64,000 bases of DNA from Halorussus rarus (GTDB lineage: Archaea; Halobacteriota; Halobacteria; Halobacteriales; Haladaptataceae): NCBI RefSeq assembly GCF_003369835.1, contig NZ_QPMJ01000001.1, positions 1,235,589 to 1,299,588 of the forward strand, in the 5' to 3' direction. The notes beneath the pieces are model-generated. The model ran no database searches. It was not told the origin of the DNA and was given only the letters and a program-made list of their open reading frames with translations. The first letter of the stretch is position 1. Each line of letters begins with the position of its first letter. Both the position numbers and the translations under genes were made by a program. Positions 1-64,000 of this stretch are shown here, piece by piece.

Positions 1-296
1 GAGGTCGGCAGCGCGACGAGGAGCGCGATGACCGCCCCGATGGCGAACGAGAGGGCGGCCGCGGGGCCGGCCTCCCCGGCCGCGATTCCGGGGAAGACGA
101 AGATGCCCGCGCCGATCATCGTCCCGACGCCGATGGCGACGCCCCCGCCGAGCCCGATAGTCCGCTCCAGTTCGACCCCGCCCTCGTGGACGGTGGCCTC
201 CGCGGTCGTCTCGCCCTCGTCGGGGTGGACGCCTTCTCCCTCGGCTTCCTCCGGCGGAGGTGGTGCGCTAGACCCGGACTCGGCAGGGTCGCTCAT
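1..296 (-). CDS. APC-family amino acid permease, N-terminal part only
   Basis: The gene starts at the ATG ending at base 296 and runs off the left edge, so only about 98 codons are visible. The first 40 or so residues are hydrophilic and acidic, as expected for a cytoplasmic tail. They are followed by a glycine-rich first helix containing [15 protein letters not shown] and then [14 protein letters not shown], the signature of TM1 and the start of TM2 in the APC superfamily, whose glycine-rich unwound TM1 binds substrate. In haloarchaea such proteins are secondary transporters for amino acids or polyamines in the cell membrane. Substrate cannot be assigned from this fragment, nor can I see whether a C-terminal UspA domain is present, as in some haloarchaeal members. 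Confidence 0.8.
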
Positions 297-478
297 ACAA
301 ACCCGTGACGGGCGAGCTACAAATGTCTATGTGCGAATCGGTTCCCGTATCGGACTCGGCCTCAGAGGTGCGTTCCGGAGGGCCGGTGAGTCGGGTGCCC
401 GGAACCCCGACGCTGGACATCCCGCCATCGCCGAACTGCCATCTGACGAACGGAGTTGAGTCCGGCGGTTCGAGGGGT

Positions 479-1411
479 TCAATCATCGGACTCAGATTGC
501 TGCGCCGGCTCGTCCACACTGTGGAGTCTCGACTTCCACAGTCTGAGGTCGTCGAAGTACATCTCGACGTCGTCCGGAGCCGAGTAGTCGCCGCCGTAGT
601 AGACCGAGAACCAGAAGCCCTGGACCTTCAGCCGGTCGACGTCCCGGAACCGGACGTCGGTGACGTCGAGCGCCAGGTCGCCGTCGACCCACCCCTTCAC
701 CACGCCGTCGTCCTCGCCCGGCGTGTTCAACTCGACGTAGTTGTCGATGCGGTACCACCGGTCGGCGTCGAGGAGTCCGTGGCCCCCGACGTCCCACTCG
801 AAGTGCGTGCCGTACTCGCCGTCCATCTCGGCGTGGTAGACGTACGAGGCGAGCATGACGTGGCCGTCGTCGCCGTCGGGATCCCTGAAGTTCATCCGGG
901 CCGACCAGCCGTCCGTCCCGTCCGAGGGTCGCCCGCCCCAGCCGGCCCTGCCGTAGGTGCCGGCCGGCCCGGGCAGTTTCCCGCTGTCGTCGTGGCCGAC
1001 GTCGGACTCCGAGGGGACGTACAGCATGTACCGGCTGTGGAGCCGTTCGGGCTCGGACTCGCCCGCCTCGGCGAACCGGTACCGCATCCGGGTGCCGTAG
1101 TGGTCGCCCTCGGGGACCGCGACCGACAGCGACTCCGAGGCGCCGTCCGGGCCGTCGACGATGCGGTTGTGGTCGGTCAGCTCCGCCGACGTGAATCGAT
1201 TGGCGTACCCCTCGCCGGCGAACGGAATCCGGACGTCGGGGTCGACCGGCGGCGACTCCGGGAGCCGGACCGGGGTCGAAAAGAGTGCGGTCGCCGCAAT
1301 GCCGGACGCGACGCCCTTCAGCAGGTCCCGGCGGTCGAACCCCCGACGCGTGCGTCGCTCGTCGTCGTTCGGGTGCGACTCGTCGACGGCCCCGTCGGCG
1401 TTCTCGGTCAT
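479..1411 (-). CDS. Tat-exported polysaccharide lyase-like protein (PL14-like)
   Basis: The protein has 310 residues from the ATG ending at 1411; an in-frame GTG at 1426 would add five residues. Residues 25-33 read FDRRDLLKG, a twin-arginine signal, followed by a hydrophobic stretch, so export by the Tat pathway is expected. The mature part resembles the jelly-roll fold of PL14-type lyases: a GKLPG turn at 144-148, a glycine-rich loop, WSARM at 169-173 and alternating aromatic beta strands to the C-terminus. Members of this group cleave alginate or glucuronan chains by beta-elimination, but the substrate here is unknown. It stands alone between the permease and gatA with no visible sugar-uptake partner. 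Confidence is good for the fold and moderate for lyase activity. Confidence 0.65.
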   Translation of the reverse strand: MTENADGAVDESHPNDDERRTRRGFDRRDLLKGVASGIAATALFSTPVRLPESPPVDPDVRIPFAGEGYANRFTSAELTDHNRIVDGPDGASESLSVAVPEGDHYGTRMRYRFAEAGESEPERLHSRYMLYVPSESDVGHDDSGKLPGPAGTYGRAGWGGRPSDGTDGWSARMNFRDPDGDDGHVMLASYVYHAEMDGEYGTHFEWDVGGHGLLDADRWYRIDNYVELNTPGEDDGVVKGWVDGDLALDVTDVRFRDVDRLKVQGFWFSVYYGGDYSAPDDVEMYFDDLRLWKSRLHSVDEPAQQSESDD

Positions 1412-1517
1412 GGATCCCACGCTCACCCCGTTCCCCCGGCCGCCGCTCCGGGGCGTCAGCTGTGAACGGAGGTTGGAACGAGAAGCATATCAATTCCGCG
1501 GCCCGGGTCCGACCGCG

Positions 1518-2795
1518 TCAGTTCTCGACGGCGCTACCGACGCGGATGATGTCGGCCTCGCCGAACGCCGGGGCGATGAACTGGACGCCGACCGGGAGGC
1601 CGCCGTCAACCTCGCCGGCGGGCACCGAGATGGCCGGGAGGTCCGCCAGGTTCACCGGAACCGTGTTGGCGTCCGCGAGGTACATCTGGAGCGGGTCGTC
1701 GAGGCTGTCGCCGACCGCGAACGGCGGGGTCGGCATCGTGGGGCTCGCCAGCACGTCGACCGACTCGAACGCCTCGTCGAAGTCCTGCCGGACCCACGCC
1801 CGGGCGTCCTGGGCCTGCTTGTAGTACTTGTCGTGGTAGCCCGCCGAGAGCGCGTACGTCCCGAGCAGGATGCGGCGCTTGACCTCCTCGCCGAACGCCT
1901 CGCGGGAGTTCGAGAAGGCCTCGTTCCAGTTGCCCTCGAAGCCGCCGGACTCGCCGTAGCGCACGCCGTCGAAGCGCGCGAGGTTCGAGGAGGCCTCCGA
2001 CATCGCGATGACGTAGTAGGCCTCGACCGCGTGCTCGACCGAGGGCAGCGACACCTCCTCGACGGTCGCGCCCCGGGATTCGAGGTCGTCGAGCGTGGCC
2101 TCGAAGCGCTCGCGGACGCCCTCGTCGGCGCCCTCGACGAGTTCGGTCGGGACGCCGACGGTGGTGTCCTCGACGTCGCCGGTGGCGGCGCTCGCGTAGT
2201 CCGAATCGGCGCCCTCCTCGCGGGTGGTCGCGTCGCGGGGGTCCGGGCCGCTGATGACGTCGAGGAGCGCGGCGGCCTCCTCGACCGTGGGCGCGAGCGG
2301 GCCGATCTGTTCGAGGCTGTTGGCGTAGGCGACGAGGCCGTAGCGCGAGACGAGGCCGTAGGTGGGCTTGATGCCGACGACGCCGCAGAACGCCGCCGGG
2401 TTCCGGATGGAGCCGCCGGTGTCGCTGCCGAGCGCGAGGTCGGCCTCGCCCGCGGCGACGGCGGCCGCACTCCCGCCCGACGAGCCGCCGGGGACGCGGC
2501 CGGGGGCGACCGGGTTCTCCGCGGGACCGAACGCCGAGGTCTCGGTGGTCGACCCCATGCCGAACTCGTCCATGTTGGCCTTGCCGACGATGGTCGCGCC
2601 CGCGTCCTTCAGCTTCTCGACGACGGTCGCGTCGTACGGCGGCACGTAGTCTTCGAGCATCTCGGACCCGCAGGTGGTCCGGACGCCCTCGGTGCTGATG
2701 TTGTCCTTGACCGCGACGGTCCTGTCGGCGAGGGGGCCGTTGGCCGCGCCCTCGACGGTCTCCTCGGTGATGAATACGTTGTGGTCTGCGCTCAT
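1518..2795 (-). CDS. gatA: Glu-tRNA(Gln)/Asp-tRNA(Asn) amidotransferase subunit A
   Basis: The 425-residue protein is the amidase subunit of GatCAB. It frees ammonia from glutamine so that misacylated Glu-tRNA(Gln) or Asp-tRNA(Asn) can be amidated. The amidase signature is intact. The Ser-cisSer-Lys triad is K30 (in VAVKDNIS), S105 in the GGSSGGS loop at 103-109, and S129 in GSDTGGS. The spacings of 75 and 24 residues match those of the well-studied bacterial enzyme. The length is slightly short but normal for haloarchaea. gatC lies 115 bp upstream on the same strand, giving a gatC-gatA operon; gatB is not in the window. Confidence 0.96.
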   Translation of the reverse strand: MSADHNVFITEETVEGAANGPLADRTVAVKDNISTEGVRTTCGSEMLEDYVPPYDATVVEKLKDAGATIVGKANMDEFGMGSTTETSAFGPAENPVAPGRVPGGSSGGSAAAVAAGEADLALGSDTGGSIRNPAAFCGVVGIKPTYGLVSRYGLVAYANSLEQIGPLAPTVEEAAALLDVISGPDPRDATTREEGADSDYASAATGDVEDTTVGVPTELVEGADEGVRERFEATLDDLESRGATVEEVSLPSVEHAVEAYYVIAMSEASSNLARFDGVRYGESGGFEGNWNEAFSNSREAFGEEVKRRILLGTYALSAGYHDKYYKQAQDARAWVRQDFDEAFESVDVLASPTMPTPPFAVGDSLDDPLQMYLADANTVPVNLADLPAISVPAGEVDGGLPVGVQFIAPAFGEADIIRVGSAVEN

Positions 2796-2910
2796 TGTGT
2801 GGTGGTCGTGGTTGCTCTGGCGAGGATCGGTGGTCGTTCCTCGGATGCAGTTCGTGGTTGTCGGTGTGCTGGTGCGGATGGCGGTGGCGGTGCGTCGCGG
2901 GAGACGCCGG

Positions 2911-3210
2911 TTACGAGACGTTCGGCCCCTTTAAGTAGCCGTCCTCGGTCTCGGGGGCGTTCGCCAGCGCCTCCTCCTGGGAGAGGCAGTCGCGGGCCTC
3001 GTCGGCCCGCATCACGTTCACGAGGTCGGTCTCGCGCTCGACCTCCGGGACCTCCTCGAGCGTCTCGAAGTAGTCGAGGATGTCGCCGAACTGGTCGGCG
3101 AACCGCTCGACCTCCTCGTCGTCGAGGCCGACCCGCGCGAGGTCGGCGACGTGGCGGACCTCCTCGGGACCGGGCGCGGCGTCGTCGGACCCGTCGGACG
3201 TGTCGCTCAT
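2911..3210 (-). CDS. gatC: Glu-tRNA(Gln) amidotransferase subunit C
   Basis: This is the small 99-residue subunit that bridges GatA and GatB. It shows the family pattern: a first helix with VRHVADLARVGLDDEE, then FGDILDYFETLEEVPE, and a C-terminal extended segment ending in DGYLKGP, which in GatC homologues wraps onto GatA. I take the ATG ending at 3210; a GTG at 3219 would add MTH and is less likely. A TATA-like TTTAATA about 60 bp upstream on the same strand fits a promoter for the gatC-gatA pair. The acidic N-terminal extension of about 15 residues is typical of halophile proteins. Confidence 0.93.
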   Translation of the reverse strand: MSDTSDGSDDAAPGPEEVRHVADLARVGLDDEEVERFADQFGDILDYFETLEEVPEVERETDLVNVMRADEARDCLSQEEALANAPETEDGYLKGPNVS

Positions 3211-3268
3211 GTGCGTCACAACCCGCGGGGCGGCGGTAAGGGTTTCGATACCGACCCCTCGAAACGAG

Positions 3269-3275
3269 TATTAAA
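3269..3275 (-). promoter_or_regulatory. Probable TATA element for gatC-gatA
   Basis: Read on the minus strand the bases are TTTAATA, a haloarchaeal TATA-box form, in a GC-rich surrounding. A start of transcription some 26 nt downstream would lie near 3246 and leave a leader of about 35 nt before the gatC ATG. No experimental support is visible. Confidence 0.4.
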
Positions 3276-3386
3276 GGTTGGTGAATCGTGGGGTCGGCGG
3301 ATGAGCGTTGAACGCGGACAGACGCGCCGGAAACGGCCGAGACGCGCCGAACGGAGAAATCGGTCGAACCGGTCGTTGCCACAGTC

Positions 3387-3394
3387 TTTAAGTA
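3387..3394 (+). promoter_or_regulatory. Probable TATA element for tfb
   Basis: TTTAAGTA stands out in the spacer between gatC and tfb. Transcription would start near 3417 and leave a leader of about 80 nt before the tfb ATG, which is long for a haloarchaeon and would allow ribosome binding or leader-based control. This is a sequence-pattern call only. Confidence 0.4.
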
Positions 3395-3497
3395 ACAACG
3401 GGCATTACTAGGAGACGTCTTCTGAACCCGGTTATCCACCGTCCCTCTGGCGGAGTGTCGGCTCATCTACCCCTGGCTGTCTCACTCAACTTCCACC

Positions 3498-4466
3498 ATG
3501 ACCGAAACACGAACCCGAACCCACACCGACGAGCGAACGAACGACGAATCCGAGCGCGAGTCCGAGCAGCATCGCTGCCCGGAGTGCGGCGGCAACCTCG
3601 TCACCGACGACGAGCGCGGGGAGACCGTCTGCGCGGAGTGCGGACTCGTCGTCGACGAGGACCAGATCGACCCCGGGCCGGAGTGGCGCGCGTTCGACTC
3701 CAAGGAGAAAGACCAGAAGTCCCGGGTGGGCGCCCCGACCACGAACACGATGCACGACAAGGGGCTGTCGACCAACATCGGCTGGCAGGACAAGGACGCC
3801 TACGGCAACTCGCTGGGGTCGCGCCAGCGGGAGAAGATGCAGCGGCTGCGCAAGTGGAACGAGCGGTTCCGCACCCGCGACTCCAAGGAGCGAAATCTCA
3901 AGCAGGCCCTCGGCGAGATCGACCGCATGGCCTCCGCGCTCGGCCTGCCGGACAACGTCCGGGAGACCGCGAGCGTGATCTACCGGCGGGCGCTCGACGA
4001 GGACCTCCTGCCCGGCCGCTCCATCGAGGGCGTCGCCACCAGCGCGCTGTACGCCGCGGCCCGGAAGGCGGGCACGCCCCGAAGCCTCGACGAGATTACC
4101 AACGTCTCGCGGGTCGACAAGGACGAGATCGCCCGGACGTACCGGTACGTGGTCCGCGAGCTCAACCTCCAGATTCAGCCCGCCGACCCCAAGAGCTACG
4201 TCCCGCGGTTCGTCTCGGACCTCGGCGTGAGCGAGGAGGTCGAGCGCCGGGCCCGCGACCTGCTCGACACCGCGACCGAGAAGGGCATCCACAGCGGCAA
4301 GTCGCCGGTCGGCCTCGCGGCCGCCGCGGTGTACGCCGCCGCGCTGCTCAGCAACGAGAAGGTGACCCAGAGCGAGGTCAGCGACGTCTCGGACATCAGC
4401 GAGGTCACGATCAGAAACCGCTACCACGAGCTGCTCGAGGCGAAGGAAGACGGCATCGCGCCCTGA
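3498..4466 (+). CDS. tfb: Transcription initiation factor IIB (TFB)
   Basis: The 322-residue general transcription factor binds the TBP-DNA complex and the BRE element and recruits RNA polymerase. An acidic 25-residue lead is followed by a zinc ribbon with C27, C30, C45 and C48 (CPEC...CAEC). A B-finger/linker region follows, with WRAFDSKEK and TNIGWQDKD. Two cyclin-like repeats then cover about 115-205 and 210-305, with recognisable GRSIEGVATSALYAAAR and SPVGLAAAAVYAAALL helices. The final TIRNRYHELLE is the usual second-repeat end. Haloarchaea carry several TFB paralogues with different promoter preferences; which one this is cannot be told from sequence alone. Confidence 0.96.
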   Translation: MTETRTRTHTDERTNDESERESEQHRCPECGGNLVTDDERGETVCAECGLVVDEDQIDPGPEWRAFDSKEKDQKSRVGAPTTNTMHDKGLSTNIGWQDKDAYGNSLGSRQREKMQRLRKWNERFRTRDSKERNLKQALGEIDRMASALGLPDNVRETASVIYRRALDEDLLPGRSIEGVATSALYAAARKAGTPRSLDEITNVSRVDKDEIARTYRYVVRELNLQIQPADPKSYVPRFVSDLGVSEEVERRARDLLDTATEKGIHSGKSPVGLAAAAVYAAALLSNEKVTQSEVSDVSDISEVTIRNRYHELLEAKEDGIAP

Positions 4467-4546
4467 CGGCCCTCTTTTCCCGAAACGCGGCCACACTCGT
4501 AGCTGTTCCGTAAACCGGAAGTCGCCGGTCCGACTCGGTCTTCGGC

Positions 4547-5029
4547 ATGGAGACGACCCGTCACTTCACCGCGACCGCCTACGTCGTCCACGATGGCGCG
4601 GTCGCGCTGCACCACCACGACCGGCTCGACATGTGGCTGGCGCCCGGCGGCCACCTCGACCGCGACGAACTCCCGCGCGAGGCCGCCCGCCGGGAGGTCC
4701 GCGAGGAGACCGGGCTCGACGTGACCCTGCTCGAACCCGAGACCGACGTCGCGGTCGAGGCCGGTCGGGAACTCGCGCCCGCCGAGCACGTCATGCTCTT
4801 CGACATCGACGTCTACCCCGACGGCGGGGTGGGCCACCAGCACATCGACCACGTCTACTTCGCTGCGGCCGAGAGCCGCGAGATAGCCCCGGAGGGCGAC
4901 GACGAGGCCGACGCCGAGGAGTGGGAGTGGTTCACCGCCGAGGCGCTCCGGACGACCGACCGCCTGACGACCGAGGTTGTCCAGATCGGCCTGGAGGCCA
5001 TCGCGGCGGTCGAATCCCGGACGGCGTAG
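4547..5029 (+). CDS. NUDIX hydrolase
   Basis: The protein has 160 residues. The Nudix box runs from G35 to L57 and fits GX5EX7REUXEEXGU exactly, with E41 and the REVREETGL helix supplying the Mg-binding glutamates. The N-terminal strand FTATAYVVHDGAVALHHH and the C-terminal VYFAAAES and EWEWFTAEAL segments complete the Nudix fold. Family members hydrolyse nucleoside diphosphates linked to another moiety; nothing visible points to a particular substrate. The start is the ATG about 80 bp after tfb. It appears to be a single-gene unit. Confidence 0.88.
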   Translation: METTRHFTATAYVVHDGAVALHHHDRLDMWLAPGGHLDRDELPREAARREVREETGLDVTLLEPETDVAVEAGRELAPAEHVMLFDIDVYPDGGVGHQHIDHVYFAAAESREIAPEGDDEADAEEWEWFTAEALRTTDRLTTEVVQIGLEAIAAVESRTA

Positions 5030-5194
5030 CGGCGTGGGGGCGTAATTCGCCGAGGGTTTCTGCTACGAGGACATCGTCTCGTTCGGACAACCGACGGCTT
5101 TCCGCCGAAATCGCCGTTCGAGCAACTTCAAATCTAGACGTCATTTTATTACTTGAGAAGGTTAATTAACCCCCGATAGCAATATCTCGCTTAC

Positions 5195-5716
5195 ATGAGT
5201 GTCGGTGAGGTCAGCGCTCCCGACGGCGACGACGGCGGCTCCGCCCGGTTCGACGCCGAGCTCGAGTCGACCGAGGAGGTCCGCCTCTCGTGGGAGGCCT
5301 CGGGGGTGCGGTGGGCGAACCAGTGGGGTATCGACCCCGAGACCCCGACTGCGTTCGCCGCGACCGACCGGCGCATCCTCTTCGACGCCGAGTCGGGCAC
5401 GAACTCCATCGGCTACCGGCACGTCCGGGCGGTCAAGGTCGACGCAGCGGGCGACGGGCTCGACCTGTCGATGGCGTTCGTCGGGTGCGGCGGCCTCTGC
5501 CTGCTCGTCGGCCTCCTGGTGGCCACCGACGACCTCGCGAACGGCGTCGGGCTCGTCCTGCTGTCGGTCATGCTGCTGGTCGCCGGGAGCGCGGTCGGCG
5601 ACGCGCCCGAGCGCGCGACCGTCACCCTCATCATCGACAACGAGCGCCAGCGCCTCTCGTTCTCGGTCGACGAGGACGTGGGCGAGCGACTGGCCGAACT
5701 CGCCTCCCGGTTCTGA
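5195..5716 (+). CDS. Membrane protein with PH-like domain, function unknown
   Basis: The protein has 173 residues. The N-terminal half, about 20-85, has the strand pattern of bacterial PH-like or YdbT-type domains: a polar opening, TAFAATDRRILFDAES, then a YRHVRAVKVD strand. Two hydrophobic helices follow at about 92-110 and 114-134, then a further beta segment, TVTLIIDNERQRLSFSV. The helices therefore interrupt the beta domain like a hairpin in the membrane. I do not recognise a function. An AT-rich stretch 5135-5175, unlike the surrounding GC level, probably holds its promoter. Confidence 0.6.
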   Translation: MSVGEVSAPDGDDGGSARFDAELESTEEVRLSWEASGVRWANQWGIDPETPTAFAATDRRILFDAESGTNSIGYRHVRAVKVDAAGDGLDLSMAFVGCGGLCLLVGLLVATDDLANGVGLVLLSVMLLVAGSAVGDAPERATVTLIIDNERQRLSFSVDEDVGERLAELASRF

Positions 5717-5812
5717 GCGAGACCGGGCGAAGCAGTCGGCCGGAACCGGGAATAATTCCGCGCTAGTAAGTGTAGCAAAACTACTTTGTACGCCGGCCGA
5801 CACCGGCCGAGC

Positions 5813-6802
5813 ATGCCGACACGCCGCCGACTCCTCGCCGTCCTCCCGAGCGTCGCATTCGCGGGCTGTCTTGGTCGAACCGCCGGTCCCGGCGGGTCCG
5901 ACACCGCCGCGACGGACTTCGACGGAACGACGACCGACCCCGCGACCACGACCGCGCTCCCAGAGGATCTGGTCCGCCGGAACGGTCGGACGGTCGTCGA
6001 CTTCCCGGGGACGTCCGACGGCGAGGTCTCCGTCTCCGCATCGGAGGGCGTCACGGGCGTCACATTCTCGGATGCCGCCGATGCCGACTTCGAACTCACG
6101 GCGGTCGCAGACGGCAACGTAGTCGTCGGCGAGGGCCGCCTCGCGGCGTCGCGGACGCTGACGCCCGCCGACGAACCGCGGGCGTTCGTCGCTCCCGTCT
6201 ACCGGAACGACGAGGGGTTCGAGTTCCGGGCCTACGCCAACACCGCGTTCCGCGAGATGGGCACTCTGCACCTCCTCGCCGCTCCCGGCCGGTCACTCGT
6301 CGGTGACGACGCCGTCTCGCGGCCCGCCGGGTTCGAGTCGATCACCGGGAACGTGGGCCGGACCACCATCTCCGCGGCCGACGTCGAGGGGGCGGAGGCG
6401 GGCGCACCGCTCTCTGTTGCACTGGTCGACGCGTCGCTCGAATCGCTGCGCTCGGGGAACGGCAGCACCGCGAGCGGTGTCGTCCTCCAGCACACGCGGG
6501 AAGTGCGGGAGCCGTCACCGAAGGCCGTCTTCCGGTTCGAGTTCGGCGACGGTTCGGTCACCGTCACCCACCACGGCGGGGACTCGATAGCGGGCGGTAA
6601 TCTCGCCGTCAGGATCGGCGACGAACCGACCGGCGCGGCGTTCCCCGAGGAGGTCACGGCCGGCGACTCGGTCTCGGTCGACCTCTCGGGCGTCGAGGCA
6701 GGGACGTCCGTCAGGGCGGTCTGGACCGCGCCCGAAGGCGACCGTTCGGCGGTGCTGGCAAAGACGACGGTTCCCAGCGACGAGACGACTACGGTCGGGT
6801 GA
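5813..6802 (+). CDS. Tat-type lipoprotein, function unknown
   Basis: I start this gene at the ATG of MPTRRRLLAV, giving 329 residues. An upstream GTG would add nine residues and bury the signal. RRR at 3-5 followed by a hydrophobic stretch and the lipobox AFAGC (C19) indicate a Tat-exported, lipid-anchored surface protein. A threonine-rich linker leads to a domain of repeated short beta strands, likely Ig-like. No catalytic motif is visible. It is one of several unrelated haloarchaeal lipoproteins in this window and has no evident operon partner. Confidence 0.65.
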   Translation: MPTRRRLLAVLPSVAFAGCLGRTAGPGGSDTAATDFDGTTTDPATTTALPEDLVRRNGRTVVDFPGTSDGEVSVSASEGVTGVTFSDAADADFELTAVADGNVVVGEGRLAASRTLTPADEPRAFVAPVYRNDEGFEFRAYANTAFREMGTLHLLAAPGRSLVGDDAVSRPAGFESITGNVGRTTISAADVEGAEAGAPLSVALVDASLESLRSGNGSTASGVVLQHTREVREPSPKAVFRFEFGDGSVTVTHHGGDSIAGGNLAVRIGDEPTGAAFPEEVTAGDSVSVDLSGVEAGTSVRAVWTAPEGDRSAVLAKTTVPSDETTTVG

Positions 6803-6822
6803 AACCGACGTCCGAGTCGGAA

Positions 6823-7956
6823 CTACTCCTCGACCAGCGACGCGACGTACCGCGAGACGTGGTCGTCCATCCGGCGCTTGAACCCGGCCTGTCGGGCGAG
6901 CCGGTCGAGTTCGCGCGCGACCAGGCTCCCGTACTGGACCGCCTTCTTCTCGCGGAACGCCACCCCGTCGGGCACGAACTCCCGGGCGGCGAGCCGGAGC
7001 GCCTTCTTGCGCTCGCCGCGAGAATCGACCAGCAGCCCGCCCGGCAGTCGGAGCGCCGACCGGACCACCCGGTCGTCGAGCAGCGGCGCGACCGGCTCGA
7101 CCCCGGCGCGCCGGAGCGCCAGCACGTCGCGTTCCAGTTGCTCGGGCAGCGTGTAGAGCATCTCTCGGCCCGCGCCGCGGATCGTCTCGGCCTCGACGCG
7201 GGGGTCCTCCGGGGCGCGCGCGACCTTCGCGTACCCGCCGAACAGCTCGTCGGCGCCCTGTCCGACAGCGAGCCGGTCGAAACCGTCGGCCGACGCGCGC
7301 TCGGCCGCCAGATAGAGCGGGAGCGCGATCTGGACGTCCATGGCGTTGGTCCGGCCGGTCGCTCCCGCCACCTCCGGCACCGCCCGCTCGAGGTCGGCGG
7401 GGGAGAGTTCGACCACGCGCAGGTCGGCCTCCCGGTCCATCAGTCGGGCGGCCCGCCGCGCCGCTTCGACATCGTGGCTGTCGGGAAAGCCGACGACGTA
7501 GAGGGGCGCGTCTAGCGCACTCGCTACCACGGCCGAGTCGACGCCGCCCGAGAACGCGACCGCGGTCCCCGCCGACTCGACAGAATCGAGCGTCTGGCGC
7601 AGGGCGTCCCGGAGGTCCGCGACGGCGCGTCGGTCGTCGGTTGTCGGCGCCGGGTCGGGCAGTGAGAGAACGCGCCGAGGGCTCTCCCCGCCGGGCGAGA
7701 GGGCGTGACCCGCCTGAAGGGGTTCGGGGTCGACGAGGTCGTCTGGCGAGAACCCCCAGGCGCGGTCGCCTCGCCCGGTCGAGCGCTCGGCGGACTCGAC
7801 GAAGAGAGGCTGCCGACCCAGTACGTCGCGGACGAGGCGGCCGTCGGGGAGCCGGCCCGCGAACCCCGCGGTGCCCGAGAGCGCCTCACCGGCTTCGACG
7901 GCGCGCGCGACCGCCTCGGTCTGCGCGCCGCGTAGTTCGGCGTCGTCCGTCGCCAT
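6823..7956 (-). CDS. Asparagine synthase-like protein lacking the glutaminase domain
   Basis: The 377-residue protein has the ATP-pyrophosphatase part of asparagine synthase. SGGVDS at 136-141 is the PP-loop, and GQGADELFGGY is the second nucleotide-site motif. A remnant of the glutamine-amidotransferase end can be read near 30-53 (GFAGRLPDGRLVRDVLGRQPL), but the N-terminal Cys nucleophile and the rest of that domain are absent. The protein should therefore adenylate a carboxylate with free ammonia or another amine, or act on another substrate. Its ATG overlaps the TGA of the upstream PHP gene in TGATG, so the two are translationally coupled. True asparagine synthetase activity is not assured. 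Confidence 0.75.
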   Translation of the reverse strand: MATDDAELRGAQTEAVARAVEAGEALSGTAGFAGRLPDGRLVRDVLGRQPLFVESAERSTGRGDRAWGFSPDDLVDPEPLQAGHALSPGGESPRRVLSLPDPAPTTDDRRAVADLRDALRQTLDSVESAGTAVAFSGGVDSAVVASALDAPLYVVGFPDSHDVEAARRAARLMDREADLRVVELSPADLERAVPEVAGATGRTNAMDVQIALPLYLAAERASADGFDRLAVGQGADELFGGYAKVARAPEDPRVEAETIRGAGREMLYTLPEQLERDVLALRRAGVEPVAPLLDDRVVRSALRLPGGLLVDSRGERKKALRLAAREFVPDGVAFREKKAVQYGSLVARELDRLARQAGFKRRMDDHVSRYVASLVEE

Positions 7957-8639
7957 CAGAGGATCTCGCCGATCCGGTTCTTCACCCGGCGCTTGGCGCC
8001 GCCCGCGGCCTGGCGGAAGCTCACGTGCCAGGGGGTGCGCTTGCCCTCGACGCTGGTCCGGCCGTCGAGGATGGCGTCGAGTATCGCCGTCGCGCTCCGG
8101 TCGTCGGCGTCGATGCGGGTGACGGCCTGGCCGACCATCTCGCCGATGTGGGCGTCGCTGCCGGCGGTCTGGGGCAGCCCGCGGCGCTCGGCGAACTCCC
8201 TGGCCCGCCGGTTGCCACGGCCGGTCAGCAGCCGGGAGTTGTACACCTCGATGGCGTCGGCCTCCACGAGCTCCGACTCGGTGATGTTGGCCATCACGCC
8301 GCTCCGGGACTTCTGGTACGGGTGGGGCACGACGGCCACCCCACCGAGGTCGTGGATGCGGTCGAGCGTCTCCCCGAACGACAGGCCGGCGGGCACGCGC
8401 TCGGTGATGCCCAGCCCGAGGACGTGGCCCGCCGCGGAGCTGATCTCCATGCCCGTGATGCCCACCAGCCCGTAGTCGCCGGCCTTCTCGGCGGCTTCGA
8501 GACTGGCCTCGATCTCGTCGTGGTCGGTAATCGCGAGCGCGTCGAGTCCGACGGCGGCGGCCTGCTCGAGCAGCAGGTCGACCGAGTCGCGGCCGTCGTA
8601 CGAGAGCGCCGAGTGGGCGTGTAGCTCGACCGATAGCAC
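7956..8639 (-). CDS. PHP-domain phosphoesterase-like protein
   Basis: A GTG start at 8639 gives 227 residues beginning MLSVELHAHS, the first PHP metal motif HxH at positions 7-9. Further metal-site motifs follow in order: AITDHDE, VVPHPYQ and TAGSDAH. These belong to the PHP superfamily of trinuclear-metal phosphoesterases, such as histidinol phosphatase and polymerase-associated PHP domains. No ATG lies near the HxH motif, so GTG is preferred. The stop codon shares one base with the start of the asparagine synthase-like gene. The substrate is unknown. Confidence 0.78.
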   Translation of the reverse strand: MLSVELHAHSALSYDGRDSVDLLLEQAAAVGLDALAITDHDEIEASLEAAEKAGDYGLVGITGMEISSAAGHVLGLGITERVPAGLSFGETLDRIHDLGGVAVVPHPYQKSRSGVMANITESELVEADAIEVYNSRLLTGRGNRRAREFAERRGLPQTAGSDAHIGEMVGQAVTRIDADDRSATAILDAILDGRTSVEGKRTPWHVSFRQAAGGAKRRVKNRIGEIL

Positions 8640-8811
8640 GGATGGTGATTGGCAGGGAGGTGGCAAAAACGCCTCGGTACGCCTCGCACCGGCGAGGCCG
8701 CGGCGCCCCAAGAGACCGACGCGAACGCGCCGGCAGCCCCCCGGCCTTATCCGAGAAACCGAGTGATGTAAGGATGCCAATACTTTTTGCCGTCGGCACC
8801 GAGAAGTCGGT

Positions 8812-9582
8812 ATGCGCCGCCGCCACCTCCTCGTCGGAATGACGACCGGGCTCGCCGGGGTCGCGGGCTGTCTCGGTTCCGGTCGGAAGAGCGAGGCCGA
8901 TTCCGCCGACGGCGGCACAGCTACCACGACCATGCCCGAACTCGCCGCTCCTTCTGACCGCGTCGACTCGAACGCGTACCTCACGACCCTCGAATCGCGC
9001 ATCGATGCGAGCGGATTCCCGGACCCGGACCCCGGCCTGATACCGTCGCTGACCGAGGCCCGGTTCGTCGTCGACGCTGCGACCGATGCAGGGAACCAGG
9101 AGTTCGCGTCGGCGGTCTCGGACCTGCGCCGCCCGGTGTTCGAACCGCTGGCGGACTTTGACGCGACGATGGCTCGGGCGCGGGAGACGACGGTGAATGA
9201 TCCGGAACAGTTCGTCGAGGAGCACCTGAGCCGGCGCGAGCGGACCTTCCTCGACTACCCGGCGCCGCCCCACCACTTCATCGAGGCCGCCGAGAACCGG
9301 GGCCGGCAGGTACTCGATACGACGGCCCGGCGCGCGGAACTCCGAGAGGCCGTCGGCGACTCCCCGTCCACCTATGTCGACCACCGGTTGACCGTCGAAA
9401 CGGTCGTCGCGGGCGGGACGGACATCGGTCGCGAGGTGTATCCGGAGTGGGCCGAACGAGATAGCAGATCCGGCATCGAGTACGACTCGGCGGACCATTA
9501 CGCGGACATCGTCGCCTTCAACGGCGCGCTGGCAGCCGAGGCGATGCTCGAGCACAACGGCAAGATCGTCACGCCGCCCTGA
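8812..9582 (+). CDS. Lipoprotein with helical domain, function unknown
   Basis: The 256-residue protein begins MRRRHLLVGM and has a lipobox GVAGC (C20), so it should be exported and lipid-anchored. After a short linker rich in Ser, Thr and Ala the sequence is mostly helical and acidic, with charged and aromatic clusters such as LDYPAPPHHFIEAAENR. Nothing matches a family I can name. The gene diverges from the PHP/asparagine synthase pair and is followed by a 360-bp spacer before purL. It is a real gene by codon use and signal sequence, but the function is open. Confidence 0.6.
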   Translation: MRRRHLLVGMTTGLAGVAGCLGSGRKSEADSADGGTATTTMPELAAPSDRVDSNAYLTTLESRIDASGFPDPDPGLIPSLTEARFVVDAATDAGNQEFASAVSDLRRPVFEPLADFDATMARARETTVNDPEQFVEEHLSRRERTFLDYPAPPHHFIEAAENRGRQVLDTTARRAELREAVGDSPSTYVDHRLTVETVVAGGTDIGREVYPEWAERDSRSGIEYDSADHYADIVAFNGALAAEAMLEHNGKIVTPP

Positions 9583-9942
9583 ATCCCGCCGTTTCTGTTT
9601 GGCCGGGAACGCGTCCCGAGTCGATATCCGACCCGGTTCCAGAACTCCGTTTCCCCGACAACCGGTAGCTTCGGGCCTCCTCGCGACCGTTGCTGAAAGC
9701 CGCGATTTCCGCGCAGAAGGCGATATTTCGTATATCGTTATTTGGTTTATCTGTCGGTGGCGGGCCGGCAATGATGGAATAAAGTATACATATTAGTGCA
9801 GTCAATTCGGCGGAACACGCCGAAACGTTCGCATAACGCGGCATCGCCAGTCGGCTCGACGACCGTTTCCTCGATACCGGCTGATGCCCACAGACGTGCA
9901 CATGGAAAGGCATTAATCCGCTCTGTCTGTACAGATGAGTGA
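9583..9942. other. Intergenic spacer upstream of purL with AT-rich segment and hairpin
   Basis: No convincing gene is present. Bases 9725-9800 are strikingly AT-rich for this genome and contain several TATA-like words. A perfect 7-bp hairpin, TTCGGCG/CGCCGAA with a GAACA loop, sits at 9806-9824. CATTAATCC near 9911-9919 is a plausible purL TATA element, placing the transcript start close to the purL ATG. The AT-rich block could be a decayed insertion or a second promoter. Confidence 0.4.
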
Positions 9943-12054
9943 ATGAGTCTCTCCGAGTCAGACCGCGAACTCGTCGTCGCCGAACTCGGTCGCGAGCCGA
10001 CCCCGGCGGAGGCGGCGCTGTTCGAGAACCTCTGGAGCGAACACTGCGCGTACCGGTCGTCGCGACCGCTGCTCTCGGCCTTCGATTCGGAGGGCGAGCG
10101 GGTCGTCGTGGGACCCGGCGACGACGCCGCGGTCGTGGAAGTCGCCGACGGCACGCATATCACGATGGGAATCGAGAGCCACAACCACCCGTCGTTCGTC
10201 GACCCCTACGACGGCGCGGCCACCGGCGTCGGCGGCATCGTTCGCGACACCCTCTCGATGGGCGCCTACCCCATCGCGCTCGCGGACTCGCTGTACTTCG
10301 GCGACTTCGACCGCGAGCACTCGCGGTACCTGCTGGAGGGCGTCGTGGAGGGCATCTCTGACTACGGCAACTCCATCGGCGTGCCGACGGTCGCGGGGAG
10401 TGCGGCGTTCCACCCCGACTACGAGGGCAACCCGCTGGTCAACGTGGCCTGCGTCGGCCTGCTGGACGAGGAGCGCCTGGTGACCGCGGACGCGAAGGAG
10501 CCGGGCGACAAGCTGGTGCTGGTCGGGAACGCGACCGGCCGCGACGGGCTGGGCGGCGCGAGCTTCGCCAGCGAGGACCTCTCGGAGGACGCCGAGACCG
10601 AGGACCGACCCGCGGTGCAGGTCGGCGACCCCTACACCGAGAAGCTGCTCGTCGAGGCCAGCGAGGCGCTGCTCGACCGCGATTTGGTCGAGGCCGCGCG
10701 GGACCTCGGCGCGGCCGGCCTCGGCGGCGCGTCCAGCGAGATGGTCGCGAAGGGCGGTCTCGGGGCCGACATCCGGCTGGAGGACGTCCACCAGCGCGAG
10801 CCGAACATGAACGCCCTGGAGATCCTGCTCGCCGAGTCCCAGGAGCGGATGTGCTACGAGGTCCGGGCCGAGAACGTCGACGCCGTCCGGCAGGTGGCCG
10901 AGAAGTACGATCTGGGCTGCTCGGTCATCGGCGAGGTCACGGAGGGCAACTACGTCTGCACCTTCGAGGGCGAGACCGTCGTCGACGTCGACGCCGAGTT
11001 CCTCGGCGACGGCGCGCCGATGAACGACCTGGCCGCCGAGGAACCGTCTCAGCCGGGACGGGACCTGCCGGACGTCGACCTCCCCGACGCCTTCGAGTCG
11101 GTCGTCGGGCACCCGAACACCGCGAGCAAGCGCTGGATTTACCGGCAGTACGACCACGAGGTCCAGGTACGGACCGCCACGGGGCCGGGCGACGACGCCG
11201 CGGTGCTGGCGCTCCGCGAAGCGAACACCGGCCTCGCCATCTCCTCGGGCGCGGAACCCAACTGGACGACGGCCGCCCCGTACGACGGCGCCCGGGCGGT
11301 CGCGCTGGAGAACGCGACCAATCTCGCCGCGAAGGGCGCGACGCCGCTGGCGGCGGTCGACTGCCTGAACGGCGGCAACCCCGAGAAGCCGGACGTGTAC
11401 GGGGGCTTCGAAGGCATCGTCGACGGGCTGGCCGACATGTGCCGAGAACTCGGCGCGCCGGTAGTCGGCGGCAACGTCTCGCTGTACAACGACTCCCCCT
11501 CGGGGCCGATTCCGCCGACGCCCACGCTGGCGATGACCGGGACCAAGGAGGGGTACGACGCACCGCCCGCCGCGCTCGCGGGCGAGGGAACCCTGCTCGT
11601 CGTCGGCCACGACGGCGGGAATCGACTCGGCGGCTCGGAGTTTCTGGCGCAGGCCGGCGGGACCGACCGCTTCCCCGCGCTGCCCGAGAACCCCCGCGAG
11701 GTCGTGGAGGCGCTCGCCGGCGTCGCGGACGAGGAGGCGACCCTCGCGGTCCACGACGTGAGCCACGGCGGTCTCGCGGTCGCGCTCGCCGAGGTAATCA
11801 CCGAGGAGGCTGGGGCCGACGTGACGGTCGAGAGCGGCGAGGCGCTGTTCGCCGAGACGCCCGGCCGTGCGGTCGTCGAGACGACCGACCCCGACGCGGT
11901 CCGGGCGACCTTCGACGGCGTCGCGCCGGTGTCGGAACTCGGTACTGCGGACGAGTCGGGCGCGCTCGACCTGACCGCGGGTGGGGAGTCGATGCGCTAC
12001 GACGCCGCGGAGATCGCGACGCTGCGGGACGTGCTGGCGCGCGAGCTCGACTGA
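9943..12054 (+). CDS. purL: Phosphoribosylformylglycinamidine synthase subunit II
   Basis: The 703-residue enzyme is the small-type PurL, which with PurQ and PurS converts FGAR, ATP and glutamine to FGAM in the fourth step of purine synthesis. Visible landmarks are the SEHCAYRSS motif near 32-40, GPGDDAAVV at 57-65 and ESHNHPS at 78-84. A second ATP-grasp-like half carries another GPGDDAAVL and a [15 protein letters not shown] segment. The C-terminal part has [15 protein letters not shown]. The length is normal for the archaeal and Gram-positive form, which lacks the glutaminase domain. purQ and purS are not nearby. Confidence 0.96.
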
Positions 12055-12131
12055 AGCGGCAGTTCAGAGGCGCCTGCGGAAAATTATACTCTTCGCTCGG
12101 TCTGCAGTGCTCGGAACGGATTCCGCGTCGG

Positions 12132-12374
12132 TCAGGACAGCACGAGCGGGACCGCGAACGCGATCGCCAGTCCGATCGCGAGGACCGCGAAGCCGACGCC
12201 GACTTGCGAGGAGCTGAACTCCTGCATCGGCGAGGTCACGCGGTCCATCTCCTCGGCCTCGTGGCCGTGGATGTCGTCGGTGTGGTCGTCCATCTCGGCG
12301 TAGTCGTCGTGGTCGACCTCGAGGTTCTCGCTGTCGTCGGCGTCAACGCGGTCGTCTTCGTCGTGCTCGGTCAT
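12132..12374 (-). CDS. Small acidic membrane protein, function unknown
   Basis: From the ATG ending at 12374 the protein has 80 residues. The first 50 are very acidic and rich in Asp, Glu and His, followed by RVTSPMQEFSSSQVGVGF and one C-terminal transmembrane helix (AVLAIGLAIAFAVPLVL). The TSPMQEF-type juncture followed by a single helix is, from memory, a conserved haloarchaeal small-protein design, but I assign no function. A histidine-rich acidic tail could bind metal; that is speculation. It converges on purL and diverges from the GH13 gene. Confidence 0.65.
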   Translation of the reverse strand: MTEHDEDDRVDADDSENLEVDHDDYAEMDDHTDDIHGHEAEEMDRVTSPMQEFSSSQVGVGFAVLAIGLAIAFAVPLVLS

Positions 12375-12446
12375 ACTAGGTGGTTCCGGGGCCTCCCACT
12401 TAAGCGCAACCAAACCTAAACCGCCGGGACCCGAACCACGGACCCG

Positions 12447-14270
12447 ATGGGGGAGGAAGTCAGCACGTCAGCAGACGAGAGTAGCGATGCGGCGGACGCG
12501 AGCCGTGTCCTCGGAGACGGGGGTCGAGACCCCGAAGACGACGGCCGGAACACCGACGGGGTCGACTGGAGCGCCGTCGACGCCGACCGCGAGTGGTGGA
12601 AGGAGTCGGTCGTCTACCAGATCTACCCGCGGAGCTTCTTCGACGCCGACGGCGACGGCGTCGGCGACTTGCGGGGCGTCGAGGAGAAACTGGACTACCT
12701 CGTCGCTCTCGGCGTGGACGTGGTGTGGCTCAACCCGGTCTACGACTCGCCGAACGCGGACAACGGCTACGACATCCGGGACTACCGGGCCATCATGGAC
12801 GAGTTCGGCACGATGGACGACTACGACCGGCTGCTGGAGGGTTTCCACGACCGGGACATCCGGCTCATCATGGACCTGGTGGTCAACCACACCTCCGACG
12901 AACACGAGTGGTTCCGGCGGTCGCGCGAGTCGACCGACGGCGACTACCGCGACTTCTACATCTGGCGCGAGGGCCGGGGCGACGGCCCAGGCGGCAAGGG
13001 GGAGCCGCCCAACAACTGGGAGTCGGCGTTCGGCGGATCGGCCTGGACCTACGACGAGCGGACGGAGGCGTACTACCTCCACCTCTTCGACGAGAAGCAG
13101 CCCGACCTCAACTGGGACAACCCCGAGGTCCGCGCCCGGGTCTACGACATGATGGAGTGGTGGCTCGACAGGGGCATCGACGGCTTCCGGATGGACGTCA
13201 TCGACCTCATCTCGAAGGCCGAGGGGCTGCCCGACGGCGACCCCGACTCGGGGTGGACCGGCGCCGAGCACTTCATGACCGGACCCCGCGCCCACGAGTT
13301 CGTCGCCGAGATGTACGAGGAGGTGCTGGAAGGCAGGGACGTGATGACGGTCGGCGAGATGCCCGGCGCGACCGTCGAGGAGGCCCGGCAGTACCTCGTC
13401 CCGGACGGCGACGGGCTGGACATGATCTTCCACTTCGAGCACGTCAGCCTCGACCACGGCGAGAGCGGCGACCGGTGGAGCGTCGGCGACCTGGACCTCG
13501 CGGAGTTCAAGCAGGTCGTCGCGAAGTGGCAGACCGGCCTGTACGGCGAGGGCTGGAACAGCGTCTACCTCGGCAACCACGACTGGCCCCGGATGGTCTC
13601 GCGGTTCGGCGACGACGGCCTCTACCGCATCGAGTCGGCCAAGCTGCTGGCCACGCTACTCTTCACCCTCCGGGGGACGCCGTACGTCTACCAGGGCGAC
13701 GAGATCGGCATGACGAACTTCCCGTTCGAGCGGGAGTCGCAGGTCCGGGACGTCAGCGCCCGGAACTTCGTCGAGCGGAAGCGCGAACAGGGGTGGGAGA
13801 TGGACGACATCCTCGAGGTCGTGAGCCACCGCGGCCGGGACAACGCCCGGACGCCGATGCAGTGGTCCGACGGCGAGCACGCGGGCTTCACCGAGGGCGA
13901 GCCCTGGATGCCGGTCAACCCGAACTACGACGCAGTGAACGTCGCCGAAGCGACGGCGCGGGAGGACTCGATCTGGCACTACTACCGGGAACTCATCGAG
14001 TTCCGGCAGTCGACGCCGGTCGCCGTCTACGGCGACTTCGAGCTCCTCCTGCCCGACGACCCGGACGTCTTCGCCTACCTCCGGACGCTCGCCGACGACC
14101 GCCTGCTGACGGTCCTGAATCTCTCGGAGGGGACGCCGACGTTCACGCTACCGGAGAGCGTCTCGTACGACGACGCCGACTGCGTCCTCCACAACTATGC
14201 GGTCGACGCCGAGGCGCCCCGGTCGTTCGAACTGCGACCCTGGGAGGCCCGAGTGTACGAACTGGAGTGA
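12447..14270 (+). CDS. GH13 alpha-glucosidase / oligo-1,6-glucosidase-like
   Basis: A 607-residue cytoplasmic glycoside hydrolase. An acidic 45-residue extension precedes WWKESVVYQIYPRSF, the usual start of the (beta/alpha)8 barrel in the oligo-1,6-glucosidase/alpha-glucosidase group. The catalytic triad is complete: nucleophile D250 in GFRMDVI, acid/base E304 in VGEMPG and stabiliser D379 in LGNHDWPR. A Trp follows this last Asp where most relatives have Gln (NHDQPR), which may alter the -1/+1 subsite. No signal peptide is present, so it likely acts on imported maltose or isomaltose-type sugars. No transporter is adjacent. Confidence 0.88.
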   Translation: MGEEVSTSADESSDAADASRVLGDGGRDPEDDGRNTDGVDWSAVDADREWWKESVVYQIYPRSFFDADGDGVGDLRGVEEKLDYLVALGVDVVWLNPVYDSPNADNGYDIRDYRAIMDEFGTMDDYDRLLEGFHDRDIRLIMDLVVNHTSDEHEWFRRSRESTDGDYRDFYIWREGRGDGPGGKGEPPNNWESAFGGSAWTYDERTEAYYLHLFDEKQPDLNWDNPEVRARVYDMMEWWLDRGIDGFRMDVIDLISKAEGLPDGDPDSGWTGAEHFMTGPRAHEFVAEMYEEVLEGRDVMTVGEMPGATVEEARQYLVPDGDGLDMIFHFEHVSLDHGESGDRWSVGDLDLAEFKQVVAKWQTGLYGEGWNSVYLGNHDWPRMVSRFGDDGLYRIESAKLLATLLFTLRGTPYVYQGDEIGMTNFPFERESQVRDVSARNFVERKREQGWEMDDILEVVSHRGRDNARTPMQWSDGEHAGFTEGEPWMPVNPNYDAVNVAEATAREDSIWHYYRELIEFRQSTPVAVYGDFELLLPDDPDVFAYLRTLADDRLLTVLNLSEGTPTFTLPESVSYDDADCVLHNYAVDAEAPRSFELRPWEARVYELE

Positions 14271-14340
14271 GGGTCGGACGTGTCCTAATCGGCCCGAAGA
14301 ATAGTTCTGTGACGGTGGGTTTCTGAGGCCCGCGCACGCT

Positions 14341-14361
14341 GGCGCGACCTGGTGTCGCGCC
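14341..14361. repeat. Perfect 8-bp hairpin
   Basis: GGCGCGAC pairs with GTCGCGCC around a CTGGT loop. It lies 71 bp after the GH13 stop. It could fold in the 3' end of that transcript, but no T tract follows, so a classical terminator is doubtful. Confidence 0.55.
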
Positions 14362-14377
14362 ATCGTCCTGCGAGGGA

Positions 14378-14397
14378 CGAGTGAGCGAAGCGAACGA
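14378..14397. repeat. 20-bp word repeated at 24507-24526
   Basis: CGAGTGAGCGAAGCGAACGA is found exactly here and again at 24507-24526, both times in an intergenic spacer rich in inverted repeats. Partial forms occur elsewhere, for example after hisF at 17104-17130 in inverted orientation. Confidence 0.6.
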
Positions 14398-14489
14398 GGA
14401 GCTAGGGAGGTTCGAGGCTCTCGCTCGGTGATACAGCAGACTAAGACGCGCTCGCCTCCGCGAATCGCGGTCTGGGTGGATGAAAGGGG

Positions 14490-14511
14490 CCGCGGGCTCG
14501 CGAGCCCGCGG
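14490..14511. repeat. 22-bp perfect palindrome
   Basis: The 11-base arms (CCGCGGGCTCG and its complement) meet without a loop. Outside them, GAAAG and CTTTC form a further inverted pair after a short mismatch. The structure could be a cruciform, a protein-binding site or the end of a MITE-like repeat. Confidence 0.6.
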
Positions 14512-14607
14512 GGGCTTTCTGAAACGTTATCCCACCGACTCGGCTGTTCGCTCTCGTAGTCGCGCCACCACAGTTTTTCGAAGTAAAACCAACTCCCCTT
14601 CGAAGAA

Positions 14608-14934
14608 CTACTCGTCCTCGTAGTGGACCGTCTCGTCCACCGCCGGAATCATCTTCGTCGCGTCCATGTCGAGGAACGACGCGGCGTCCTCCTGGACCTC
14701 GGCGCCCGGCTCGGACTCGAACGACTCGTTCATCGCGCCGGGGTCGTCGAACCAAAGCTGCGCCACGTAGTCGTAGCCGGCCTTCTCCGGGTCGGTCGGG
14801 ACCGAGGAGGTGTACCGCCGCAGATTCGGCAGGTCGTTCACCAGCGGCGCGTGCTCCTCGCGCATGTACTCGATGCACTCCTCGTGGGTCGTGCCGTCGG
14901 CCCGGGACGCCAGGATCACCATCTTGCAGGTCAT
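14608..14934 (-). CDS. EthD-family protein
   Basis: The 108-residue protein has the ferredoxin-like EthD / dimeric alpha-beta-barrel pattern. It opens with TCKMVILASRADGTTHEECIEY cut into a strand and helix, followed by EHAPLVNDLPNLRRYTSSVP, where H and the LPNLRRY motif are family hallmarks. YDYVAQLWFDDPGAMNESF and a C-terminal LDMDATKMIP strand complete the fold. Relatives include EthD of ether-degradation loci and many small enzymes or chaperone-like proteins of unknown role. No pathway neighbours are visible, so only the family is assigned. Confidence 0.85.
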   Translation of the reverse strand: MTCKMVILASRADGTTHEECIEYMREEHAPLVNDLPNLRRYTSSVPTDPEKAGYDYVAQLWFDDPGAMNESFESEPGAEVQEDAASFLDMDATKMIPAVDETVHYEDE

Positions 14935-15044
14935 GCGGTTCCGGGAGTTCGGCGCGCGCAGTAGTCAAAGTTTGGATGGCGCGATAAGTGTTAGATATCC
15001 CATGAATCAAAGCGTCCTTGTACGCTCGCGCCGGAGTACGACCA

Positions 15045-15701
15045 ATGACCGACGGCAGGGTCATCGCCGAGATTCGGCTCACTCACCCCGAGCTCGTGCT
15101 GACCCGGACCATCCGGGCGGTCCCGGAGATGACCACCGAACTGGAGTACCAGACGATCGCCGGCCCGGAGTCGTACTACCTGTTCTTCAAGGTGTCCGGC
15201 GGCGACTTCGACGCGTTCGACGCCGCCGTCGCCGAGGACCCGACGGTCGGCGAGAGCGTCGTGACCGTTGAGGGCGATGACTTCCGCATCTACCGGATGC
15301 TGCTGGCCTCCGCCGACCACCTGGTGTTGCCCGAGGCGGCCAACCTCGGCATGCGGATACTCCGCGCTAGAGACTCGGACCCCGACGGCGGCTGGCTCGC
15401 CACGCTGGAGGTCCCCGAACTGGCGGCGCTCCAGCGGTTCCGCGACCACTGCGCCGACCGGGGCGTCGACTTCGCGGTCGTCCGGCTCTACCGCGCCGAC
15501 GACGACGACGGCTCGGAGTTCGGCCTGACGCCGGTCCAGCGCGACACGCTGGTCGCCGCCTACGAGCACGGCTACTTCGAGAATCCCCGAGACGCGTCGG
15601 TCGGCGACCTGGGCGACCTGCTCGGCGTCTCGCCGTCGGCCGTGAGCGGGCGGCTCCGACGCGGGATCCGAAATCTGGTCGAGTCGACGCTGCTGCGCTG
15701 A
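15045..15701 (+). CDS. Bat-type helix-turn-helix transcriptional regulator
   Basis: Using the ATG at 15045 the protein has 218 residues. The N-terminal 150 residues form an alpha/beta sensory-type domain of the bacterioopsin-activator family. The C-terminal 55 residues carry the characteristic HTH: LTPVQRDTLVAAYEHGYF, NPRDASVGDLGDLLGVSPSA, then VSGRLRRGIRNLVES. These regulators bind promoters and respond to redox, light or metabolic cues. It is monocistronic, divergent from the EthD gene across a 110-bp spacer, which might be its target region. The effector is unknown. Confidence 0.87.
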   Translation: MTDGRVIAEIRLTHPELVLTRTIRAVPEMTTELEYQTIAGPESYYLFFKVSGGDFDAFDAAVAEDPTVGESVVTVEGDDFRIYRMLLASADHLVLPEAANLGMRILRARDSDPDGGWLATLEVPELAALQRFRDHCADRGVDFAVVRLYRADDDDGSEFGLTPVQRDTLVAAYEHGYFENPRDASVGDLGDLLGVSPSAVSGRLRRGIRNLVESTLLR

Positions 15702-15770
15702 ACGGCGCCGTCTTAAAACCTCCAGAATGCCGCGTCCACCTTCAACCGTCTGCCCGGACTACTTCCGGCG

Positions 15771-16172
15771 ATGACCGACCCGACTGCGCAGTCTCGGCCC
15801 GAACCGCTTTACCGGACGACGCACGACTTCTCCGACGGACGCTCTCTTCAGCTCGCCATCGTCGAGGCGCTCGCTGCGACCGAGAACGCTCCGCGGACCG
15901 CGGTGCGCCCGCTGTACCTGTCGGTCGAAACCGACTCGCTCGAGAGCCTGTTCGCCCACGCGGAGGCCCGCGACGCGACCCTCGACGTGACCTTCGACGT
16001 GGAAGACTACCGGGTCGAGGTCGACAGCGACGGGCGGGTCGCGGTCTACGAGGCGGACGGCGAGGGCGTCGAATTCGGCGAGGGTGAGGGATGCGAAGCC
16101 GGCGAGAACGGTATCGACGTCGACGAGAGCGACGGAACCGGAGACCGCCGCGCCGAGCGTCCCCGCGCGTAG
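15771..16172 (+). CDS. HalOD1-domain protein
   Basis: This 133-residue protein has the pattern of the haloarchaeal HalOD1 output domain in its first 90 residues: SLQLAIVEALAATENAPRT, then VRPLYLSVETDSLESLFAHA, then a two-strand end DVTFDVEDYRVEVDSDGRV. HalOD1 is usually attached to receiver or sensory domains but often stands alone, as here. The last 40 residues are a low-complexity acidic tail. It probably acts as a small partner in signalling; the binding target is unknown. Confidence 0.75.
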   Translation: MTDPTAQSRPEPLYRTTHDFSDGRSLQLAIVEALAATENAPRTAVRPLYLSVETDSLESLFAHAEARDATLDVTFDVEDYRVEVDSDGRVAVYEADGEGVEFGEGEGCEAGENGIDVDESDGTGDRRAERPRA

Positions 16173-16287
16173 CCGACCGCCGGCGACCGCCTTCCGTTCG
16201 TCGTCCCCGTCACCGGTCGCCGTTCCGCGACGTCCCGGGAGTCCGGACCCCTTTTAACGGTTCACGCCCTGAGCTTCGCGTATCTAG

Positions 16288-17103
16288 ATGACTCTCACTA
16301 AGCGCATCATCCCGTGCATCGACGTGGACTTGGACGAGGACGGGAACCCCGCGGTGTACACCGGCGTCAACTTCGAAGACCTCGAGTACACCGGCGACCC
16401 GGTCGAGATGGCCCGGGCGTACAACGAGTCGGGCGCCGACGAGTTCGTCTTCCTCGACATCACCGCGAGCGCCGACGGCCGCGAGACCATGCTCGGCGTG
16501 GTCGAGGACGTGGCCGACGAGATATTCATCCCGCTCACGGTGGGCGGCGGCATCCGGACGACCGACGACATCAAGGAGACGCTCCGGGCGGGCGCCGACA
16601 AGGTCTCGATCAACTCCGGCGCCATCGCGAACCCCGACCTCATCACGCGTGGCGCCGACGCCTTCGGCAGCCAGTGCATCGTCATCTCGGTCGACGCCAG
16701 GCGCCGGTTCGACGAGCGCGGCGAGCACTACGTCGACGTCGACGGCGAGTCCTGCTGGTTCGAGTGCACCGTCAAGGGCGGCCGCGAGGGGACCGGCCTC
16801 GACGTCGTCGAGTGGGCTGCGGAGGCCGAGGCCCGCGGCGCCGGCGAACTGTTCGTCAACTCCATCGACAAGGACGGCACGAAGGACGGCTACGACATCC
16901 CGCTGACGAAGGCGGTCTGCGACGCGGTCGACACCCCGGTCATCGCCTCCTCGGGGTGCGGCGGCCCGGAGGACATGTACGAGGTGTTCACCGAGGCGGG
17001 CGCGGACGCCGGTCTGGCGGCCTCGATCTTCCACTTCGGCGAGTACTCCATCCGCGACATCAAGGAGTACCTCGACGACCGCGACGTGCCGGTCCGTCTC
17101 TGA
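16288..17103 (+). CDS. hisF: Imidazole glycerol phosphate synthase cyclase subunit
   Basis: The 271-residue (beta/alpha)8 enzyme uses ammonia from HisH to convert PRFAR to imidazole glycerol phosphate and AICAR in histidine synthesis. The first strand gives RIIPCIDVD, with the catalytic D12. The second catalytic Asp is in [10 protein letters not shown]. Phosphate-binding [14 protein letters not shown] and the late [12 protein letters not shown] segments are all intact. An insertion of acidic residues follows strand 1 ([13 protein letters not shown]), as in haloarchaeal relatives. No other his gene is adjacent, so the pathway is scattered. TTTTAACGG about 40 bp upstream is the likely TATA element. 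Confidence 0.97.
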
Positions 17104-17245
17104 GCGATAGTTCGCTTCGCTCGGCTCTCCACCTGGCGGTGCTTCGCTGTCGGCGAGTACGGTCGAAAAACGAGCCGGTTCGGGGTCCGACGGGAGCGCG
17201 GAGTCGCGCCCCCGGTCGACGATTTTCTCGCGGTCGACGGTTCCC

Positions 17246-17995
17246 TTACAGGTCGGGCGCGCGGAGCGCGCTCGACTCGTTGCCGGCCGCGGTCGTGGTC
17301 TCCTGGCCGCCGAGGCCGCCGCCGAGGACGCCGATGCCGATGGAGGCGTTCTCGACGCTGACGCCGTCTGCCTCGACGCTGTCGAGGACGGCGCTGCCGA
17401 CCGACATGTTACCGACCTCGACCGTCGGCTGGCCCTCGACCTGCGGGTCGGCCGCGCCGCCGGGCGACAGCGACGTCCGCACGCTGTTGACCTCGACGTC
17501 ACCGACGCTGGCCGCGTTCACGACGAGCGAGTCGATGTCGATCTCCGAGAGCGTGGCGTTCTGGACCGAGGCGTTCGCGGTCTCGGGCGGCGTCTCGCCG
17601 CCGAACAGCTGTTCGGCGACGGTCTGGTTCCGGATGGTGACGTCGCGGAGCGTCACGTTCTGCAGCGTGGCGTTGACGACCGTCAGGTTCGACGCCGTGG
17701 CGGTGCCCAGCGAGTCGCCCTGGGTCGTCCCGGCCGCGGTCGTCTCCGCGCCGGTCAGGTCGCCGGCGCTCAGCGACGTCTCGTTGAGCACGACCTGCCC
17801 GACGGTGGCGTTGGTCAGCTGCAACTGCTGGATGGTCAGGTTATCGTAGGTCAGTTGGGTGTCCTCCTGGACGGCGACGTCGGCCGCGGCGGTCGCGGCG
17901 TCGGCACTGGCGTGTCCGTTCGGCGCCGCGGCGAGCGCCGAGGAGGCGCCGCCGAGCAGTACGAGCGTGGCTACGACTACTGCGCGCGTTCTCAT
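17246..17995 (-). CDS. Secreted, sequon-rich ladder-repeat protein
   Basis: From the ATG ending at 17995 the protein has 249 residues with a Sec signal peptide (MRTRAVVVATLVLLGG, then ASSALAAA). The mature part consists of short, regularly spaced hydrophobic rungs alternating with Asn-x-Ser/Thr, for example LTIQQLQLTNATVGQVVL and SNLTVVNATLQNVTLRDVTI. At least twelve N-glycosylation sequons fall in about 225 residues. This spacing suggests a right-handed beta-helix or pentapeptide-like solenoid coated with sugar. No enzyme motif is seen. It may be a cell-surface or extracellular structural protein. The GC-rich gene fits the host codon use. Confidence 0.65.
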   Translation of the reverse strand: MRTRAVVVATLVLLGGASSALAAAPNGHASADAATAAADVAVQEDTQLTYDNLTIQQLQLTNATVGQVVLNETSLSAGDLTGAETTAAGTTQGDSLGTATASNLTVVNATLQNVTLRDVTIRNQTVAEQLFGGETPPETANASVQNATLSEIDIDSLVVNAASVGDVEVNSVRTSLSPGGAADPQVEGQPTVEVGNMSVGSAVLDSVEADGVSVENASIGIGVLGGGLGGQETTTAAGNESSALRAPDL

Positions 17996-18345
17996 GACGG
18001 CCGAGAGTTGCCCGACTGGACCAATAAACGGACGCGACCGTTCCGAGATTCCGTGCCCGATTACGACGATTAGGCCGCGATTATTCCCGTCCAGCAGGTG
18101 CGCTCCGACTCCTTTCCGACAGGCCCCTCCCTGGCGGGTGATGAACGGAGTTGAAGGGACTGAACTGAGGTTGCGAGCGGTCGTCTCACTGCTGCGAGCG
18201 GGCGGGGCCCGTCGCCACACCGACGAAAATGGACGCGAGAAGGCGGGACGCGAGGATGCCGGGCGCCAGCAAGTAGAGAACAGATTCCGTCGGCGGTCGA
18301 CGGAGTTGCACGTCTCGCGACCGGCCGAGTCCGGACGCGACGGGG
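17996..18345. other. Intergenic spacer, nothing identified
   Basis: These 350 bases separate the divergent start of the sequon-rich secreted protein from the 3' end of rpoL. Short open stretches exist but none has convincing codon use or a recognisable product. No tRNA-like fold was seen. The portion next to 17996 should contain the secreted protein's promoter; an AATAAACG word lies at about 18026. Confidence 0.4.
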
Positions 18346-18630
18346 TCAGACCGCGGTCTCGTAGGCGTCGCGGAACGAGGCGGTCTTGTCCCGGATGTCG
18401 CCGGCGGCGTCCTCCAGGGTGTCGAGGGGGTCGGCGCCGCCCTCGGTCTTGATCGTGAGCACCGGTTCGGTCTGGCCGCCGGACTGCTCGGGGTTCACGT
18501 CGTACGTCGCGGCCGCGACGGTCTCCTGCTCGAGCAGGGTGCCCTTCAGCACGTTCATGAAGGTGTGGTCCTCGCCGGCGATCTCGATGGAGAGTTCGTC
18601 CTCGGACTTCTCGATGACCCGTAGTTCCAT
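18346..18630 (-). CDS. rpoL: DNA-directed RNA polymerase subunit L (Rpo11)
   Basis: The 94-residue protein is the archaeal counterpart of Rpb11/AC19. It pairs with RpoD to form the alpha-like platform on which RNA polymerase assembles. [23 protein letters not shown] cut at its strands, followed by [13 protein letters not shown], is the family signature, with HTFMNVL as the key helix start. The C-terminal helix [21 protein letters not shown] makes the heterodimer interface. The ATG ending at 18630 gives the correct length. It is a single-gene unit here. Confidence 0.95.
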
Positions 18631-18805
18631 ACCTCTCAGTTCTGGTTTCGTGCGTTTCAACATTACGGAACGGGGATTCGGCCGGCAGGCCGGGCGCGCG
18701 CGGCGAATCGCCGGCGCCGTCGTTCGGGTTGTATGTAGACTCACATGTAGACCCGTCCGAAGTGACCCCGAAGACCCGAAGTGCGTGACGGACGTTTCTG
18801 GGAAC

Positions 18806-19018
18806 ATGGGGGACGCCGAGGAGGCCGAGATGCCGCGGCAGGTGTACAGCGAGCTCGCGACGCTGCGTCAGATGGGGACCGACCTCTCGGACCCGCAGGA
18901 GGTCGTCGCGCGGCTCGACGCCTGCAACTTCCGGGCCGCGCTCGACTGGTTACTCGACAGCCCGGAGGCCTACGAACGGATAGTTCTGGACGAGACACAC
19001 GACGCCGGGAGCCCCTGA
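18806..19018 (+). CDS. Small UBA-like helical protein
   Basis: The ATG at 18806 gives 70 residues; an in-frame GTG at 18785 would add seven. The core has three predicted helices. The pattern includes [20 protein letters not shown] and then [18 protein letters not shown], closely following the UBA pattern of a Met-Gly turn after helix 1 and a final helix with Ala-x-x-Trp-Leu-Leu. UBA folds bind ubiquitin-like modifiers or nascent chains. Haloarchaea have SAMP ubiquitin-like proteins and a UBA-bearing NAC. No partner is encoded beside it, so the binding role is inference. Confidence 0.55.
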
Positions 19019-19064
19019 TTCCGGCGGGGACCGCCGATTGCGGCGGAGCGAGTTCTGCCACCCA

Positions 19065-19070
19065 TTTATA
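19065..19070 (+). promoter_or_regulatory. TATA element of the rhomboid gene
   Basis: TTTATA lies 26 nt (centre to start) upstream of the ATG at 19094, the spacing expected for a leaderless haloarchaeal transcript. This supports that ATG as the translation start. Confidence 0.5.
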
Positions 19071-19093
19071 ACGCGCTGGCCAAAGACACGAGT

Positions 19094-20740
19094 ATGGTCC
19101 AGTCGCCCGCGTGGTTGCCCGACCCAGTGCAGGTCGCCATCCCGCTCGCCGTGGTCGCGTCGCTCGCGCTGGCCCGGCGGCTCGACGGCCCCGACGCCCG
19201 GTGGGGCCGCCGGCTTCGGTCGCGGTTCCTGCTCGGGGTTCCGTGGGGCACGCTCGTCTCGGTTCTGGGCGTCCTGGCGGTGTACCTGTTCGTTCAACAG
19301 GGCTGGAACCACTGGCGCGGGCCGCTGACCGTCCCGTTCTCGTCGTGGTCGTACCTCTACCCGGTCGGGTGGCTGCTCGCGCCGTTCTCCCACACCGGGC
19401 CGGGCCACCTCGTCGGCAACCTGACCACGACCATCGCGGTGGCTCCGCTCGCGGAGTACTTCTTCGGACACTTCCCGACGCGACGCGGCGAGAACCCGTT
19501 CTTCTCGAAGACGTCGAACCCGTGGATCCGCGCGTTCGTCATCTTCCCGGCGGGCGTGGCGCTGGTCGGGCTGGGGACCAGCGTGTTCGCGTGGGGCCCC
19601 ATCATCGGCTTCTCGGGCGTCGCGTTCGCGTTCGTCGGCTTCGCGCTGGTGCGGTACCCGCTGCTGACCGTGGTCGCGGTCGCGGCCCAGGGCGGTATCC
19701 GGACCGCCTACCGCGCGCTGCGCGACCCCGTGGTCGTGGGCGAGGCCTCCCGGAGTTTCGGGCCGCCGTGGTGGTCCGGCATCGCGGTCCAGGGCCACGT
19801 GCTGGGCCTGCTGCTCGGCGTGCTGCTCGGGGTCGCGGTGCTCTACCGCCGTCGGCGGCGGGTCGGGGCGCTCCGGCTCTGGACCGGCACGGTCGTCCTC
19901 GGGTTCTCGATGACCCTCTGGGCGCTCTGGTGGTACCGCGGCGAGAGCGCCTACGTCCTCTACCGGGGTCTCGGCGTTCTCTTCGTCGTTGCGCTGGCGG
20001 CCGTGACCACCGTCGCGGCGACCGCCGACCGCCGGCCGCTGTTCGGCGACGTCTCCCGCCAGCAGGTCGGCCTGCTCGCGCTGCTGCTCCCGCTCGCGGT
20101 GATGGTCGGCGTGGCCATCCCGGTCAACCTCACCGCGGTCGACGACGGGAGCGCGCCCGGGCACGGTCCGAGCGTCGAGGTCCGGGGGTACAACGTCACC
20201 TACGCCGAGCACGTCCGGAACCAGAAGGTCTCGGCCATCGACGTCGAGATGTTCGGCGAGACCACCGACGTGACCACGAGCGGCGTCATCGTGGTCAACG
20301 ACGACCGCGAAATCTGGACCCAGGCGGTTCCGAAGGGCCGGCTGGCGTTCGCCGGTCGGACCGGGGTCAAGGTCGGCGGCGTCGGCTGGTCGGAGGTCGT
20401 CCGGGTCCGGCGGGCGGGCTGGTCGGTCGACGGCGGCGGTACGGCCTATCAGGTCTGGCTCCGGGGCCCGGACGCCGAGTCGTGGACACACGCGTTCGCC
20501 TCGGAGACGGCGGTCGCCGCGCCGACGCTCGCCAACCGCACGGTCGCCATGGTCCCGAACGAGGGCGCGTTCGCGCTCCACGTCGCCCGGAACAACTCGA
20601 CGGTCGCCTCCGCGCCGATTCCTCCGAAGGGCGAGTCGGTGACCCTCGACGGCATCCGGTTCGTGCGGAACGGGCCGCGGCTGTTCGCGACGTACGACGG
20701 GACCAGAATCCAGGTGGCGAGTCGCGAGACGTACAACTAG
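19094..20740 (+). CDS. Rhomboid-family intramembrane serine protease with large C-terminal ectodomain
   Basis: The protein has 548 residues. The first 340 contain the membrane helices. H105 and N109 sit in GHLVGN, which fits the oxyanion-site HxxxN. The nucleophile S174 is in GFSG (172-175), and the partner histidine is H235 in GHVLGLLLG. The dyad is therefore intact and intramembrane proteolysis is expected. After the last helix near residue 345 follows a soluble, beta-rich domain of about 190 residues with several N-glycosylation sequons, much larger than the tails of most prokaryotic rhomboids. The substrate is unknown. Confidence 0.85.
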   Translation: MVQSPAWLPDPVQVAIPLAVVASLALARRLDGPDARWGRRLRSRFLLGVPWGTLVSVLGVLAVYLFVQQGWNHWRGPLTVPFSSWSYLYPVGWLLAPFSHTGPGHLVGNLTTTIAVAPLAEYFFGHFPTRRGENPFFSKTSNPWIRAFVIFPAGVALVGLGTSVFAWGPIIGFSGVAFAFVGFALVRYPLLTVVAVAAQGGIRTAYRALRDPVVVGEASRSFGPPWWSGIAVQGHVLGLLLGVLLGVAVLYRRRRRVGALRLWTGTVVLGFSMTLWALWWYRGESAYVLYRGLGVLFVVALAAVTTVAATADRRPLFGDVSRQQVGLLALLLPLAVMVGVAIPVNLTAVDDGSAPGHGPSVEVRGYNVTYAEHVRNQKVSAIDVEMFGETTDVTTSGVIVVNDDREIWTQAVPKGRLAFAGRTGVKVGGVGWSEVVRVRRAGWSVDGGGTAYQVWLRGPDAESWTHAFASETAVAAPTLANRTVAMVPNEGAFALHVARNNSTVASAPIPPKGESVTLDGIRFVRNGPRLFATYDGTRIQVASRETYN

Positions 20741-20848
20741 CCGGGAGTCGTGGCGCGTCGCCGCATCACATCTCCCGGTCTACTCGAGCGATATCATCCC
20801 TGATTCGGGTCCTGACTTGCCACAGCATTGCGGTACTCCCGAGAATGG

Positions 20849-20992
20849 TCAGGTCACGCCCCACCCCGTGATTATCGTCCCGAGCATCACGAGCAACAGT
20901 CCGGCGTCGCCGAACTGACCTGCCGCGAACCCGCCGAGCAGCGTCACCTGGAGGCCGACCCCGACGAAGCGTATCCGCGTCTCCCCGTCCAT
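20849..20992 (-). CDS. Tiny membrane protein
   Basis: The ATG ending at 20992 gives 47 residues: a short polar start (MDGETRIRFVGVG), then hydrophobic segments around LQVTLLGGFAAG and LLLVMLGTIITGWG. A GTG at 21031 directly behind the methyltransferase stop would give 60 residues. This MDGETR-helix pattern is common among small haloarchaeal inner-membrane proteins of unknown role. It follows the METTL5-like gene on the same strand and is probably cotranscribed with it. Confidence 0.5.
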   Translation of the reverse strand: MDGETRIRFVGVGLQVTLLGGFAAGQFGDAGLLLVMLGTIITGWGVT

Positions 20993-21031
20993 GCTCGCCG
21001 ACACGAACGCGACGACGAAAGCCTTGCGCAC

Positions 21032-21697
21032 CTACGCCCACCGGATGCGGAACACCTCGGCGTCGACGACCTCGCGCTCGCTGGTCTGGTGGGCGAACTG
21101 CCGGGGGAGTTCGAGTTCGGCCCGGAACGCGTGGGTCACCTCGCCGCCCTCGTCGGCGGCGAACGCCTCCACGAACTCCCGGCTCCCCGCATTGTGAACC
21201 GAGTAGGAGACCGACGACACCGCGCGCGCCGTCGCCAGGAACGCGCGGTCGGCGTGCTCGTTGCCGGTCTGGGCGCCGAACGGCGGGTTCATCAGGACGG
21301 TCGCGTCGGCGCGCGCCGTCTGCCTGCCGACAGCCGCAGACTGCTCCGAGGAGAGACAGAGCGGCGCTCGCGTCGCGTCGGCCAGTATCCACTCGACCGG
21401 CGTCGCGGCCTCGGGCAGAACCGTCCGCTCGTTCTCTCGGGCCCGCGCGAGGGCCGCGGCGTCGCGGTCGAGCGCGACGACGCGCGCGGGACTCCGGCAG
21501 GCCGCGCCGAGCGCGAGCATTCCGGTGCCCGTGCCGAGGTCCGCGACCGTCTTCCCGGCGAGGTCGCCCTGCACGTCGGCGAGGTGGACGAGGTGGGCCG
21601 CGAGGTCCGCGGGCGTCGGGTACTGTTCGAGTTCGACCCGCGGGTCCCCGAAGCCCGTGACCCGAGAGAGGCGGCGCTCCAGCGCGGCCTTGTCCAT
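21032..21697 (-). CDS. METTL5-like N6-adenine methyltransferase
   Basis: The 221-residue protein is a class I SAM-dependent methyltransferase of the METTL5 family. Diagnostic segments are EQYPTP at 24-29, the SAM-binding DLGTGTG at 53-59, LDRD at 76-79 and the catalytic NPPFG at 137-141, which flips and methylates the N6 of adenine. In eukaryotes METTL5 with TRMT112 modifies one 18S rRNA adenine; by homology the target here is likely the equivalent 16S rRNA site. A C-terminal strand, SREVVDAEVFRIRW split by a turn, completes the fold. The protein is normal in length. Confidence 0.85.
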   Translation of the reverse strand: MDKAALERRLSRVTGFGDPRVELEQYPTPADLAAHLVHLADVQGDLAGKTVADLGTGTGMLALGAACRSPARVVALDRDAAALARARENERTVLPEAATPVEWILADATRAPLCLSSEQSAAVGRQTARADATVLMNPPFGAQTGNEHADRAFLATARAVSSVSYSVHNAGSREFVEAFAADEGGEVTHAFRAELELPRQFAHQTSEREVVDAEVFRIRWA

Positions 21698-21758
21698 GCG
21701 AGAGGAGAGGCGGTCGGAGAACGAGAGCGTTTGGATTCGAGTCAGAGGGAGGGCGTCG

Positions 21759-22160
21759 TCAGTTCTCGAGCGTGATGGGACCGGCGACGTCCAGCGCGAC
21801 CCCCTCGCGGCGGGCGCGCTCGGCGACCGCGGCCAGGGCGGGCCGGACCTTCGACTCGTCGCCGACGCTGTCGAACTCGACGGTCACCTTGCCGGCGCCG
21901 AGGAACGCCGCGGCCCGGACGTACTCCCGGACCCGGTCGGCCTCCTCCTGGGTGGCGAACGAGCAGTTCTCGCCGAAGCAGGCGTCGACGACGACGGTGG
22001 CGGGGACCAGGTCGTCGGCGTCGAGTTCGCGCTTGAGTTCCCGGAGATCGTCGGGCGCGGTGGAGGGGATGGCGTCGGCGTCGAGGCTGACCGGCGTGAG
22101 GTCCTCGACGCGACAGCGTTCGATGGCGGTGCGGACGTCGGCGGAACGGGTGGCGCTCAT
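21759..22160 (-). CDS. Conserved protein with CFGENC motif, function unknown
   Basis: The ATG ending at 22160 gives 133 residues. A second in-frame ATG at 22187 would add nine residues and lies just downstream of the transcript start predicted from a TATA element at 22215-22222, so it is a real alternative. The protein has an alpha/beta layout with VPATVVVDACFGENCSFATQ cut at its core: a strand ending in Cys-x4-Cys, then a helix REYVRAAAFLGAGKVTVEF. Cys pairs of this kind could bind metal or form a redox centre. I do not recognise the family. It sits upstream of the METTL5-like gene on the same strand, 61 bp away. Confidence 0.6.
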   Translation of the reverse strand: MSATRSADVRTAIERCRVEDLTPVSLDADAIPSTAPDDLRELKRELDADDLVPATVVVDACFGENCSFATQEEADRVREYVRAAAFLGAGKVTVEFDSVGDESKVRPALAAVAERARREGVALDVAGPITLEN

Positions 22161-22214
22161 CGTTACCACCACATACCCGTTACTCATACAAAAAGGTTTG
22201 TGAATGCTCAGTAG

Positions 22215-22222
22215 TAATATAA
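22215..22222 (-). promoter_or_regulatory. Probable TATA element for the CFGENC protein
   Basis: On the minus strand the bases read TTATATTA in an AT-rich island. A start some 26 nt downstream would fall near 22192, five bases before the ATG at 22187, which would fit a leaderless mRNA from that codon. Confidence 0.45.
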
Positions 22223-22284
22223 TCGGTGAAACGCCCGTTTCACCCACCTGAAGATACTTGCCGGAGACGGCGCAATCGGCGGGT

Positions 22285-23268
22285 ATGGACCGCCGCCGAC
22301 TGCTCGCCCTCCTCGGGAGCGCCGGTCTCGGAGGGTGTCTGGGCGCCGACGCGGGCGACCGGACGACCGGGACCACGACCCGGACCACCACGACGGAACA
22401 GCGGGCGACGAGCGCCGCGGACGGAACCGCGACCGGGACCGAACCCCCGGACGTCGGGGCGACCGACCCCCAGGGCGGTCCGCCGTTCGACGCGGACGTG
22501 CGACGTTACGTCTACGCGCCGGCGGCCGACGACCCCCCGCTCGCCATCGCGCCCGCCGAGCAGTCCGGGTCCCTCCCCCGCGCGGAGTTCTCGTTCACGC
22601 TGACCAACGGCACCGACGCGACTTTCAGCGTCAACTTCTACGCGTGGAGGCTCTGGAAGCGCGTGGACGGCGAGTGGTTCCACGTCGCCCCGCGGATGTG
22701 GCCGGAGCCGCTGATGATGCTCGGACCGGGCGACGCCCACACGTGGCGGCTCACCGCGGACAACGCCGACCTCGACCGACCGATACCCCGCGCGGAGGGG
22801 ACGGAGGAGGTCACCGTGGTCGGACTCGGGGCCGGAACCTACGCGTTCGGTACCGACGGGTGGTTCGAGGAGGACGGCTATCAGGACGCGGTGGGGCTCT
22901 CCGCCCGGGTCGACCTGTCGGGCGACCCGCTGGAGCTGACGCCGACGGGAATCGACTCGGTCGAGCGCGACGGGGACGAGGTGGTCGTCCGCGACGAACC
23001 GGACGACGAGTCCTACCTCGCGACCTACACCGTCACGCGCGTCGACGACCCGTCGACCGAGCCCCGCCGGATGATCGCCGAGCAGGTCGTCCGCGACACG
23101 CCGCTCCGGAACGCGCTGGCGCACTTCGAGTCGGGGGTCCGGCGGGTGGTGTACCGGGCCGAGACGACGACGTACCCACCGTTCGGCGTCAGAGAACCGC
23201 GGTACGTCAGCTACGACGGCGAGAATTTCAGAATCGAGACGGCGTGGGTGGGCGACCCGCCGGAGTGA
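22285..23268 (+). CDS. Tat-type lipoprotein, function unknown
   Basis: From the ATG of MDRRRLLALLGSAG the protein has 327 residues with a lipobox GLGGC (C18) and a long Thr-rich linker, so it is an exported, lipid-anchored surface protein. The folded part begins near residue 75 with an Ig-like strand set, AEFSFTLTNGTDATFSVNFY cut at its turns, which resembles intracellular-proteinase-inhibitor-type beta sandwiches. A second domain ends DGENFRIETAWV. No catalytic residues stand out. It faces dph2 tail to tail. Confidence 0.62.
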   Translation: MDRRRLLALLGSAGLGGCLGADAGDRTTGTTTRTTTTEQRATSAADGTATGTEPPDVGATDPQGGPPFDADVRRYVYAPAADDPPLAIAPAEQSGSLPRAEFSFTLTNGTDATFSVNFYAWRLWKRVDGEWFHVAPRMWPEPLMMLGPGDAHTWRLTADNADLDRPIPRAEGTEEVTVVGLGAGTYAFGTDGWFEEDGYQDAVGLSARVDLSGDPLELTPTGIDSVERDGDEVVVRDEPDDESYLATYTVTRVDDPSTEPRRMIAEQVVRDTPLRNALAHFESGVRRVVYRAETTTYPPFGVREPRYVSYDGENFRIETAWVGDPPE

Positions 23269-23285
23269 CCGCCGGGGCCGATCGA

Positions 23286-24335
23286 CTACCAGGTCCCGTG
23301 GAAGGTGTCGAACGAGAGCTCGTCCAGCGGCTTGTTGCCCACGGCGATCTCGTACTCGCCGGGCGTGAGCATCGGCTTGTGGAACTGCGGCCCGTCGTCG
23401 GTCGTGATGCGCGGGCAGCCGGTGTTGACGAACGCGTCCATGTCGAAGTTCCGGAGGCGGTCGGGGGTCACCTCGTCCATCGTGATGAGGTAGGCGTCGT
23501 CGTTGTCGTCGAGGATGTCCTGGGCCTGCTCCCAGCGGCCCTGACCGATCTTCGTGCAGAAGATGACGCCCCACTTCTCGGCGTCCATCGCCTTGTGGAC
23601 CGAGGCGTAGCGCTGCTTGAGGAACTTCTCGGTGTCGGCGACGGTGACGACGTTGTTGACGGGGTCGGCGATGACGACGTTCTTGTCGGGGTGCTCCATC
23701 GCCAACCCGAGCGGGTGGAACTTCCCGCCGCCGACGTACAGCACCTGGTCGGCGTCGATGTCGGCGCTGGCGTAGTTGCAGCCGAGCACCTGGCCCTCGT
23801 GGGTGAGTCGGTCGTCGCCCCGGCGGGTGTGGACCTCGTAGCCGCGCTCGCCGAGCCACGCCTTCATCTCCTCGAAGCGGTTCATGTGCTGGGCGGTCGT
23901 GACGAGGCCGACGTCGGGGTTCTCGGCGGGGTCGTCGAGCTCCGCCAGGGACTCCTCCATGATGGGAAAGACGTCGACGTTCGAGAAGAGGGGGACGTAG
24001 ATGACCTTATCCGTGTTCTTCATCGGCGAGTGGCCGAAGTGGACGAACACGTCGGTGCGCTTCATCAGGAAGGTGTCGAGGTCGCAGGCGCCGTAGCAGG
24101 GCTGGCCCGACAGCATCACGGTCACGTCGTCGGGGACCAGTTCCCGGATGTCGTCGGCGACCTTCGGCCCGCGGCGCTTCAGCCCCTCGGGGAACTGGAG
24201 CCCGACCTTGGTGGCGTCGCGCTCCTCGACCGCCTCGACGATGCGGTCGAGCTCGTAGTCCCACTCCCGGTCGTGCTTCAGCGCCATCCCGGTGTTTCGG
24301 AGGTCTCCCTCGCTGTACTCGGTGTCCTGGCTCAT
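23286..24335 (-). CDS. dph2: Diphthamide biosynthesis enzyme Dph2
   Basis: The 349-residue protein transfers the 3-amino-3-carboxypropyl group of SAM to the target histidine of elongation factor 2, the first step of diphthamide synthesis, using a radical-type 4Fe-4S cluster. The three cluster cysteines are visible: C84 in QPCYGACD, C186 in LGCNY and C307 in NTGCPR. The spacing is close to that known for the Pyrococcus enzyme. QFPEGLKRRGP and YVGGGKFHPLG are further family motifs. The ATG ending at 24335 is preferred. The gene is followed tail to tail by a lipoprotein. Confidence 0.93.
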   Translation of the reverse strand: MSQDTEYSEGDLRNTGMALKHDREWDYELDRIVEAVEERDATKVGLQFPEGLKRRGPKVADDIRELVPDDVTVMLSGQPCYGACDLDTFLMKRTDVFVHFGHSPMKNTDKVIYVPLFSNVDVFPIMEESLAELDDPAENPDVGLVTTAQHMNRFEEMKAWLGERGYEVHTRRGDDRLTHEGQVLGCNYASADIDADQVLYVGGGKFHPLGLAMEHPDKNVVIADPVNNVVTVADTEKFLKQRYASVHKAMDAEKWGVIFCTKIGQGRWEQAQDILDDNDDAYLITMDEVTPDRLRNFDMDAFVNTGCPRITTDDGPQFHKPMLTPGEYEIAVGNKPLDELSFDTFHGTW

Positions 24336-24506
24336 TGGAGTGGCTTTGTCGGTGAGGACGTTTAAGGGCGGTGTTCTGGGGTGGGTCGTGCGGATGTTCG
24401 CTGGAAAGCGGAACAGCCGACGCGCTGAAACAGACCAATCAGTCACCACCTGGCGGACGGAAAGGGCGAGCGCACTCCGGGAAGCACGGCGACGCAAGCA
24501 CTGGAG

Positions 24507-24526
24507 CGAGTGAGCGAAGCGAACGA
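24507..24526. repeat. 20-bp word repeated at 14378-14397
   Basis: This is the second exact copy of CGAGTGAGCGAAGCGAACGA. Both copies lie in spacers that also contain strong palindromes within about 120 bp. Confidence 0.6.
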
Positions 24527-24565
24527 TACGCCGGAAGTCGCAGCCCGCGCAGGAGCGAAGTCGTT

Positions 24566-24584
24566 CGAAAATCGAATATTTTCG
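24566..24584. repeat. AT-rich perfect hairpin
   Basis: CGAAAAT pairs with ATTTTCG around CGAAT. It is immediately followed by a GC-rich hairpin at 24590, giving a tandem stem-loop pair. Confidence 0.55.
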
Positions 24585-24589
24585 TGATC

Positions 24590-24612
24590 CCGAGAGAGCG
24601 ATGCTCTCTCGG
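24590..24612. repeat. Perfect 10-bp stem with 3-nt loop
   Basis: CCGAGAGAGC pairs with GCTCTCTCGG around GAT. It is the strongest hairpin in this spacer and has the same position in either strand's transcript. Its role is unknown; a repeat-element end or protein site is possible. Confidence 0.6.
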
Positions 24613-24774
24613 ACGACGACGAGCGGGAACGTCTTCCGTAACGCGCGAACGGAGCGCGCGAGGGCTTTCGAGGACTCGGTGCCCCGTTCGTTTCTGCTGC
24701 CACGGTTCACAACTTCTCTGCAATCGCGCGACCATCCGGCAGGTCTAAACCGTCCCAGTCCCAAACGTCGGCGC

Positions 24775-25176
24775 ATGAGCGTCGAAACCGACGTCGACGG
24801 CGAGGCGACCGAACTCTCCCACGTCGAAGAGCTCGCGGGCGAACTCGGCGAGGCCATCGCCGAGACGCCGGAGTACCGGCGGTTCGAGGAGACCAAGGCG
24901 GCCGTCGAGCAGGACGACGAGGCCCAGGAGAAGGTCAAGGAGTTCGAGCAGCTCCGCCAGGAGTTCATGCTCGCGCGACAGACCGGCGAGGCCACCCAGG
25001 AGGACGTCCAGAAGGTCCGGCAGGCCCAGCAGGAGCTCCACTCGATGCCGGTCATGGAGGAGTACCTCCAGGCCCAGGAGGCCCTCGAGACCAAGATGGA
25101 GACCATCAACAAGGCCATCTCCGACCCGCTGGCCGTCGACTTCGGCGACCAGGCGAGTGGCTGCTGCGAGGACTGA
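24775..25176 (+). CDS. YlbF/YmcA-family helical protein
   Basis: The 133-residue protein is entirely helical and charged. The pattern ELAGELGEAIAETPEYRRF, then an EQDDEAQEKVKEFEQLRQEF helix pair and a terminal helix LQAQEALETKMETINKAISD, is that of YlbF/YmcA proteins. In Bacillus these form a complex influencing RNase Y and competence; the archaeal role is unknown. The C-terminus is GCCED, a double cysteine that could be functional. The ATG at 24775 is chosen because the preceding AAAC-rich spacer looks like promoter DNA. Confidence 0.75.
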   Translation: MSVETDVDGEATELSHVEELAGELGEAIAETPEYRRFEETKAAVEQDDEAQEKVKEFEQLRQEFMLARQTGEATQEDVQKVRQAQQELHSMPVMEEYLQAQEALETKMETINKAISDPLAVDFGDQASGCCED

Positions 25177-25316
25177 CGCCGCCATCCCTTTTCTCGTTTC
25201 TCACGTCGTCGTAAGCCTGGGTTATCGAATGGGAACGGACCGTTAGGCGACTTCCCTACGAAATCTGGCAACGACGCCTAAGTCCCTACGAGTTGATTCT
25301 GTTCACGGTGGGAGAT

Positions 25317-26909
25317 ATGGCAGACGATACAACTAGAGACACAGACGTCGACCGAAGCGGGGAGACGAACATCACGACTGACCGAGAGACGATCCAATCG
25401 TGGGTGGAGGACACCGACGCCTCGCCCGCCTACCGGACGGGCGAGTCCGGCGAACGGGAACTGTACGTCCACCACGGCGACGAGACCACCGAGGACTACG
25501 AGGAGACGACGTGGGACGAGTTCCACGAGCACCTGAGCGAGAACGAGATGGTGCTCGTTCGCCACCCCGACGCGGGCGACCGGGAGAGCGAGTTCGAGAT
25601 ACTCGACCGGACCGAGGCCATCGAGCGGGCGGCCCTCGACGACGAGGAGGTCGAGCAGGCGCTGATGGAGGGCGAGACGGTCGAGACCGAGATCACCGAG
25701 ACCCGGGTCGTCGAGCGGACGGTCAGGGAGACCGAGACCTTCGAGAGCGAGGTCGTGGACAGCGAGATCGTCCGCGACGAGGTCATCGACACCGAAGTCA
25801 TCCGACGGGAGGTCGTCGGCATGCACCTCGGCGAGGCCGAGCAGAGGGAGTCGGTCGCCATCGTCGAGGACAGCGAGACGACCGCGTGGGACGAGGACGT
25901 CGAGGAGATTGACGTGACCGAGCGCGAGGTCGTCACGGTCGACGTGGACGAGACCAGGGAGGCCACCCGCGAGATCATCGAGCGCAAGACGGTGGAGACG
26001 CGACTGGTCGACCACGACGTCGAGGGGACCGAGACCGTCGAGTCCGACACGCTGGAGAGCAGCGTCGACATCGAAGGCGTCCAGCGGACCATCCTCGAGA
26101 GCGACATCCTCGGCGGCGACGTCGAGACCGGGGAGGTCATCGAGGGTCAGCACATCGAGAGCGAGTTCACCGAGGACGAGACCATCGTGTCGGAGCTCTA
26201 CGAGCGCCGACTGGTGCGCGACGAGGTTGTGGATCGCAAGCGACTCACCTTCGAGTTCGTCGACGAGGAACTCGTCAGCAGCGAGACCGTCTCGTCGTCG
26301 CTGATCGAGACGATGCTCGTCGGCTCCGACGCCACCACCGAGATCGTGGAGGGCGAGCGCACGGACGTCGAGGGAGTCCGGATAGACCGCGACGAGACCG
26401 ACGTCGGCGGGGTCACGACCGGCGCGGAAACCGAGACGACGACGGGGACCCTCGAGGAGGCGACCGCGAGGGACGATACGGTCACGGAGGAGGAGGCGGC
26501 CGAGAGGGACGATACCGCCACCGCGACCACCGACGAGACGGCCACGGCGACGCCCGAGACCGACGACGAGACCGTCACCACCGACGAGACGACCGCGGTG
26601 GAGACCGGAACGACGATGGGCGACGAGCCGACCGAGACCGCCGACGAGACGGTGGTCGACGACGAGGCCCTGACGCTGGACGACGACGACGTCGGCAAGG
26701 ACGTGCTCGACGACAACGACGAGAAGATCGGCGTCGTGACCGAGGTCGACGAGGACAGCAATCTGATGTACGTGGACCCGAACCCCGGCATCGCCGAGCG
26801 CGTGAAAACCCGGCTCGGCTGGGAGGGCCACGACGACGACGCCTACGCGGTCGAACCCGACCGCATCGCCGAGATCGAGCGCGACCACATCAGGCTCCGC
26901 AGCCTGTAG
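25317..26909 (+). CDS. Acidic Val/Glu beta-repeat protein with C-terminal PRC-like domain
   Basis: The 530-residue protein is extremely acidic and lacks a signal peptide. After a compact N-terminal domain of about 100 residues comes a long run, about 115-360, of short alternating strands, such as VVDSEIVRDEVIDTEVIRRE. It is reminiscent of the YsnF/AvaK (DUF2382) stress-protein repeats. A Thr/Glu-rich linker of about 100 residues follows, then a C-terminal domain with VGKDVLDDNDEKIGVVTEVD, the opening of a PRC-barrel. In bacteria PRC plus YsnF-like repeats occur in general stress proteins; here the order is reversed. The function is inferred only as structural or stress-related. Confidence 0.65.
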   Translation: MADDTTRDTDVDRSGETNITTDRETIQSWVEDTDASPAYRTGESGERELYVHHGDETTEDYEETTWDEFHEHLSENEMVLVRHPDAGDRESEFEILDRTEAIERAALDDEEVEQALMEGETVETEITETRVVERTVRETETFESEVVDSEIVRDEVIDTEVIRREVVGMHLGEAEQRESVAIVEDSETTAWDEDVEEIDVTEREVVTVDVDETREATREIIERKTVETRLVDHDVEGTETVESDTLESSVDIEGVQRTILESDILGGDVETGEVIEGQHIESEFTEDETIVSELYERRLVRDEVVDRKRLTFEFVDEELVSSETVSSSLIETMLVGSDATTEIVEGERTDVEGVRIDRDETDVGGVTTGAETETTTGTLEEATARDDTVTEEEAAERDDTATATTDETATATPETDDETVTTDETTAVETGTTMGDEPTETADETVVDDEALTLDDDDVGKDVLDDNDEKIGVVTEVDEDSNLMYVDPNPGIAERVKTRLGWEGHDDDAYAVEPDRIAEIERDHIRLRSL

Positions 26910-26957
26910 TCGGCCCGAAGAACAACACTTACCTCCTTTCTCGGCCGAGTTGGCCAC

Positions 26958-27788
26958 ATGTCCGTCCACAGCGACTGGGGAGACTGGCTGCCGCGCGCGG
27001 TCGCGGACGCCGACCCCGACGGCATCGCGGTCTGGTACCTCGGCTGCAACGGCTTCGTCCTGAAGGCCGAGGAGACGACGGTCCTCATCGACCCGTACCT
27101 CGGGACCGGCGACCCGCCCCGCACGGTCCGGATGATACCCGTCCCCTTCGACCCGGCGGACGTGGAGGCCGCCGACGCGGTCCTGGCGACCCACGAGCAC
27201 GTCGACCACGTCCACGGCCCGAGCCAGGCTCCCATCCTGGCGAACACCGGCGCGACCTTCCACGCGCCGGACGCCAGCCTCTCGGTCGCCCGCGAGGCGA
27301 ACTGGACCGACGAGTGGGACGTCGACGACGACCAGTTCGCCGAAGTCGGCGAGGGCGACTCGTTCGAGGTCGGCGCGTTCACGATCCACGTCGAACCCGC
27401 CCACGACCCCGACGCGGACCATCCGGTCAGCTACGTCGTCGAGTACGGCGACCGGACCTTCTTCCACGGGGGCGACACCAAGCCGAGCGAGGAGTTCGAG
27501 CGCGTCGGCGCGGAGTACGACATCGACCTCGGCGTGCTGGCGTTCGGCGCGGTCGGCAACATCCGCGACAAGGTAACCGGCGTCCCCGAGCCCACGCGGT
27601 GGTACAGCGACGAGAACCAGATCGTCGAGGCGGCCCGCAATCTCCGGCTCGACCGCCTGCTGCCGAGCCACTGGGACATGTGGAAGGGAATGACCGTCGA
27701 CCCGACGGTGCTCCACGACCACGCCCGGAGCTACGACTACCCCGAGCGACTCGACGTCGTCGAGATCGGCGACCGCGTGGACGTCTGA
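26958..27788 (+). CDS. MBL-fold metal-dependent hydrolase (UlaG-like)
   Basis: The 276-residue protein has the metallo-beta-lactamase fold of the UlaG/L-ascorbate-6-phosphate-lactonase-like branch. The metal motif THEHVDH covers residues 78-84. GCNGFVLKAEETTVLIDPYLG is, in two parts, the typical opening strand pair. A later FFHGGDTKPS supplies the bridging Asp, and LLPSHWDMW the final His. Substrates of this branch are lactones or phosphodiesters; none can be assigned here. The start codon is the ATG 49 bp after the preceding gene. Confidence 0.85.
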   Translation: MSVHSDWGDWLPRAVADADPDGIAVWYLGCNGFVLKAEETTVLIDPYLGTGDPPRTVRMIPVPFDPADVEAADAVLATHEHVDHVHGPSQAPILANTGATFHAPDASLSVAREANWTDEWDVDDDQFAEVGEGDSFEVGAFTIHVEPAHDPDADHPVSYVVEYGDRTFFHGGDTKPSEEFERVGAEYDIDLGVLAFGAVGNIRDKVTGVPEPTRWYSDENQIVEAARNLRLDRLLPSHWDMWKGMTVDPTVLHDHARSYDYPERLDVVEIGDRVDV

Positions 27789-27825
27789 GCCCGGTTTCCC
27801 TTCGATTCTCGGTTCCGTCGCGCGA

Positions 27826-27957
27826 AGATTCAAATACGAGACCGGGACGAATCCCGACCGGACGCCTCGCGCGGTCGTCCGGCGTCGAAACCGAGTCCCG
27901 GCCACCGTTGGAGCCCACTCCGATGGACATCGACGTCCGAGACCGCCAGTCCGACTA
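27826..27957 (+). repeat. Structured dispersed repeat, copy A
   Basis: The element starts with a TATA-like TTCAAATA and continues with two adjacent hairpins: CGGGA/TCCCG at 27843-27856 and CCGGACG/CGTCCGG at 27858-27882. It closes with GACCGCCAGTCCG near 27941. Over the 54-nt core it is identical at 47 positions to copy B at 63650-63703, and the closing motif is shared. It lies between two convergent genes, downstream of a plus-strand gene as copy B does. It could be a small transcribed RNA, a bidirectional 3' element or a mobile-element relic. Confidence 0.6.
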
Positions 27958-27999
27958 CCTCGAAAGAGCTGAGCCAGCGAGAGGGCCACCGAACAGTCG

Positions 28000-28986
28000 C
28001 TACACCCAGCAGAGCGCGGCCACGCCCTCGGGCATCCGGCCGCCCTCGACCCATCCGTCAGCGGTTCGGAGGACCACGCCGCCGTCGTTCGTGCCCGCGA
28101 CCACCCGGCCGTCGGCGTCGGCGGTCCACGCCAGCACGACCTCCTCGGGCTCGCCCGGATAGGTGGCCGCTTCGAGGGTCTCCCCGTCGTCCGTCGACTC
28201 GAACAGCGCCGCGTCCGCGCCGCGCTCGCCCCGCCACGTCCCGGGTGACGACCGGGCCGCCGCGGCGTAGAGGGTGCCCTCGTGCGCGAAGGCCTCGCGG
28301 AAGTACGTGTGGTCGACGTCCTCGTCGAGGCGGGTCCACGACTCGCCCGCGTCGTCGGTTCGGTAGAGCCCGCCGCCGCAGGAGGCGACGTAATGGTCGG
28401 GGCCGCGCACGAGGACGTGGTGGACGTCGTCGTGGACGCCGTCACTTCGCACCGCTCGTGACGAGCCCGCACTCTCTTCGCTCGCGCGGACGCCGTCTCG
28501 GCGCTCAATCCACGTCTCGCCGCGGTCGTCGCTGACGTGGACGCCCCCGACCTCGATGCCAGCTACCACGCGCTCGGGCGCGTCGGGATGGGCGCCGAGG
28601 CTCCGGACGTGGGCCTCGTCGCGGTGGCGCGGCGTGTGCCACTGGTCGCGCGACGGGAGGTCCTGGAGGCCGGTCAGCTCCTGCCAGCTCTCTCCCTCGT
28701 CCTCGGAGACGTACAGGTGCGCCGGGTGCGTGCCGGCGTAGAGGCGTTCACCTTCGGGACCGCCGAGGACCGAGTAAACCTCCTCGCGCGGGACGCCCAG
28801 GTCCGTCCAGGAGCTGCCGCCGTCGGTCGAGCGGTAGAGACCCGTCTTCGTCGTGGCGAACGCGCCCTCCCAGCCGTCGAACCGGCGCACGCGCATCACG
28901 CGACCGGCGTCGAGCACCCGCTCAGCCGAGTCGAACTCCGACCCCTCGGCGCGGTACACGCCGTCGTACGTTCCTGCGAGCAGCAT
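28000..28986 (-). CDS. Asp-box (BNR-type) beta-propeller protein
   Basis: The 328-residue protein starts MLLAGTYDGVYRAEG at the ATG ending at 28986, with no signal peptide. At least five Asp-box turns are visible: STDGGSSWTDLG, SEDEGESWQEL, SDDRGETWIER, TDDAGESWTRL and STDDGETLEA. Each is followed by a strand such as LYAGTHPAHLYV or RVVAGIEVGGVHV. This is the repeat layout of sialidase/VPS10-like propellers. No sialidase arginine triad is recognisable, so a binding or scaffold role is more likely than glycosidase activity. It is divergent from the coiled-coil gene. Confidence 0.78.
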   Translation of the reverse strand: MLLAGTYDGVYRAEGSEFDSAERVLDAGRVMRVRRFDGWEGAFATTKTGLYRSTDGGSSWTDLGVPREEVYSVLGGPEGERLYAGTHPAHLYVSEDEGESWQELTGLQDLPSRDQWHTPRHRDEAHVRSLGAHPDAPERVVAGIEVGGVHVSDDRGETWIERRDGVRASEESAGSSRAVRSDGVHDDVHHVLVRGPDHYVASCGGGLYRTDDAGESWTRLDEDVDHTYFREAFAHEGTLYAAAARSSPGTWRGERGADAALFESTDDGETLEAATYPGEPEEVVLAWTADADGRVVAGTNDGGVVLRTADGWVEGGRMPEGVAALCWV

Positions 28987-29076
28987 GGTCGGGGGTACGC
29001 CCGGGACGTCCAAATAGGTGGGTCCCGGCGGACGCCGGCCGGAACCGAGGCTGTTTCGCCGCGTGCGGGCGTGTGA

Positions 29077-29083
29077 TTTATAT
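29077..29083 (+). promoter_or_regulatory. TATA element of the coiled-coil gene
   Basis: TTTATAT is centred 27 nt before the ATG at 29107, predicting a leaderless transcript and supporting that start. The shared spacer 28987-29106 also serves the divergent propeller gene. Confidence 0.5.
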
Positions 29084-29106
29084 GGCCGTTCTGGGATGTG
29101 AACCGT

Positions 29107-31164
29107 ATGAGTGATAGCATGACCGAGGTGGTGACGACGACCGACAGCGGCGTCGTCGTGGAGAAATCGTTCGAGGGCGAGGAGTTCGCGGTCCCCGCCA
29201 TCAAGTTCGTGATCCGGTGCGAGCGGGAGGAGCGCGCGACCCTCCGACTCGCCGACGAGATCCCGGAGGAGTTCCCGATGGACAACGTCGGCTTCCACCC
29301 CGACTACGAGAACGACAACTGGACGGCATACAAGGACCACCGCGTGGAGTTCGAGCGCGACCTCGACCCCGACGAGGAGCTCGTCACCGTCTACGGCGTG
29401 CGACTCGGCGAGGACGACGACCCGTCGTCGTTCCTCGGGACGCCCACCATCGAGGAGGTAGCGCCCGTCACCGTCGACTCCGGTACGACCGACGCCGGGG
29501 ACGACTCGGATGCCGCCGCGGGAAGCGGTGGCACGGACGGCCAGGTCGCGGGCCCCGACGGCAACACCATCACCGACATCGTCTCCGAGGAGGACAGCCA
29601 GCTCGTCCGGGACGTGGTGGCGGGCGAGGAGGGCCTCGGACTGGGCGAGGAGGACGCCGACACGCTTGCGGCGGACGACGTGGACGAGCCGCTCGCGGGC
29701 GGGGACGACGACGAAGTCGATCCCCTGGCGGTCGACGCCGACGCCGAGGACCCACTGGCCGGCGGCGACGAGGACGGCGACCCGCTCACGGAGGGCGACG
29801 ACCTGCTCGGCGGCGCGGACGACTCGGCCGGCGAGACCGAGGACGAGCCGCTGGCCGACGACGACAGCTTCCTCGAACCCGGGGAGGAGTCCCTCGACGA
29901 GGCCGAAGTGGACGACTCGGCCGACGGCGCCGAGGTGACCGACGAGCCGGACGAGGAGACGTTGGAAACCGACGCGGCGGACAGGTCCGACGATGACGAC
30001 GTCGCGGTCGACGAGGTCGCCGAGACCGACGACCCGGCGGAGTCCGCGGACGAGGACGGCGAGGCTCCCGACGCGACGCCACCATCCGAGGCCGCCGAGG
30101 AGACCACCACCGCGGAGCCCGAGGCGTCCCCGCCGCGGCCCGGGAGCGTCGCGGCCGCGCTCGCCGACGAGATCCGGGCCGGCGAGGTCGACGACGACGA
30201 CATGCGCGCCATCCAGCGCGAACTCGACGTCGAGATGCCCGAGAGCACCAACGTCCGCATCCGCCACCTCCAGTCGCGTGTCGAGGACCTCTCGGCCTAC
30301 ACCGAGGCGTTAGAGGAGTTCATCGACGAGAACGGAGTCGCCGAGGACGTCTTCGGCGAGTTCGAGGACGATATCTCGGCGGTGCGAGCCGACATCGAGG
30401 CGTTCGAGGACGAGGTCCAGGCGCTCCGGACCGAGACCGGCGCGACCGACGAGCGCGTCGACGACCTCGAGGCCGACCTCGCGGACATCGAGGCCGACGT
30501 CGCCGAGTTCGACGACCTGCGCGGCGAGCTCCGCGAGGTCGAGAGCAACCTCCGCGACGACGTGCGCGAGTTCAAGACCGACTTCCGCGAGGATCTCGGC
30601 GACATCGAGGCCGAGCTCGAGGACCTCGACTCCCTCCGGGACGAGGTCGAGGAGGTCGATGCGCTGCGCGACGAGGTCGACAAGATCGAGGCCCTGCGCG
30701 AGGACGTCGAGGAACTGGAGTCGCTCCGGGAGGACGTCGACGCGCTGGCGGCCGTCCGCGACGACGTCGAGGCGCTCGAATCCGAGCTCGACGAGATCGA
30801 CGACTTCGGCGAGGACGTCGAGGCCCTGGAAACGCAGCTCAACGAACTCGAAGACCTCGTCGGCGCGAACACGAGCGACGTGACGGAGGTGCGCTCCGAC
30901 GTCGAGACGGTCGGCGACGACGTCGAGGCGGTCCGCGAGGAGCTCGAGGCGGTCCGGGACGAACTCGGTGACGTCGAAGACGTGACCGAGGCCATCGAGG
31001 GCGTCTCCGAGGACGTCGAGGCGCTGGCGACCGACCTCGACGCGCTCGAGGAGAACCTGACCGCCCGGGTCGAGAGCGTCGAGAGCGACGTGGCCGAGAT
31101 CCACGACGAGCTCGAGGGCATCCAGGAGTGGCGCGAGCGCATCAACGACGTGTTCGCGAACTAA
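29107..31164 (+). CDS. Large acidic protein with long C-terminal coiled coil
   Basis: The protein has 685 residues in three parts. Residues 1-125 form a compact beta-rich domain (VVEKSFEGEEFAVPAIKFVI, then VGFHPDYENDNWTAYKDHRV). Residues about 125-355 are low-complexity, Asp/Glu/Gly-rich and probably disordered. From about 365 to the end runs an almost unbroken heptad-like coiled coil built from units such as DSLRDEVEEVDALRDEVDKI and LREDVEELESLREDVDAL, ending EWRERINDVF. There is no ATPase motif, so it is not an SMC protein. A histidine kinase gene starts 16 bp after its stop, so a scaffold or receptor role linked to that kinase is possible. Confidence 0.7.
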   Translation: MSDSMTEVVTTTDSGVVVEKSFEGEEFAVPAIKFVIRCEREERATLRLADEIPEEFPMDNVGFHPDYENDNWTAYKDHRVEFERDLDPDEELVTVYGVRLGEDDDPSSFLGTPTIEEVAPVTVDSGTTDAGDDSDAAAGSGGTDGQVAGPDGNTITDIVSEEDSQLVRDVVAGEEGLGLGEEDADTLAADDVDEPLAGGDDDEVDPLAVDADAEDPLAGGDEDGDPLTEGDDLLGGADDSAGETEDEPLADDDSFLEPGEESLDEAEVDDSADGAEVTDEPDEETLETDAADRSDDDDVAVDEVAETDDPAESADEDGEAPDATPPSEAAEETTTAEPEASPPRPGSVAAALADEIRAGEVDDDDMRAIQRELDVEMPESTNVRIRHLQSRVEDLSAYTEALEEFIDENGVAEDVFGEFEDDISAVRADIEAFEDEVQALRTETGATDERVDDLEADLADIEADVAEFDDLRGELREVESNLRDDVREFKTDFREDLGDIEAELEDLDSLRDEVEEVDALRDEVDKIEALREDVEELESLREDVDALAAVRDDVEALESELDEIDDFGEDVEALETQLNELEDLVGANTSDVTEVRSDVETVGDDVEAVREELEAVRDELGDVEDVTEAIEGVSEDVEALATDLDALEENLTARVESVESDVAEIHDELEGIQEWRERINDVFAN

Positions 31165-31179
31165 TCCCCTCCCACGATC

Positions 31180-32415
31180 ATGTTTTCGCCGTCGGACGTA
31201 TCGGTAGCGACCCGTCGCGCGGTCCCGCTCGGACGGTGGTCGGTCGTCGGTCTCGGCGGCGGACTGCTGGCCGCCTCGGTGAGCTACGTCGCCGTCGACG
31301 GCCGGCTGACCGCCTCGGAGGTCGTCCGGTTCGGCGTCCCCATCGGGCTCGCGCTGTTCGTCGTCGCCCTCGGCGTCTGGCTCCGGACGGCGGAGGTTCC
31401 GGCCGACCTCGTGGGCGTGGTCTGCTGCTGGAGCCTCGCGGGCGGCGCGGCGATGGGCCTGCTCGCGGGGTGGACGTCGCTGCTCCAGACCGTCGAGGGT
31501 CGCCGGATGCTCCAGCCCGCGTCCATCGTGCTCACGAAGGTCGCGGTCGGCGCGCTCGCGGGCGGCCTGCTCGGGCTCTACTACAGCCGGCTCCAGCAGC
31601 GCACCGACGAGCTCGCCGAGCAGCGCAACAGGCTCGACGAGTTCGCCAGCATCGTCAGCCACGACCTCCGGAACCCGATGAACGTCGCGCAGGGCCACCT
31701 CGAACTCGCCCGGAAGTCGGGCGAGGAGCGCCACTTCCAGGCGGTCGAGGACGCCCACGACCGCATGGAGCGGCTCGTCGACGAGGTACTGGCGCTCTCG
31801 CGGCGCGGCGACACGGTCGACGACCCGACCCCGGTCGACCTCGGCTCGGTCGCCGAGGAGGCGTGGGCCACCGTCGAGACGCCGGCGATGGACCTGAGAA
31901 TCGAGACCGACCGCAGCGTCGTCTCGGACGGCCGACGCCTCCGCGCGCTGTTCGAGAACCTGTTCCGCAACTCCGTGGAACACGGTTCCACGGACAATCG
32001 GCCGTCGGCCGATGACGCCGTCGAGCACGGCTCGACGAGCCCTCGTTCGCAGGCTCACGAGGACGCGGTGGAGCACGGTTTCACTGGCAATCAGTCGTCG
32101 GTCGATGACGCCGTCGAGCACGGCTCGACGAGCCCTCGTTCGCAAGCTCGCCAGGACGCCGCCGAATACGGCGGCGGAACCGTCGTCGTGGGCGCGTTCG
32201 ACGCCGGCTTCTTCGTCGCAGACGACGGGCCGGGCATCCCGCCGGAGGACCGCGAGCGCGTCTTCGAGGGCGGCTACTCGACCCGACCCGACGGGACCGG
32301 GTTCGGCCTCCCCATCGTCCGGCGCATCGCCGAGGCCCACGACTGGGAGATCCGCGTCACGGAAAGCGCCGAGGGCGGCGCTCGCTTCGAGTTCGCCGGC
32401 GTCGACGGCGAGTGA
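31180..32415 (+). CDS. Membrane sensor histidine kinase with N-box-derived repeat insertion
   Basis: The 411-residue kinase has about four N-terminal helices (residues 18-140). A HisKA domain follows with phospho-accepting H161 in IVSHDLRNP, then a HATPase domain with N-box N264 in NSVEHG, G1 box DDGPGI near 348-353 and G2 box GTGFGL at 372-377. Between N-box and G1 box lie two tandem 31-residue units, each starting with an N-box-like DAVEHG. The next gene is unrelated to response regulators, so it is an orphan kinase. It begins 16 bp after the coiled-coil gene and should be cotranscribed with it. Its signal is unknown. Confidence 0.88.
   Translation: MFSPSDVSVATRRAVPLGRWSVVGLGGGLLAASVSYVAVDGRLTASEVVRFGVPIGLALFVVALGVWLRTAEVPADLVGVVCCWSLAGGAAMGLLAGWTSLLQTVEGRRMLQPASIVLTKVAVGALAGGLLGLYYSRLQQRTDELAEQRNRLDEFASIVSHDLRNPMNVAQGHLELARKSGEERHFQAVEDAHDRMERLVDEVLALSRRGDTVDDPTPVDLGSVAEEAWATVETPAMDLRIETDRSVVSDGRRLRALFENLFRNSVEHGSTDNRPSADDAVEHGSTSPRSQAHEDAVEHGFTGNQSSVDDAVEHGSTSPRSQARQDAAEYGGGTVVVGAFDAGFFVADDGPGIPPEDRERVFEGGYSTRPDGTGFGLPIVRRIAEAHDWEIRVTESAEGGARFEFAGVDGE
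31969..32154 (+). repeat. Two tandem 93-bp units inside the kinase gene
   Basis: Unit 1 is 31969-32061 and unit 2 is 32062-32154. A 41-bp segment starting at 32011 recurs without change at 32104, and the rest is diverged. Each unit encodes 31 residues with two copies of a VEHG motif, so VEHG occurs four times in a row before a fifth degenerate AEYG. The frame is kept, which argues for a tolerated or useful expansion. Confidence 0.9.
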
Positions 32416-32515
32416 ATCGCCGGTCGGGGGTCGCGGGGAAGGGTACGATATCGTCCCGCACGACCGAATACCGCGAACGTAACGCGTTTACTCTCGGTTC
32501 ACCTTTGGACGAGCA

Positions 32516-33409
32516 ATGACCGACACGATTCCGATCGCGGTGCCCCGGAAGGGTCGGCCGCTCGAGGTGGTTCTCCAGCGCGTCGCCGCGGAGGCCGACG
32601 CCGAGGGCGTCGCCGACGAGATCGTCTCGACGCTGCGCTACGAGAAGGCCGTCACCAAGGGCGATCAGACCCCCGACCGCGACGTCTACGAACGCCTCGC
32701 CGACTACAGCGACCTGAGCGACCCGGCGCGGCCCGACTTCACGCTCCTGCGGGACGACCGGGCCGGCAAGCCCCGGCGGATCGTCTTCGACAGCGTCACC
32801 GTCTCGGCGGGCGGAGCCGATCTCCGGCTGGTCGGTCGCGAGGAGCCGTTCCGCGCGCTCCGGAAGCACGACTTCGCGCTCGGGTTCGACAGCGCCGACC
32901 TGGTGCTGGAGGAGGTCGTCGAGCTGCGGCCCGACCCGCTGACCCGCATCGCCGACGTGAACGCCCGCATCGACCCTCACGACACCGACGTCCGGGTCGT
33001 CGCCGGGATGGGCGACACGGTGTACCACACGCTGATGGCGACGCCCCAGACGCTCCCTCAGGAGGCAAGTCCCTCCCGGGAGTTCCTGCGGAACTACGAG
33101 GGCGAGCTCTGCATCTCGCCCCGGTACGAGCGCCTCGTCGAGGCGGTGCTCGGCACGCGCAACGCCGAGACCCTGGCGTTCACGTACCCCGACGAGGACG
33201 AGGAGGAGGAGGCCGCCATCGCCGAAACCGGCGCGGGCGTCTACCTCACGGTGACCGGGTCGACCGCCCGGGACCACGGTCTCGTCGTCGGCGAGGAACT
33301 GTTCCCGAGCGAGACGGTGCTGATGGAGAACTACGAGGAGAGCGGCGCGGCGGCCGAGCGGGTGAAGGACCTGTTCGCGCGGGCCGAGACCGAGATGGCG
33401 ATCTACTGA
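32516..33409 (+). CDS. HisG-like periplasmic-binding-fold protein, function unknown
   Basis: The 297-residue protein has elements of the HisG/PBP-like fold: an opening IPIAVPRKGRPLEVVLQRV, a middle FALGFDSADLVLEEV strand-helix and a late GVYLTVTGSTARDHGLVVG, which parallels the PRPP-loop end of ATP phosphoribosyltransferase. Other HisG hallmarks are weak, and no histidine genes are next to it. It could be a divergent ATP phosphoribosyltransferase, a HisZ-like regulatory subunit or a different ligand-binding protein. An acidic stretch of Asp/Glu near residue 225 is an insertion relative to HisG. The start is the ATG after TTTACTC. Confidence 0.5.
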   Translation: MTDTIPIAVPRKGRPLEVVLQRVAAEADAEGVADEIVSTLRYEKAVTKGDQTPDRDVYERLADYSDLSDPARPDFTLLRDDRAGKPRRIVFDSVTVSAGGADLRLVGREEPFRALRKHDFALGFDSADLVLEEVVELRPDPLTRIADVNARIDPHDTDVRVVAGMGDTVYHTLMATPQTLPQEASPSREFLRNYEGELCISPRYERLVEAVLGTRNAETLAFTYPDEDEEEEAAIAETGAGVYLTVTGSTARDHGLVVGEELFPSETVLMENYEESGAAAERVKDLFARAETEMAIY

Positions 33410-33559
33410 CCGGGGTCGTACCGGTTCGACTGCTTCGAGGACCGGGCGTCGGCGCATCTACCGCCAACTGTCCGCTTCGTGCGAGCGCGGTGTTATCGTC
33501 CCCGGCGGTCACTCCTCAGCAGCGGAACGTTCATTCCGACCGCGGTCCTCCCGAAGACT

Positions 33560-33949
33560 ATGACCCCGACGCTCGGCCGGATGACCGTGCTCGTAGAGGA
33601 CTACGACGAGGCGCTCGAGTACTACACCGACACGCTCGGTCTCGAGGCCATCGCCGACAGGGAACTCGAGAACGGGTTCCGCGCCCTCCACGTCGGCACG
33701 CCGGGCCGGGAGTCGGTCGCGCTGTGGCTCATGGAAGCCGACGACGACCGGCGCGAGCTCGTCGGGAACCAGACCGGCGGCTACCTGAGCTTCGTGTTCT
33801 ACACCGACGACGTCCGCCGGACGTACGAGACGCTCCGCGAGCGCGGCGTCGAGTTCACCGGCGAACCGGAGGCCGACGAGTCGGGCACTCACGTCCACTT
33901 CGAGGACCTGTACGGGAATCACGGCGTCTTCGTCGAACTCGACGAATAG
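33560..33949 (+). CDS. VOC/glyoxalase-family protein
   Basis: From the ATG at 33560 the protein has 129 residues, one VOC unit of two beta-alpha-beta-beta-beta modules. The opening LGRMTVLVEDYDEALEYYTD, the FRALHVGTPG turn and the closing HVHFEDLYGNHGVFVELDE fit the glyoxalase/bleomycin-resistance superfamily. The usual first metal His is replaced (RMTVLV), while the last Glu (VELDE) is kept, so the metal site may be partial. Substrate unknown. It is followed by a long non-coding stretch. Confidence 0.82.
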   Translation: MTPTLGRMTVLVEDYDEALEYYTDTLGLEAIADRELENGFRALHVGTPGRESVALWLMEADDDRRELVGNQTGGYLSFVFYTDDVRRTYETLRERGVEFTGEPEADESGTHVHFEDLYGNHGVFVELDE

Positions 33950-34028
33950 CGAGCAGACGGCCGGCTGGCGGGGGATTTCGCAATCGGCCCCATCACGGGC
34001 CGTCCGACGACCGCTGCACCAGCCCATG

Positions 34029-34055
34029 GATATATCGGGATATGATTTATGGAGG
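34029..34055 (+). repeat. Short AT-rich repeat, copy 1
   Basis: The word beginning GATATATC and ending GATTTATGGAGG matches the reverse complement of 36365-36390 at about 21 of 26 positions with one gap. The two copies are thus inverted and bracket the recombinase module. The similarity is imperfect and was found by eye. Confidence 0.35.
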
Positions 34056-34145
34056 TGGCGTCGAACGGCGTTCTCGGACAGAACCACCAATAGCATTACC
34101 AGATCTACATTTAGACATCGATTGAAGCTTCCGAGGTGGCCTATC

Positions 34146-34165
34146 GGCCGGCGGAAACGCCGGCC
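34146..34165. repeat. 8-bp hairpin with GAAA tetraloop
   Basis: GGCCGGCG and CGCCGGCC close a GAAA loop on the plus strand. A GNRA-type tetraloop suggests an RNA structure if this strand is transcribed. No associated gene is evident. Confidence 0.5.
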
Positions 34166-34824
34166 TCGTCCATCGGCCCGGGAGAGTAGCGGTCCGCGGT
34201 ACGCGTCCTCCTGGGACCACGGCTGCCGTGGCAGTTGCGGTCTTCGTCGCCGAACTCGGAAACTGTCTCCGGTACGACCGGAATCGCTAGGCCGTGACGG
34301 AGAGCCCCGCCGGTTCTCGGCGCCACGAGATGCGCTAAGCGACTCCGTACTCCGTCTCTGTTCCGGGCCGCCCTCAACGTGCTCGACGGGTGCTGCGGCG
34401 ACTGACGGCCTCTCCCGTCTATCTTCTCACCGGGCCGCCCACGACAACAGGCTCCGACCGAAAGATGCGATAGCCCAGACGCGTCTCGAATACGCGCCGG
34501 CGGTGTTGAATCAGAAGCAACTGGAACGGATTGGCATCCCACCGCCACCTGACGGCGCCGGTATCCCGAGAGAAGGCCGTTCGCGCTGACCGAGTTCCGA
34601 CTGTTCGACTGACGCACCTCCACGTGCGGCAGATACGTAATCTCTCTGTGTGGTACCTTCCCTCGATAGTTATTCATCTCTCTTAACGGGCCGTTGAACC
34701 GGAATATCTCGCTGGATAGTACTGACTTTCGGCGGCATTATGGCACTACTACAGGAGATAAGGTCTCTTATTTGCCCCGATGGGACAACTTGATGTACCG
34801 GGGGTGAGACGGGAACAACGACCG

Positions 34825-35238
34825 ATGAGCGACGACGCCGACACCGACCGGGCGGTCGTGAAGACGTTCGTGCCGACTTATCAAAAAGACGAGTGGAAGC
34901 GACACGCTGACGAACTGGACATGAGCCAGAGCGAGTTCGTCAGAACAATGGTACAGGCCGGGAGACGCGGGTTCGGGCTCGAATCGGAAACGGTGTCGTC
35001 GGAGAATCGCGCGGAGGGGGAATCTGAGGGGTCCTCCCCTGGGGGTGACGGTCTCGAAACCCGCCTCCTCGACCTTCTGGATTCCGGCGAATATCTGTCG
35101 TGGGACCAACTGGTCGAGGAGCTGGCCGGCGACTTCGAGGACCGACTCGAGGAGACCCTCCAGCGGCTCCAGAACGACAACCGGGTCCAGTACAGCGGCC
35201 GCCGGGGCGGCTACACGGTGGTGGGCGATGGCGAGTAG
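34825..35238 (+). CDS. Small ribbon-helix-helix/winged-helix-type protein coupled to the recombinase
   Basis: The ATG at 34825 gives 137 residues. The N-terminal 50 residues (VVKTFVPTYQKDEWKRHADE, then LDMSQSEFVRTMVQAGRRGF) look like a ribbon-helix-helix DNA-binding motif: one strand and two helices with MSQSEFVR at the turn. A disordered acidic linker follows, then a C-terminal domain, LETRLLDLLDSGEYLSWDQL to NRVQYSGRRGGYTVV, with the pattern of a winged helix. Its last 11 bases overlap the start of the recombinase gene. It is probably a partner or accessory DNA-binding factor of that recombinase. Confidence 0.7.
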   Translation: MSDDADTDRAVVKTFVPTYQKDEWKRHADELDMSQSEFVRTMVQAGRRGFGLESETVSSENRAEGESEGSSPGGDGLETRLLDLLDSGEYLSWDQLVEELAGDFEDRLEETLQRLQNDNRVQYSGRRGGYTVVGDGE

Positions 35239-36286
35239 CCGGACCGCGGGCGACGCCGACCCCGACGACCCCGTTGGCTACTTCCTCGAGGATCTCCGGT
35301 TCCACGGCAAGAGCGAGCGCACCCGGGAGTACTACGAACGGGTCCTCCGGGAGTTCGAGTCGTTCGTCGGCGACCCCGACCGGAACCCCGGCGGCGCGTC
35401 GCTCGCGGTCGGCGAGGCCACCCAGCGCGAGTGCATGGCGTGGGTCCACAGCCTCCGGGGCGACCTCGCCGAGAGCACCGTCGCCACCTACGCCTCCTAC
35501 CTCCACCGGTTCTACGAGTACATGACCCAGGTCGGCGCGTTCGACGCCAACCCGATGGCGCTGGTCGTCGAGGAGATGAACGAGACCGTCGACAAGGACC
35601 CCACCCGCCGGGAGATATCGATCCCGCAGATGCGGGAGTTCGTGGCCGGTATCACTCACCCGCTGGAACGGGCCGCGGTCGTCACCCTGCTCAAGACCGG
35701 GATGCGCGTGGGCGAACTCTGCAACCTGGATCTGCGGGACCTCCGGCTCTCGGGCGATCCCGCGGAGGCGTACCGGCTCGGCACGCGACCGCAACTCGAC
35801 GGTCGCGGCGACTCGCTGTTCGTCGCCAGCGACGTGGGCCGGGGCGACTCGGTCAACGGCGAGGTGCGCTCGGCCGCGAACAAGCGCAAGCGGGCGACCG
35901 TCGTCCCGGTCGACGAGGAGCTCGCGACCGTCCTGACCCGGTGGCTCGCGGTCCGGCCCGACGCGATCTCGGACGCAGAGCCGCTGTTCGTCAGCACCAG
36001 CCGGGAGTGGGGCCGGCGGCTCACGCCCCAGATGGTCCGCAACGCCGTCGAGACCCACGCCCGAGAAGCAGGCTGGTACCGCCGGGGCGGCGGCGCCGAG
36101 GAGAACGTGACACCACACTACTTCCGGCACTTCTTCACCACCCACCTCCGGGACAGGACCGGCGACAGGGGCATCGTGAAGTACCTGCGCGGCGACGTGG
36201 CCGAGGACATCATCGACACCTACACCCACAACTGGGGCGACCGGGTCAGGGAGGTCTACGAGGAGCACGTCTACTCGGTGCTGTAG
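35228..36286 (+). CDS. Xer-type tyrosine recombinase/integrase
   Basis: Using the ATG at 35228 the enzyme has 352 residues. Residues 15-115 are the SAM-like core-binding domain (YFLEDLRFHGKSERTREYY). The catalytic domain has R160 in TGMRVGEL, a lysine in the NKRKRATVVPVDEE hairpin (K219 or K221), H297 and R300 in HYFRH, and the nucleophile Y332 in DTYTHNW. The canonical LGH histidine is replaced by LRG at 320-322. Such enzymes resolve chromosome dimers or move elements. The stable pairing with the upstream small DNA-binding gene and the absence of other phage genes favour a chromosomal Xer role. Confidence 0.87.
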   Translation: MASSRTAGDADPDDPVGYFLEDLRFHGKSERTREYYERVLREFESFVGDPDRNPGGASLAVGEATQRECMAWVHSLRGDLAESTVATYASYLHRFYEYMTQVGAFDANPMALVVEEMNETVDKDPTRREISIPQMREFVAGITHPLERAAVVTLLKTGMRVGELCNLDLRDLRLSGDPAEAYRLGTRPQLDGRGDSLFVASDVGRGDSVNGEVRSAANKRKRATVVPVDEELATVLTRWLAVRPDAISDAEPLFVSTSREWGRRLTPQMVRNAVETHAREAGWYRRGGGAEENVTPHYFRHFFTTHLRDRTGDRGIVKYLRGDVAEDIIDTYTHNWGDRVREVYEEHVYSVL

Positions 36287-36364
36287 CCGGGTTCTCCGCG
36301 GCACGTCCGCGTCTCTCTCGACTATTTCGACTCGCCAGTTCCGAACACTCGCGTCAGATTTCGG

Positions 36365-36390
36365 CCTCGTAAATCTCATCCTGCTATATC
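36365..36390 (-). repeat. Short AT-rich repeat, copy 2
   Basis: On the minus strand this reads from GATATAGC to GATTTACGAGG. It is inverted relative to copy 1 at 34029 and in the same orientation as copy 3 at 41177-41203 (20 of 26 matches). It lies 78 bp beyond the recombinase gene. Confidence 0.35.
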
Positions 36391-36479
36391 TAACGGCCAG
36401 TCCGAAGCGTCCGGATTTCCGAGAGGAATAATCCAGAGAATCAGCGAGTCAGCCGTTCTCGCGTCGGCTCGGCCCGGCG

Positions 36480-37643
36480 TCAGTTCCCGCAGACGAGTTT
36501 CTGGCCCCGGTCGGTCTGCTTGTACGTCGGACTCGGGTCGAGTTCGATGACGGCCACCACGTCGTTGAAGTCGCCGCTGTCTGCGGGTTCGTTGAGTTCG
36601 AAGACGGCCACGAACTCGTCGTCCTCGAGCACGAGGTTCCCGCCGTCGTCGATCCTACTCTGGAGGAGGTCCTTCAGCGAGTCCTGGTGCGGGCTCGAGG
36701 TTCCCCACGAGGGGACCGCGTCGCCGTCCCGGAGTATCTCGACGTTGTCCTCGTCAGGATCGCTGCTGTCGATGACGCGCTTGGGGTTGTCGAGCGGGAC
36801 GTGGGCCTCTTCGTACTGGCTCCCGTCGTACGACCGATAGGTGCCCTCTCCCTGTATCTTCGAGTGGTCGCCGCCGAAGACGTAGGACTTCATCTCGACC
36901 GTCACGCTCGCGTCCGACGGGATGCGGTCCGTTTCGTAGGTCATCGGGAACGAGTGGACGGGGTTGTTGATGTCGTCGACCGTCGTGTCGGTGAGCGCGT
37001 CGTCGGGGTCGCCGTCGGGGAACGGCGTCAGCGAGCGCGACGTGCTCGGACCGGAGACGACGATTCGCGACTCGATGGGCCAGTAGAGGTAGTAGGACCC
37101 CTCCAGCGTCGCGTACCCGCTGCCGGGAATCGTCACGGTCGCCTCGTACGGCGTGTTCGACTTCACCGCGTTGTCCACCACGTCGAACGAGGCGTTGCGC
37201 TCGATGCGGATGGTCTGCTCGGCCAGGGGTTTGCCGCTCGGTTCGTGGTAGACGTCGACGGTCGCCTCGTCGGCCGTGCCCGAACAGAGGTCCGCGTCGG
37301 TGAGGTTGTACGTGACCGCGGCGCCGCCCGACAGCGTGCCCCCGCCGAGGACGTCGGGGTCGACGACCCGCCGGTCGCCGGCGCGGACGACGACCTTCAG
37401 GTCCCCGGGGTCGATGGCGTCCCCGCCCTCGTGGCGGAGGAGCATGTGCTGGGTCGTCTGCCCCGTCGCGTCGTCGAGCGTCGCCTCGAAACGGATGGCC
37501 GTCGCGGCCTGCGGCGCGGCCGGAGAGAGCCGGACGCCGCTGACGGCCGCCATGAAGACCACAGCGAGTGCCACGACGATGACGACCAGCAGCCCGACCC
37601 CGACCACCGGACTGATTGAACGTTCGCCTAGCCTCATCCTCAT
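36480..37643 (-). CDS. Archaeal type IV pilin-like protein, large
   Basis: The 387-residue protein begins MRMRLGERSISPVVGVG and continues into a hydrophobic helix, the classic archaeal type III signal: a short positively charged leader, cleavage by PibD/EppA-type peptidase, then a hydrophobic helix that packs the filament core. Most haloarchaeal pilins are 130-180 residues. The extra length forms an extracellular beta-rich domain with a terminal Cys (KLVCGN) and an earlier Cys (DLCSG) that could form a disulfide. A TTTATT element about 30 bp upstream supports the ATG ending at 37643. No pilus assembly genes are adjacent. Confidence 0.8.
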   Translation of the reverse strand: MRMRLGERSISPVVGVGLLVVIVVALAVVFMAAVSGVRLSPAAPQAATAIRFEATLDDATGQTTQHMLLRHEGGDAIDPGDLKVVVRAGDRRVVDPDVLGGGTLSGGAAVTYNLTDADLCSGTADEATVDVYHEPSGKPLAEQTIRIERNASFDVVDNAVKSNTPYEATVTIPGSGYATLEGSYYLYWPIESRIVVSGPSTSRSLTPFPDGDPDDALTDTTVDDINNPVHSFPMTYETDRIPSDASVTVEMKSYVFGGDHSKIQGEGTYRSYDGSQYEEAHVPLDNPKRVIDSSDPDEDNVEILRDGDAVPSWGTSSPHQDSLKDLLQSRIDDGGNLVLEDDEFVAVFELNEPADSGDFNDVVAVIELDPSPTYKQTDRGQKLVCGN

Positions 37644-37700
37644 TCAATTCTAGCTGTGACGCGAGCGCAATAAACGTATCCCGCCCCGGAAATTATCGGG

Positions 37701-40001
37701 CTATCCGCCGAACGCCGACAGCCGGATCTCCTCGACGTCCCGGAGGTAGCGGCGGATGCGGGTCTCGTCCCACCCGAGCGGTGCGAGCACGCTCTCGGCC
37801 GCCCGGAGCAGCCGGTCGGCGTAGAACTCGGCGTCGTACTCCTCGGTCCCGTCCACCTCGAAGTCGAGTCGCACGCGCTCGCGCTCGCGCGAGGCGTCGT
37901 CGTCGACCACCAGGAAGTCCAGCGACTGGCCGGGCTGGGGGTCGAGACCGGCGTCCTCGGCCCGGGTCAGCGCGGCGACGGTCCGGGTCCGGCGGTCGTA
38001 CGACTCCCGGCGCTTGGACGCTCGCCGGGTTATCAGGAGGTCGTCGGGCGCGACCTCGCCGGCGCGGAGGTCGCGGAGCCGGCGCTTCAGCACGTCGCAG
38101 ACCGGCGCCGGTTCGCGGTGGCGGTCGAGAGCGTCGAGCAGGTCGCGCTGGACCCGCTCGACGAACGCGGGGGTGCTGCGCTGGCGGGCCTCGATGCCCC
38201 GGAGCTTGTACTCGGGGTCGGCATCGCCGTCGCCGTTCGCGCCGTCACCGGCCTTCCCGTCGCCCTCGCCGGCACCGTCGCCGCAGTCGGCCTCGGGCGC
38301 GACCTTCCCGAAGTAGCGGTTGAGCGCGCCGGCCCGGGAGTCGCGCCGCGGGACGAAGCAGAGCCAGTCGTACGTCGCCTCGTGTTCGAGCGGGATGTCG
38401 ACCTCGTCGCTGACCCGGCCGGTCAGCGTCGAGAGGTCCGCGGACTCCCGGTCGTCGGCGGGGACGACCCAGAGGCTGTCGACGATGCCGTGGACGACCT
38501 CCCAGCCCCCGGCCTCGAAGGTCTCCTTGGCTCGCAGGAGGACGTCGCGGGCCACGGCGTTGATGGCCTCGTGGCACTCGATGCGGCCGAACTTGGCGTT
38601 GCGGTACCCTTGGTAGCCGAAGCACGACACCAGGATCCACTTGATGACGCTGGAGACCCGGCGCGCTCGCGCCGCCTCGTCCGGCGTCGGATCGTCGTCG
38701 GCGTCGCCGCCTGCTCGCTCGCTCGCCCGGATCGTCTCCTTCATCGCGGCCCGGTCGTCGAGCAGTGGTTCGAGCACGTCGACGAGGAACCCCGTCTCGT
38801 CGCAGACGTTGTAGCCGAGTTCGGGCACGTCCGCGCGGTCGGCGTGGCAGTCACAGAGCACCGTGTCGGGTGAGACGTTGTACTCGCAGATGATGCGGGG
38901 GTACAGCGACGCGAAGTCGACCTCCCGGACGCCCTCGTGGAACCCGACCTCGGGCGCGAAGGTGAACCCGCCGCGGTCGGCGGCGTGGAGGGTGCTCACG
39001 TCCTTGAACGACTCGGGCCGCCACTTGTTCCAGGGGATCAGCACGCCGCGGTCGAGCGCCTCCCGGATCTGGACGGCGGTCAGCACGTTGCCGATGCTGG
39101 CCCATCCTACCTCCTGGAGGGGCTTGCCCGACCGGCGGGTCAGGTACCGCAGGCCGTCGAGCCCGCCGTGGCCCCAGAGGAAGCTGTTCGAGGTGTCGAC
39201 GAGCGCCCGGCCCGGCAGATCGTACCGGGCGGGCGAGTGGCCCACCCGCCCGTAGCTCTCGTAGGTGCTCTCGCCCGCGAGCTTCCGGTGGCCCGACCGG
39301 CCCTCGCGGGTCCGGCCGAGTTCGAAGTTCTCGCGGCCGCACTCCGCGGCGGCCTCGTAGAGTAGCGGTACCAGTTCGCCGCGGTTGACGATCAGGACGT
39401 CGGGGTCGGTCTCGGCCAGTCGCCCGTCGAGTATCTCGAGCAACACGTCCGGGGTCGCCCGGAGCGGCTCGCCGTCGATCTCGAGCTTCGAGAGGTCGCC
39501 GTCGGCGAGCCGTTTGCGGTCGATGCGCAGCGACAGCGTCGACAGGTCGACCGACTCAGGGGTCGCGGGGTCGGTCCCGGTCTCGACGCAGTACCGGAAC
39601 TGCGGCGAGAGGTCGACGTTGAACAGCCGGAACGTGCCCGGCGGGTAGGCGCCCCGCTCGTGAACGCCCCGAATTTCCCGCGCCAGCGTCGAAACCTCGC
39701 TCGGACGGCCGAGGTCGACGCGGACGACGGTCTCGCGTTCGTCCGAATCGTCGGACTTCGTCCGGCCGTTCGCCGCGTCTCGCCTGGCGGCGTCGAGCCG
39801 CGTGTACCAGTCCTCCGACTCGGTGCGGGCGACCTTCGGGTCGTCGTCGAGCGCCGCCCGCAGGTCGGCGAGCGGCCCGTCGGGACCCGAGACGTACATC
39901 GTCGGCCGGTAGTCGGTCGTCCGCCGGGTCCGGAGGCCCCCGTCGGGAGTGCGCGACCACTCGACGACCGCCTCGTCGGTCACGTCGATCTTGAACGCCA
40001 T
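37701..40001 (-). CDS. PolB2-like family-B DNA polymerase with degenerate catalytic motifs
   Basis: The 766-residue protein has the layout of a family-B polymerase. Motif A is preserved as VDFASLYPRI with D362. Motif B is altered: K454 is followed by VSCFG where NSxYG is expected. Motif C is HGIVDS at 504-509 instead of YGDTDS, so the first catalytic Asp is Ile and only D508 remains. The thumb-like end with SYDRRTRTVAALTRAEDAG is present, but exonuclease motifs are not evident. It matches archaeal PolB2, a branch known for damaged active sites. The ATG follows the upstream stop by one base, so it is the last gene of a three-gene operon. Confidence 0.8.
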   Translation of the reverse strand: MAFKIDVTDEAVVEWSRTPDGGLRTRRTTDYRPTMYVSGPDGPLADLRAALDDDPKVARTESEDWYTRLDAARRDAANGRTKSDDSDERETVVRVDLGRPSEVSTLAREIRGVHERGAYPPGTFRLFNVDLSPQFRYCVETGTDPATPESVDLSTLSLRIDRKRLADGDLSKLEIDGEPLRATPDVLLEILDGRLAETDPDVLIVNRGELVPLLYEAAAECGRENFELGRTREGRSGHRKLAGESTYESYGRVGHSPARYDLPGRALVDTSNSFLWGHGGLDGLRYLTRRSGKPLQEVGWASIGNVLTAVQIREALDRGVLIPWNKWRPESFKDVSTLHAADRGGFTFAPEVGFHEGVREVDFASLYPRIICEYNVSPDTVLCDCHADRADVPELGYNVCDETGFLVDVLEPLLDDRAAMKETIRASERAGGDADDDPTPDEAARARRVSSVIKWILVSCFGYQGYRNAKFGRIECHEAINAVARDVLLRAKETFEAGGWEVVHGIVDSLWVVPADDRESADLSTLTGRVSDEVDIPLEHEATYDWLCFVPRRDSRAGALNRYFGKVAPEADCGDGAGEGDGKAGDGANGDGDADPEYKLRGIEARQRSTPAFVERVQRDLLDALDRHREPAPVCDVLKRRLRDLRAGEVAPDDLLITRRASKRRESYDRRTRTVAALTRAEDAGLDPQPGQSLDFLVVDDDASRERERVRLDFEVDGTEEYDAEFYADRLLRAAESVLAPLGWDETRIRRYLRDVEEIRLSAFGG

Positions 40002-40002
40002 G

Positions 40003-40248
40003 CTACTCGTCGACTCTATCGCGCAGTTCGCGGAGTTCGACCTCCTGGGCGAGCACCACCGACACGAGGAACGCGATCTCGGGGTCGGTCGCGTTCATGT
40101 ACGACGCGGCGTCGGCGTGCCGGCGGGCGCGCTCGAACAGGCGGTCGAAGTGGGGCTTGTGCCGGCGTCGCAGCCCCCGGCGGTACGCCGTCCAGTCGTC
40201 CTCGTAGCGGTCGAGGAAGTCCCGGAAGGTGGGGTTGGTCCGACCCAT
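40003..40248 (-). CDS. Small helical protein of the PolB2-like operon
   Basis: The 81-residue protein starts MGRTNPTFRDFLDRYEDDWT and is almost wholly helical and charged: RGLRRRHKPHFDRLFERARR, then HADAASYMNATDPEIAFLVS and a C-terminal leucine/charged helix. A basic first half and acidic second half suggest it binds nucleic acid or bridges two proteins. It sits two bases after the RecA-like gene and one base before the polymerase, so all three should be made together. No known domain is recognised. Confidence 0.7.
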   Translation of the reverse strand: MGRTNPTFRDFLDRYEDDWTAYRRGLRRRHKPHFDRLFERARRHADAASYMNATDPEIAFLVSVVLAQEVELRELRDRVDE

Positions 40249-40250
40249 CT

Positions 40251-40922
40251 TCACACCCCGACGCGGTCGGCGAGTCTCACGGCTTCGGCCGCGACCGCGG
40301 GGTCGTCCTCGACGACCGCACCGAGCAGTTCGACCCAGTACGGGATGGTAGTCTGCCAGAAGCCCTCGTCGAAGTAGACGGTCGTCTCGAAGTCGTCGGC
40401 GACGTACTTCAGCCCCGCGTCGGTCCGGGTGCACTCGATCTCGGCGTCGGCGCGGTCGGCCAGCAGGTCGGCGTACGGCCCGCTTGCGTCGCGGTCCGCG
40501 GTCGTCAGCACCGGCGCGTCGAAGCTCTCGGCGAGGCCGGACAGGACCGCGAGCGACGACTCGAGCAGGTCGGCGGCCTCCCACTCGGGCACGTCGTCGT
40601 CGCGGTACAGCGAGGCGACGCACGGCGCGACAACCAGACCGGCGTCCCCGGCGGTGCGGGCCACCTCCCGGACCAGCTCGTGGTGCTGGTAGGCGGTGAA
40701 CGCGCGGGCGACCCGGACGTCGCTCAAGCGAGCGCGACTCGGCGCGAGGTCGTAGAGCGCGTAGGTCGAGGCCTCGTTGCGGGCGTCGAGCCAGTAGACC
40801 GCGCCGTCGCGCTCGGCGAGTTCGGCGAGCGCGAGCCGGTGGAGCGCTGGCGAGCGCCGCGCCGGTCGGTCGAGCACCGTCAGTCCCGTCTGAAGCCGTG
40901 GCGTGTGGGGTCCTGCCGTCAT
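40251..40922 (-). CDS. Degenerate RecA/RadA-like protein
   Basis: The 223-residue protein follows the RadA core strand by strand. GLTVLDRPARRSPALHRLAL stands where GxxGSGKT would be. AVYWLDARNEASTYALYDL matches the IDTEGTF region, and VRVARAFTAYQHHELVREV the RadA helix before Walker B. LVVAPCVASLYRDDDVPEWE parallels LLIVDSLxxxFR, with the Walker B Asp lost. Both nucleotide motifs are therefore broken, so ATP hydrolysis is unlikely. It is the first gene of an operon ending in a degenerate DNA polymerase, with a TATA element directly upstream. By analogy with RecA-like partners of mutagenic polymerases, a loading or scaffold role is inferred. Confidence 0.72.
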   Translation of the reverse strand: MTAGPHTPRLQTGLTVLDRPARRSPALHRLALAELAERDGAVYWLDARNEASTYALYDLAPSRARLSDVRVARAFTAYQHHELVREVARTAGDAGLVVAPCVASLYRDDDVPEWEAADLLESSLAVLSGLAESFDAPVLTTADRDASGPYADLLADRADAEIECTRTDAGLKYVADDFETTVYFDEGFWQTTIPYWVELLGAVVEDDPAVAAEAVRLADRVGV

Positions 40923-40940
40923 CGTACCTCTCCGGTTCCA

Positions 40941-40950
40941 GATAAATTGG
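40941..40950 (-). promoter_or_regulatory. TATA element of the RecA-like/PolB2-like operon
   Basis: The minus strand reads CCAATTTATC, centred about 24 nt before the ATG at 40922, predicting a leaderless mRNA for the operon. Nothing like a damage-response operator could be recognised. Confidence 0.45.
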
Positions 40951-41176
40951 AGACGGGTTTAACGCTCGGCCATACTCGCGGTGAAAGTGAAAGTGGCGCC
41001 GTCTCGGCGGCGGGGTGGCCGCCCGCTGGCGAATCGCTCTCGATTCGCCGTCCGGTTCGGGGTGAAAGTGGCGGGCGCCGAGTCGGCCCGTCAGCAGGAC
41101 CGCGATTTTCGGAGGATTCTGACGACAGCTTCGAGACATATCTGTTTGGGTTGGGTTGTTCGACGTCGAATCTCCG

Positions 41177-41203
41177 CCGTGTAAATCCCATTTAGCTATA
41201 TAC
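41177..41203 (-). repeat. Short AT-rich repeat, copy 3
   Basis: On the minus strand it ends GATTTACACGG after ATATAGC. It matches copy 2 at 20 of 26 positions in the same orientation, with weaker similarity further upstream. Copies 2 and 3 bracket the pilin and PolB2-like operon. Confidence 0.35.
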
Positions 41204-41336
41204 AATTGGGGCGAGCGAGACGACCGAGCGAGTCGATATCGGAGCGCGAGAACAGGCGTTTCGAAGGCTGTCGCTCGGGTTTACGGCGTTGTTCGACGAA
41301 TGATGGTTCCGCGGCCGGTCGAACCGCGCGGCGTCG

Positions 41337-41531
41337 CTACGTGACCAGTCCGCCGACCATCACGGCGAGGAACGCCGCGACGACGAGACCGAGTGCCCAC
41401 CGCGTCCACCCCGCGCTCCCGTCGCCGTCCCCCGAACCGTAGCCGCCCGTCGCGTAGAAGACGAACCCGATGCCGCCGACGGCGACCAGCAGAATCACCG
41501 CGCTGTAGACGGTGTCGAGCAGTGCTGACAT
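41337..41531 (-). CDS. Small two-helix membrane protein
   Basis: The ATG ending at 41531 gives 64 residues: helix 1 VYSAVILLVAVGGIGFVFYA, a Gly/Ser/Asp loop, and helix 2 WALGLVVAAFLAVMVGGLV. This is a common haloarchaeal design, but no function is known. A longer in-frame start at 41618 would prepend a basic, unlikely leader. It is divergent from the CxxC protein gene. Confidence 0.6.
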   Translation of the reverse strand: MSALLDTVYSAVILLVAVGGIGFVFYATGGYGSGDGDGSAGWTRWALGLVVAAFLAVMVGGLVT

Positions 41532-41668
41532 ATCACATGGATTTCGACCGCCGCGATAGTAAGGATTTCGCCCGTTTTGGCCGGATGCCGTCAGTAACGC
41601 GACCCTTCGGGGTGCCACGCAGCCCCTACAGGCGCAACCGTCATTAGCGACGGCGCCGCATGTGACGT

Positions 41669-42067
41669 ATGCGCATGGAGTTGCGGGTGTGCAAGCACTG
41701 CTACGAGGGGACCCACGGCAATCCCGAGAAGACGGCCATCACGGAGGACATGGTCGCGCTGGCCGAGCAGATCCGGGAGTACAAGGACCTCATCGGGCTC
41801 GACTCGCTGTACGTCACCCGCGTCGCGGAGGGCGACCCCGGCGGCGAGGAGGTCCTGCCCGCGGTCGTCGCCGGCATCGAGAACGACCGCATCACCCTCA
41901 CGGACACACAGCTCGTGATGGAGGACGACCAGCAGAACATGCTGGTCTACCCCGAGCCCGCCGACATCCTGGAGGTGCTGACCCGCAACCTCGACCAGAT
42001 CAGCCAGCAGACCCGGCAGGACGTGACGGTCGAGCTCTCGGCCGAGAGCGCCGAGCTGGTCGGGTGA
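41669..42067 (+). CDS. Conserved CxxC protein, function unknown
   Basis: The 132-residue protein begins MRMELRVCKHCYEG, with a single CxxC pair at the N-terminus. An acidic helix EKTAITEDMVALAEQIREYK follows, then a beta segment around LPAVVAGIENDRITLTDTQL and an acidic C-terminal part. One CxxC may bind zinc in a dimer or act in redox chemistry. Codon use is that of a real gene. I do not recognise the family. A GTG overlapping its TGA stop (GTGA) could start a downstream frame but does not lead directly into the GrpB coding frame. Confidence 0.6.
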   Translation: MRMELRVCKHCYEGTHGNPEKTAITEDMVALAEQIREYKDLIGLDSLYVTRVAEGDPGGEEVLPAVVAGIENDRITLTDTQLVMEDDQQNMLVYPEPADILEVLTRNLDQISQQTRQDVTVELSAESAELVG

Positions 42068-42175
42068 GGTCGTTCCGGATGCTCTGGGCGTTCGGCGGCC
42101 GGTGGGAATCGCGCCACGGAGCGGGCGCTGCGCGGTCGGGGGCAAGACACTCACGTCCGTCGCAACTACGCGGAG

Positions 42176-42715
42176 TGTGTCCGAGTCCGCCTCGTCGACC
42201 ACGACCCCGCGTGGCGCGAGCGATTCGCGACCGAGCGCGACCGCATCCGAACCGCCTCCGGCGAGGGGCTGCTGGGCGTCTTCCACGTCGGCAGCACCGC
42301 GGTCGAGGACCTCGCGGCCGAGCCCGTGGTGGACGTCCTCGCGGTCTACCAGGACTACGGCGCGGCCCGCGACGCCGCCGACGCGCTGGTCGAGTGGGGG
42401 TACGACCGTCGGCGCGACGACCCCGACTGGCCGGTCCTCTCGCGCACCGAGGTCGAACCGGTCGTCATCCACCTCCGCCCGCGGGCGGCCGAAACCTGGC
42501 GCGACCACCTGGTGTTCCGGGAGTTGCTCCGGGACAACCCCGACGCGCGGGCCGAGTACGAGCGGGCAAAGCGCGAAACCGCGTCCGACCATCCCGACGA
42601 CGTTGCCGCGTACACCGACGCCGAGAACGAGAAGATACGGTCGCTCGAGGACCGGGCGTACGAGGAGGGATACGGGAAGTGCGTCCCCGCGTTCGACGGG
42701 AAGGACGACGCCTGA
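42176..42715 (+). CDS. GrpB-family protein with no recognisable start codon
   Basis: The GrpB domain is clear: VRLVDHDPAWRERFATERDR, then GVFHVGSTAVEDLAAEPVVD and LVFRELLRDNPDARAEYERAK. These belong to the nucleotidyltransferase-like GrpB family. The reading frame is open from 42068, just after an in-frame TGA, but contains no ATG, GTG or TTG before the GTG-GTG at 42323, which lies inside the conserved domain. Either the gene starts at a non-standard codon near 42176, or a frameshift separates it from the GTG at 42064, or it is broken. The start given here marks where similarity begins. Confidence 0.65.
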   Translation, partial: CVRVRLVDHDPAWRERFATERDRIRTASGEGLLGVFHVGSTAVEDLAAEPVVDVLAVYQDYGAARDAADALVEWGYDRRRDDPDWPVLSRTEVEPVVIHLRPRAAETWRDHLVFRELLRDNPDARAEYERAKRETASDHPDDVAAYTDAENEKIRSLEDRAYEEGYGKCVPAFDGKDDA

Positions 42716-42721
42716 GCCGCG

Positions 42722-43738
42722 CTAGTCGTCGCCGGTCTTCCCGCTCCCGTCGGCTACCGGGCGCTCGCGGCGCTCCTCGCGGACCTGCGCCTCGTAGCGC
42801 TTCCGGAGGACGTTGCCGTACATCGAGAGGACGAGGCCGACGAACAGCACCAGGACGCCGACGTTGATGCCGACCGTCAGCAGCGCGTCGGTCGGCCCGC
42901 CGCCGATGGCGATCTCGCGTGGTACCGGGTACCCCTCGTCGAAGATGCTGCCGAGCAGGACGCTTGCGATGCCGACGACGACGAACGCGCCCATCACGTT
43001 CGCGGCCCAGTTCCAGCTCTCGGAGAGAGTCAGCAGCTCGATGCCCGTTCCTTCGTGATCCCCGCTCTCGCGCTCGCCGTGGTCGCCGGGCGCGAGGTCG
43101 GTCGGGACGAACGCCTTGAGCTCGACCGGGTAGAACGCCGGGTGGAAGCCGTGCTCGAAGATGTGGAACATCACGCCCATCAGCATGATGACCCCGAGCA
43201 GGCCGTGGAACGTGACGAACGCTATCGCGGCGGTCCTGGTCGCGAGGTACTCCATCAGGCCGACCTTGTTCCAGACGAGCAGCCCCGAGACCATGAGCAG
43301 GACCAGCTCTATCGCGAAGATCCAGACGACGCCCTTCCCCACGTAGCTCAGCAGGGGTACCTCGTCGGCGGAGTAGCCCGCGAACTGGCGGGCGTTGGGG
43401 TGGCGCTCGTCTGCCCGTCCCAGCGCGAACTGCACGTCCTGGACGGCGGCGTCGACGTCCGCCTTCGAGGGCATGGCCGCGCGAACGCCCCGGCGTCCGC
43501 CGGGCGTGATGATAGTCAGCACGATCCAGAACGCCACGAGCGCCACGAGCCCCAGGCCGGCGAGCCGGTGGACCGCGAGCACGCCCACGTTGCCGCCCAT
43601 CAGCGTGACCAGCCACCAGAGCTCGTCGTTGAACATCACCGAGTAGCCCGTGAAGAACAGCGCGAACACGTCGAGCGCCAGCAGCGAGTGGAACACCGTG
43701 GTCGTCCGGGTGAACTTGCCGTGGTCGAGGTTGGTCAT
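42722..43738 (-). CDS. Formate dehydrogenase-type cytochrome b subunit
   Basis: The 338-residue integral membrane protein has about six helices and the cytochrome b561/FdnI-like pattern. Candidate heme ligands are in FHSLLALDVF (helix 1), AVHRLAGL (helix 2), TFHGLLGVIM and MFHIFEHGFHPAF. It should take electrons from the Fe-S subunit and pass them to quinone. It is the last gene of the minus-strand operon; its ATG overlaps the previous stop by four bases (ATGA). The long C-terminal hydrophilic tail is typical of the haloarchaeal form. Confidence 0.82.
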   Translation of the reverse strand: MTNLDHGKFTRTTTVFHSLLALDVFALFFTGYSVMFNDELWWLVTLMGGNVGVLAVHRLAGLGLVALVAFWIVLTIITPGGRRGVRAAMPSKADVDAAVQDVQFALGRADERHPNARQFAGYSADEVPLLSYVGKGVVWIFAIELVLLMVSGLLVWNKVGLMEYLATRTAAIAFVTFHGLLGVIMLMGVMFHIFEHGFHPAFYPVELKAFVPTDLAPGDHGERESGDHEGTGIELLTLSESWNWAANVMGAFVVVGIASVLLGSIFDEGYPVPREIAIGGGPTDALLTVGINVGVLVLFVGLVLSMYGNVLRKRYEAQVREERRERPVADGSGKTGDD

Positions 43739-44412
43739 CGACCGTCACCTCCCCGCTCGCGTCCGGACGACTCGTTTCGCTCGGCTTCCGACGTCCGAGA
43801 GACTGCGTTTCTCTCGCCGCCGTCACCCGGTGGGTCTCCGGCGTCCGTCCCGGAGGCGCCGCGCCCGCCGTCGGTCGCGACGGCGTCGCCGGCCTCCCGG
43901 CCCGTCGGCGGGCGCATGCGCTGGGCGAGCCGCCGGAATATCGCCCAGTGGACGAACACCATCCCGAGGATGAACACCCCCATGATGACGTCGGCGGCGT
44001 GGACGATGGCGATGGCCGCGTCGAGCACCGGCACGGTGTTGCCGAACACCCAGTCGCTGCCGACGCCCCCGCCAGAGACCGTGGGCGCGACCCGGAACAG
44101 TCGCTCGTAGAAGACCTCCCCGCCGAAGAAGCCGTCGACCCAGAGGTACGTCAGCGCGGTGACGCCCAGGCCGATTACCGCCGCGACGACGACCGCGGCG
44201 GCGCCCGTGAGGCCCGCGCCGTCGTCGCCGTCGCCGCCCTCATCCGGGTCGCGGCCCGGCGGGTCGTCCGGCGCGGTCCGGCCGATCGCGGCGTCGGACC
44301 GGGCGGTCTCGGGGTCGGACCGAGCCGTGTCGCCGTCGTCGGGCACGTCGCGCGCCGACTCGTCGGCGGTCTCGCCCCGGCTGGCCGACCGCCCGGCGTC
44401 GCGGTCGCTCAT
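43735..44412 (-). CDS. Membrane protein of the formate dehydrogenase operon
   Basis: The 225-residue protein begins with about 65 hydrophilic, mostly acidic and Asp/Arg/Ser-rich residues. Two or three helices follow: AAAVVVAAVIGLGVTALTYL, and a later AIAIVHAADVIMGVFILGMV ending in FVHWAIFRRL. Two histidines in the second helix block could ligate heme or contact quinone. A hydrophilic C-terminal tail of 55 residues follows. Start and stop both overlap neighbours by ATGA, so stoichiometric expression with the Fe-S and cytochrome b subunits is likely. The domain is not one I can name. Confidence 0.7.
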   Translation of the reverse strand: MSDRDAGRSASRGETADESARDVPDDGDTARSDPETARSDAAIGRTAPDDPPGRDPDEGGDGDDGAGLTGAAAVVVAAVIGLGVTALTYLWVDGFFGGEVFYERLFRVAPTVSGGGVGSDWVFGNTVPVLDAAIAIVHAADVIMGVFILGMVFVHWAIFRRLAQRMRPPTGREAGDAVATDGGRGASGTDAGDPPGDGGERNAVSRTSEAERNESSGRERGGDGR

Positions 44413-45104
44413 CCGCCGAACACCTCGGCGTCGTCGCCGAAGATGATCTCCATCGCCACGTCGTTGAAGAACGGGGCCGACCCGCGCCGCTCCAGTTCGT
44501 CGGCGATCTGGTCGGCGCTCCCCACCAGGATGGCGTCGGTCGAGCACTCCTCGGCGCAGGCCGGGCCCTTGCCGGTCTCGGACTGGCGCTCCTCACACAT
44601 CGTGCACTTGTCCATCACGTCGCCGTTGCCGACGAACCGGGCGCTCCCGTCGTCGGCCTCTGGGAACTGGGGCGCGCCGAACGGACAGGCCGACAGGCAG
44701 TACTGGCAGCCGACGCAGAGGCTGTCGCGCACGTCGACGAAGCCGTCGTCCGTCTTGATCAGCGAGTCGGTGGGACAGACCGACACGCACGGCGCGTTCT
44801 CGCAGTGGTAGCACTGCATCGGGATCGACGTCTCGCCGGGCTTCTGGCCCTGCTGGAGCGCCTGGCCGCTGTTGGCGTTGAGCCCCTCGGCGGCCTCCTG
44901 GCCCTCCATCATGGTCGCGATGCTGATACGTTGCTCGTCTCGGGGCACGTCCCACGTGCGCTTGCACGCGACGACGCAGCCGCCGCAGTCGATGCAGGCC
45001 TCGACGTCCGGGAAGATGCGCGTCCCCTCGCCGGTCCCCTTCACGCCGGTCCGCATGACCTCTCTGCTCGACCCCTGCTGGTTCTGAGATTGTTGTTTGG
45101 ACAT
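44409..45104 (-). CDS. Four-cluster Fe-S subunit of formate dehydrogenase
   Basis: The 231-residue electron-transfer subunit shows four cysteine groups: CIDCGGCVVAC at 37-47, CYHCENAPCVSVC at 98-110, CVGCQYCLSAC at 130-140 and CTMC...CAEEC at 167-187. This is the arrangement of the FdnH/DmsB/NrfC family with four 4Fe-4S clusters. It links the molybdenum catalytic subunit to the membrane cytochrome. It has no signal of its own, so co-export with the Tat-bearing catalytic subunit is expected. The ATG lies 11 bp after the catalytic gene. Confidence 0.9.
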   Translation of the reverse strand: MSKQQSQNQQGSSREVMRTGVKGTGEGTRIFPDVEACIDCGGCVVACKRTWDVPRDEQRISIATMMEGQEAAEGLNANSGQALQQGQKPGETSIPMQCYHCENAPCVSVCPTDSLIKTDDGFVDVRDSLCVGCQYCLSACPFGAPQFPEADDGSARFVGNGDVMDKCTMCEERQSETGKGPACAEECSTDAILVGSADQIADELERRGSAPFFNDVAMEIIFGDDAEVFGG

Positions 45105-45115
45105 CCTTGGTCACC

Positions 45116-48100
45116 TCACAGCGTGGTCTCCCCGTCGCGCACGTCGAAGTTCTTCTGCGTGCCGACGCCCTCGCGGTCCTGCGGGAACTCGGCGTCGAAG
45201 CCGACCATCTGGCCGTCCTCCCACATGTTGAGGTTCCTGAGCTCCTGTTCGGTCGCCTTCTTGACCAGCACCATCGCCGGCTTGGTCTCCTGCATCTGGG
45301 TCTCGACGTCGTACCCCCGCGAGGTGACGATGTTCGCGCTGTCGCCGATGGCGAACGGGGCCATCCCGTCGGGGTACTCGTCCTCCAGGCTCTTGCCGTG
45401 GAAGACGCCGCCCCAGTGGAACGGCAGGAAGATCTCCCGCGGGTTCGGCCGGTGGGTCACACGCGCCTTCACGAGCACCGACCCCCTGTCGGTGGTCTGG
45501 ACGATGACCATGTCACCGCCCTCGACGCCCGCCGATACCCCCTGCTGGTCCTGGCCGATGGTCCGGGCCTTCTTCGGGTGGATCTCGGCGTACATGTGGG
45601 GCTGGAGGTCGGCGAGGAAGACGTTCGAGCGCGACTCCGAGCCCCCGCCCTGGTGCTCGACCTGCCGGCCGGTCGTCATGATGGTGTCCATCCCCTGCTC
45701 GTTGGCCGCGGTCGTCGCGGTCTGCTGGAGCGCGGCGTTGTCCTGGTCGAGCCGGAAGAAGTTGGTCTGGGCGCCGTTCGCGGGCCACTGCTCGACCAGG
45801 TCCGGCCGCGGGCTCTCGATGGGTTCGCGGTGGACCGGCACGGTGTCGAGGAAGTTCCACGCCACCGCCCGGGCCCGGCCGCGTCCCGTCGGGGCGTCGG
45901 GCTGCTTGAAGTCGTACTGCTGGTAGTCCGCCGGATCGATGCCGGACGCCGCGCCCGGCGGCATGACGGTGCCGTTCTGGCGCATCTGCTGGAGCCGCCT
46001 CGCGGTGTCGAGAACCGACTTGTCCTCCCGGAGCGCGAACTCGTACGGCACCGAGAGCTTGTCCGGATTCTGGATGTCCTGGGGCCACACCGTCGAGAAC
46101 CCGGGGTACTGCGGGACGCCCCGGATGGGGTTCTGGCCGTCCCACCAGTCGGGGTTGTACGGCGCCCGGAGCATGTTCAGCCCCTCCTGGCCCTGCTGCT
46201 GGACCGTGTTCTGGAACGGGTACTCCTTGTCGTCGGGCACGTCGCCCGCGTTCACCATCTCGTTCCACTCCTGCTGGGTCGGCGCCGTCGTGCCCCACCG
46301 AGCGCGGAAGTCCTGCCCGCCCTCCCGCGGGTCGAGGTCGTCGCGCCAGATGATGGGCGTCCCCGGATGGCCCCGGCCCCAGCACGGCCACGGCAGCTGC
46401 CAGTACTCCCCCTCGACCGGGCCGGACTTGGCCTCGAGGTCCTCGGTGCTGAACGCGTAGTCGTACTCGTACTGGCGCTGGAGCCGCTGGGGGTCCTGCT
46501 GGTAGCCGATGGTCCGGACCCCGAGGTTGATCTCCTTCATGCACTGCTCGTAGGTGGCCTTGCCGCTGAACAGCTCCGGACCGCCGCCCCAGTCGAAGTG
46601 CTCGCCGTGACCGAGCTCGGCCGCCAGCTCCTGGATGATCTGCATGTCCGGCTTGGAGTTGTGGCTCGGCGGCCGGACCGGGTTGCGCCACTGGACCGAC
46701 CGGTGGGAGTTGGTCACGGTGCCGTGGTGCTCGTACTGGCTGGACGCCGGCAGGATGATGACGCCGTCGTCGCGCTCGGCCATCACCGACGCCAGCGACG
46801 GGAACATGTCGACGATGACAAGCAGGTCGAGGTTCTCCATCGCCCGCTTCTGCTTGCCCATCTCGCTGATGGAGTTGGCGGAGTGGCCGTCGAACACCGC
46901 GGCCCGGAGCCGGTTGGGCTGGTAGAGCTCCGACTCGCCCAGCCGCTCCTCCTGGGGGAGCGCGGCCTCGAACCACCGGGCGACGGTCAGCCCCTTCTGG
47001 AACATCATCGACCGGCTGTCGACCTCGCTGCCCTGGAACTGGAACGTCGAGGTGGCCTCGCCCGCCTGCTCGGTCCACTTCTGCCGGGACATCGTGTCGT
47101 ACCGGTTGTACAGGTCCTTGAACGAGGTGCTCCCGCTGGTCCACGGGCTCTTGTCCCAGACCTGCGACCAGTACCCCCAGGAGGCGGGCGAGCTCACCGA
47201 GTAGTAGCCCGGCAGGATGTGGCTGTTCGGCCCGAGGTCGGTCGCGCCCTGCACGTTCGAGTGGCCCCGCATCACCTGGAGGCCGCCGCCCGACCGGGCC
47301 GCCGACCCGGAGGCGAGGCTCAGCATCGCGTACGACCGGATGTGCTGGGTGCCGTTGTTGTGCTGGGTGCCGCCCATCGCCCACTCGATCTGGACGCTGG
47401 GCTTGTTCTCGATGACCAGGTCGCCGATCTCGCGGATGTCGGCCGGGTCGATCCACGTGATGTCCGCGACGGTCTCGAGGTCGTACCGGTCGAGCTTCGC
47501 CTCCACGTCGGGCCAGCCGTTGACCCGCTCGTTCAGCATCTGCCGGTCGAGTTCGCCCTGGTCGCGGAGGTACCGCAGCAGCCCCATCATCAGCGCGGTG
47601 TCGGTGCCGGGCCGGAGCCGGTAGAAGTGGTCGGCGTGGGCCGCGGTCTTGGTGAACCGGGGTTCGATGACCACGATCTTGCCCCCCCGTTTCTGGCCCT
47701 CGAGGATGTGCTGCATCGCTATCGGGTGGGCCTCCGCGGGGTTCTGCCCGATGATGATGTCCAGGTCGAAGTTCCGGTAGTCGTTGATGGTGTTGGTCAT
47801 CGCGCCGTACCCCCACGTGTTCGCCAGCCCAGCGACCGTCGTGGAGTGGCAGATCCGGGCCTGGTGGTCGACGTTGGTCGTCCCGAAGAACGCGGCCAGC
47901 TTCCGGAAGGCGTAGGCCTCCTCGTTGCTGTGGTGGGCGCTACCGAGCCACATCACGCTGTCCGGGCCCGACTCCTCGCGGTAGGTGTTGAGCTTCTCGC
48001 CGACCTCGCTCATCGCGGCGTCCCACGACACCTTCCGCCACTCGCCGTTCACCAGCTTCAGCGGGTGCTTGAGCCGCTTGGGCGAGTGCTCGCTGCCGTA

Positions 48101-48412
48101 GATGCCCGCGCCCTTCGAGCAGAGCGACCCGTTGTTGACGGGGTGCTCGTGCCACGGCTCCTGGCCGACGAACGCGTCGCCCTTGCGCTCGCCCTTGAAG
48201 CCGCAGCCCACCGCGCAGAAGTTGCAGATCGTCTTGACCGTCTCGGTCTGGCCAAGCGACCCCTCGGGGTCCTCCTCACCTCCCTCGTCCTGCGCGAGTA
48301 CTTGTCCCGCTGCGCTGCCTCCGAGTGCGACCGCACCCGCCAGCGCGCTCGCCTTCACGAACGAGCGGCGGTCGAGGTCGAGTGAAACTGGCTCCGTAGG
48401 TTCGGTGCTCAT
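45116..48412 (-). CDS. Formate dehydrogenase catalytic subunit (Mo/W-bisMGD, Tat-exported)
   Basis: The 1098-residue molybdopterin oxidoreductase has a Tat signal DRRSFVKASALAG at 14-26 and a 4Fe-4S site C63, C66, C70 and C98. The active-site motif is ARICHSTTVAGLA with C188 as metal ligand and H189 beside it, the formate dehydrogenase arrangement with Cys in place of selenocysteine. The MGD-binding domain ends in the classic C-terminal beta barrel (RPNPREIFLPFHWG). Gln/Asn-rich insertions in the middle are unlike bacterial FdnG. It heads the operon with the Fe-S and membrane subunits. Formate is the likely substrate, though related oxidoreductases cannot be excluded. Confidence 0.88.
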   Translation of the reverse strand: MSTEPTEPVSLDLDRRSFVKASALAGAVALGGSAAGQVLAQDEGGEEDPEGSLGQTETVKTICNFCAVGCGFKGERKGDAFVGQEPWHEHPVNNGSLCSKGAGIYGSEHSPKRLKHPLKLVNGEWRKVSWDAAMSEVGEKLNTYREESGPDSVMWLGSAHHSNEEAYAFRKLAAFFGTTNVDHQARICHSTTVAGLANTWGYGAMTNTINDYRNFDLDIIIGQNPAEAHPIAMQHILEGQKRGGKIVVIEPRFTKTAAHADHFYRLRPGTDTALMMGLLRYLRDQGELDRQMLNERVNGWPDVEAKLDRYDLETVADITWIDPADIREIGDLVIENKPSVQIEWAMGGTQHNNGTQHIRSYAMLSLASGSAARSGGGLQVMRGHSNVQGATDLGPNSHILPGYYSVSSPASWGYWSQVWDKSPWTSGSTSFKDLYNRYDTMSRQKWTEQAGEATSTFQFQGSEVDSRSMMFQKGLTVARWFEAALPQEERLGESELYQPNRLRAAVFDGHSANSISEMGKQKRAMENLDLLVIVDMFPSLASVMAERDDGVIILPASSQYEHHGTVTNSHRSVQWRNPVRPPSHNSKPDMQIIQELAAELGHGEHFDWGGGPELFSGKATYEQCMKEINLGVRTIGYQQDPQRLQRQYEYDYAFSTEDLEAKSGPVEGEYWQLPWPCWGRGHPGTPIIWRDDLDPREGGQDFRARWGTTAPTQQEWNEMVNAGDVPDDKEYPFQNTVQQQGQEGLNMLRAPYNPDWWDGQNPIRGVPQYPGFSTVWPQDIQNPDKLSVPYEFALREDKSVLDTARRLQQMRQNGTVMPPGAASGIDPADYQQYDFKQPDAPTGRGRARAVAWNFLDTVPVHREPIESPRPDLVEQWPANGAQTNFFRLDQDNAALQQTATTAANEQGMDTIMTTGRQVEHQGGGSESRSNVFLADLQPHMYAEIHPKKARTIGQDQQGVSAGVEGGDMVIVQTTDRGSVLVKARVTHRPNPREIFLPFHWGGVFHGKSLEDEYPDGMAPFAIGDSANIVTSRGYDVETQMQETKPAMVLVKKATEQELRNLNMWEDGQMVGFDAEFPQDREGVGTQKNFDVRDGETTL

Positions 48413-48594
48413 GGTACCCCCGTGGCGTGTGCATTGTCAGCACCCGCCAATACCTAGACCGTATTCAATTCAAACAATTATTAAAGTTCGGGTGGTAGGG
48501 ACAGTTTCCGGACACGTCGTCGACGGTGGGACTGCCGTGCCGGATGTTGACGCTGCGCAAGACCTTTGACAGAGAGTAGTGTATCAGTACGGGC
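48413..48594. promoter_or_regulatory. Divergent promoter region of the formate dehydrogenase locus
   Basis: The AT-rich block 48464-48486 contains, on the minus strand, TTTAATAA at 48478-48485, a TATA element for the catalytic-subunit operon with an implied leader of about 40 nt. On the plus strand ACCTTTGAC near 48560-48568 is the best TATA candidate for the Fe-S/MvhD-like gene at 48595. Shared control of both directions is likely but no operator could be identified. Confidence 0.5.
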
Positions 48595-50757
48595 ATGAAG
48601 ACGGGGGCGTTCGTCTGCTCGTGCGGCGAGTCGTGCGACGTGGACCTCGAAGGGGTTCGAGAGGGCGTCGACGAGGTGGACGTGGTGGCGAGTTCGGAAC
48701 TGCTCTGCGAGGACGGCCTGCCGGCCATGGCGGAGGTGGTCGACGAGTACGACCTCGACCAGCTGGTCGTGACCGCGGCGGAGGACCGCTGCAAGCGCCG
48801 GTTCCGCGACCTCGCGGTCGAGAAGGGGCTCCACCCGGAGGCGGCCGCGTTCGTCGACCACCGCGAGGGCGCCGGCTGGGTCCACGACGAGCCCGCGGCG
48901 ACCGAGAAGACCGCTCGGCTCCTCGACGCCCGGGTCGCCGGGTTGGAGGAAGGGGCGGTCTCGCGGTCGGTCTCCCGGGAGGCGGGCGAGTCGGTCGCGG
49001 TCGTCGGCGACCCCGGGACCGCGGCCGCGCTGGCCGACACCGCCGACGTGACCCTGGTCGCGCAGGGCCGGGAGCTCGCCGACGTCGACGCGGACCTCGA
49101 CGACGTGACCGTCGAGCGCGGTCGCGTCGGCGACGTCGACGGCCGGTACGGCGACTTCGAGTTGGTCCTCGAAAGTCGCGTCACGGACGACTGCATCGGC
49201 TGCATGGACTGCGTCCGGCGCGGCCCCGACGAGGGCGTCACCCGGCGCCCGGTCGACGTCACGCCCGAGGCGGCCGACGAGGCGTCGGGAGAGGAGGCGT
49301 GGGTCGAGTGCTGTCCGACCGACGCCATCGACCTGGCGGGCGTCGAACGCACCATCGCCGCCGACCAGGTGGTCTACCCCGACGCCGACCCAGAGACGCG
49401 GGGCGGCCGCCTGGGGTTCTACACCGGTCCGGTCGACGCCGGAACCGTCGCGGCGGTCGAGGACCTGCTCGGCGGCGTCGAGAAGCCCAAGCACCTCGAC
49501 CTCGACATGGACGTCTGCGCGTCGGGCGAATCGAGCCAGATGGGGTGCAACGAGTGCGTCGAGGCCTGCCCCCACGGCGCGGTCGAGCGCCCGCGCATCG
49601 ACGACGTCGCGTTCGACGAGGTGGCCTGTCAGGACTGCGGGGCCTGCACCAGCGCGTGCCCGACCGGCGCGACCTGGCTCAGAGAGCCCTCGAACCGCCG
49701 CATCGCCCGGGAGGTCGAGGCGCTACTCGAACCGCCCGAGTCGGGCGGCTGGCTGTTCGGCGGGAGCGACCCCATCGGCGAGCAGGTCGTGGCGTTCGTC
49801 TGCTCGGAGCGGGCCGGCCGGGCGCTCCGGCGGTACGGTCGCGACGCCACCGCCGACGGCGAGGATTTCGAGTACCATCCGATGCTGCCGGTGTCGGTGT
49901 CCTGCGCCGACACGGTGGGCGAGGCCCACGCGATGCACGCGCTGGCGGCCGGCGCCGACGGCGTGGCGGTGGTCGGGTGCGGCGGCGACTGCCGGCACTC
50001 CGGGCCGGACCCAAAGGCCGACCTGGTCGAGCGCGTCAATCGGGCGACCGCAGACCTCGGACTGGGCGAGCGCGCGGCCTTCCTCGCGCCCGAACCCGGC
50101 GACCCCGAGGGGTTCGCCGACGCGCTCGACGCGTTCGTCGGGTCGCTTGCGGAGTCGCCGGTCCCGGCGGGCGATCACGAGGCGACCGGCGAGATTCCGG
50201 GCGAGGACCGGACGAACCCCGCGTTCGACAACCACGCCTGGGCGCTGGAGAGCGTCCGGGCGATCCTGGAGCACGCCGACCCCGAGCGCGAGGTGATCCG
50301 CGGCCTGTCGGACTTCGGCCGGATGGCGGTGAGCGACGACTGCGCGCTGACGCCGACCTGCACCAACCTCTGCCCGACCGACGCCGTCCGCCGGCGCGAG
50401 GGGAACCTGGAGTTCAACCACCAGCGGTGCGTCGACTGCGGGCTCTGCGAGGAGGGGTGTCCCGAGACCGCCATCACGATGCGGGACGGCCTCGACCTGT
50501 CGTTGCTGCCCGAGAACCGCGGGGAGGTCGCCGGCGCGGACGGCGAACCCGACGACCCGGCGTGGACCACGGTGATGGCGGGCGAGATGCGCGAGTGCGT
50601 CCGCTGCGGCGACCCGTTCGCCAGCGAGGCGTCGGCCGCGAAGATCGAGGGCGAGGTCGGCGGGATGGTCGCCGGTCTCGCGCCGGACTCCGAGCACAGC
50701 GTCTTCGAGTACTGCGGCGACTGCCGCGCCGGACTACTGTTCGAGGGCGGGGGGTAA
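48595..50757 (+). CDS. Fused multi-cluster Fe-S / MvhD-like electron-transfer protein
   Basis: The 720-residue cytoplasmic protein opens with FVCSCGESCDVDL, an HdrA-like start, but no FAD-binding GxGxxG is visible. Ferredoxin motifs follow: CIGCMDC near 200, GCNECVEACP near 323 and CQDCGACTSACP near 344. A MvhD/FlpD-type domain spans about 395-490 (VVAFVCSERAGR, then LPVSVSCADT and GVAVVGCGGDCRH). A second pair follows, CTNLCPTD and CVDCGLCEEGCP, and finally a CVRCGDPF...CGDC zinc-like end. It is divergent from formate dehydrogenase and overlaps its functional context, so it probably connects formate oxidation to a cytoplasmic electron carrier. Confidence 0.75.
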   Translation: MKTGAFVCSCGESCDVDLEGVREGVDEVDVVASSELLCEDGLPAMAEVVDEYDLDQLVVTAAEDRCKRRFRDLAVEKGLHPEAAAFVDHREGAGWVHDEPAATEKTARLLDARVAGLEEGAVSRSVSREAGESVAVVGDPGTAAALADTADVTLVAQGRELADVDADLDDVTVERGRVGDVDGRYGDFELVLESRVTDDCIGCMDCVRRGPDEGVTRRPVDVTPEAADEASGEEAWVECCPTDAIDLAGVERTIAADQVVYPDADPETRGGRLGFYTGPVDAGTVAAVEDLLGGVEKPKHLDLDMDVCASGESSQMGCNECVEACPHGAVERPRIDDVAFDEVACQDCGACTSACPTGATWLREPSNRRIAREVEALLEPPESGGWLFGGSDPIGEQVVAFVCSERAGRALRRYGRDATADGEDFEYHPMLPVSVSCADTVGEAHAMHALAAGADGVAVVGCGGDCRHSGPDPKADLVERVNRATADLGLGERAAFLAPEPGDPEGFADALDAFVGSLAESPVPAGDHEATGEIPGEDRTNPAFDNHAWALESVRAILEHADPEREVIRGLSDFGRMAVSDDCALTPTCTNLCPTDAVRRREGNLEFNHQRCVDCGLCEEGCPETAITMRDGLDLSLLPENRGEVAGADGEPDDPAWTTVMAGEMRECVRCGDPFASEASAAKIEGEVGGMVAGLAPDSEHSVFEYCGDCRAGLLFEGGG

Positions 50758-50759
50758 GG

Positions 50760-51386
50760 ATGGACGAGACGGCACTCTACGACGCGCGCATCGAACTCGT
50801 CGACTACGCCATCGACACGTTCTGGGACGCGCCCGGAGAGTCGTTCGTGTCGAACCTCCTGGCCGGGGAGGTCCGGACGCCGGGCGAGGCTGTCTCGCCC
50901 GACCTCGACGAGGGGTTCGCGGAACTGGAGCGGTTCGTCGAGGAAAACGAGGGCCGGGACGTCGAGACGGTGCGCGACGAACTGACGACCGAGTACACCC
51001 GGGTCTTCGTCGGTCCGCGCCCGCCGGTGCTGGCCCACGAGACGTACTACCGGGAGGACGAGGACTTCCTGGGCGAGGGGCTCGCGGCGGTGTCGGCGAG
51101 CTACGCCGCCGCGGGGTGGTCCCCGCCCGAGGCGTACCCCGAGGAGGACGACCACCTCGCTGTCGAGCTCGCGTTCGTGCGCCACCTCGTGGACCGCCAG
51201 CGCCGGGGCGACGAGGAGACGTTCGGCTACGAGCGGGTGTTCCTCGACGAGCACCTCCTCCGCTGGATCGACGCCTTCGCCGCGGACGTGATCGAGGAGA
51301 CCGACGAGCCGTTCTACCGGGCGGGCGCGAAGGTGGTCGCGGGACTGGTCGAGTTCGAGGACGAACTGGTCGCCCAGATGGCGTGA
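50760..51386 (+). CDS. TorD/DmsD-family molybdoenzyme maturation chaperone
   Basis: The ATG two bases after the previous stop gives 208 all-helical residues. The pattern LTTEYTRVFVGPRPPVLAHE is the hallmark of TorD-type chaperones (the EYxRLFVGP motif), followed by PPEAYPEEDDHLAVELAFVR and a C-terminal helix pair. Such proteins bind the Tat signal of a molybdoenzyme and hold it until the cofactor is inserted. The obvious client is the formate dehydrogenase catalytic subunit encoded divergently. The tight spacing shows cotranscription with the Fe-S/MvhD-like gene. Confidence 0.87.
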   Translation: MDETALYDARIELVDYAIDTFWDAPGESFVSNLLAGEVRTPGEAVSPDLDEGFAELERFVEENEGRDVETVRDELTTEYTRVFVGPRPPVLAHETYYREDEDFLGEGLAAVSASYAAAGWSPPEAYPEEDDHLAVELAFVRHLVDRQRRGDEETFGYERVFLDEHLLRWIDAFAADVIEETDEPFYRAGAKVVAGLVEFEDELVAQMA

Positions 51387-51408
51387 CCGGCAAGCGAGAG
51401 TACGTCCG

Positions 51409-51672
51409 CTACTCGTCGCCCGTCAACAGCACCGCGCCGAACAGCGCGAGCACCGACGCCCCCGAGAGCGCGAGCGCGACCGGCGTCGCCGTCGCCACGG
51501 CCTCCTCCATCCGGAAGTACCACCGCCATGTCTGCTGGGTCTCGGCGACGGCCGCGACCAGTCCGACGCCCGCGACCACGACCAGCAGCGCGCCGACCAG
51601 GACGAAGGGCGCGATCTGCAGCAGGCGTCTGGCGCTCAGATTCCGAACCGAGAGGTCCCGCACGTCACGCAT
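51409..51672 (-). CDS. Two-helix membrane protein with TWRW motif
   Basis: The 87-residue protein has helix 1 FVLVGALLVVVAGVGLVAAV, a loop ETQQTWRWYFRMEE, and helix 2 VALALSGASVLALFGAVLLT. It shares this layout with the gene directly upstream (AEVKGTWHWAIHLES between the helices), so the two look like old tandem paralogues. Its start overlaps the end of that gene by eight bases. The aromatic/basic loop between helices could bind a quinone or cofactor at the membrane surface, but nothing proves this. Confidence 0.65.
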   Translation of the reverse strand: MRDVRDLSVRNLSARRLLQIAPFVLVGALLVVVAGVGLVAAVAETQQTWRWYFRMEEAVATATPVALALSGASVLALFGAVLLTGDE

Positions 51673-51985
51673 CGGACCACCGCCCGCGGACCGCGACGAA
51701 CAGGCCGAACAGCGGTACGAGCGCCGCGAGGAGGTACTGGACGAACAGGCCGACGAAGCTCAGGGTCGATTCGAGGTGGATGGCCCAGTGCCACGTCCCC
51801 TTCACCTCGGCGATGATGGCGATGGTCCCGATTATCAGCAGCGACAGGCCGAGCAGCCCGGTCAGCGCGTACACCGACCCCCGGAGGAGGCCGAGGGCTC
51901 GGCGCCGGTACGGCCGGTCGGTGCCCGAGCGGTCGGCCGCGGACCGGTCGGGCCGCGAGTCGTGCGTGCGGTGGTCTCCCTGCAT
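51665..51985 (-). CDS. Two-helix membrane protein with TWHW motif
   Basis: The 106-residue protein has a basic/acidic lead of 35 residues, helix 1 GLLGLSLLIIGTIAIIA, the loop EVKGTWHWAIHLES, and helix 2 VQYLLAALVPLFGLFVAV. It is the middle gene of a three-gene set in which stop and start codons touch or overlap. Histidines within the TWHWAIH loop might ligate heme. The set begins 23 bp beyond the TorD gene on the opposite strand. No annotated family is recognised. Confidence 0.65.
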   Translation of the reverse strand: MQGDHRTHDSRPDRSAADRSGTDRPYRRRALGLLRGSVYALTGLLGLSLLIIGTIAIIAEVKGTWHWAIHLESTLSFVGLFVQYLLAALVPLFGLFVAVRGRWSDA

Positions 51986-51988
51986 GTG

Positions 51989-52093
51989 CTACCCCCAGTA
52001 GGTCCGGTAGGCGTCGTAGACGACGAGGCCGAAGACGAGCGCGCCGACTGCGAGCACCGCGCTCGCCGTGTCGGCGGCCAGCGGCAGGCTCAT
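51989..52093 (-). CDS. 34-residue single-helix membrane peptide
   Basis: A 35-codon frame from the ATG ending at 52093 encodes MSLPLAADTASAVL, a helix AVGALVFGLVVYDA and the tail YRTYWG. The stop is three bases before the next ATG, which argues strongly for a real gene heading the three-gene set. Such tiny single-helix subunits occur in oxidases and other membrane complexes. It is too short for default gene callers and may be overlooked. Confidence 0.6.
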   Translation of the reverse strand: MSLPLAADTASAVLAVGALVFGLVVYDAYRTYWG

Positions 52094-52289
52094 TCCTGCC
52101 CCGCCGTGGAGCGGGCCGATTGCGAGCACTACTGGAGCTATGGGGGTGCTTCACAATAAACGCTTGCGGCGGCATTGAATGTCTCCAACACTTGCAGCGA
52201 CACTGACCACCACAGCATCCGCTCGGCGCGCCGACGCGACGGGAGCAACCCTTTTGGCCGTGCCCGCGCTAGCCACCTCGATTACCACG

Positions 52290-53516
52290 ATGGGCCGACG
52301 ACGCCGCCTGCTCGGGAAGCTCGCGGGCGCGGCGGTCGCGGGGGGACTCGCGGGGTGCTCGCAGTTCCGGCGCTCGGACGACGGGGCGACAGCCCTGGAC
52401 CTGCCGAAGAACTCGAACGACGTGCCGAGCAGGCAGCACGCTTGGAACGCCGCGACGCGGCGCGACGAGCACGGCAACCCGCTGCTGCCGCGCCACCACC
52501 TCGTGTTGCTGCTCGACCTGACGGAGTCGCCCTCGGTCGAGGCCGCCGAGCGCGTCGAGCGCGCGATGCGGACCCTGGAGTCGGCCTACGACTGGTCGGC
52601 CGACGGCCTGCTCCACTCGCTCGCGTGGGGCACCCGGTACTTCGAGCGCGTCGGCGAACTCGACGCCTCGCCGGTTCGGAAACCGCGGGTGCTCTCGCGG
52701 ACCGACGACCCCGAGCTGCTCGACTTCGACGCCGCGCTGGTGCTGGCCACCGACGCCGCCTCCCATCTCCGGGCGGCCGAGGCCGCGATGTTCGGGAACC
52801 GGGATTCCATCGCCGGCGCATCGGTCGACGCCCGTCTCGGCGACGTCTTCGAGGTGTCGGCCCGGCGGACGGGGTTCCGCGGGTCCGGCCTCCCGGTCGA
52901 GCACACCGACGCCGAAGGCGTGCCGGAGAGTCCGCCGCTGTCGGAGGGCGACCGGATGTTCATGGGCTTCCGGTCGGGCCTGCGGGGGACCCAGGCGAGC
53001 GAGGACCGGGTCACCATCGACTCGGGCGCGTACGCCGGCGGGACGACGATGCACCTCAGCCACCTCCGGCAGTCGCTGGGCCAGTGGTTCGAGGCGTTCG
53101 GCCCGGACGAGCGGGTCGCCCGGATGTTCTCCCCGGAGTTCGGGGCCGACGACGTCGAGGGGTTCACCGACAGCGTGCCCTTCAGCGACGAGGTCACCCG
53201 CCACGCCCGCGAGTTCGACGTGGTCGGCCACCAGGAGAAGGTGGCCCAGACCAGGCGGGACGGCGAGCCCCTGCTGCTCCGCCGGGATTTCAACACGGTC
53301 GACGGGGGCCACGCCGGGGTCCACTTCCTCTCGCTCCAGAAGTCGCTGTCGGGGTTCGAGCGCACCCGGAAGGCGATGAACGGCTGGTACGTCAGGGACG
53401 ACAGCCCGCAGATCACCGACCGGGAGAACAACGGCATCCTGAACTTCGTGAGCGTCCGCTCGCGGGCCAACTTCTACGTCCCGCCGCGGCCGAAGCGGGC
53501 GTTCCCGCGGCTCTGA
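52290..53516 (+). CDS. DyP-type-peroxidase-like Tat lipoprotein
   Basis: From the ATG of MGRRRRLLGKLAG the protein has 408 residues with a lipobox LAGC (C23), so it should be exported folded by Tat and lipid-anchored. A DyP-like core can be followed. GFRGSG at 195-200 is in the place of the GxxDG motif, with the catalytic Asp replaced by Ser. The segment VVGHQEKVAQTR has H314 as candidate axial heme ligand. LLLRRDFN and GVHFLSLQKSLSGFERTR match the end of the second ferredoxin-like half. Without the Asp, peroxidase chemistry is doubtful; heme binding or another oxidative role remains possible. Confidence 0.65.
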   Translation: MGRRRRLLGKLAGAAVAGGLAGCSQFRRSDDGATALDLPKNSNDVPSRQHAWNAATRRDEHGNPLLPRHHLVLLLDLTESPSVEAAERVERAMRTLESAYDWSADGLLHSLAWGTRYFERVGELDASPVRKPRVLSRTDDPELLDFDAALVLATDAASHLRAAEAAMFGNRDSIAGASVDARLGDVFEVSARRTGFRGSGLPVEHTDAEGVPESPPLSEGDRMFMGFRSGLRGTQASEDRVTIDSGAYAGGTTMHLSHLRQSLGQWFEAFGPDERVARMFSPEFGADDVEGFTDSVPFSDEVTRHAREFDVVGHQEKVAQTRRDGEPLLLRRDFNTVDGGHAGVHFLSLQKSLSGFERTRKAMNGWYVRDDSPQITDRENNGILNFVSVRSRANFYVPPRPKRAFPRL

Positions 53517-53609
53517 GTCGGTCGGTCGTCACATCCGACACGGCTCGCCGGCTTCCTCGGCGCCGCGCCGTCGACGTGCCCACGCCGCGACTCCCGCTGA
53601 CGCGCCCAG

Positions 53610-53625
53610 TTTAGGCCCGCCTAAA
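53610..53625. promoter_or_regulatory. DtxR/IdeR-like operator, upstream site
   Basis: TTTAGGC-CC-GCCTAAA is a perfect 7-bp inverted repeat matching the TTAGGC/GCCTAA form of iron-dependent DtxR/IdeR-family boxes. It lies upstream of the TATA element of the iron-siderophore binding protein gene. Confidence 0.7.
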
Positions 53626-53637
53626 TTCCGGAACCGT

Positions 53638-53644
53638 TTTATAT
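53638..53644 (+). promoter_or_regulatory. TATA element of the siderophore-binding protein gene
   Basis: TTTATAT is centred 25-26 nt before the ATG at 53666, so the transcript should be leaderless. It lies between the two iron-box palindromes. Confidence 0.6.
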
Positions 53645-53646
53645 TT

Positions 53647-53660
53647 TTAGGCTTGCCTAA
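53647..53660. promoter_or_regulatory. DtxR/IdeR-like operator, downstream site
   Basis: TTAGGC-TT-GCCTAA is a second perfect palindrome, centred 36 bp from the first and lying between TATA and the predicted transcript start. A bound repressor would block the promoter, consistent with repression when iron is plentiful. Confidence 0.72.
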
Positions 53661-53665
53661 TTCAT

Positions 53666-54865
53666 ATGGTTCGAGACGACGCGAGGCGGAGAACGCCGAC
53701 GCGACGCGACTACGTGAAGTACAGCGGGGCCGTGCTCGGCGTCGGTATCCTCGCCGGGTGTGCGAGCAGTGGCGAGTCAGACTCGACGACGTCGGCGTCG
53801 AGGTCGACCACTACCACGACCGCGGACGAGTCGTACACGGTATCGATGTCGCCGATGGGCGAGGTCGAGTTCGAGGCGGTCCCGGAGACCATCTTCACGC
53901 GGCTGACGCACCTCGCCGGGATGGCGTTCGCGCTCGGCCGCGGCGACGACGTGAACGCGCTCCACGCGCCGGACTACTACGACGCGCTCTGGAACCAGTT
54001 CACCCCGCGCCTCCCGGGCGTCGCGCTCGACTGGAGCGGCCTGTACTCCTCGTGGGAACCCAGCAAGGAGAAGCTCTACGAGCTCGACAGCGACGTCCAC
54101 CTCGCCGACCCCGCGAGCATGCTCGCGCTCGACGGTTGGGATGCGGCCGACGTCGAGGAGATTCGCGAGAACGTCGCGCCGTGGTTCGGGAACCACTTCA
54201 GCAACAGACACATCTCGCCGCCCGAGGAGTACGACGGGCAGTACCGGTATTACACGCTCTGGGAGCAGTTCGACAAGGTCGCGGAGGTGTTCCGGGAGCG
54301 AGAGCGGTACGACGCCCTGGCGGCGATTCACGACGACGTGCTCGGCACCGTCGAGGCGGATCTCCCGAGTGCGTCCGAGCGCCCGGACGTCGTCATGGGT
54401 GGATTCAGCGATCCGGCGGCGCCGTACGTCTACAACGTGGATACACCTGGATTCCTCACCGAGCACGTCCGCCCCTTCCGGCCCGTCGACGCGCTCGCGG
54501 ACGACGTTTCCTCGGGTTCCCAGATCGACATGGAGACGCTACTGGAAGCCGATCCGGACGTTCTCCTCGTCTTCGGCGGGATGCACCCCGGGACCGACAT
54601 GGCGAACGTCCGAACGACGCTCAGAAACGATCCGGTCGGCAAGCAACTCACCGCGGTGCGGAACGACCGCATCTACGCCCAGGGCGCGCGCTATCAGGGT
54701 CCCATCCTCAACCTCTTCCAGTTGGAGATGACCGCGAAACAGCTCTATCCCGACACCTTCGGCGAGTGGCCGACGTACGTCGAGGGAGCGTATCCCGAGA
54801 TCTCCGCGGACGAACGGCTCTTCGACCGTCAGCGCGTCGCCGACATCGTTCGGGGCGAGTTCTGA
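53666..54865 (+). CDS. Iron-siderophore ABC transporter substrate-binding lipoprotein
   Basis: The 399-residue protein starts with a Tat-like TRRDYVKYSG, a hydrophobic stretch and the lipobox ILAGC (C32), followed by a Ser/Thr linker. The body is of the class III (TroA/BtuF/FhuD) binding-protein type. An N-lobe includes VPETIFTRLTHLAGMAFALG. A long backbone helix follows, with FDKVAEVFRERERYDALAAI. The C-lobe has LLEADPDVLLVFGGMHPG and DPVGKQLTAVRNDRIYAQG. The two iron-box palindromes at its promoter support an iron-chelate ligand. No permease or ATPase gene is adjacent, so the transporter must be encoded elsewhere. Confidence 0.87.
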   Translation: MVRDDARRRTPTRRDYVKYSGAVLGVGILAGCASSGESDSTTSASRSTTTTTADESYTVSMSPMGEVEFEAVPETIFTRLTHLAGMAFALGRGDDVNALHAPDYYDALWNQFTPRLPGVALDWSGLYSSWEPSKEKLYELDSDVHLADPASMLALDGWDAADVEEIRENVAPWFGNHFSNRHISPPEEYDGQYRYYTLWEQFDKVAEVFRERERYDALAAIHDDVLGTVEADLPSASERPDVVMGGFSDPAAPYVYNVDTPGFLTEHVRPFRPVDALADDVSSGSQIDMETLLEADPDVLLVFGGMHPGTDMANVRTTLRNDPVGKQLTAVRNDRIYAQGARYQGPILNLFQLEMTAKQLYPDTFGEWPTYVEGAYPEISADERLFDRQRVADIVRGEF

Positions 54866-55007
54866 GTACCGTCTTCGCCTACCTATCCCCGGTTCGCCTC
54901 AGCCTCCACTTCGTCAGAATAGCTCGTTCCGCTTCGACGCTGCGGCGAGAACGCCGTCCGAGTCTCTACTGCCGAACCCGTCGTCGTGTCCGGCGAGCCG
55001 AACTCGG

Positions 55008-55181
55008 CTACCCGTCGTCCAGCGTCGAGAGTCCCTCTTTCAGCTCCGCGGGGAACTCGACGTCGCCGTCGACCTCGCCGGTGTTGATCTCGTGCGGGCC
55101 GATGCAGTGGTCCCACAGTTCGGCACCGCCGAACTCCTCGAGTCCGAGGTCCGGACGCCAGCCCCTGTCCCTGTGCGTCAT
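55008..55181 (-). CDS. Small acidic protein, function unknown
   Basis: A 58-codon frame from the ATG ending at 55181 encodes a 57-residue protein: MTHRDRGWRPDLGLEEF, then GGAELWDHCIGPHEINTGEV and a C-terminal LKEGLSTLDDG. Codon use is typical for the genome and the sequence is compact with a central WDHCIGPH motif, so I treat it as a real gene. It has no signal or membrane helix. The spacer 54866-55007 between it and the binding-protein gene shows nothing else. Confidence 0.55.
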   Translation of the reverse strand: MTHRDRGWRPDLGLEEFGGAELWDHCIGPHEINTGEVDGDVEFPAELKEGLSTLDDG

Positions 55182-55269
55182 ACGATACCGTGCAACGAGG
55201 AACGACTTAGGCGTTCCCCCGTTCCGGCGGGACGAACAGTTATGTTGTTAGAATTCATACCATATCGCT

Positions 55270-55530
55270 ATGCTCTCCCGCCTGCTCGCGCGGCTGCGGG
55301 CCCGGTTCCGGACGAGAGCCGGGGACGGAAGGGACCGATACGGTGACGACTCGGGTGGAGACGACTCGGGCGCGGACGACGGCTCCGTCTGGGACGCGAT
55401 CCCCTCGTGGCAGTACACCGGCCTGCACGTCGAATCCGGCGGGTTCACCCGGGACGAGCAGGAGCGGGCGCTGGGGGACGTCCGGCGCCGGGCCGAGACG
55501 ATGGACGCGGTCGACGACGATCGGCGCTGA
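55270..55530 (+). CDS. Small conserved protein with WDAIPSWQYTG motif
   Basis: The 86-residue protein has a basic amphipathic start (MLSRLLARLRARFRTRAG), an Asp/Gly-rich linker, then VWDAIPSWQYTGLHVESGGF and a charged helix TRDEQERALGDVRRRAE. From memory this C-terminal motif recurs in haloarchaea, but its role is unknown. The basic first helix could lie on the membrane surface. It diverges from the 57-residue gene across an 88-bp spacer with AT-rich promoter-like DNA. Confidence 0.65.
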   Translation: MLSRLLARLRARFRTRAGDGRDRYGDDSGGDDSGADDGSVWDAIPSWQYTGLHVESGGFTRDEQERALGDVRRRAETMDAVDDDRR

Positions 55531-55569
55531 CGCCGGCAGCGGATCGGAACCGAATCGCGCGCGACGGCG

Positions 55570-55908
55570 TCACTCCGGCGGAGCGTTCGGCGGCCGGACC
55601 GCGTCGTCCTCGCGGAACGCGCCGGAGAACAGGTCGACGTGGAGGCCGAGCAGTTCGGACTCGTCGAGCCCCGTCTCCTCGGCCTGACCGGCCAGGAGCG
55701 CGGCGAGTTCGTCGCTCGCCTCGTGGCGGACGGTCAGGCCCTCGACCTCGAACTCCACCTCGGTCGCGCCCGATACGAGATGTTCGACCTCGAGCAGCGC
55801 CTGCTCGACCTTGGTCTCGAGGGCGTCCTCGCGGTCCATCAGCCGGTTGTCGCCCCACTCCTCGGCCGCCTCGACGAAGCGGTCGCCGACCGAGAACTCG
55901 ACGGTCAG
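55570..55908 (-). CDS. Small acidic protein, apparent CTG start in CTGA overlap
   Basis: The coding frame gives about 112 residues: TVEFSVGDRFVEAAEEWGDN, then LETKVEQALLEVEHLVSGAT, VEFEVEGLTVRHEASDELAA and a C-terminal LLGLHVDLFSGAFREDD. No ATG, GTG or TTG lies in frame near the start of homologous-looking sequence. A CTG at 55908 overlaps the upstream TGA as CTGA, copying the ATGA overlaps between the two genes before it. An internal ATG (LMDREDALE) would remove a quarter of the protein. I therefore favour the CTG start. Function unknown. Confidence 0.6.
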   Translation of the reverse strand: MTVEFSVGDRFVEAAEEWGDNRLMDREDALETKVEQALLEVEHLVSGATEVEFEVEGLTVRHEASDELAALLAGQAEETGLDESELLGLHVDLFSGAFREDDAVRPPNAPPE

Positions 55909-56054
55909 AACGACACCCCCGTTCGCTCGTCGGTGAAGGCGGTCTCCCAGGTGGTCTCGGACTCGCAGACCGGACACTCGCGGCGCAGCGTCCTGCCGTG
56001 GGCGTCGGCGAAGTCTGCCAACTGGCCGCACGCTCCGCACTCGTAGTAGGTCAT
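55905..56054 (-). CDS. Small zinc-ribbon protein
   Basis: The 49-residue protein reads MTYYECGACGQLADFADAHG, then RTLRRECPVCESETTWETAF. The two pairs, CGAC and CPVC, make a complete zinc ribbon. The ATG overlaps the preceding stop by four bases. Proteins of this size are frequent in haloarchaea and often regulate or bridge larger proteins; the partner may be one of the coupled neighbours. Confidence 0.75.
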   Translation of the reverse strand: MTYYECGACGQLADFADAHGRTLRRECPVCESETTWETAFTDERTGVSF

Positions 56055-56335
56055 CGCTCGGTCCGGGCACCGCCCTCCCGGGGCGGGAACGTGTCCGGTG
56101 CGGGCGACGACTCCGAGAGCGCGCTGTACAGCGTGATCAGCAGGCCGACCGCGACCAGCATGACCAGCAGGCCGACCAGACCGCCGAGCCACGTCTGGCC
56201 GACCTCGCCCCCGCCGGTCCAGAACGACGGTATCGCGTCGAACACTCGGAACAGGTTCACCCCGACCCACGCGCCGAAGAGCAGGACGGCAGCCAGCAGC
56301 ACCGGCGACTGGCGCCCCGCGGTTCGTAAGCTCAT
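56051..56335 (-). CDS. Small two-helix membrane protein
   Basis: The 94-residue protein heads a three-gene coupled set. Helix 1 is VLLAAVLLFGAWVGVNLFRV and helix 2 WLGGLVGLLVMLVAVGLLIT, joined by a loop with PSFWTGGGEVGQ. The C-terminal 25 residues are polar. The stop codon overlaps the zinc-ribbon start in ATGA. No homologous family is recognised. Confidence 0.68.
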   Translation of the reverse strand: MSLRTAGRQSPVLLAAVLLFGAWVGVNLFRVFDAIPSFWTGGGEVGQTWLGGLVGLLVMLVAVGLLITLYSALSESSPAPDTFPPREGGARTER

Positions 56336-56379
56336 TTTGCCCCTCCGTGGGCCACGGTACCACGTCGCGGACCAAAAAA

Positions 56380-57246
56380 CTACTCCGCCGCGTCGTCAGT
56401 GCCGTCCGGAGCGTCGTCGCTCTCGGCCGCGGCGTCGTCGACCTCCTCGGGTCCGTCCTCGTCGAGCCCCCAGTCGGCCTTCTCGGCGGCCTCCGCGAGC
56501 GGGACGAACTCCCAGTCGGCCTCGTCGGCGATGGCCTCGTCCTCGCCCTCGACGCCCACGACGACCATGCGCTCGGCGTAGAACATCGAGTGGCGGTCGA
56601 CGTCCGCGAGGCGCTCGCCCGGCCCGCGCGCGCTGCCGTTGAAGAAGTCGAGGTCGACGTTGCGGTCGCGCTGGAACTTGTTGAGGACGTGGGCCGGCAC
56701 CCGGCCGACCACCCCGACCCAGTCGGCCCACCCGTCGGCGTCGGCCGCGGCCGCGCCGAAGTTCGCGAGGCGGGTCGCCGCCTGGTAGGTGAACGCCAGG
56801 GTCATGTCGTCGGCGCCGCCGCCGTGCGGCCCCGTGGCCGTAGACTGCTCAGAGTCACCGCCCGCGTCGCTCGCGCTCCGTTCGTCCCCGTCACCAGCGT
56901 CGGCGGCGCCCGCGCCGGTACCGGAACCGCCGGACTCCACGGGGATGCCCGCCGGCCGGTCATCGTTCTCGCGGGGGACGCGGGGGATGGGGTCGCCCGT
57001 GGGCGCGCTCGTCGAGTCTGGCGTCTCGCTCTCCGAGTCCGGAATCTCGTTCGTCGGGTCCCCCGAGTCCACCGCAGCGTCGCCGGTGTCGTCGTGCGTT
57101 TCCGAGGCGGTCCGGCCGTCGCTCGCGGTCGCCGGTTCCTCGGCTGGGTCGCTCGTCCCGCGCCAGAACCAGTCGCCGGGGTTCGGGCCGTCCTCGTCCT
57201 CGTCGTCGCCCGCATCGCGTTCGTCGAGGTCGATTCGGTCGGTCAT
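56380..57246 (-). CDS. Acidic protein with conserved C-terminal domain, function unknown
   Basis: The 288-residue protein has a disordered, very acidic N-terminal half of about 145 residues rich in Asp, Ser, Thr and Gly. A folded domain of about 115 residues follows: MTLAFTYQAATRLANFGAAA, then WADWVGVVGRVPAHVLNKF, a DLDFFNGS turn, FYAERMVVVGVEGEDEAIA and FVPLAEAAEKADWGL. This domain looks like a haloarchaea-restricted family, perhaps a nucleotide- or ligand-binding alpha/beta fold. A second acidic tail closes the protein. It is upstream of the coupled small-gene set on the same strand, 44 bp away. Confidence 0.6.
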   Translation of the reverse strand: MTDRIDLDERDAGDDEDEDGPNPGDWFWRGTSDPAEEPATASDGRTASETHDDTGDAAVDSGDPTNEIPDSESETPDSTSAPTGDPIPRVPRENDDRPAGIPVESGGSGTGAGAADAGDGDERSASDAGGDSEQSTATGPHGGGADDMTLAFTYQAATRLANFGAAAADADGWADWVGVVGRVPAHVLNKFQRDRNVDLDFFNGSARGPGERLADVDRHSMFYAERMVVVGVEGEDEAIADEADWEFVPLAEAAEKADWGLDEDGPEEVDDAAAESDDAPDGTDDAAE

Positions 57247-57367
57247 GGTGGGGGCGTCGTGTGGAACGCTATCTATTCACAGTGTCGACGCTGACCGGGT
57301 TAAGGTTATCCCCGACGTCCGCTGGAGAGTCGCACTCGCGCACACTGGAACGCACATGATCGGGACG

Positions 57368-57400
57368 ATGGTTTACTGCCGTAACTGCGGTAATACTTGA
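57368..57400 (+). pseudogene. Truncated zinc-ribbon start
   Basis: An ATG here opens MVYCRNCGNT followed at once by TGA. MVYCRNCG is a typical beginning of haloarchaeal zinc-ribbon membrane proteins, yet no second CxxC follows in any frame. It appears to be the 5' remnant of a deleted gene, though a chance match is possible at this length. Confidence 0.3.
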
Positions 57401-57464
57401 TATCTTTGGCTCTGGAGTCCGACAATATCTATTTCCGACGGTTCATAGTACGGTGGTCCGTTAT

Positions 57465-59360
57465 ATGTCCAATGATAACGATGGACACGAAACGGGATGG
57501 TTTCGTCGGAGCTTCGTGAAAGGGGCGCTGGTCGCGGGCGCACTCGCGGGAGTCCCTGCCGCCGCGGCGCGCGACGAACGAGTGTCGACCGCAGAGGACG
57601 CCGGCCAGGAACTGCCCGACCCGGAGGCCCGCATCACGGGTTCCGAGCGCGTCTCGGCGCGCGACTTCCACGAGGAGAACTACGAGATCGTCCACGTCCA
57701 CCGCCGCAAGGAGGCGATCAGGACCCTCCTGAACGACCCGGCGGTCAACGAGGTCGCACAGAGGTGGATTGCGCACTTCATCGGGTATGAACCGCTGTCG
57801 AACCACCTCGACTCCATCAGCATCCAGGGGCCGACGGACTACGCCGTCGAAGGCGGCCACGACACCGGACGTTTCGAGATCACGGCGAGGAACCGACAGA
57901 CGGTATACGGACTCGTGGACCGTCGCCGCAACGAACTGGTCGCACTCCAGATCAACGATCCCATCGACGTGTCGTGGGTCGAGGAGTACGACGAACAGGC
58001 GAGCCGTCGGACGCAGACCATGCTCGACGATCCGGACGTGGCGGACTTCCTGCAGGGCAAGGACTGGTGGCCGATGGAGAAGGTCGCCGAGAGCATCACC
58101 GCGTGGAAGGACACGCCCCACGGGTCGGTCTCGATAGTCATCCTCTACGCGGTCGACGACGACGGCGTCGAGGTCGCGTCCGGCTACGTCGACGTCACGG
58201 ACGCGGGGAATCCCGAGCTTGTCGACGTCCACTTCGTCGAGGACTTCACGCGGTACCCCGTCCAGCAGATGGCCCGCCAAATATCGCCCACGAGCGGGAC
58301 CCTGCTGGGAATCCTGCCGCGGGTCCCCCGGGAAAAGCGGCCGCTCAAGACGGCCAACAACGGATTCCACCGGTTCGAGCTCGTGCCGGAACGGACGTTC
58401 GAGCAGGACAGCTGGCGCATCGAGTGGGAGCCGCCCGTGACGATGGGCGTGACCTTCACGGGCCGGTACAGGGGCAAGCCGGTCTTCCAGACGATGAACG
58501 CCATGGCGACGCCCACCGGCTACGGCCTCCCGCCTCGGGAGGGTCGAAGCTCGCTCGACTGGTTCTTCCCGGACCACCAGCCCGTCTTCAACGGCCACCA
58601 CCTGTTCTGGGACATCCACAGCGTTCCGTTCGGGGGACCGGGCCACCTCGGGAAGATTGACTACCCCGAGCGCCGGGGCCACCCGTCCGGGTTCCAGTTC
58701 CGGACGCACTACCACACCGGCGCGCAGGGCCGCGGGAGCACCGACTTCCATTCGGGCGCGCAGTTCGGACCGTACAACTACAACATCTCCTACGAGTTCT
58801 TCGCGGACGGTCGGCTCGTCCCGATCTGGCGGCGCCACGGCCCCGGGTACGTGGTCGAGTCGCTCCGCAACTACGGCGTCCCCGAGGACTGGGACGGCGA
58901 GGAGACGGTCGTCCAGCAGTACCTCCACCTGACCGCGCTCGACGTCACGCCCGGGACGACCGAGGGGGTCCGGACGCGGATATTCGACGGCGACAGGTGG
59001 GTCACCCCCGAGACGGAGTTCTACGTCGAGGGCGAACCCGGCCGGAAGATCCGGTTCTCGAACCCGAACGGAACCGAGACGATAGACGTTCCGCTGGACC
59101 GCGACCTAGAGGTCGTCGTGGTGAGACGCAGGCCCAGCGAAATCGGCCCGGCGGAGTCCCAGAAGACGCGGGTCGAGGACATGGAGGCGGAGCTCGCGTT
59201 CTACCACCCCGCCCAGTACGTCGACGGGGACGCGATACAGGACCAGCGGGTCATCGCGTGGCTCGTCATGGAGGCGTCGATGGACGAGGTGCCCCACCCG
59301 GCCGGCGTGTCGGGGTACGTGGCCCAGGCGGAGTTGCAGCTACAGGGCTACGGGGACTGA
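57465..59360 (+). CDS. Tat-exported protein distantly like copper amine oxidase
   Basis: From the ATG at 57465 the protein has 631 residues with a Tat signal (GWFRRSFVKGALVAG). A large beta-rich C-terminal part has segments recalling copper amine oxidases: DSWRIEWEPPVTMGVTFTGR, an H415-Y-H417 pair, and NYNISYEFFADGRL, in which N438-Y439-N440-I441 stands where the topaquinone motif Asn-Tyr-Asp/Glu-Tyr is found. The copper-ligand HxH normally follows rather than precedes that motif, and the motif is altered, so catalysis is uncertain. The N-terminal 150 residues resemble the small N2/N3-type domains. It stands alone. Confidence 0.55.
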   Translation: MSNDNDGHETGWFRRSFVKGALVAGALAGVPAAAARDERVSTAEDAGQELPDPEARITGSERVSARDFHEENYEIVHVHRRKEAIRTLLNDPAVNEVAQRWIAHFIGYEPLSNHLDSISIQGPTDYAVEGGHDTGRFEITARNRQTVYGLVDRRRNELVALQINDPIDVSWVEEYDEQASRRTQTMLDDPDVADFLQGKDWWPMEKVAESITAWKDTPHGSVSIVILYAVDDDGVEVASGYVDVTDAGNPELVDVHFVEDFTRYPVQQMARQISPTSGTLLGILPRVPREKRPLKTANNGFHRFELVPERTFEQDSWRIEWEPPVTMGVTFTGRYRGKPVFQTMNAMATPTGYGLPPREGRSSLDWFFPDHQPVFNGHHLFWDIHSVPFGGPGHLGKIDYPERRGHPSGFQFRTHYHTGAQGRGSTDFHSGAQFGPYNYNISYEFFADGRLVPIWRRHGPGYVVESLRNYGVPEDWDGEETVVQQYLHLTALDVTPGTTEGVRTRIFDGDRWVTPETEFYVEGEPGRKIRFSNPNGTETIDVPLDRDLEVVVVRRRPSEIGPAESQKTRVEDMEAELAFYHPAQYVDGDAIQDQRVIAWLVMEASMDEVPHPAGVSGYVAQAELQLQGYGD

Positions 59361-59462
59361 GATCGGCCGAGTCCCGGCTCGGATCCCGTACTGTCCGTCG
59401 GGACCCGGGGCGCCGCCGGAGGGGTCAGCGTTTTTACTCGGGCCCACGTGTCTCGAACCGAG

Positions 59463-59939
59463 ATGGCGCTCGCCGACGAGAACCGGACCAGGCGGGTCCT
59501 CGGGGCGATAGCGGGCGGCGTCGCGGGGATGGCCGCGATGTCGATCGCGTTCGCGCTGCTAGAGGTCGAGACCCGCTACGAGGTGGGCATCTTCGCCGGC
59601 ATCGCCCGGTTCGTCATGGTGCCGGGCAACCTCGCGCTGGGCTTTCTGGTGTTCGTTCTCTTCGGGGCTATCGTCTGGCCTCTGCTGTTCGTGTTCGTCG
59701 AGGAGCACATCCCGGGCGGGCCCGACCCGGGACGACGCGGCCTGGCGTTCGCGACCGTGCTCTGGGTGCTGTTCATGCTCACAGCCGCCGGCAACGTGAC
59801 CGGGGCGACACTGCTCATCTACGCAACGCTGACGCTGGTCGGGCACCTCGCATACGGGTTCATCCTCGGCGCGGTGTACGGCCACGTCAGGCCCGACTTC
59901 TCGCTGGCCGAGGTCAGGGAGAGACGGAACCCGCGGTGA
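59463..59939 (+). CDS. Four-helix membrane protein next to oxidase subunit I
   Basis: The ATG at 59463 gives 158 residues; a GTG at 59448 would add five. Four helices can be drawn: VLGAIAGGVAGMAAMSIAFA, LALGFLVFVLFGAIVWPLLF, LAFATVLWVLFMLTAAGNV and LLIYATLTLVGHLAYGFILG. It precedes cytochrome oxidase subunit I by 124 bp on the same strand. Genes of this shape beside heme-copper oxidases often encode assembly factors or small subunits; that assignment is inference. Confidence 0.65.
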   Translation: MALADENRTRRVLGAIAGGVAGMAAMSIAFALLEVETRYEVGIFAGIARFVMVPGNLALGFLVFVLFGAIVWPLLFVFVEEHIPGGPDPGRRGLAFATVLWVLFMLTAAGNVTGATLLIYATLTLVGHLAYGFILGAVYGHVRPDFSLAEVRERRNPR

Positions 59940-60063
59940 CGGGTCCCGGGCTCGGTCGGCTGGCCAGCCGCGTGGCGTAGCACGGGGCAGGTCGTCGGGA
60001 GCGGGAACAGACGGTAGCCCGTAGAGATACAAAGGTCGGAGTTGAATCTTGCCGCGAGTCCTC

Positions 60064-61803
60064 ATGTGGCTGTACCTGCTGGGGCTTCTCGGTGCCGCGT
60101 TCGTGCTCATCGCCGCCGGACTCGCGCTCCGCGGAGGCGGCGGAAGCCGGATCGCGGCCGACGGCGGCCTGCTCGCCGACCGGGGGTCGAGCTACGGCAA
60201 GGCGTTCGGCCTCTCTCGGTGGCTCACCACGGTCGACCACAAGGACATCGGCCTGCTGTACATCGCGCTCGGCGTCGTCGCGGGGCTGTGGGGCGGCGTC
60301 GACGCGATGATGATCCGGACCGAACTCGCGACGCCGCCGACCGACGTGTGGGACACGAGGACGTACAACGAGCTGTTCACGACCCACGGCATCACGATGC
60401 TGTTCCTGTTCGTCACGCCCGTGTTCACGGGCATCGCGAACTACTTCATCCCCCTGCTCGTCGACGCCGACGACATGGCGTTCCCGCGCATCAACGCCAT
60501 CGCGTTCTGGCTGCTGCCGCCCTCGCTCGTCTTCATCCGGGCCGGCCTCGTGACCGAGGTGCTGGCGAAGGTCCTCGAGGCCTTCGGCGTGGTGGTGGAG
60601 GCGCTGTTCGCGCTCGAACCGCCCGGCATCGGGTGGACGCTGTACACGCCGATGTCGATCGAGGCGCTCAATCCCCAGATAGACGTGTTCCTGCTGGGAC
60701 TCCACCTCTCGGGCATCGCGACGACCATCGGCGCGATAAACATCATCGTCACCATCTTCACCGAGCGCGGCGAGGAGGTCGGCTGGGAGAACCTCGACAT
60801 CCTCTCGTGGGCGCTGCTGACCATGTCGGGACTCATCCTGTTCTCGTTCCCGGTGCTGGGCAGCGTCCTGGTGATGCTGCTGATGGACCGGAACTTCGGC
60901 ACCACGTTCTTCCTCGCGGAGGGCGGCGGAGCGCTGCTCTACCAGCACCTGTTCTGGTTCTTCGGCCACCCCGAGGTGTACGTCATCGTCCTCCCGGCGT
61001 TCGGACTGATCAGTTTCATGCTGCCCCGACTCGTCGGGCGCCGGCTGTTCGGGTTCAAGTTCCTCGTCTACTCGACGCTGGCCATCGGCGTGCTCTCGTT
61101 CGGCGTCTGGGCCCACCACATGTTCGCCACCGGGATGGACCCGCGCATCCGGGGGAGCTTCATGGCGGTCTCCATCGCCATCGCGGTGCCGAGCGCGGTC
61201 AAGGTGTTCAACTGGATCGCGACCCTCTGGTACAGCCGCATCCGGTTGTCGGCGCCCGCCATCTTCCTGCTCGGGGGCATCGCCGTCTTCATCGTCGGCG
61301 GGGTCACGGGGGTCTTCCTCGCGTCGGTCCCGGTCGACATGGTCTTCCACGGCACCTACTACGTCGTCGGCCACTTCCACCTCATCCTGATGGGCATCAT
61401 CCCGTTCACCATGTTCGCGGCGAGCTACTACTGGTACCCCCTGCTCACCGGTCGGATGTACGACCCGCGACTGGCCAGGATCCAGGCGGTGCTCACCGTC
61501 GTCGGCGGGTTCGTCGCGTTCGTTCCGATGCTGGTCGTCGGCGCCGACGGCCTCCCGCGGCGCTACGCCCAGTACCCGCCGGAGTACGCGCTGCTCAACC
61601 AGGTGTCGACGCTCGGTGCGTACCTCATCGGCGCGGGCGTCGTCCTCTGGGTGTACAACGTCTTCCAATCGCTCCGGGTCGGCCCGGAGGTCGAGGACGC
61701 CGACGTGTGGAACCTCAAGGAGACCGGGCAGTTCAGCCGGGAGTGGCAGTGGTTCGAGCGCCGACTGGAGCAACGCCGGGGCGAGCCGAGCGACGACGAC
61801 TGA
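60064..61803 (+). CDS. Heme-copper oxidase (aa3-type) subunit I
   Basis: Starting at the ATG at 60064 the subunit has 579 residues; a TTG at 60049 would add five. All ligands of an A-type cytochrome c oxidase are present: H108 (HGITMLF) and H439 for the low-spin heme, H437 for the high-spin heme, and H302, H351 and H352 for CuB. Y306 is the cross-linked tyrosine in HPEVY, and E304 the D-channel glutamate. A hydrophobic extension with an extra helix precedes the core. No subunit II or III gene lies in the window, so this is an orphan subunit I or pairs with a remote subunit II. It is the terminal electron acceptor of respiration. Confidence 0.93.
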   Translation: MWLYLLGLLGAAFVLIAAGLALRGGGGSRIAADGGLLADRGSSYGKAFGLSRWLTTVDHKDIGLLYIALGVVAGLWGGVDAMMIRTELATPPTDVWDTRTYNELFTTHGITMLFLFVTPVFTGIANYFIPLLVDADDMAFPRINAIAFWLLPPSLVFIRAGLVTEVLAKVLEAFGVVVEALFALEPPGIGWTLYTPMSIEALNPQIDVFLLGLHLSGIATTIGAINIIVTIFTERGEEVGWENLDILSWALLTMSGLILFSFPVLGSVLVMLLMDRNFGTTFFLAEGGGALLYQHLFWFFGHPEVYVIVLPAFGLISFMLPRLVGRRLFGFKFLVYSTLAIGVLSFGVWAHHMFATGMDPRIRGSFMAVSIAIAVPSAVKVFNWIATLWYSRIRLSAPAIFLLGGIAVFIVGGVTGVFLASVPVDMVFHGTYYVVGHFHLILMGIIPFTMFAASYYWYPLLTGRMYDPRLARIQAVLTVVGGFVAFVPMLVVGADGLPRRYAQYPPEYALLNQVSTLGAYLIGAGVVLWVYNVFQSLRVGPEVEDADVWNLKETGQFSREWQWFERRLEQRRGEPSDDD

Positions 61804-61851
61804 TCCCGCCCACGAGTGGACACTGCGCCGGGGTTTTGGCGAACCTAAAAG

Positions 61852-61859
61852 TTCAAATA
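61852..61859 (+). promoter_or_regulatory. TATA element of the glycosyltransferase gene
   Basis: TTCAAATA is centred about 29 nt before the ATG at 61885, giving a nearly leaderless transcript. The same word begins the dispersed repeat at 27826, which suggests that repeat also carries a promoter. Confidence 0.5.
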
Positions 61860-61884
61860 CGCGCCACCGTAACTGCCGAACAGC

Positions 61885-62613
61885 ATGGATACGGACGTCT
61901 CCCGCGCCAGTTCCGGCTCCCCCCCGGACGCCGACGCGTACACCTTCGACGACGTGAGCGTCGTCATGGGCACCTACAACGAGGAGGCCGCGGTGGGGAC
62001 GGTGCTGGACGACATCGCGCGCGTCACGGACGGCCGGGCCGAGGTGGTCTGCGTCGACGGGTCGTCGGACCGGACGCCCGACATCGCCCGCGAGCGTGGC
62101 GCTCGCGTGGTCGAACAGGAACCGCAGGGGTACGGCGTCGCGGTCCGCGAGGCGCTGCTGACCCCCGACCGGCCGGTGATCGTGACGACCGACTGCGACG
62201 ACACGTACCCCATGGAGCAGCTTCCCGAGTTCCTCGACTGGGTGAACCGGGGGTACGACGTGGTGAGCGGCGACCGGCTCTACTGGGGCGCCGAAGCGAT
62301 GCCGGACCTCAACCGGTGGGGCAACTACGCGTTCGCGGGGCTCGCGAGCCTGCTGACCGGCGAACTCGTCCGCGACACCACGACCGGGATGCGGGCGTAC
62401 CGCCGGCGCGTCGTCGAGGATATCGCGTGGACCGAGAACACCGGTCTCTCGGCCGAGCTGCTGATACGCCCGCTGCTGCGGGGCTACGACGTGCGCGAGA
62501 TTCCCATCGAGTACGACGAGCGAGCCGGCGAGACCAAGCTCGACCCGTTCGCCGGCGGCGCGGCCATCGCGAAGTCCATCGTGACGGTTGCCCTGGAGGA
62601 GCGACGGCGATAG
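61885..62613 (+). CDS. Family 2 glycosyltransferase (dolichyl-phosphate-sugar synthase-like)
   Basis: The 242-residue enzyme has the GT-A fold. VSVVMGTYNEEAAVGTVLDD opens the nucleotide-binding half, VDGSSDRTPDIARERGAR follows, and TDCDDTYPMEQ contains the DxD metal site (D-C-D). A late TTGMRAYRRRVVEDI and the EIPIEYDERAGETKL segment match dolichyl-phosphate mannose/glucose synthase-like members. No membrane helices are present, so it works at the membrane surface on a lipid carrier, probably in protein N-glycosylation or polysaccharide synthesis. Confidence 0.87.
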   Translation: MDTDVSRASSGSPPDADAYTFDDVSVVMGTYNEEAAVGTVLDDIARVTDGRAEVVCVDGSSDRTPDIARERGARVVEQEPQGYGVAVREALLTPDRPVIVTTDCDDTYPMEQLPEFLDWVNRGYDVVSGDRLYWGAEAMPDLNRWGNYAFAGLASLLTGELVRDTTTGMRAYRRRVVEDIAWTENTGLSAELLIRPLLRGYDVREIPIEYDERAGETKLDPFAGGAAIAKSIVTVALEERRR

Positions 62614-62692
62614 CACCGACGAGACGGGCCGAGAATCGCCTCCCCCGGCAAACGCCCGCAGAGTTAATCCGACCGCCGCCGTACCTCCCGAT

Positions 62693-63622
62693 ATGCCAGC
62701 CGACATCCCCGGTATCCACCACGTGACCGCCATCGGCAGCGACCCCGCGAGGAACCTCGAGTTCTACACGGAGACCCTCGGGCTCCGACTCGTCAAGCGG
62801 AGCGTGAACCAGGACGACGTGTCGGTCTACCACCTGTTCTACGGCGACCGCTCGGGCTCTCCGGGGACGAGCATGACGTTCTTCCCGTACCCCGGCGCTC
62901 GGCAAGGTCGCGTCGGCACCGGGCAGGTCAGCACGACCGCCTTCCTGATTCCGGCCGGCTCGGTCGACTACTGGGTCGACCGCCTGGACGAAGCGGGCGT
63001 CGACGCCGACGACCCCCGCGAGCGGTTCGGCGACACGGTGATTCCGTTCCGGGACCCCGACGGCCTCCAGCTGGAACTGGTGGCCCGCGGGGACGCCCCC
63101 GACGGTGACCCGCCGGAGGGGCCGGTCCCGGAGGAGCACGCCGTCCGGGGGTTCTTTGGAGTGACGCTCTCGCTGGCGTCGGCGGGACCGACCGTCGACC
63201 TCCTGGAGGCGATGGGGTTCCGCGAGACCGAGCGCGAACGCACCCGCCGGCGGTTCGAGGCCGACGGCGACCTCGGATACGTCGTCGACGTCCTCGAAGA
63301 CCCGCAGGCGGCCCGCGGCCAGCCCGGGGCGGGCACCGTCCACCACGTCGCGTTCCAGGTGACCGACGAGGACCAGGCGGACTGGCGCGAGGTGCTGATG
63401 GATCACGGGCTCAGGCCGACCGAGATCATCGACCGGAAGTGGTTCAGGTCGGTGTACGCCCGCACCGAGGGCGGCGTCCTCTTCGAGTTCGCCACCAAGT
63501 CGCCGGGGTACACGGTCGACGAGGACCTCGACGAACTCGGCGAGCGACTCGTCCTCCCGGAGTGGCTGGAGGACCGCCGCGGCGAGATCGAGGCGGGCCT
63601 GGCGGACCTGTCCAGCGAGTAG
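62693..63622 (+). CDS. Ring-cleaving dioxygenase-like VOC protein, two domains
   Basis: From the ATG at 62693 the protein has 309 residues. Domain 1 starts IPGIHHVTAIGSDPARNLEF, with the metal histidine in HHVT. It continues through VYHLFYGDRSGSPGTSMTFF and ends RDPDGLQLELVA with the metal Glu. Domain 2 has FFGVTLSLAS, GTVHHVAFQVTDEDQADWRE and GVLFEFATKSPG, with the second His and Glu. This is the pattern of the MhqO/LinE-like ring-cleaving dioxygenases and related two-domain VOC enzymes acting on hydroquinone-type substrates. The substrate is unknown. Confidence 0.85.
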   Translation: MPADIPGIHHVTAIGSDPARNLEFYTETLGLRLVKRSVNQDDVSVYHLFYGDRSGSPGTSMTFFPYPGARQGRVGTGQVSTTAFLIPAGSVDYWVDRLDEAGVDADDPRERFGDTVIPFRDPDGLQLELVARGDAPDGDPPEGPVPEEHAVRGFFGVTLSLASAGPTVDLLEAMGFRETERERTRRRFEADGDLGYVVDVLEDPQAARGQPGAGTVHHVAFQVTDEDQADWREVLMDHGLRPTEIIDRKWFRSVYARTEGGVLFEFATKSPGYTVDEDLDELGERLVLPEWLEDRRGEIEAGLADLSSE

Positions 63623-63643
63623 TCGTCGGAGCAGGGCCGCGGC

Positions 63644-63765
63644 CGAACCTTCAAGTACGAAGCCGGGATGACTCCCGGCCGGACGCCTCGTGCGGTCGTC
63701 CGGAATCCGAACCGCAGATCACGGTCTGAATTCGAGCCGAGCGCGACCGCCAGTCCGGGTAGCCC
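63644..63765 (+). repeat. Structured dispersed repeat, copy B
   Basis: TTCAAGTA at 63650 is followed by hairpin 1 GCCGGGA/TCCCGGC (63662-63679, loop TGAC) and hairpin 2 CCGGACG/CGTCCGG (63679-63703). The element ends with GCGACCGCCAGTCCG near 63743. Hairpin 1 is two pairs longer than in copy A at 27826-27957. The two elements share orientation relative to an upstream plus-strand gene. Confidence 0.6.
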
Positions 63766-63826
63766 GCCAGGGCCGAGCCTCATATCCGGAGTAGCTGGTC
63801 GGTAGTGACGAGTCTAACACTCCAGT

Positions 63827-64000
63827 TCACAGATGTCGAGCCACGAGGTCGGCGTATTCGCACTCTTCGGGCACCGACTCGAACCACCCCGCGGCCTCGA
63901 TCTCGTCGTCGTCCACGCCGAGGTCGTCGCCGAGCGCCGGGTCGTCGGCCCGCACCTCGAAGACCGCGAAGTGACCGGAGACGGGGCCCTCGTCCCGCGT
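63827..64000 (-). CDS. NUDIX hydrolase, C-terminal part only
   Basis: The last 57 codons of a minus-strand gene entering from the right edge are visible. They read GHFAVFEVRADDPALGDDLG, then VDDDEIEAAGWFESVPEECE and a short end YADLVARHL. The pattern of a core strand, an acidic turn and the E-x-x-x-x-GWF segment before the final helix is the usual C-terminal end of Nudix proteins. The Nudix box itself lies outside the window, so activity cannot be judged. Confidence 0.7.
   Translation of the reverse strand, partial: TRDEGPVSGHFAVFEVRADDPALGDDLGVDDDEIEAAGWFESVPEECEYADLVARHL

Follow-up and report, generated by a model that had tools for sequence, protein, structure and literature searches.

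Three genes on the minus strand of the analysed Halorussus rarus DNA (64,000 nucleotides in all, hereafter the window) form what is very probably a PolB2 mutasome operon. They encode a RadA-like protein without a functional ATPase site (iRadA), a small PolB2 partner protein (PPB2) and the B-family DNA polymerase PolB2. With almost the same confidence, this single-copy chromosomal operon can be read as one whose products extend distorted primer ends past lesions. Since the PolB2-iRadA-PPB2 mutasome has already been published, the machine itself is not new. The new element is a promoter box of UV-B-induced genes located at a mutasome operon. The gaps between the genes are 2 bases and then 1 base, and all three frames are open; the gene order, coordinates and spacings given in a preliminary description of this DNA proved exact.

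40251-40922, minus strand: iRadA, 223 aa; RadA/Rad51-like, catalytically inactive, N-terminal domain and Walker A/B residues absent
40003-40248, minus strand: PPB2 (arCOG07300-type, PolB2 partner), 81 aa; N-terminus MGRTNPTFRD
37701-40001, minus strand: PolB2, 766 aa B-family polymerase; HGIVDS and VSCFG motifs, exonuclease motifs gone, D342-R343 motif present

Protein families and conservation of the operon

PolB2 matches the B-family DNA polymerase subfamily NCBIfam NF004418 over its full length (898 bits, cutoff 692) and Pfam DNA_pol_B with 63.6 bits. One PolB2 is present in the genome, which also encodes a separate replicative PolB (26% identical to PolB2), a DinB-type polymerase and ordinary RadA genes with intact P-loops. 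Alignment with the replicative PolB bears out the motif changes described earlier. Motif A is DFASLYP with D362 kept (DLKSLYP in the replicative enzyme), motif B is KWILVSCFG at residues 454-462 (KVIMNSLYG in the same columns) and motif C is HGIVDS at residues 504-509 (YGDTDS in the same columns). The exonuclease motifs FDIE, NADDFD and YNVRD of the replicative PolB have no counterpart in PolB2 in this alignment. At the C-terminus, EIRLSAFGG can be aligned with the end of the replicative enzyme, QTGLGSFV, though without the Gln of the clamp-binding motif.

Comparison of 17 diverse haloarchaeal PolB2 proteins showed that D362, D508 and K454-W455 are invariant and that the palm residues are strictly conserved. 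A341-D342-R343, which corresponds to the D(K/R) motif before the palm and would touch the PPB2 arm, is also invariant in these sequences. Within motif C, H504, I506, V507, D508 and S509 are invariant and G505 is nearly so, and the same holds in a set of 34 sequences. As the altered motif C is conserved across diverse haloarchaeal PolB2 proteins, it is characteristic of the family, and a sequencing error, which had been considered at the outset, is ruled out. A viral origin of PolB2 was also considered and rejected, as an IMG/VR scan with the PolB2 alignment gave no relative.

The first protein is the iRadA of the literature. Its kinship with RadA is weak when the single sequence is used: the match to Pfam Rad51 (E 0.016) is below the cutoff, and a phmmer search of iRadA alone against the PDB gave no match even at E 10. 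A profile of 29 iRadA sequences finds archaeal RadA (4a6p, E 4.6e-12), Rad51 and DMC1. Consistently, the best Foldseek matches of the iRadA AlphaFold model (mean pLDDT 88) are DMC1/RadA ATPase domains with E values of about 1e-10, and Rad51 paralog complexes are also among the matches. Thus, the RecA-like fold proposed for this protein was found by both profile and structure searches. The proposed loss of both Walker motifs was also seen directly: GxxxxGK[ST] is absent, the expected site between the first strand and helix reads RPARRSP, and LVVAP stands where LIVDS, with the Walker B Asp, would be expected. The N-terminal domain of RadA is missing, and inspection by eye revealed no evident clamp-binding motif. 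Residues W44, D46 and W196 and the motifs AR.FT..QH and QTT are invariant in the iRadA relatives.

The AF2 model of PPB2 (pLDDT 90) is all-helical with a flexible MGRTNPT arm, in agreement with the small helical protein expected from the sequence. All 30 PPB2 sequences compared have MGRT and R9. In the published mutasome, PPB2 is defined by an MGRT arm that enters the cleft between PolB2 and iRadA (PMC11791011).

The joint occurrence of the three genes extends across the haloarchaea. Of the order's 243 genomes, 146 contain a match to PPB2. In the sampled haloarchaeal loci, an iRadA match lies beside PPB2 in 40 of 40, and a full-length PolB2 follows in 34 of 40. A further 80 loci, collected independently by way of PolB2 and evaluated with a strict script, include 59 with the plain order iRadA-PPB2-PolB2, and several of the remaining loci are overlapping frames or insertions. 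Some operons in other genomes carry an exonuclease-like fourth gene, which encodes an RNase_H_2 protein. The operon is under purifying selection: comparison with the nearest relative, Halorussus litoreus, gave dN/dS values of about 0.46 for iRadA, 0.30 for PPB2 and 0.28 for PolB2, which are rough because synonymous-site substitutions were estimated in GC-rich genes.

Promoter elements of the operon and of related operons

The upstream region of iRadA contains the following elements.

41062-41070, minus strand: single box CACTTTCAC, further upstream, from the pattern search of the window
40982-40992, minus strand: TTTCACTTTCA box with the same sequence as the UV-B promoter motif of Halobacterium, 70 bp before the iRadA ATG
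40957-40963, minus strand: GTTAAAC, conserved in three Halorussus copies and 17-18 bp downstream of the box; a candidate TATA element
40942-40947, minus strand: ATTTAT, alternative AT-rich element, conserved in three Halorussus copies
40927-40933, minus strand: GGAGAGG, Shine-Dalgarno-like, before the iRadA start, conserved in three Halorussus copies

A CACTTTCACTTTCAC-type repeat is likewise conserved upstream of iRadA in the alignment of the three Halorussus copies. The preliminary description placed the operon behind one TATA element. An AT-rich element is indeed present, but that account was incomplete: there are two candidates for the element, and the UV-response-type box was overlooked. 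The 11-mer TTTCACTTTCA was reported in 2008 as the motif common to the UV-B-induced Halobacterium promoters of radA1, top6B, vng17 and vng280 (PMC2556686), a paper that does not name its regulator. In Halobacterium the exact 11-mer lies about 50 bp from the start, before the TATA box; here the same 11-mer lies 70 bp upstream, with the TATA-like element in between. It occurs once in the window (0 expected), and the CACTTTCAC pattern has three matches in the window, two of which overlap within the main box (0.08 expected).

Genome-wide, pattern searches, on which all the motif counts rest, showed eight copies of TTTCACTTTCA, whereas base composition alone would predict about 0.2-0.4. Four sites matched the reversed control pattern, which, however, overlaps with the box. 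Of these eight copies of TTTCACTTTCA, seven sit 55-90 bp before an open frame, including those of RPA (confirmed by NCBIfam) and an Lhr-like helicase, and near-copies are found at both of the organism's own radA genes. The iRadA operon thus shares its UV-type box with RPA and the Lhr-like helicase, and near-copies extend this group to both radA genes. When the box was combined with a TATA-like element at a fixed spacing, 29 sites were found in 18 Halorussus genomes (about 0.003-0.008 expected; none for the reversed control). These sites precede RPA, the helicase, an uncharacterised two-gene cassette, iRadA (three times) and one further gene. Across the order, the composite occurs in 63 of 195 genomes, with two control sites in all. 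The inspected loci include top6B in several genera, as well as RPA and an Orc1/Cdc6-like gene (both named by eye). The rediscovery of top6B, a UV-B-responsive gene, supports the pattern. In Haloarcula rara the operon has the box variant TTTCACTTCC.

The box suggests how the operon may be switched on. The connection is correlative: by extension from the Halobacterium data, the operon would be induced by UV-B through this box. In the available text of PMC11791011 and PMC4104785 we found no mention of a UV-B-type promoter box. ACTTTC, present twice within the box, fits the Sulfolobus damage element ANTTTC, which is bound by Orc1-2. The two elements may have a common origin; six loose bases cannot show homology, and the proposal is offered only as a test.

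Analysis of 78 non-redundant iRadA upstream regions indicated two promoter classes. The pattern TTTCACTT[TC]C is found in 13 of the regions (shuffled mean 0.03) and a tandem GGAA box in 32 (shuffled mean 0.12), and the two never occur in the same region. The first-class label is clustered on the PolB2 tree, with 6 changes vs. 14.7 in shuffled labels. The tandem GGAA box usually lies 43 bp away from the start. In Halorussus, the second-class composite pattern occurs in 13 places, with one control site. Ten of the 13 are directly upstream of iRadA, two are upstream of PPB2-like frames whose iRadA went undetected, and one precedes a short frame whose nature is unclear. The second class may have a dedicated regulator. 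The chances are about even that the haloarchaeal mutasomes are wired into a conserved damage promoter network, through either the radA1/top6B/RPA-type TTTCACTTTCA box, as in this operon, or a largely private tandem GGAA box. This reading includes a GGAA box at a fixed distance from the TATA element and the start, and a UV-B box that may be related to ANTTTC.

Comparison with known systems and function of the complex

An operon of polB2, arCOG07300 and an inactivated radA, with haloarchaeal members, was described in 2014 by Makarova and colleagues, who suggested a complex of the products (PMC4104785). In 2025 Timinskas and colleagues published models of a heteropentamer that contains PolB2, iRadA and PPB2 in the ratio 1:1:3, named it a mutasome and compared it with Pol V (PMC11791011). 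The multi-protein lesion-bypass or mutagenesis device inferred in the preliminary description is this mutasome; that inference is supported, and it had already been published in substance. The operon shares with the published system the three families, their order, the MGRT arm and the D(K/R) motif, together with the inactive ATPase site of iRadA, the decayed exonuclease and the loss of the first motif C Asp. In contrast, the putative clamp motif, optional in the family, is at best degenerate here, and orc1/cdc6, SRAP and DUF72, reported as neighbours in the published system, are absent among the ten adjacent genes scanned. A side check showed that Cas1 is absent from the genome.

By homology and the published models, the three proteins would form one complex. 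PolB2 would be its catalytic subunit without proofreading. iRadA, as a RadA core that would no longer bind ATP, may dock on a PolB2 loop in the way that one RadA subunit docks on the next. PPB2 would form a trimer that inserts one of its MGRT arms in the cleft close to the active site. By analogy with Sulfolobus, such a complex would elongate distorted primer ends beyond lesions, providing damage tolerance at the price of mutation.

Among the closest known systems is Dpo2 of Sulfolobus islandicus, a robust polymerase without proofreading that has IID in motif C and is specialised in extending mismatched ends (PMC8764526). Thus, PolB2 is not to be assumed dead. In both proteins motif C is changed (IID in Dpo2, IVD here) and proofreading is absent. 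However, the activity of Dpo2 is experimental and its damage induction proceeds via Orc1-2/ANTTTC, whereas the halophilic PolB2 is known from sequence. Since HGIVDS retains one Asp of DxD, activity of PolB2 is claimed by analogy. The altered motifs noted in the preliminary description stand, but its term "damaged" is probably too strong, given the active Dpo2 with an equivalent motif C change; "altered" probably fits better. Haloferax volcanii has a PolB2, HVO_A0065, which adjoins a radA-like gene and is likened here by its description (PMC7776575). According to unpublished work mentioned in that paper, the H. volcanii polB2 is deletable, with the phenotype not given. The literature searched yielded no experiment on a haloarchaeal PolB2.

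The operon had also been likened to bacterial ImuA-ImuB pairs, in which a degenerate RecA-like protein goes with an inactive polymerase-like protein, the Y-family ImuB, which works with DnaE2. A general likeness may be drawn in the degenerate RecA-like protein beside a polymerase, but the polymerase here is of the B family by Pfam and NCBIfam rather than of the Y-family fold of ImuB. The closest published functional parallel is instead Pol V/Pol zeta (PMC11791011). As described there, E. coli Pol V (UmuD'2C-RecA) similarly combines a polymerase, a RecA-family protein and a small subunit that places an arm close to the active site. However, Pol V has a Y-family polymerase, an active RecA and an unrelated small subunit, and it is not a member of the family.

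Strict conservation of the motif A Asp, D508, K454 and the palm residues would not be needed in a pure scaffold, and Dpo2 with a comparable change is active (PMC8764526). It is thus unlikely that the operon encodes a non-catalytic regulator or scaffold, in which a dead polymerase and a dead RadA would mark stalled forks or aid an origin-independent start of replication. Such a role would fit the loss of one DxD Asp, of all the exonuclease residues and of the Walker motifs, and Makarova and Koonin proposed a replication role from arORC2 neighbours (PMC4104785). Marginally less likely is a recombination accessory, in which iRadA would cap or remodel the RadA filament and PolB2/PPB2 would extend D-loops rather than bypass lesions. 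The profile kinship of iRadA with RadA, the Rad51 paralog complexes among the Foldseek matches, the near-copies of the box at both radA genes and its exact copy at RPA are compatible with this role. However, in the published AlphaFold models the PolB2-RadA interface is very poor while that of PolB2-iRadA is good (PMC11791011), and Sulfolobus genetics points to mutagenesis. A decaying operon of pseudogenised relics of a plasmid-borne polymerase module, suggested by degenerate motifs and by broken PolB2 copies in relatives (loci L056-L058), is highly improbable, as conservation already contradicts it: none of the three frames is interrupted, dN/dS stays far below 1, and the same motifs are kept across the order along with the promoter box.

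Earlier knowledge of the PolB2 mutasome came from models and from genetic work in Sulfolobus. Through the promoter evidence, a tractable haloarchaeal mutasome is now linked to the UV-B response motif of 2008, and in halophiles it becomes directly testable whether PolB2 drives induced mutation and which protein reads the box. If the haloarchaeal mutasomes are wired into the damage promoter network, the UV-B box regulator would have direct control over their induced mutagenesis.

Genes flanking the operon in the window

Two gene groups flank the mutasome operon (iRadA-PPB2-PolB2) of the window:
34780-36286, opposite strand to the operon and downstream of it: DUF5805 protein and Xer-like tyrosine recombinase
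42722-48412, upstream of the operon: molybdopterin oxidoreductase, 4Fe-4S protein and cytochrome b cluster

In H. litoreus and one further genome (G102), the DUF5805 and recombinase genes likewise have the operon in their vicinity. The upstream cluster is formate-dehydrogenase-like, and was not found close to the operon at the other loci searched.

Promoter boxes and a two-gene cassette

The tandem GGAA box, with the pattern [CT]NGGAANNN[CT]NGGAA[AG]-N13-CTTA, is positioned 43 bp upstream of the start in many mutasome operons, and was seen at L054-L055, L093, L099 and L194-L206 (loci from relatives' genomes) as well as in 32 upstream regions. Within Halorussus, 12 of the 13 tandem-box sites are located at mutasome operons or their remnants. 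The UV-type box of the mutasome operon is also present at a conserved two-gene cassette in Halorussus (L222, L223, L230, L235 and similar loci). The product of the first cassette gene has ~55 residues and carries ELVxYNPxxxHEWINA, and that of the second carries TTKKRHRPDETGDEPACRAFL; a Pfam search with the cassette proteins gave no match.

Interrupted, broken and four-gene operons

Additional operon copies with fragmented PolB2 occur in Halorussus and its family (L056, L057, L058), and some genomes have as many as eight PPB2 matches. In plasmid-type operons, TnpB-like transposon genes are situated immediately upstream of PolB2, either splitting it from iRadA-PPB2 or occupying the expected place of these two genes:
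L107:4421-5761, TnpB-like transposon gene
L109:4421-5761, TnpB-like transposon gene
L111:3442-4791, TnpB-like transposon gene

A subset of haloarchaeal mutasome operons, several of them plasmid-borne, has a fourth gene after PPB2 (L107, L109, L094, L138, L151, L118, L148, L135 and others). Its product is RNase_H_2/PolB-exonuclease-like, with the motifs DIETTG, NGxxFD-like and HNVAD:
L107:1624-2265, fourth gene
G125:C11:22140-22781 (genome:contig), fourth gene
G017:C7:15054-15695, fourth gene

A look through the main text of PMC11791011 turned up no reference to this exonuclease-like gene. The sole homolog in the genome of the window is a stand-alone gene (G000:C1:1101499-1102140, 55% identity). 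The four-gene operons would pair a proofreading-less polymerase with a separate exonuclease-like gene.
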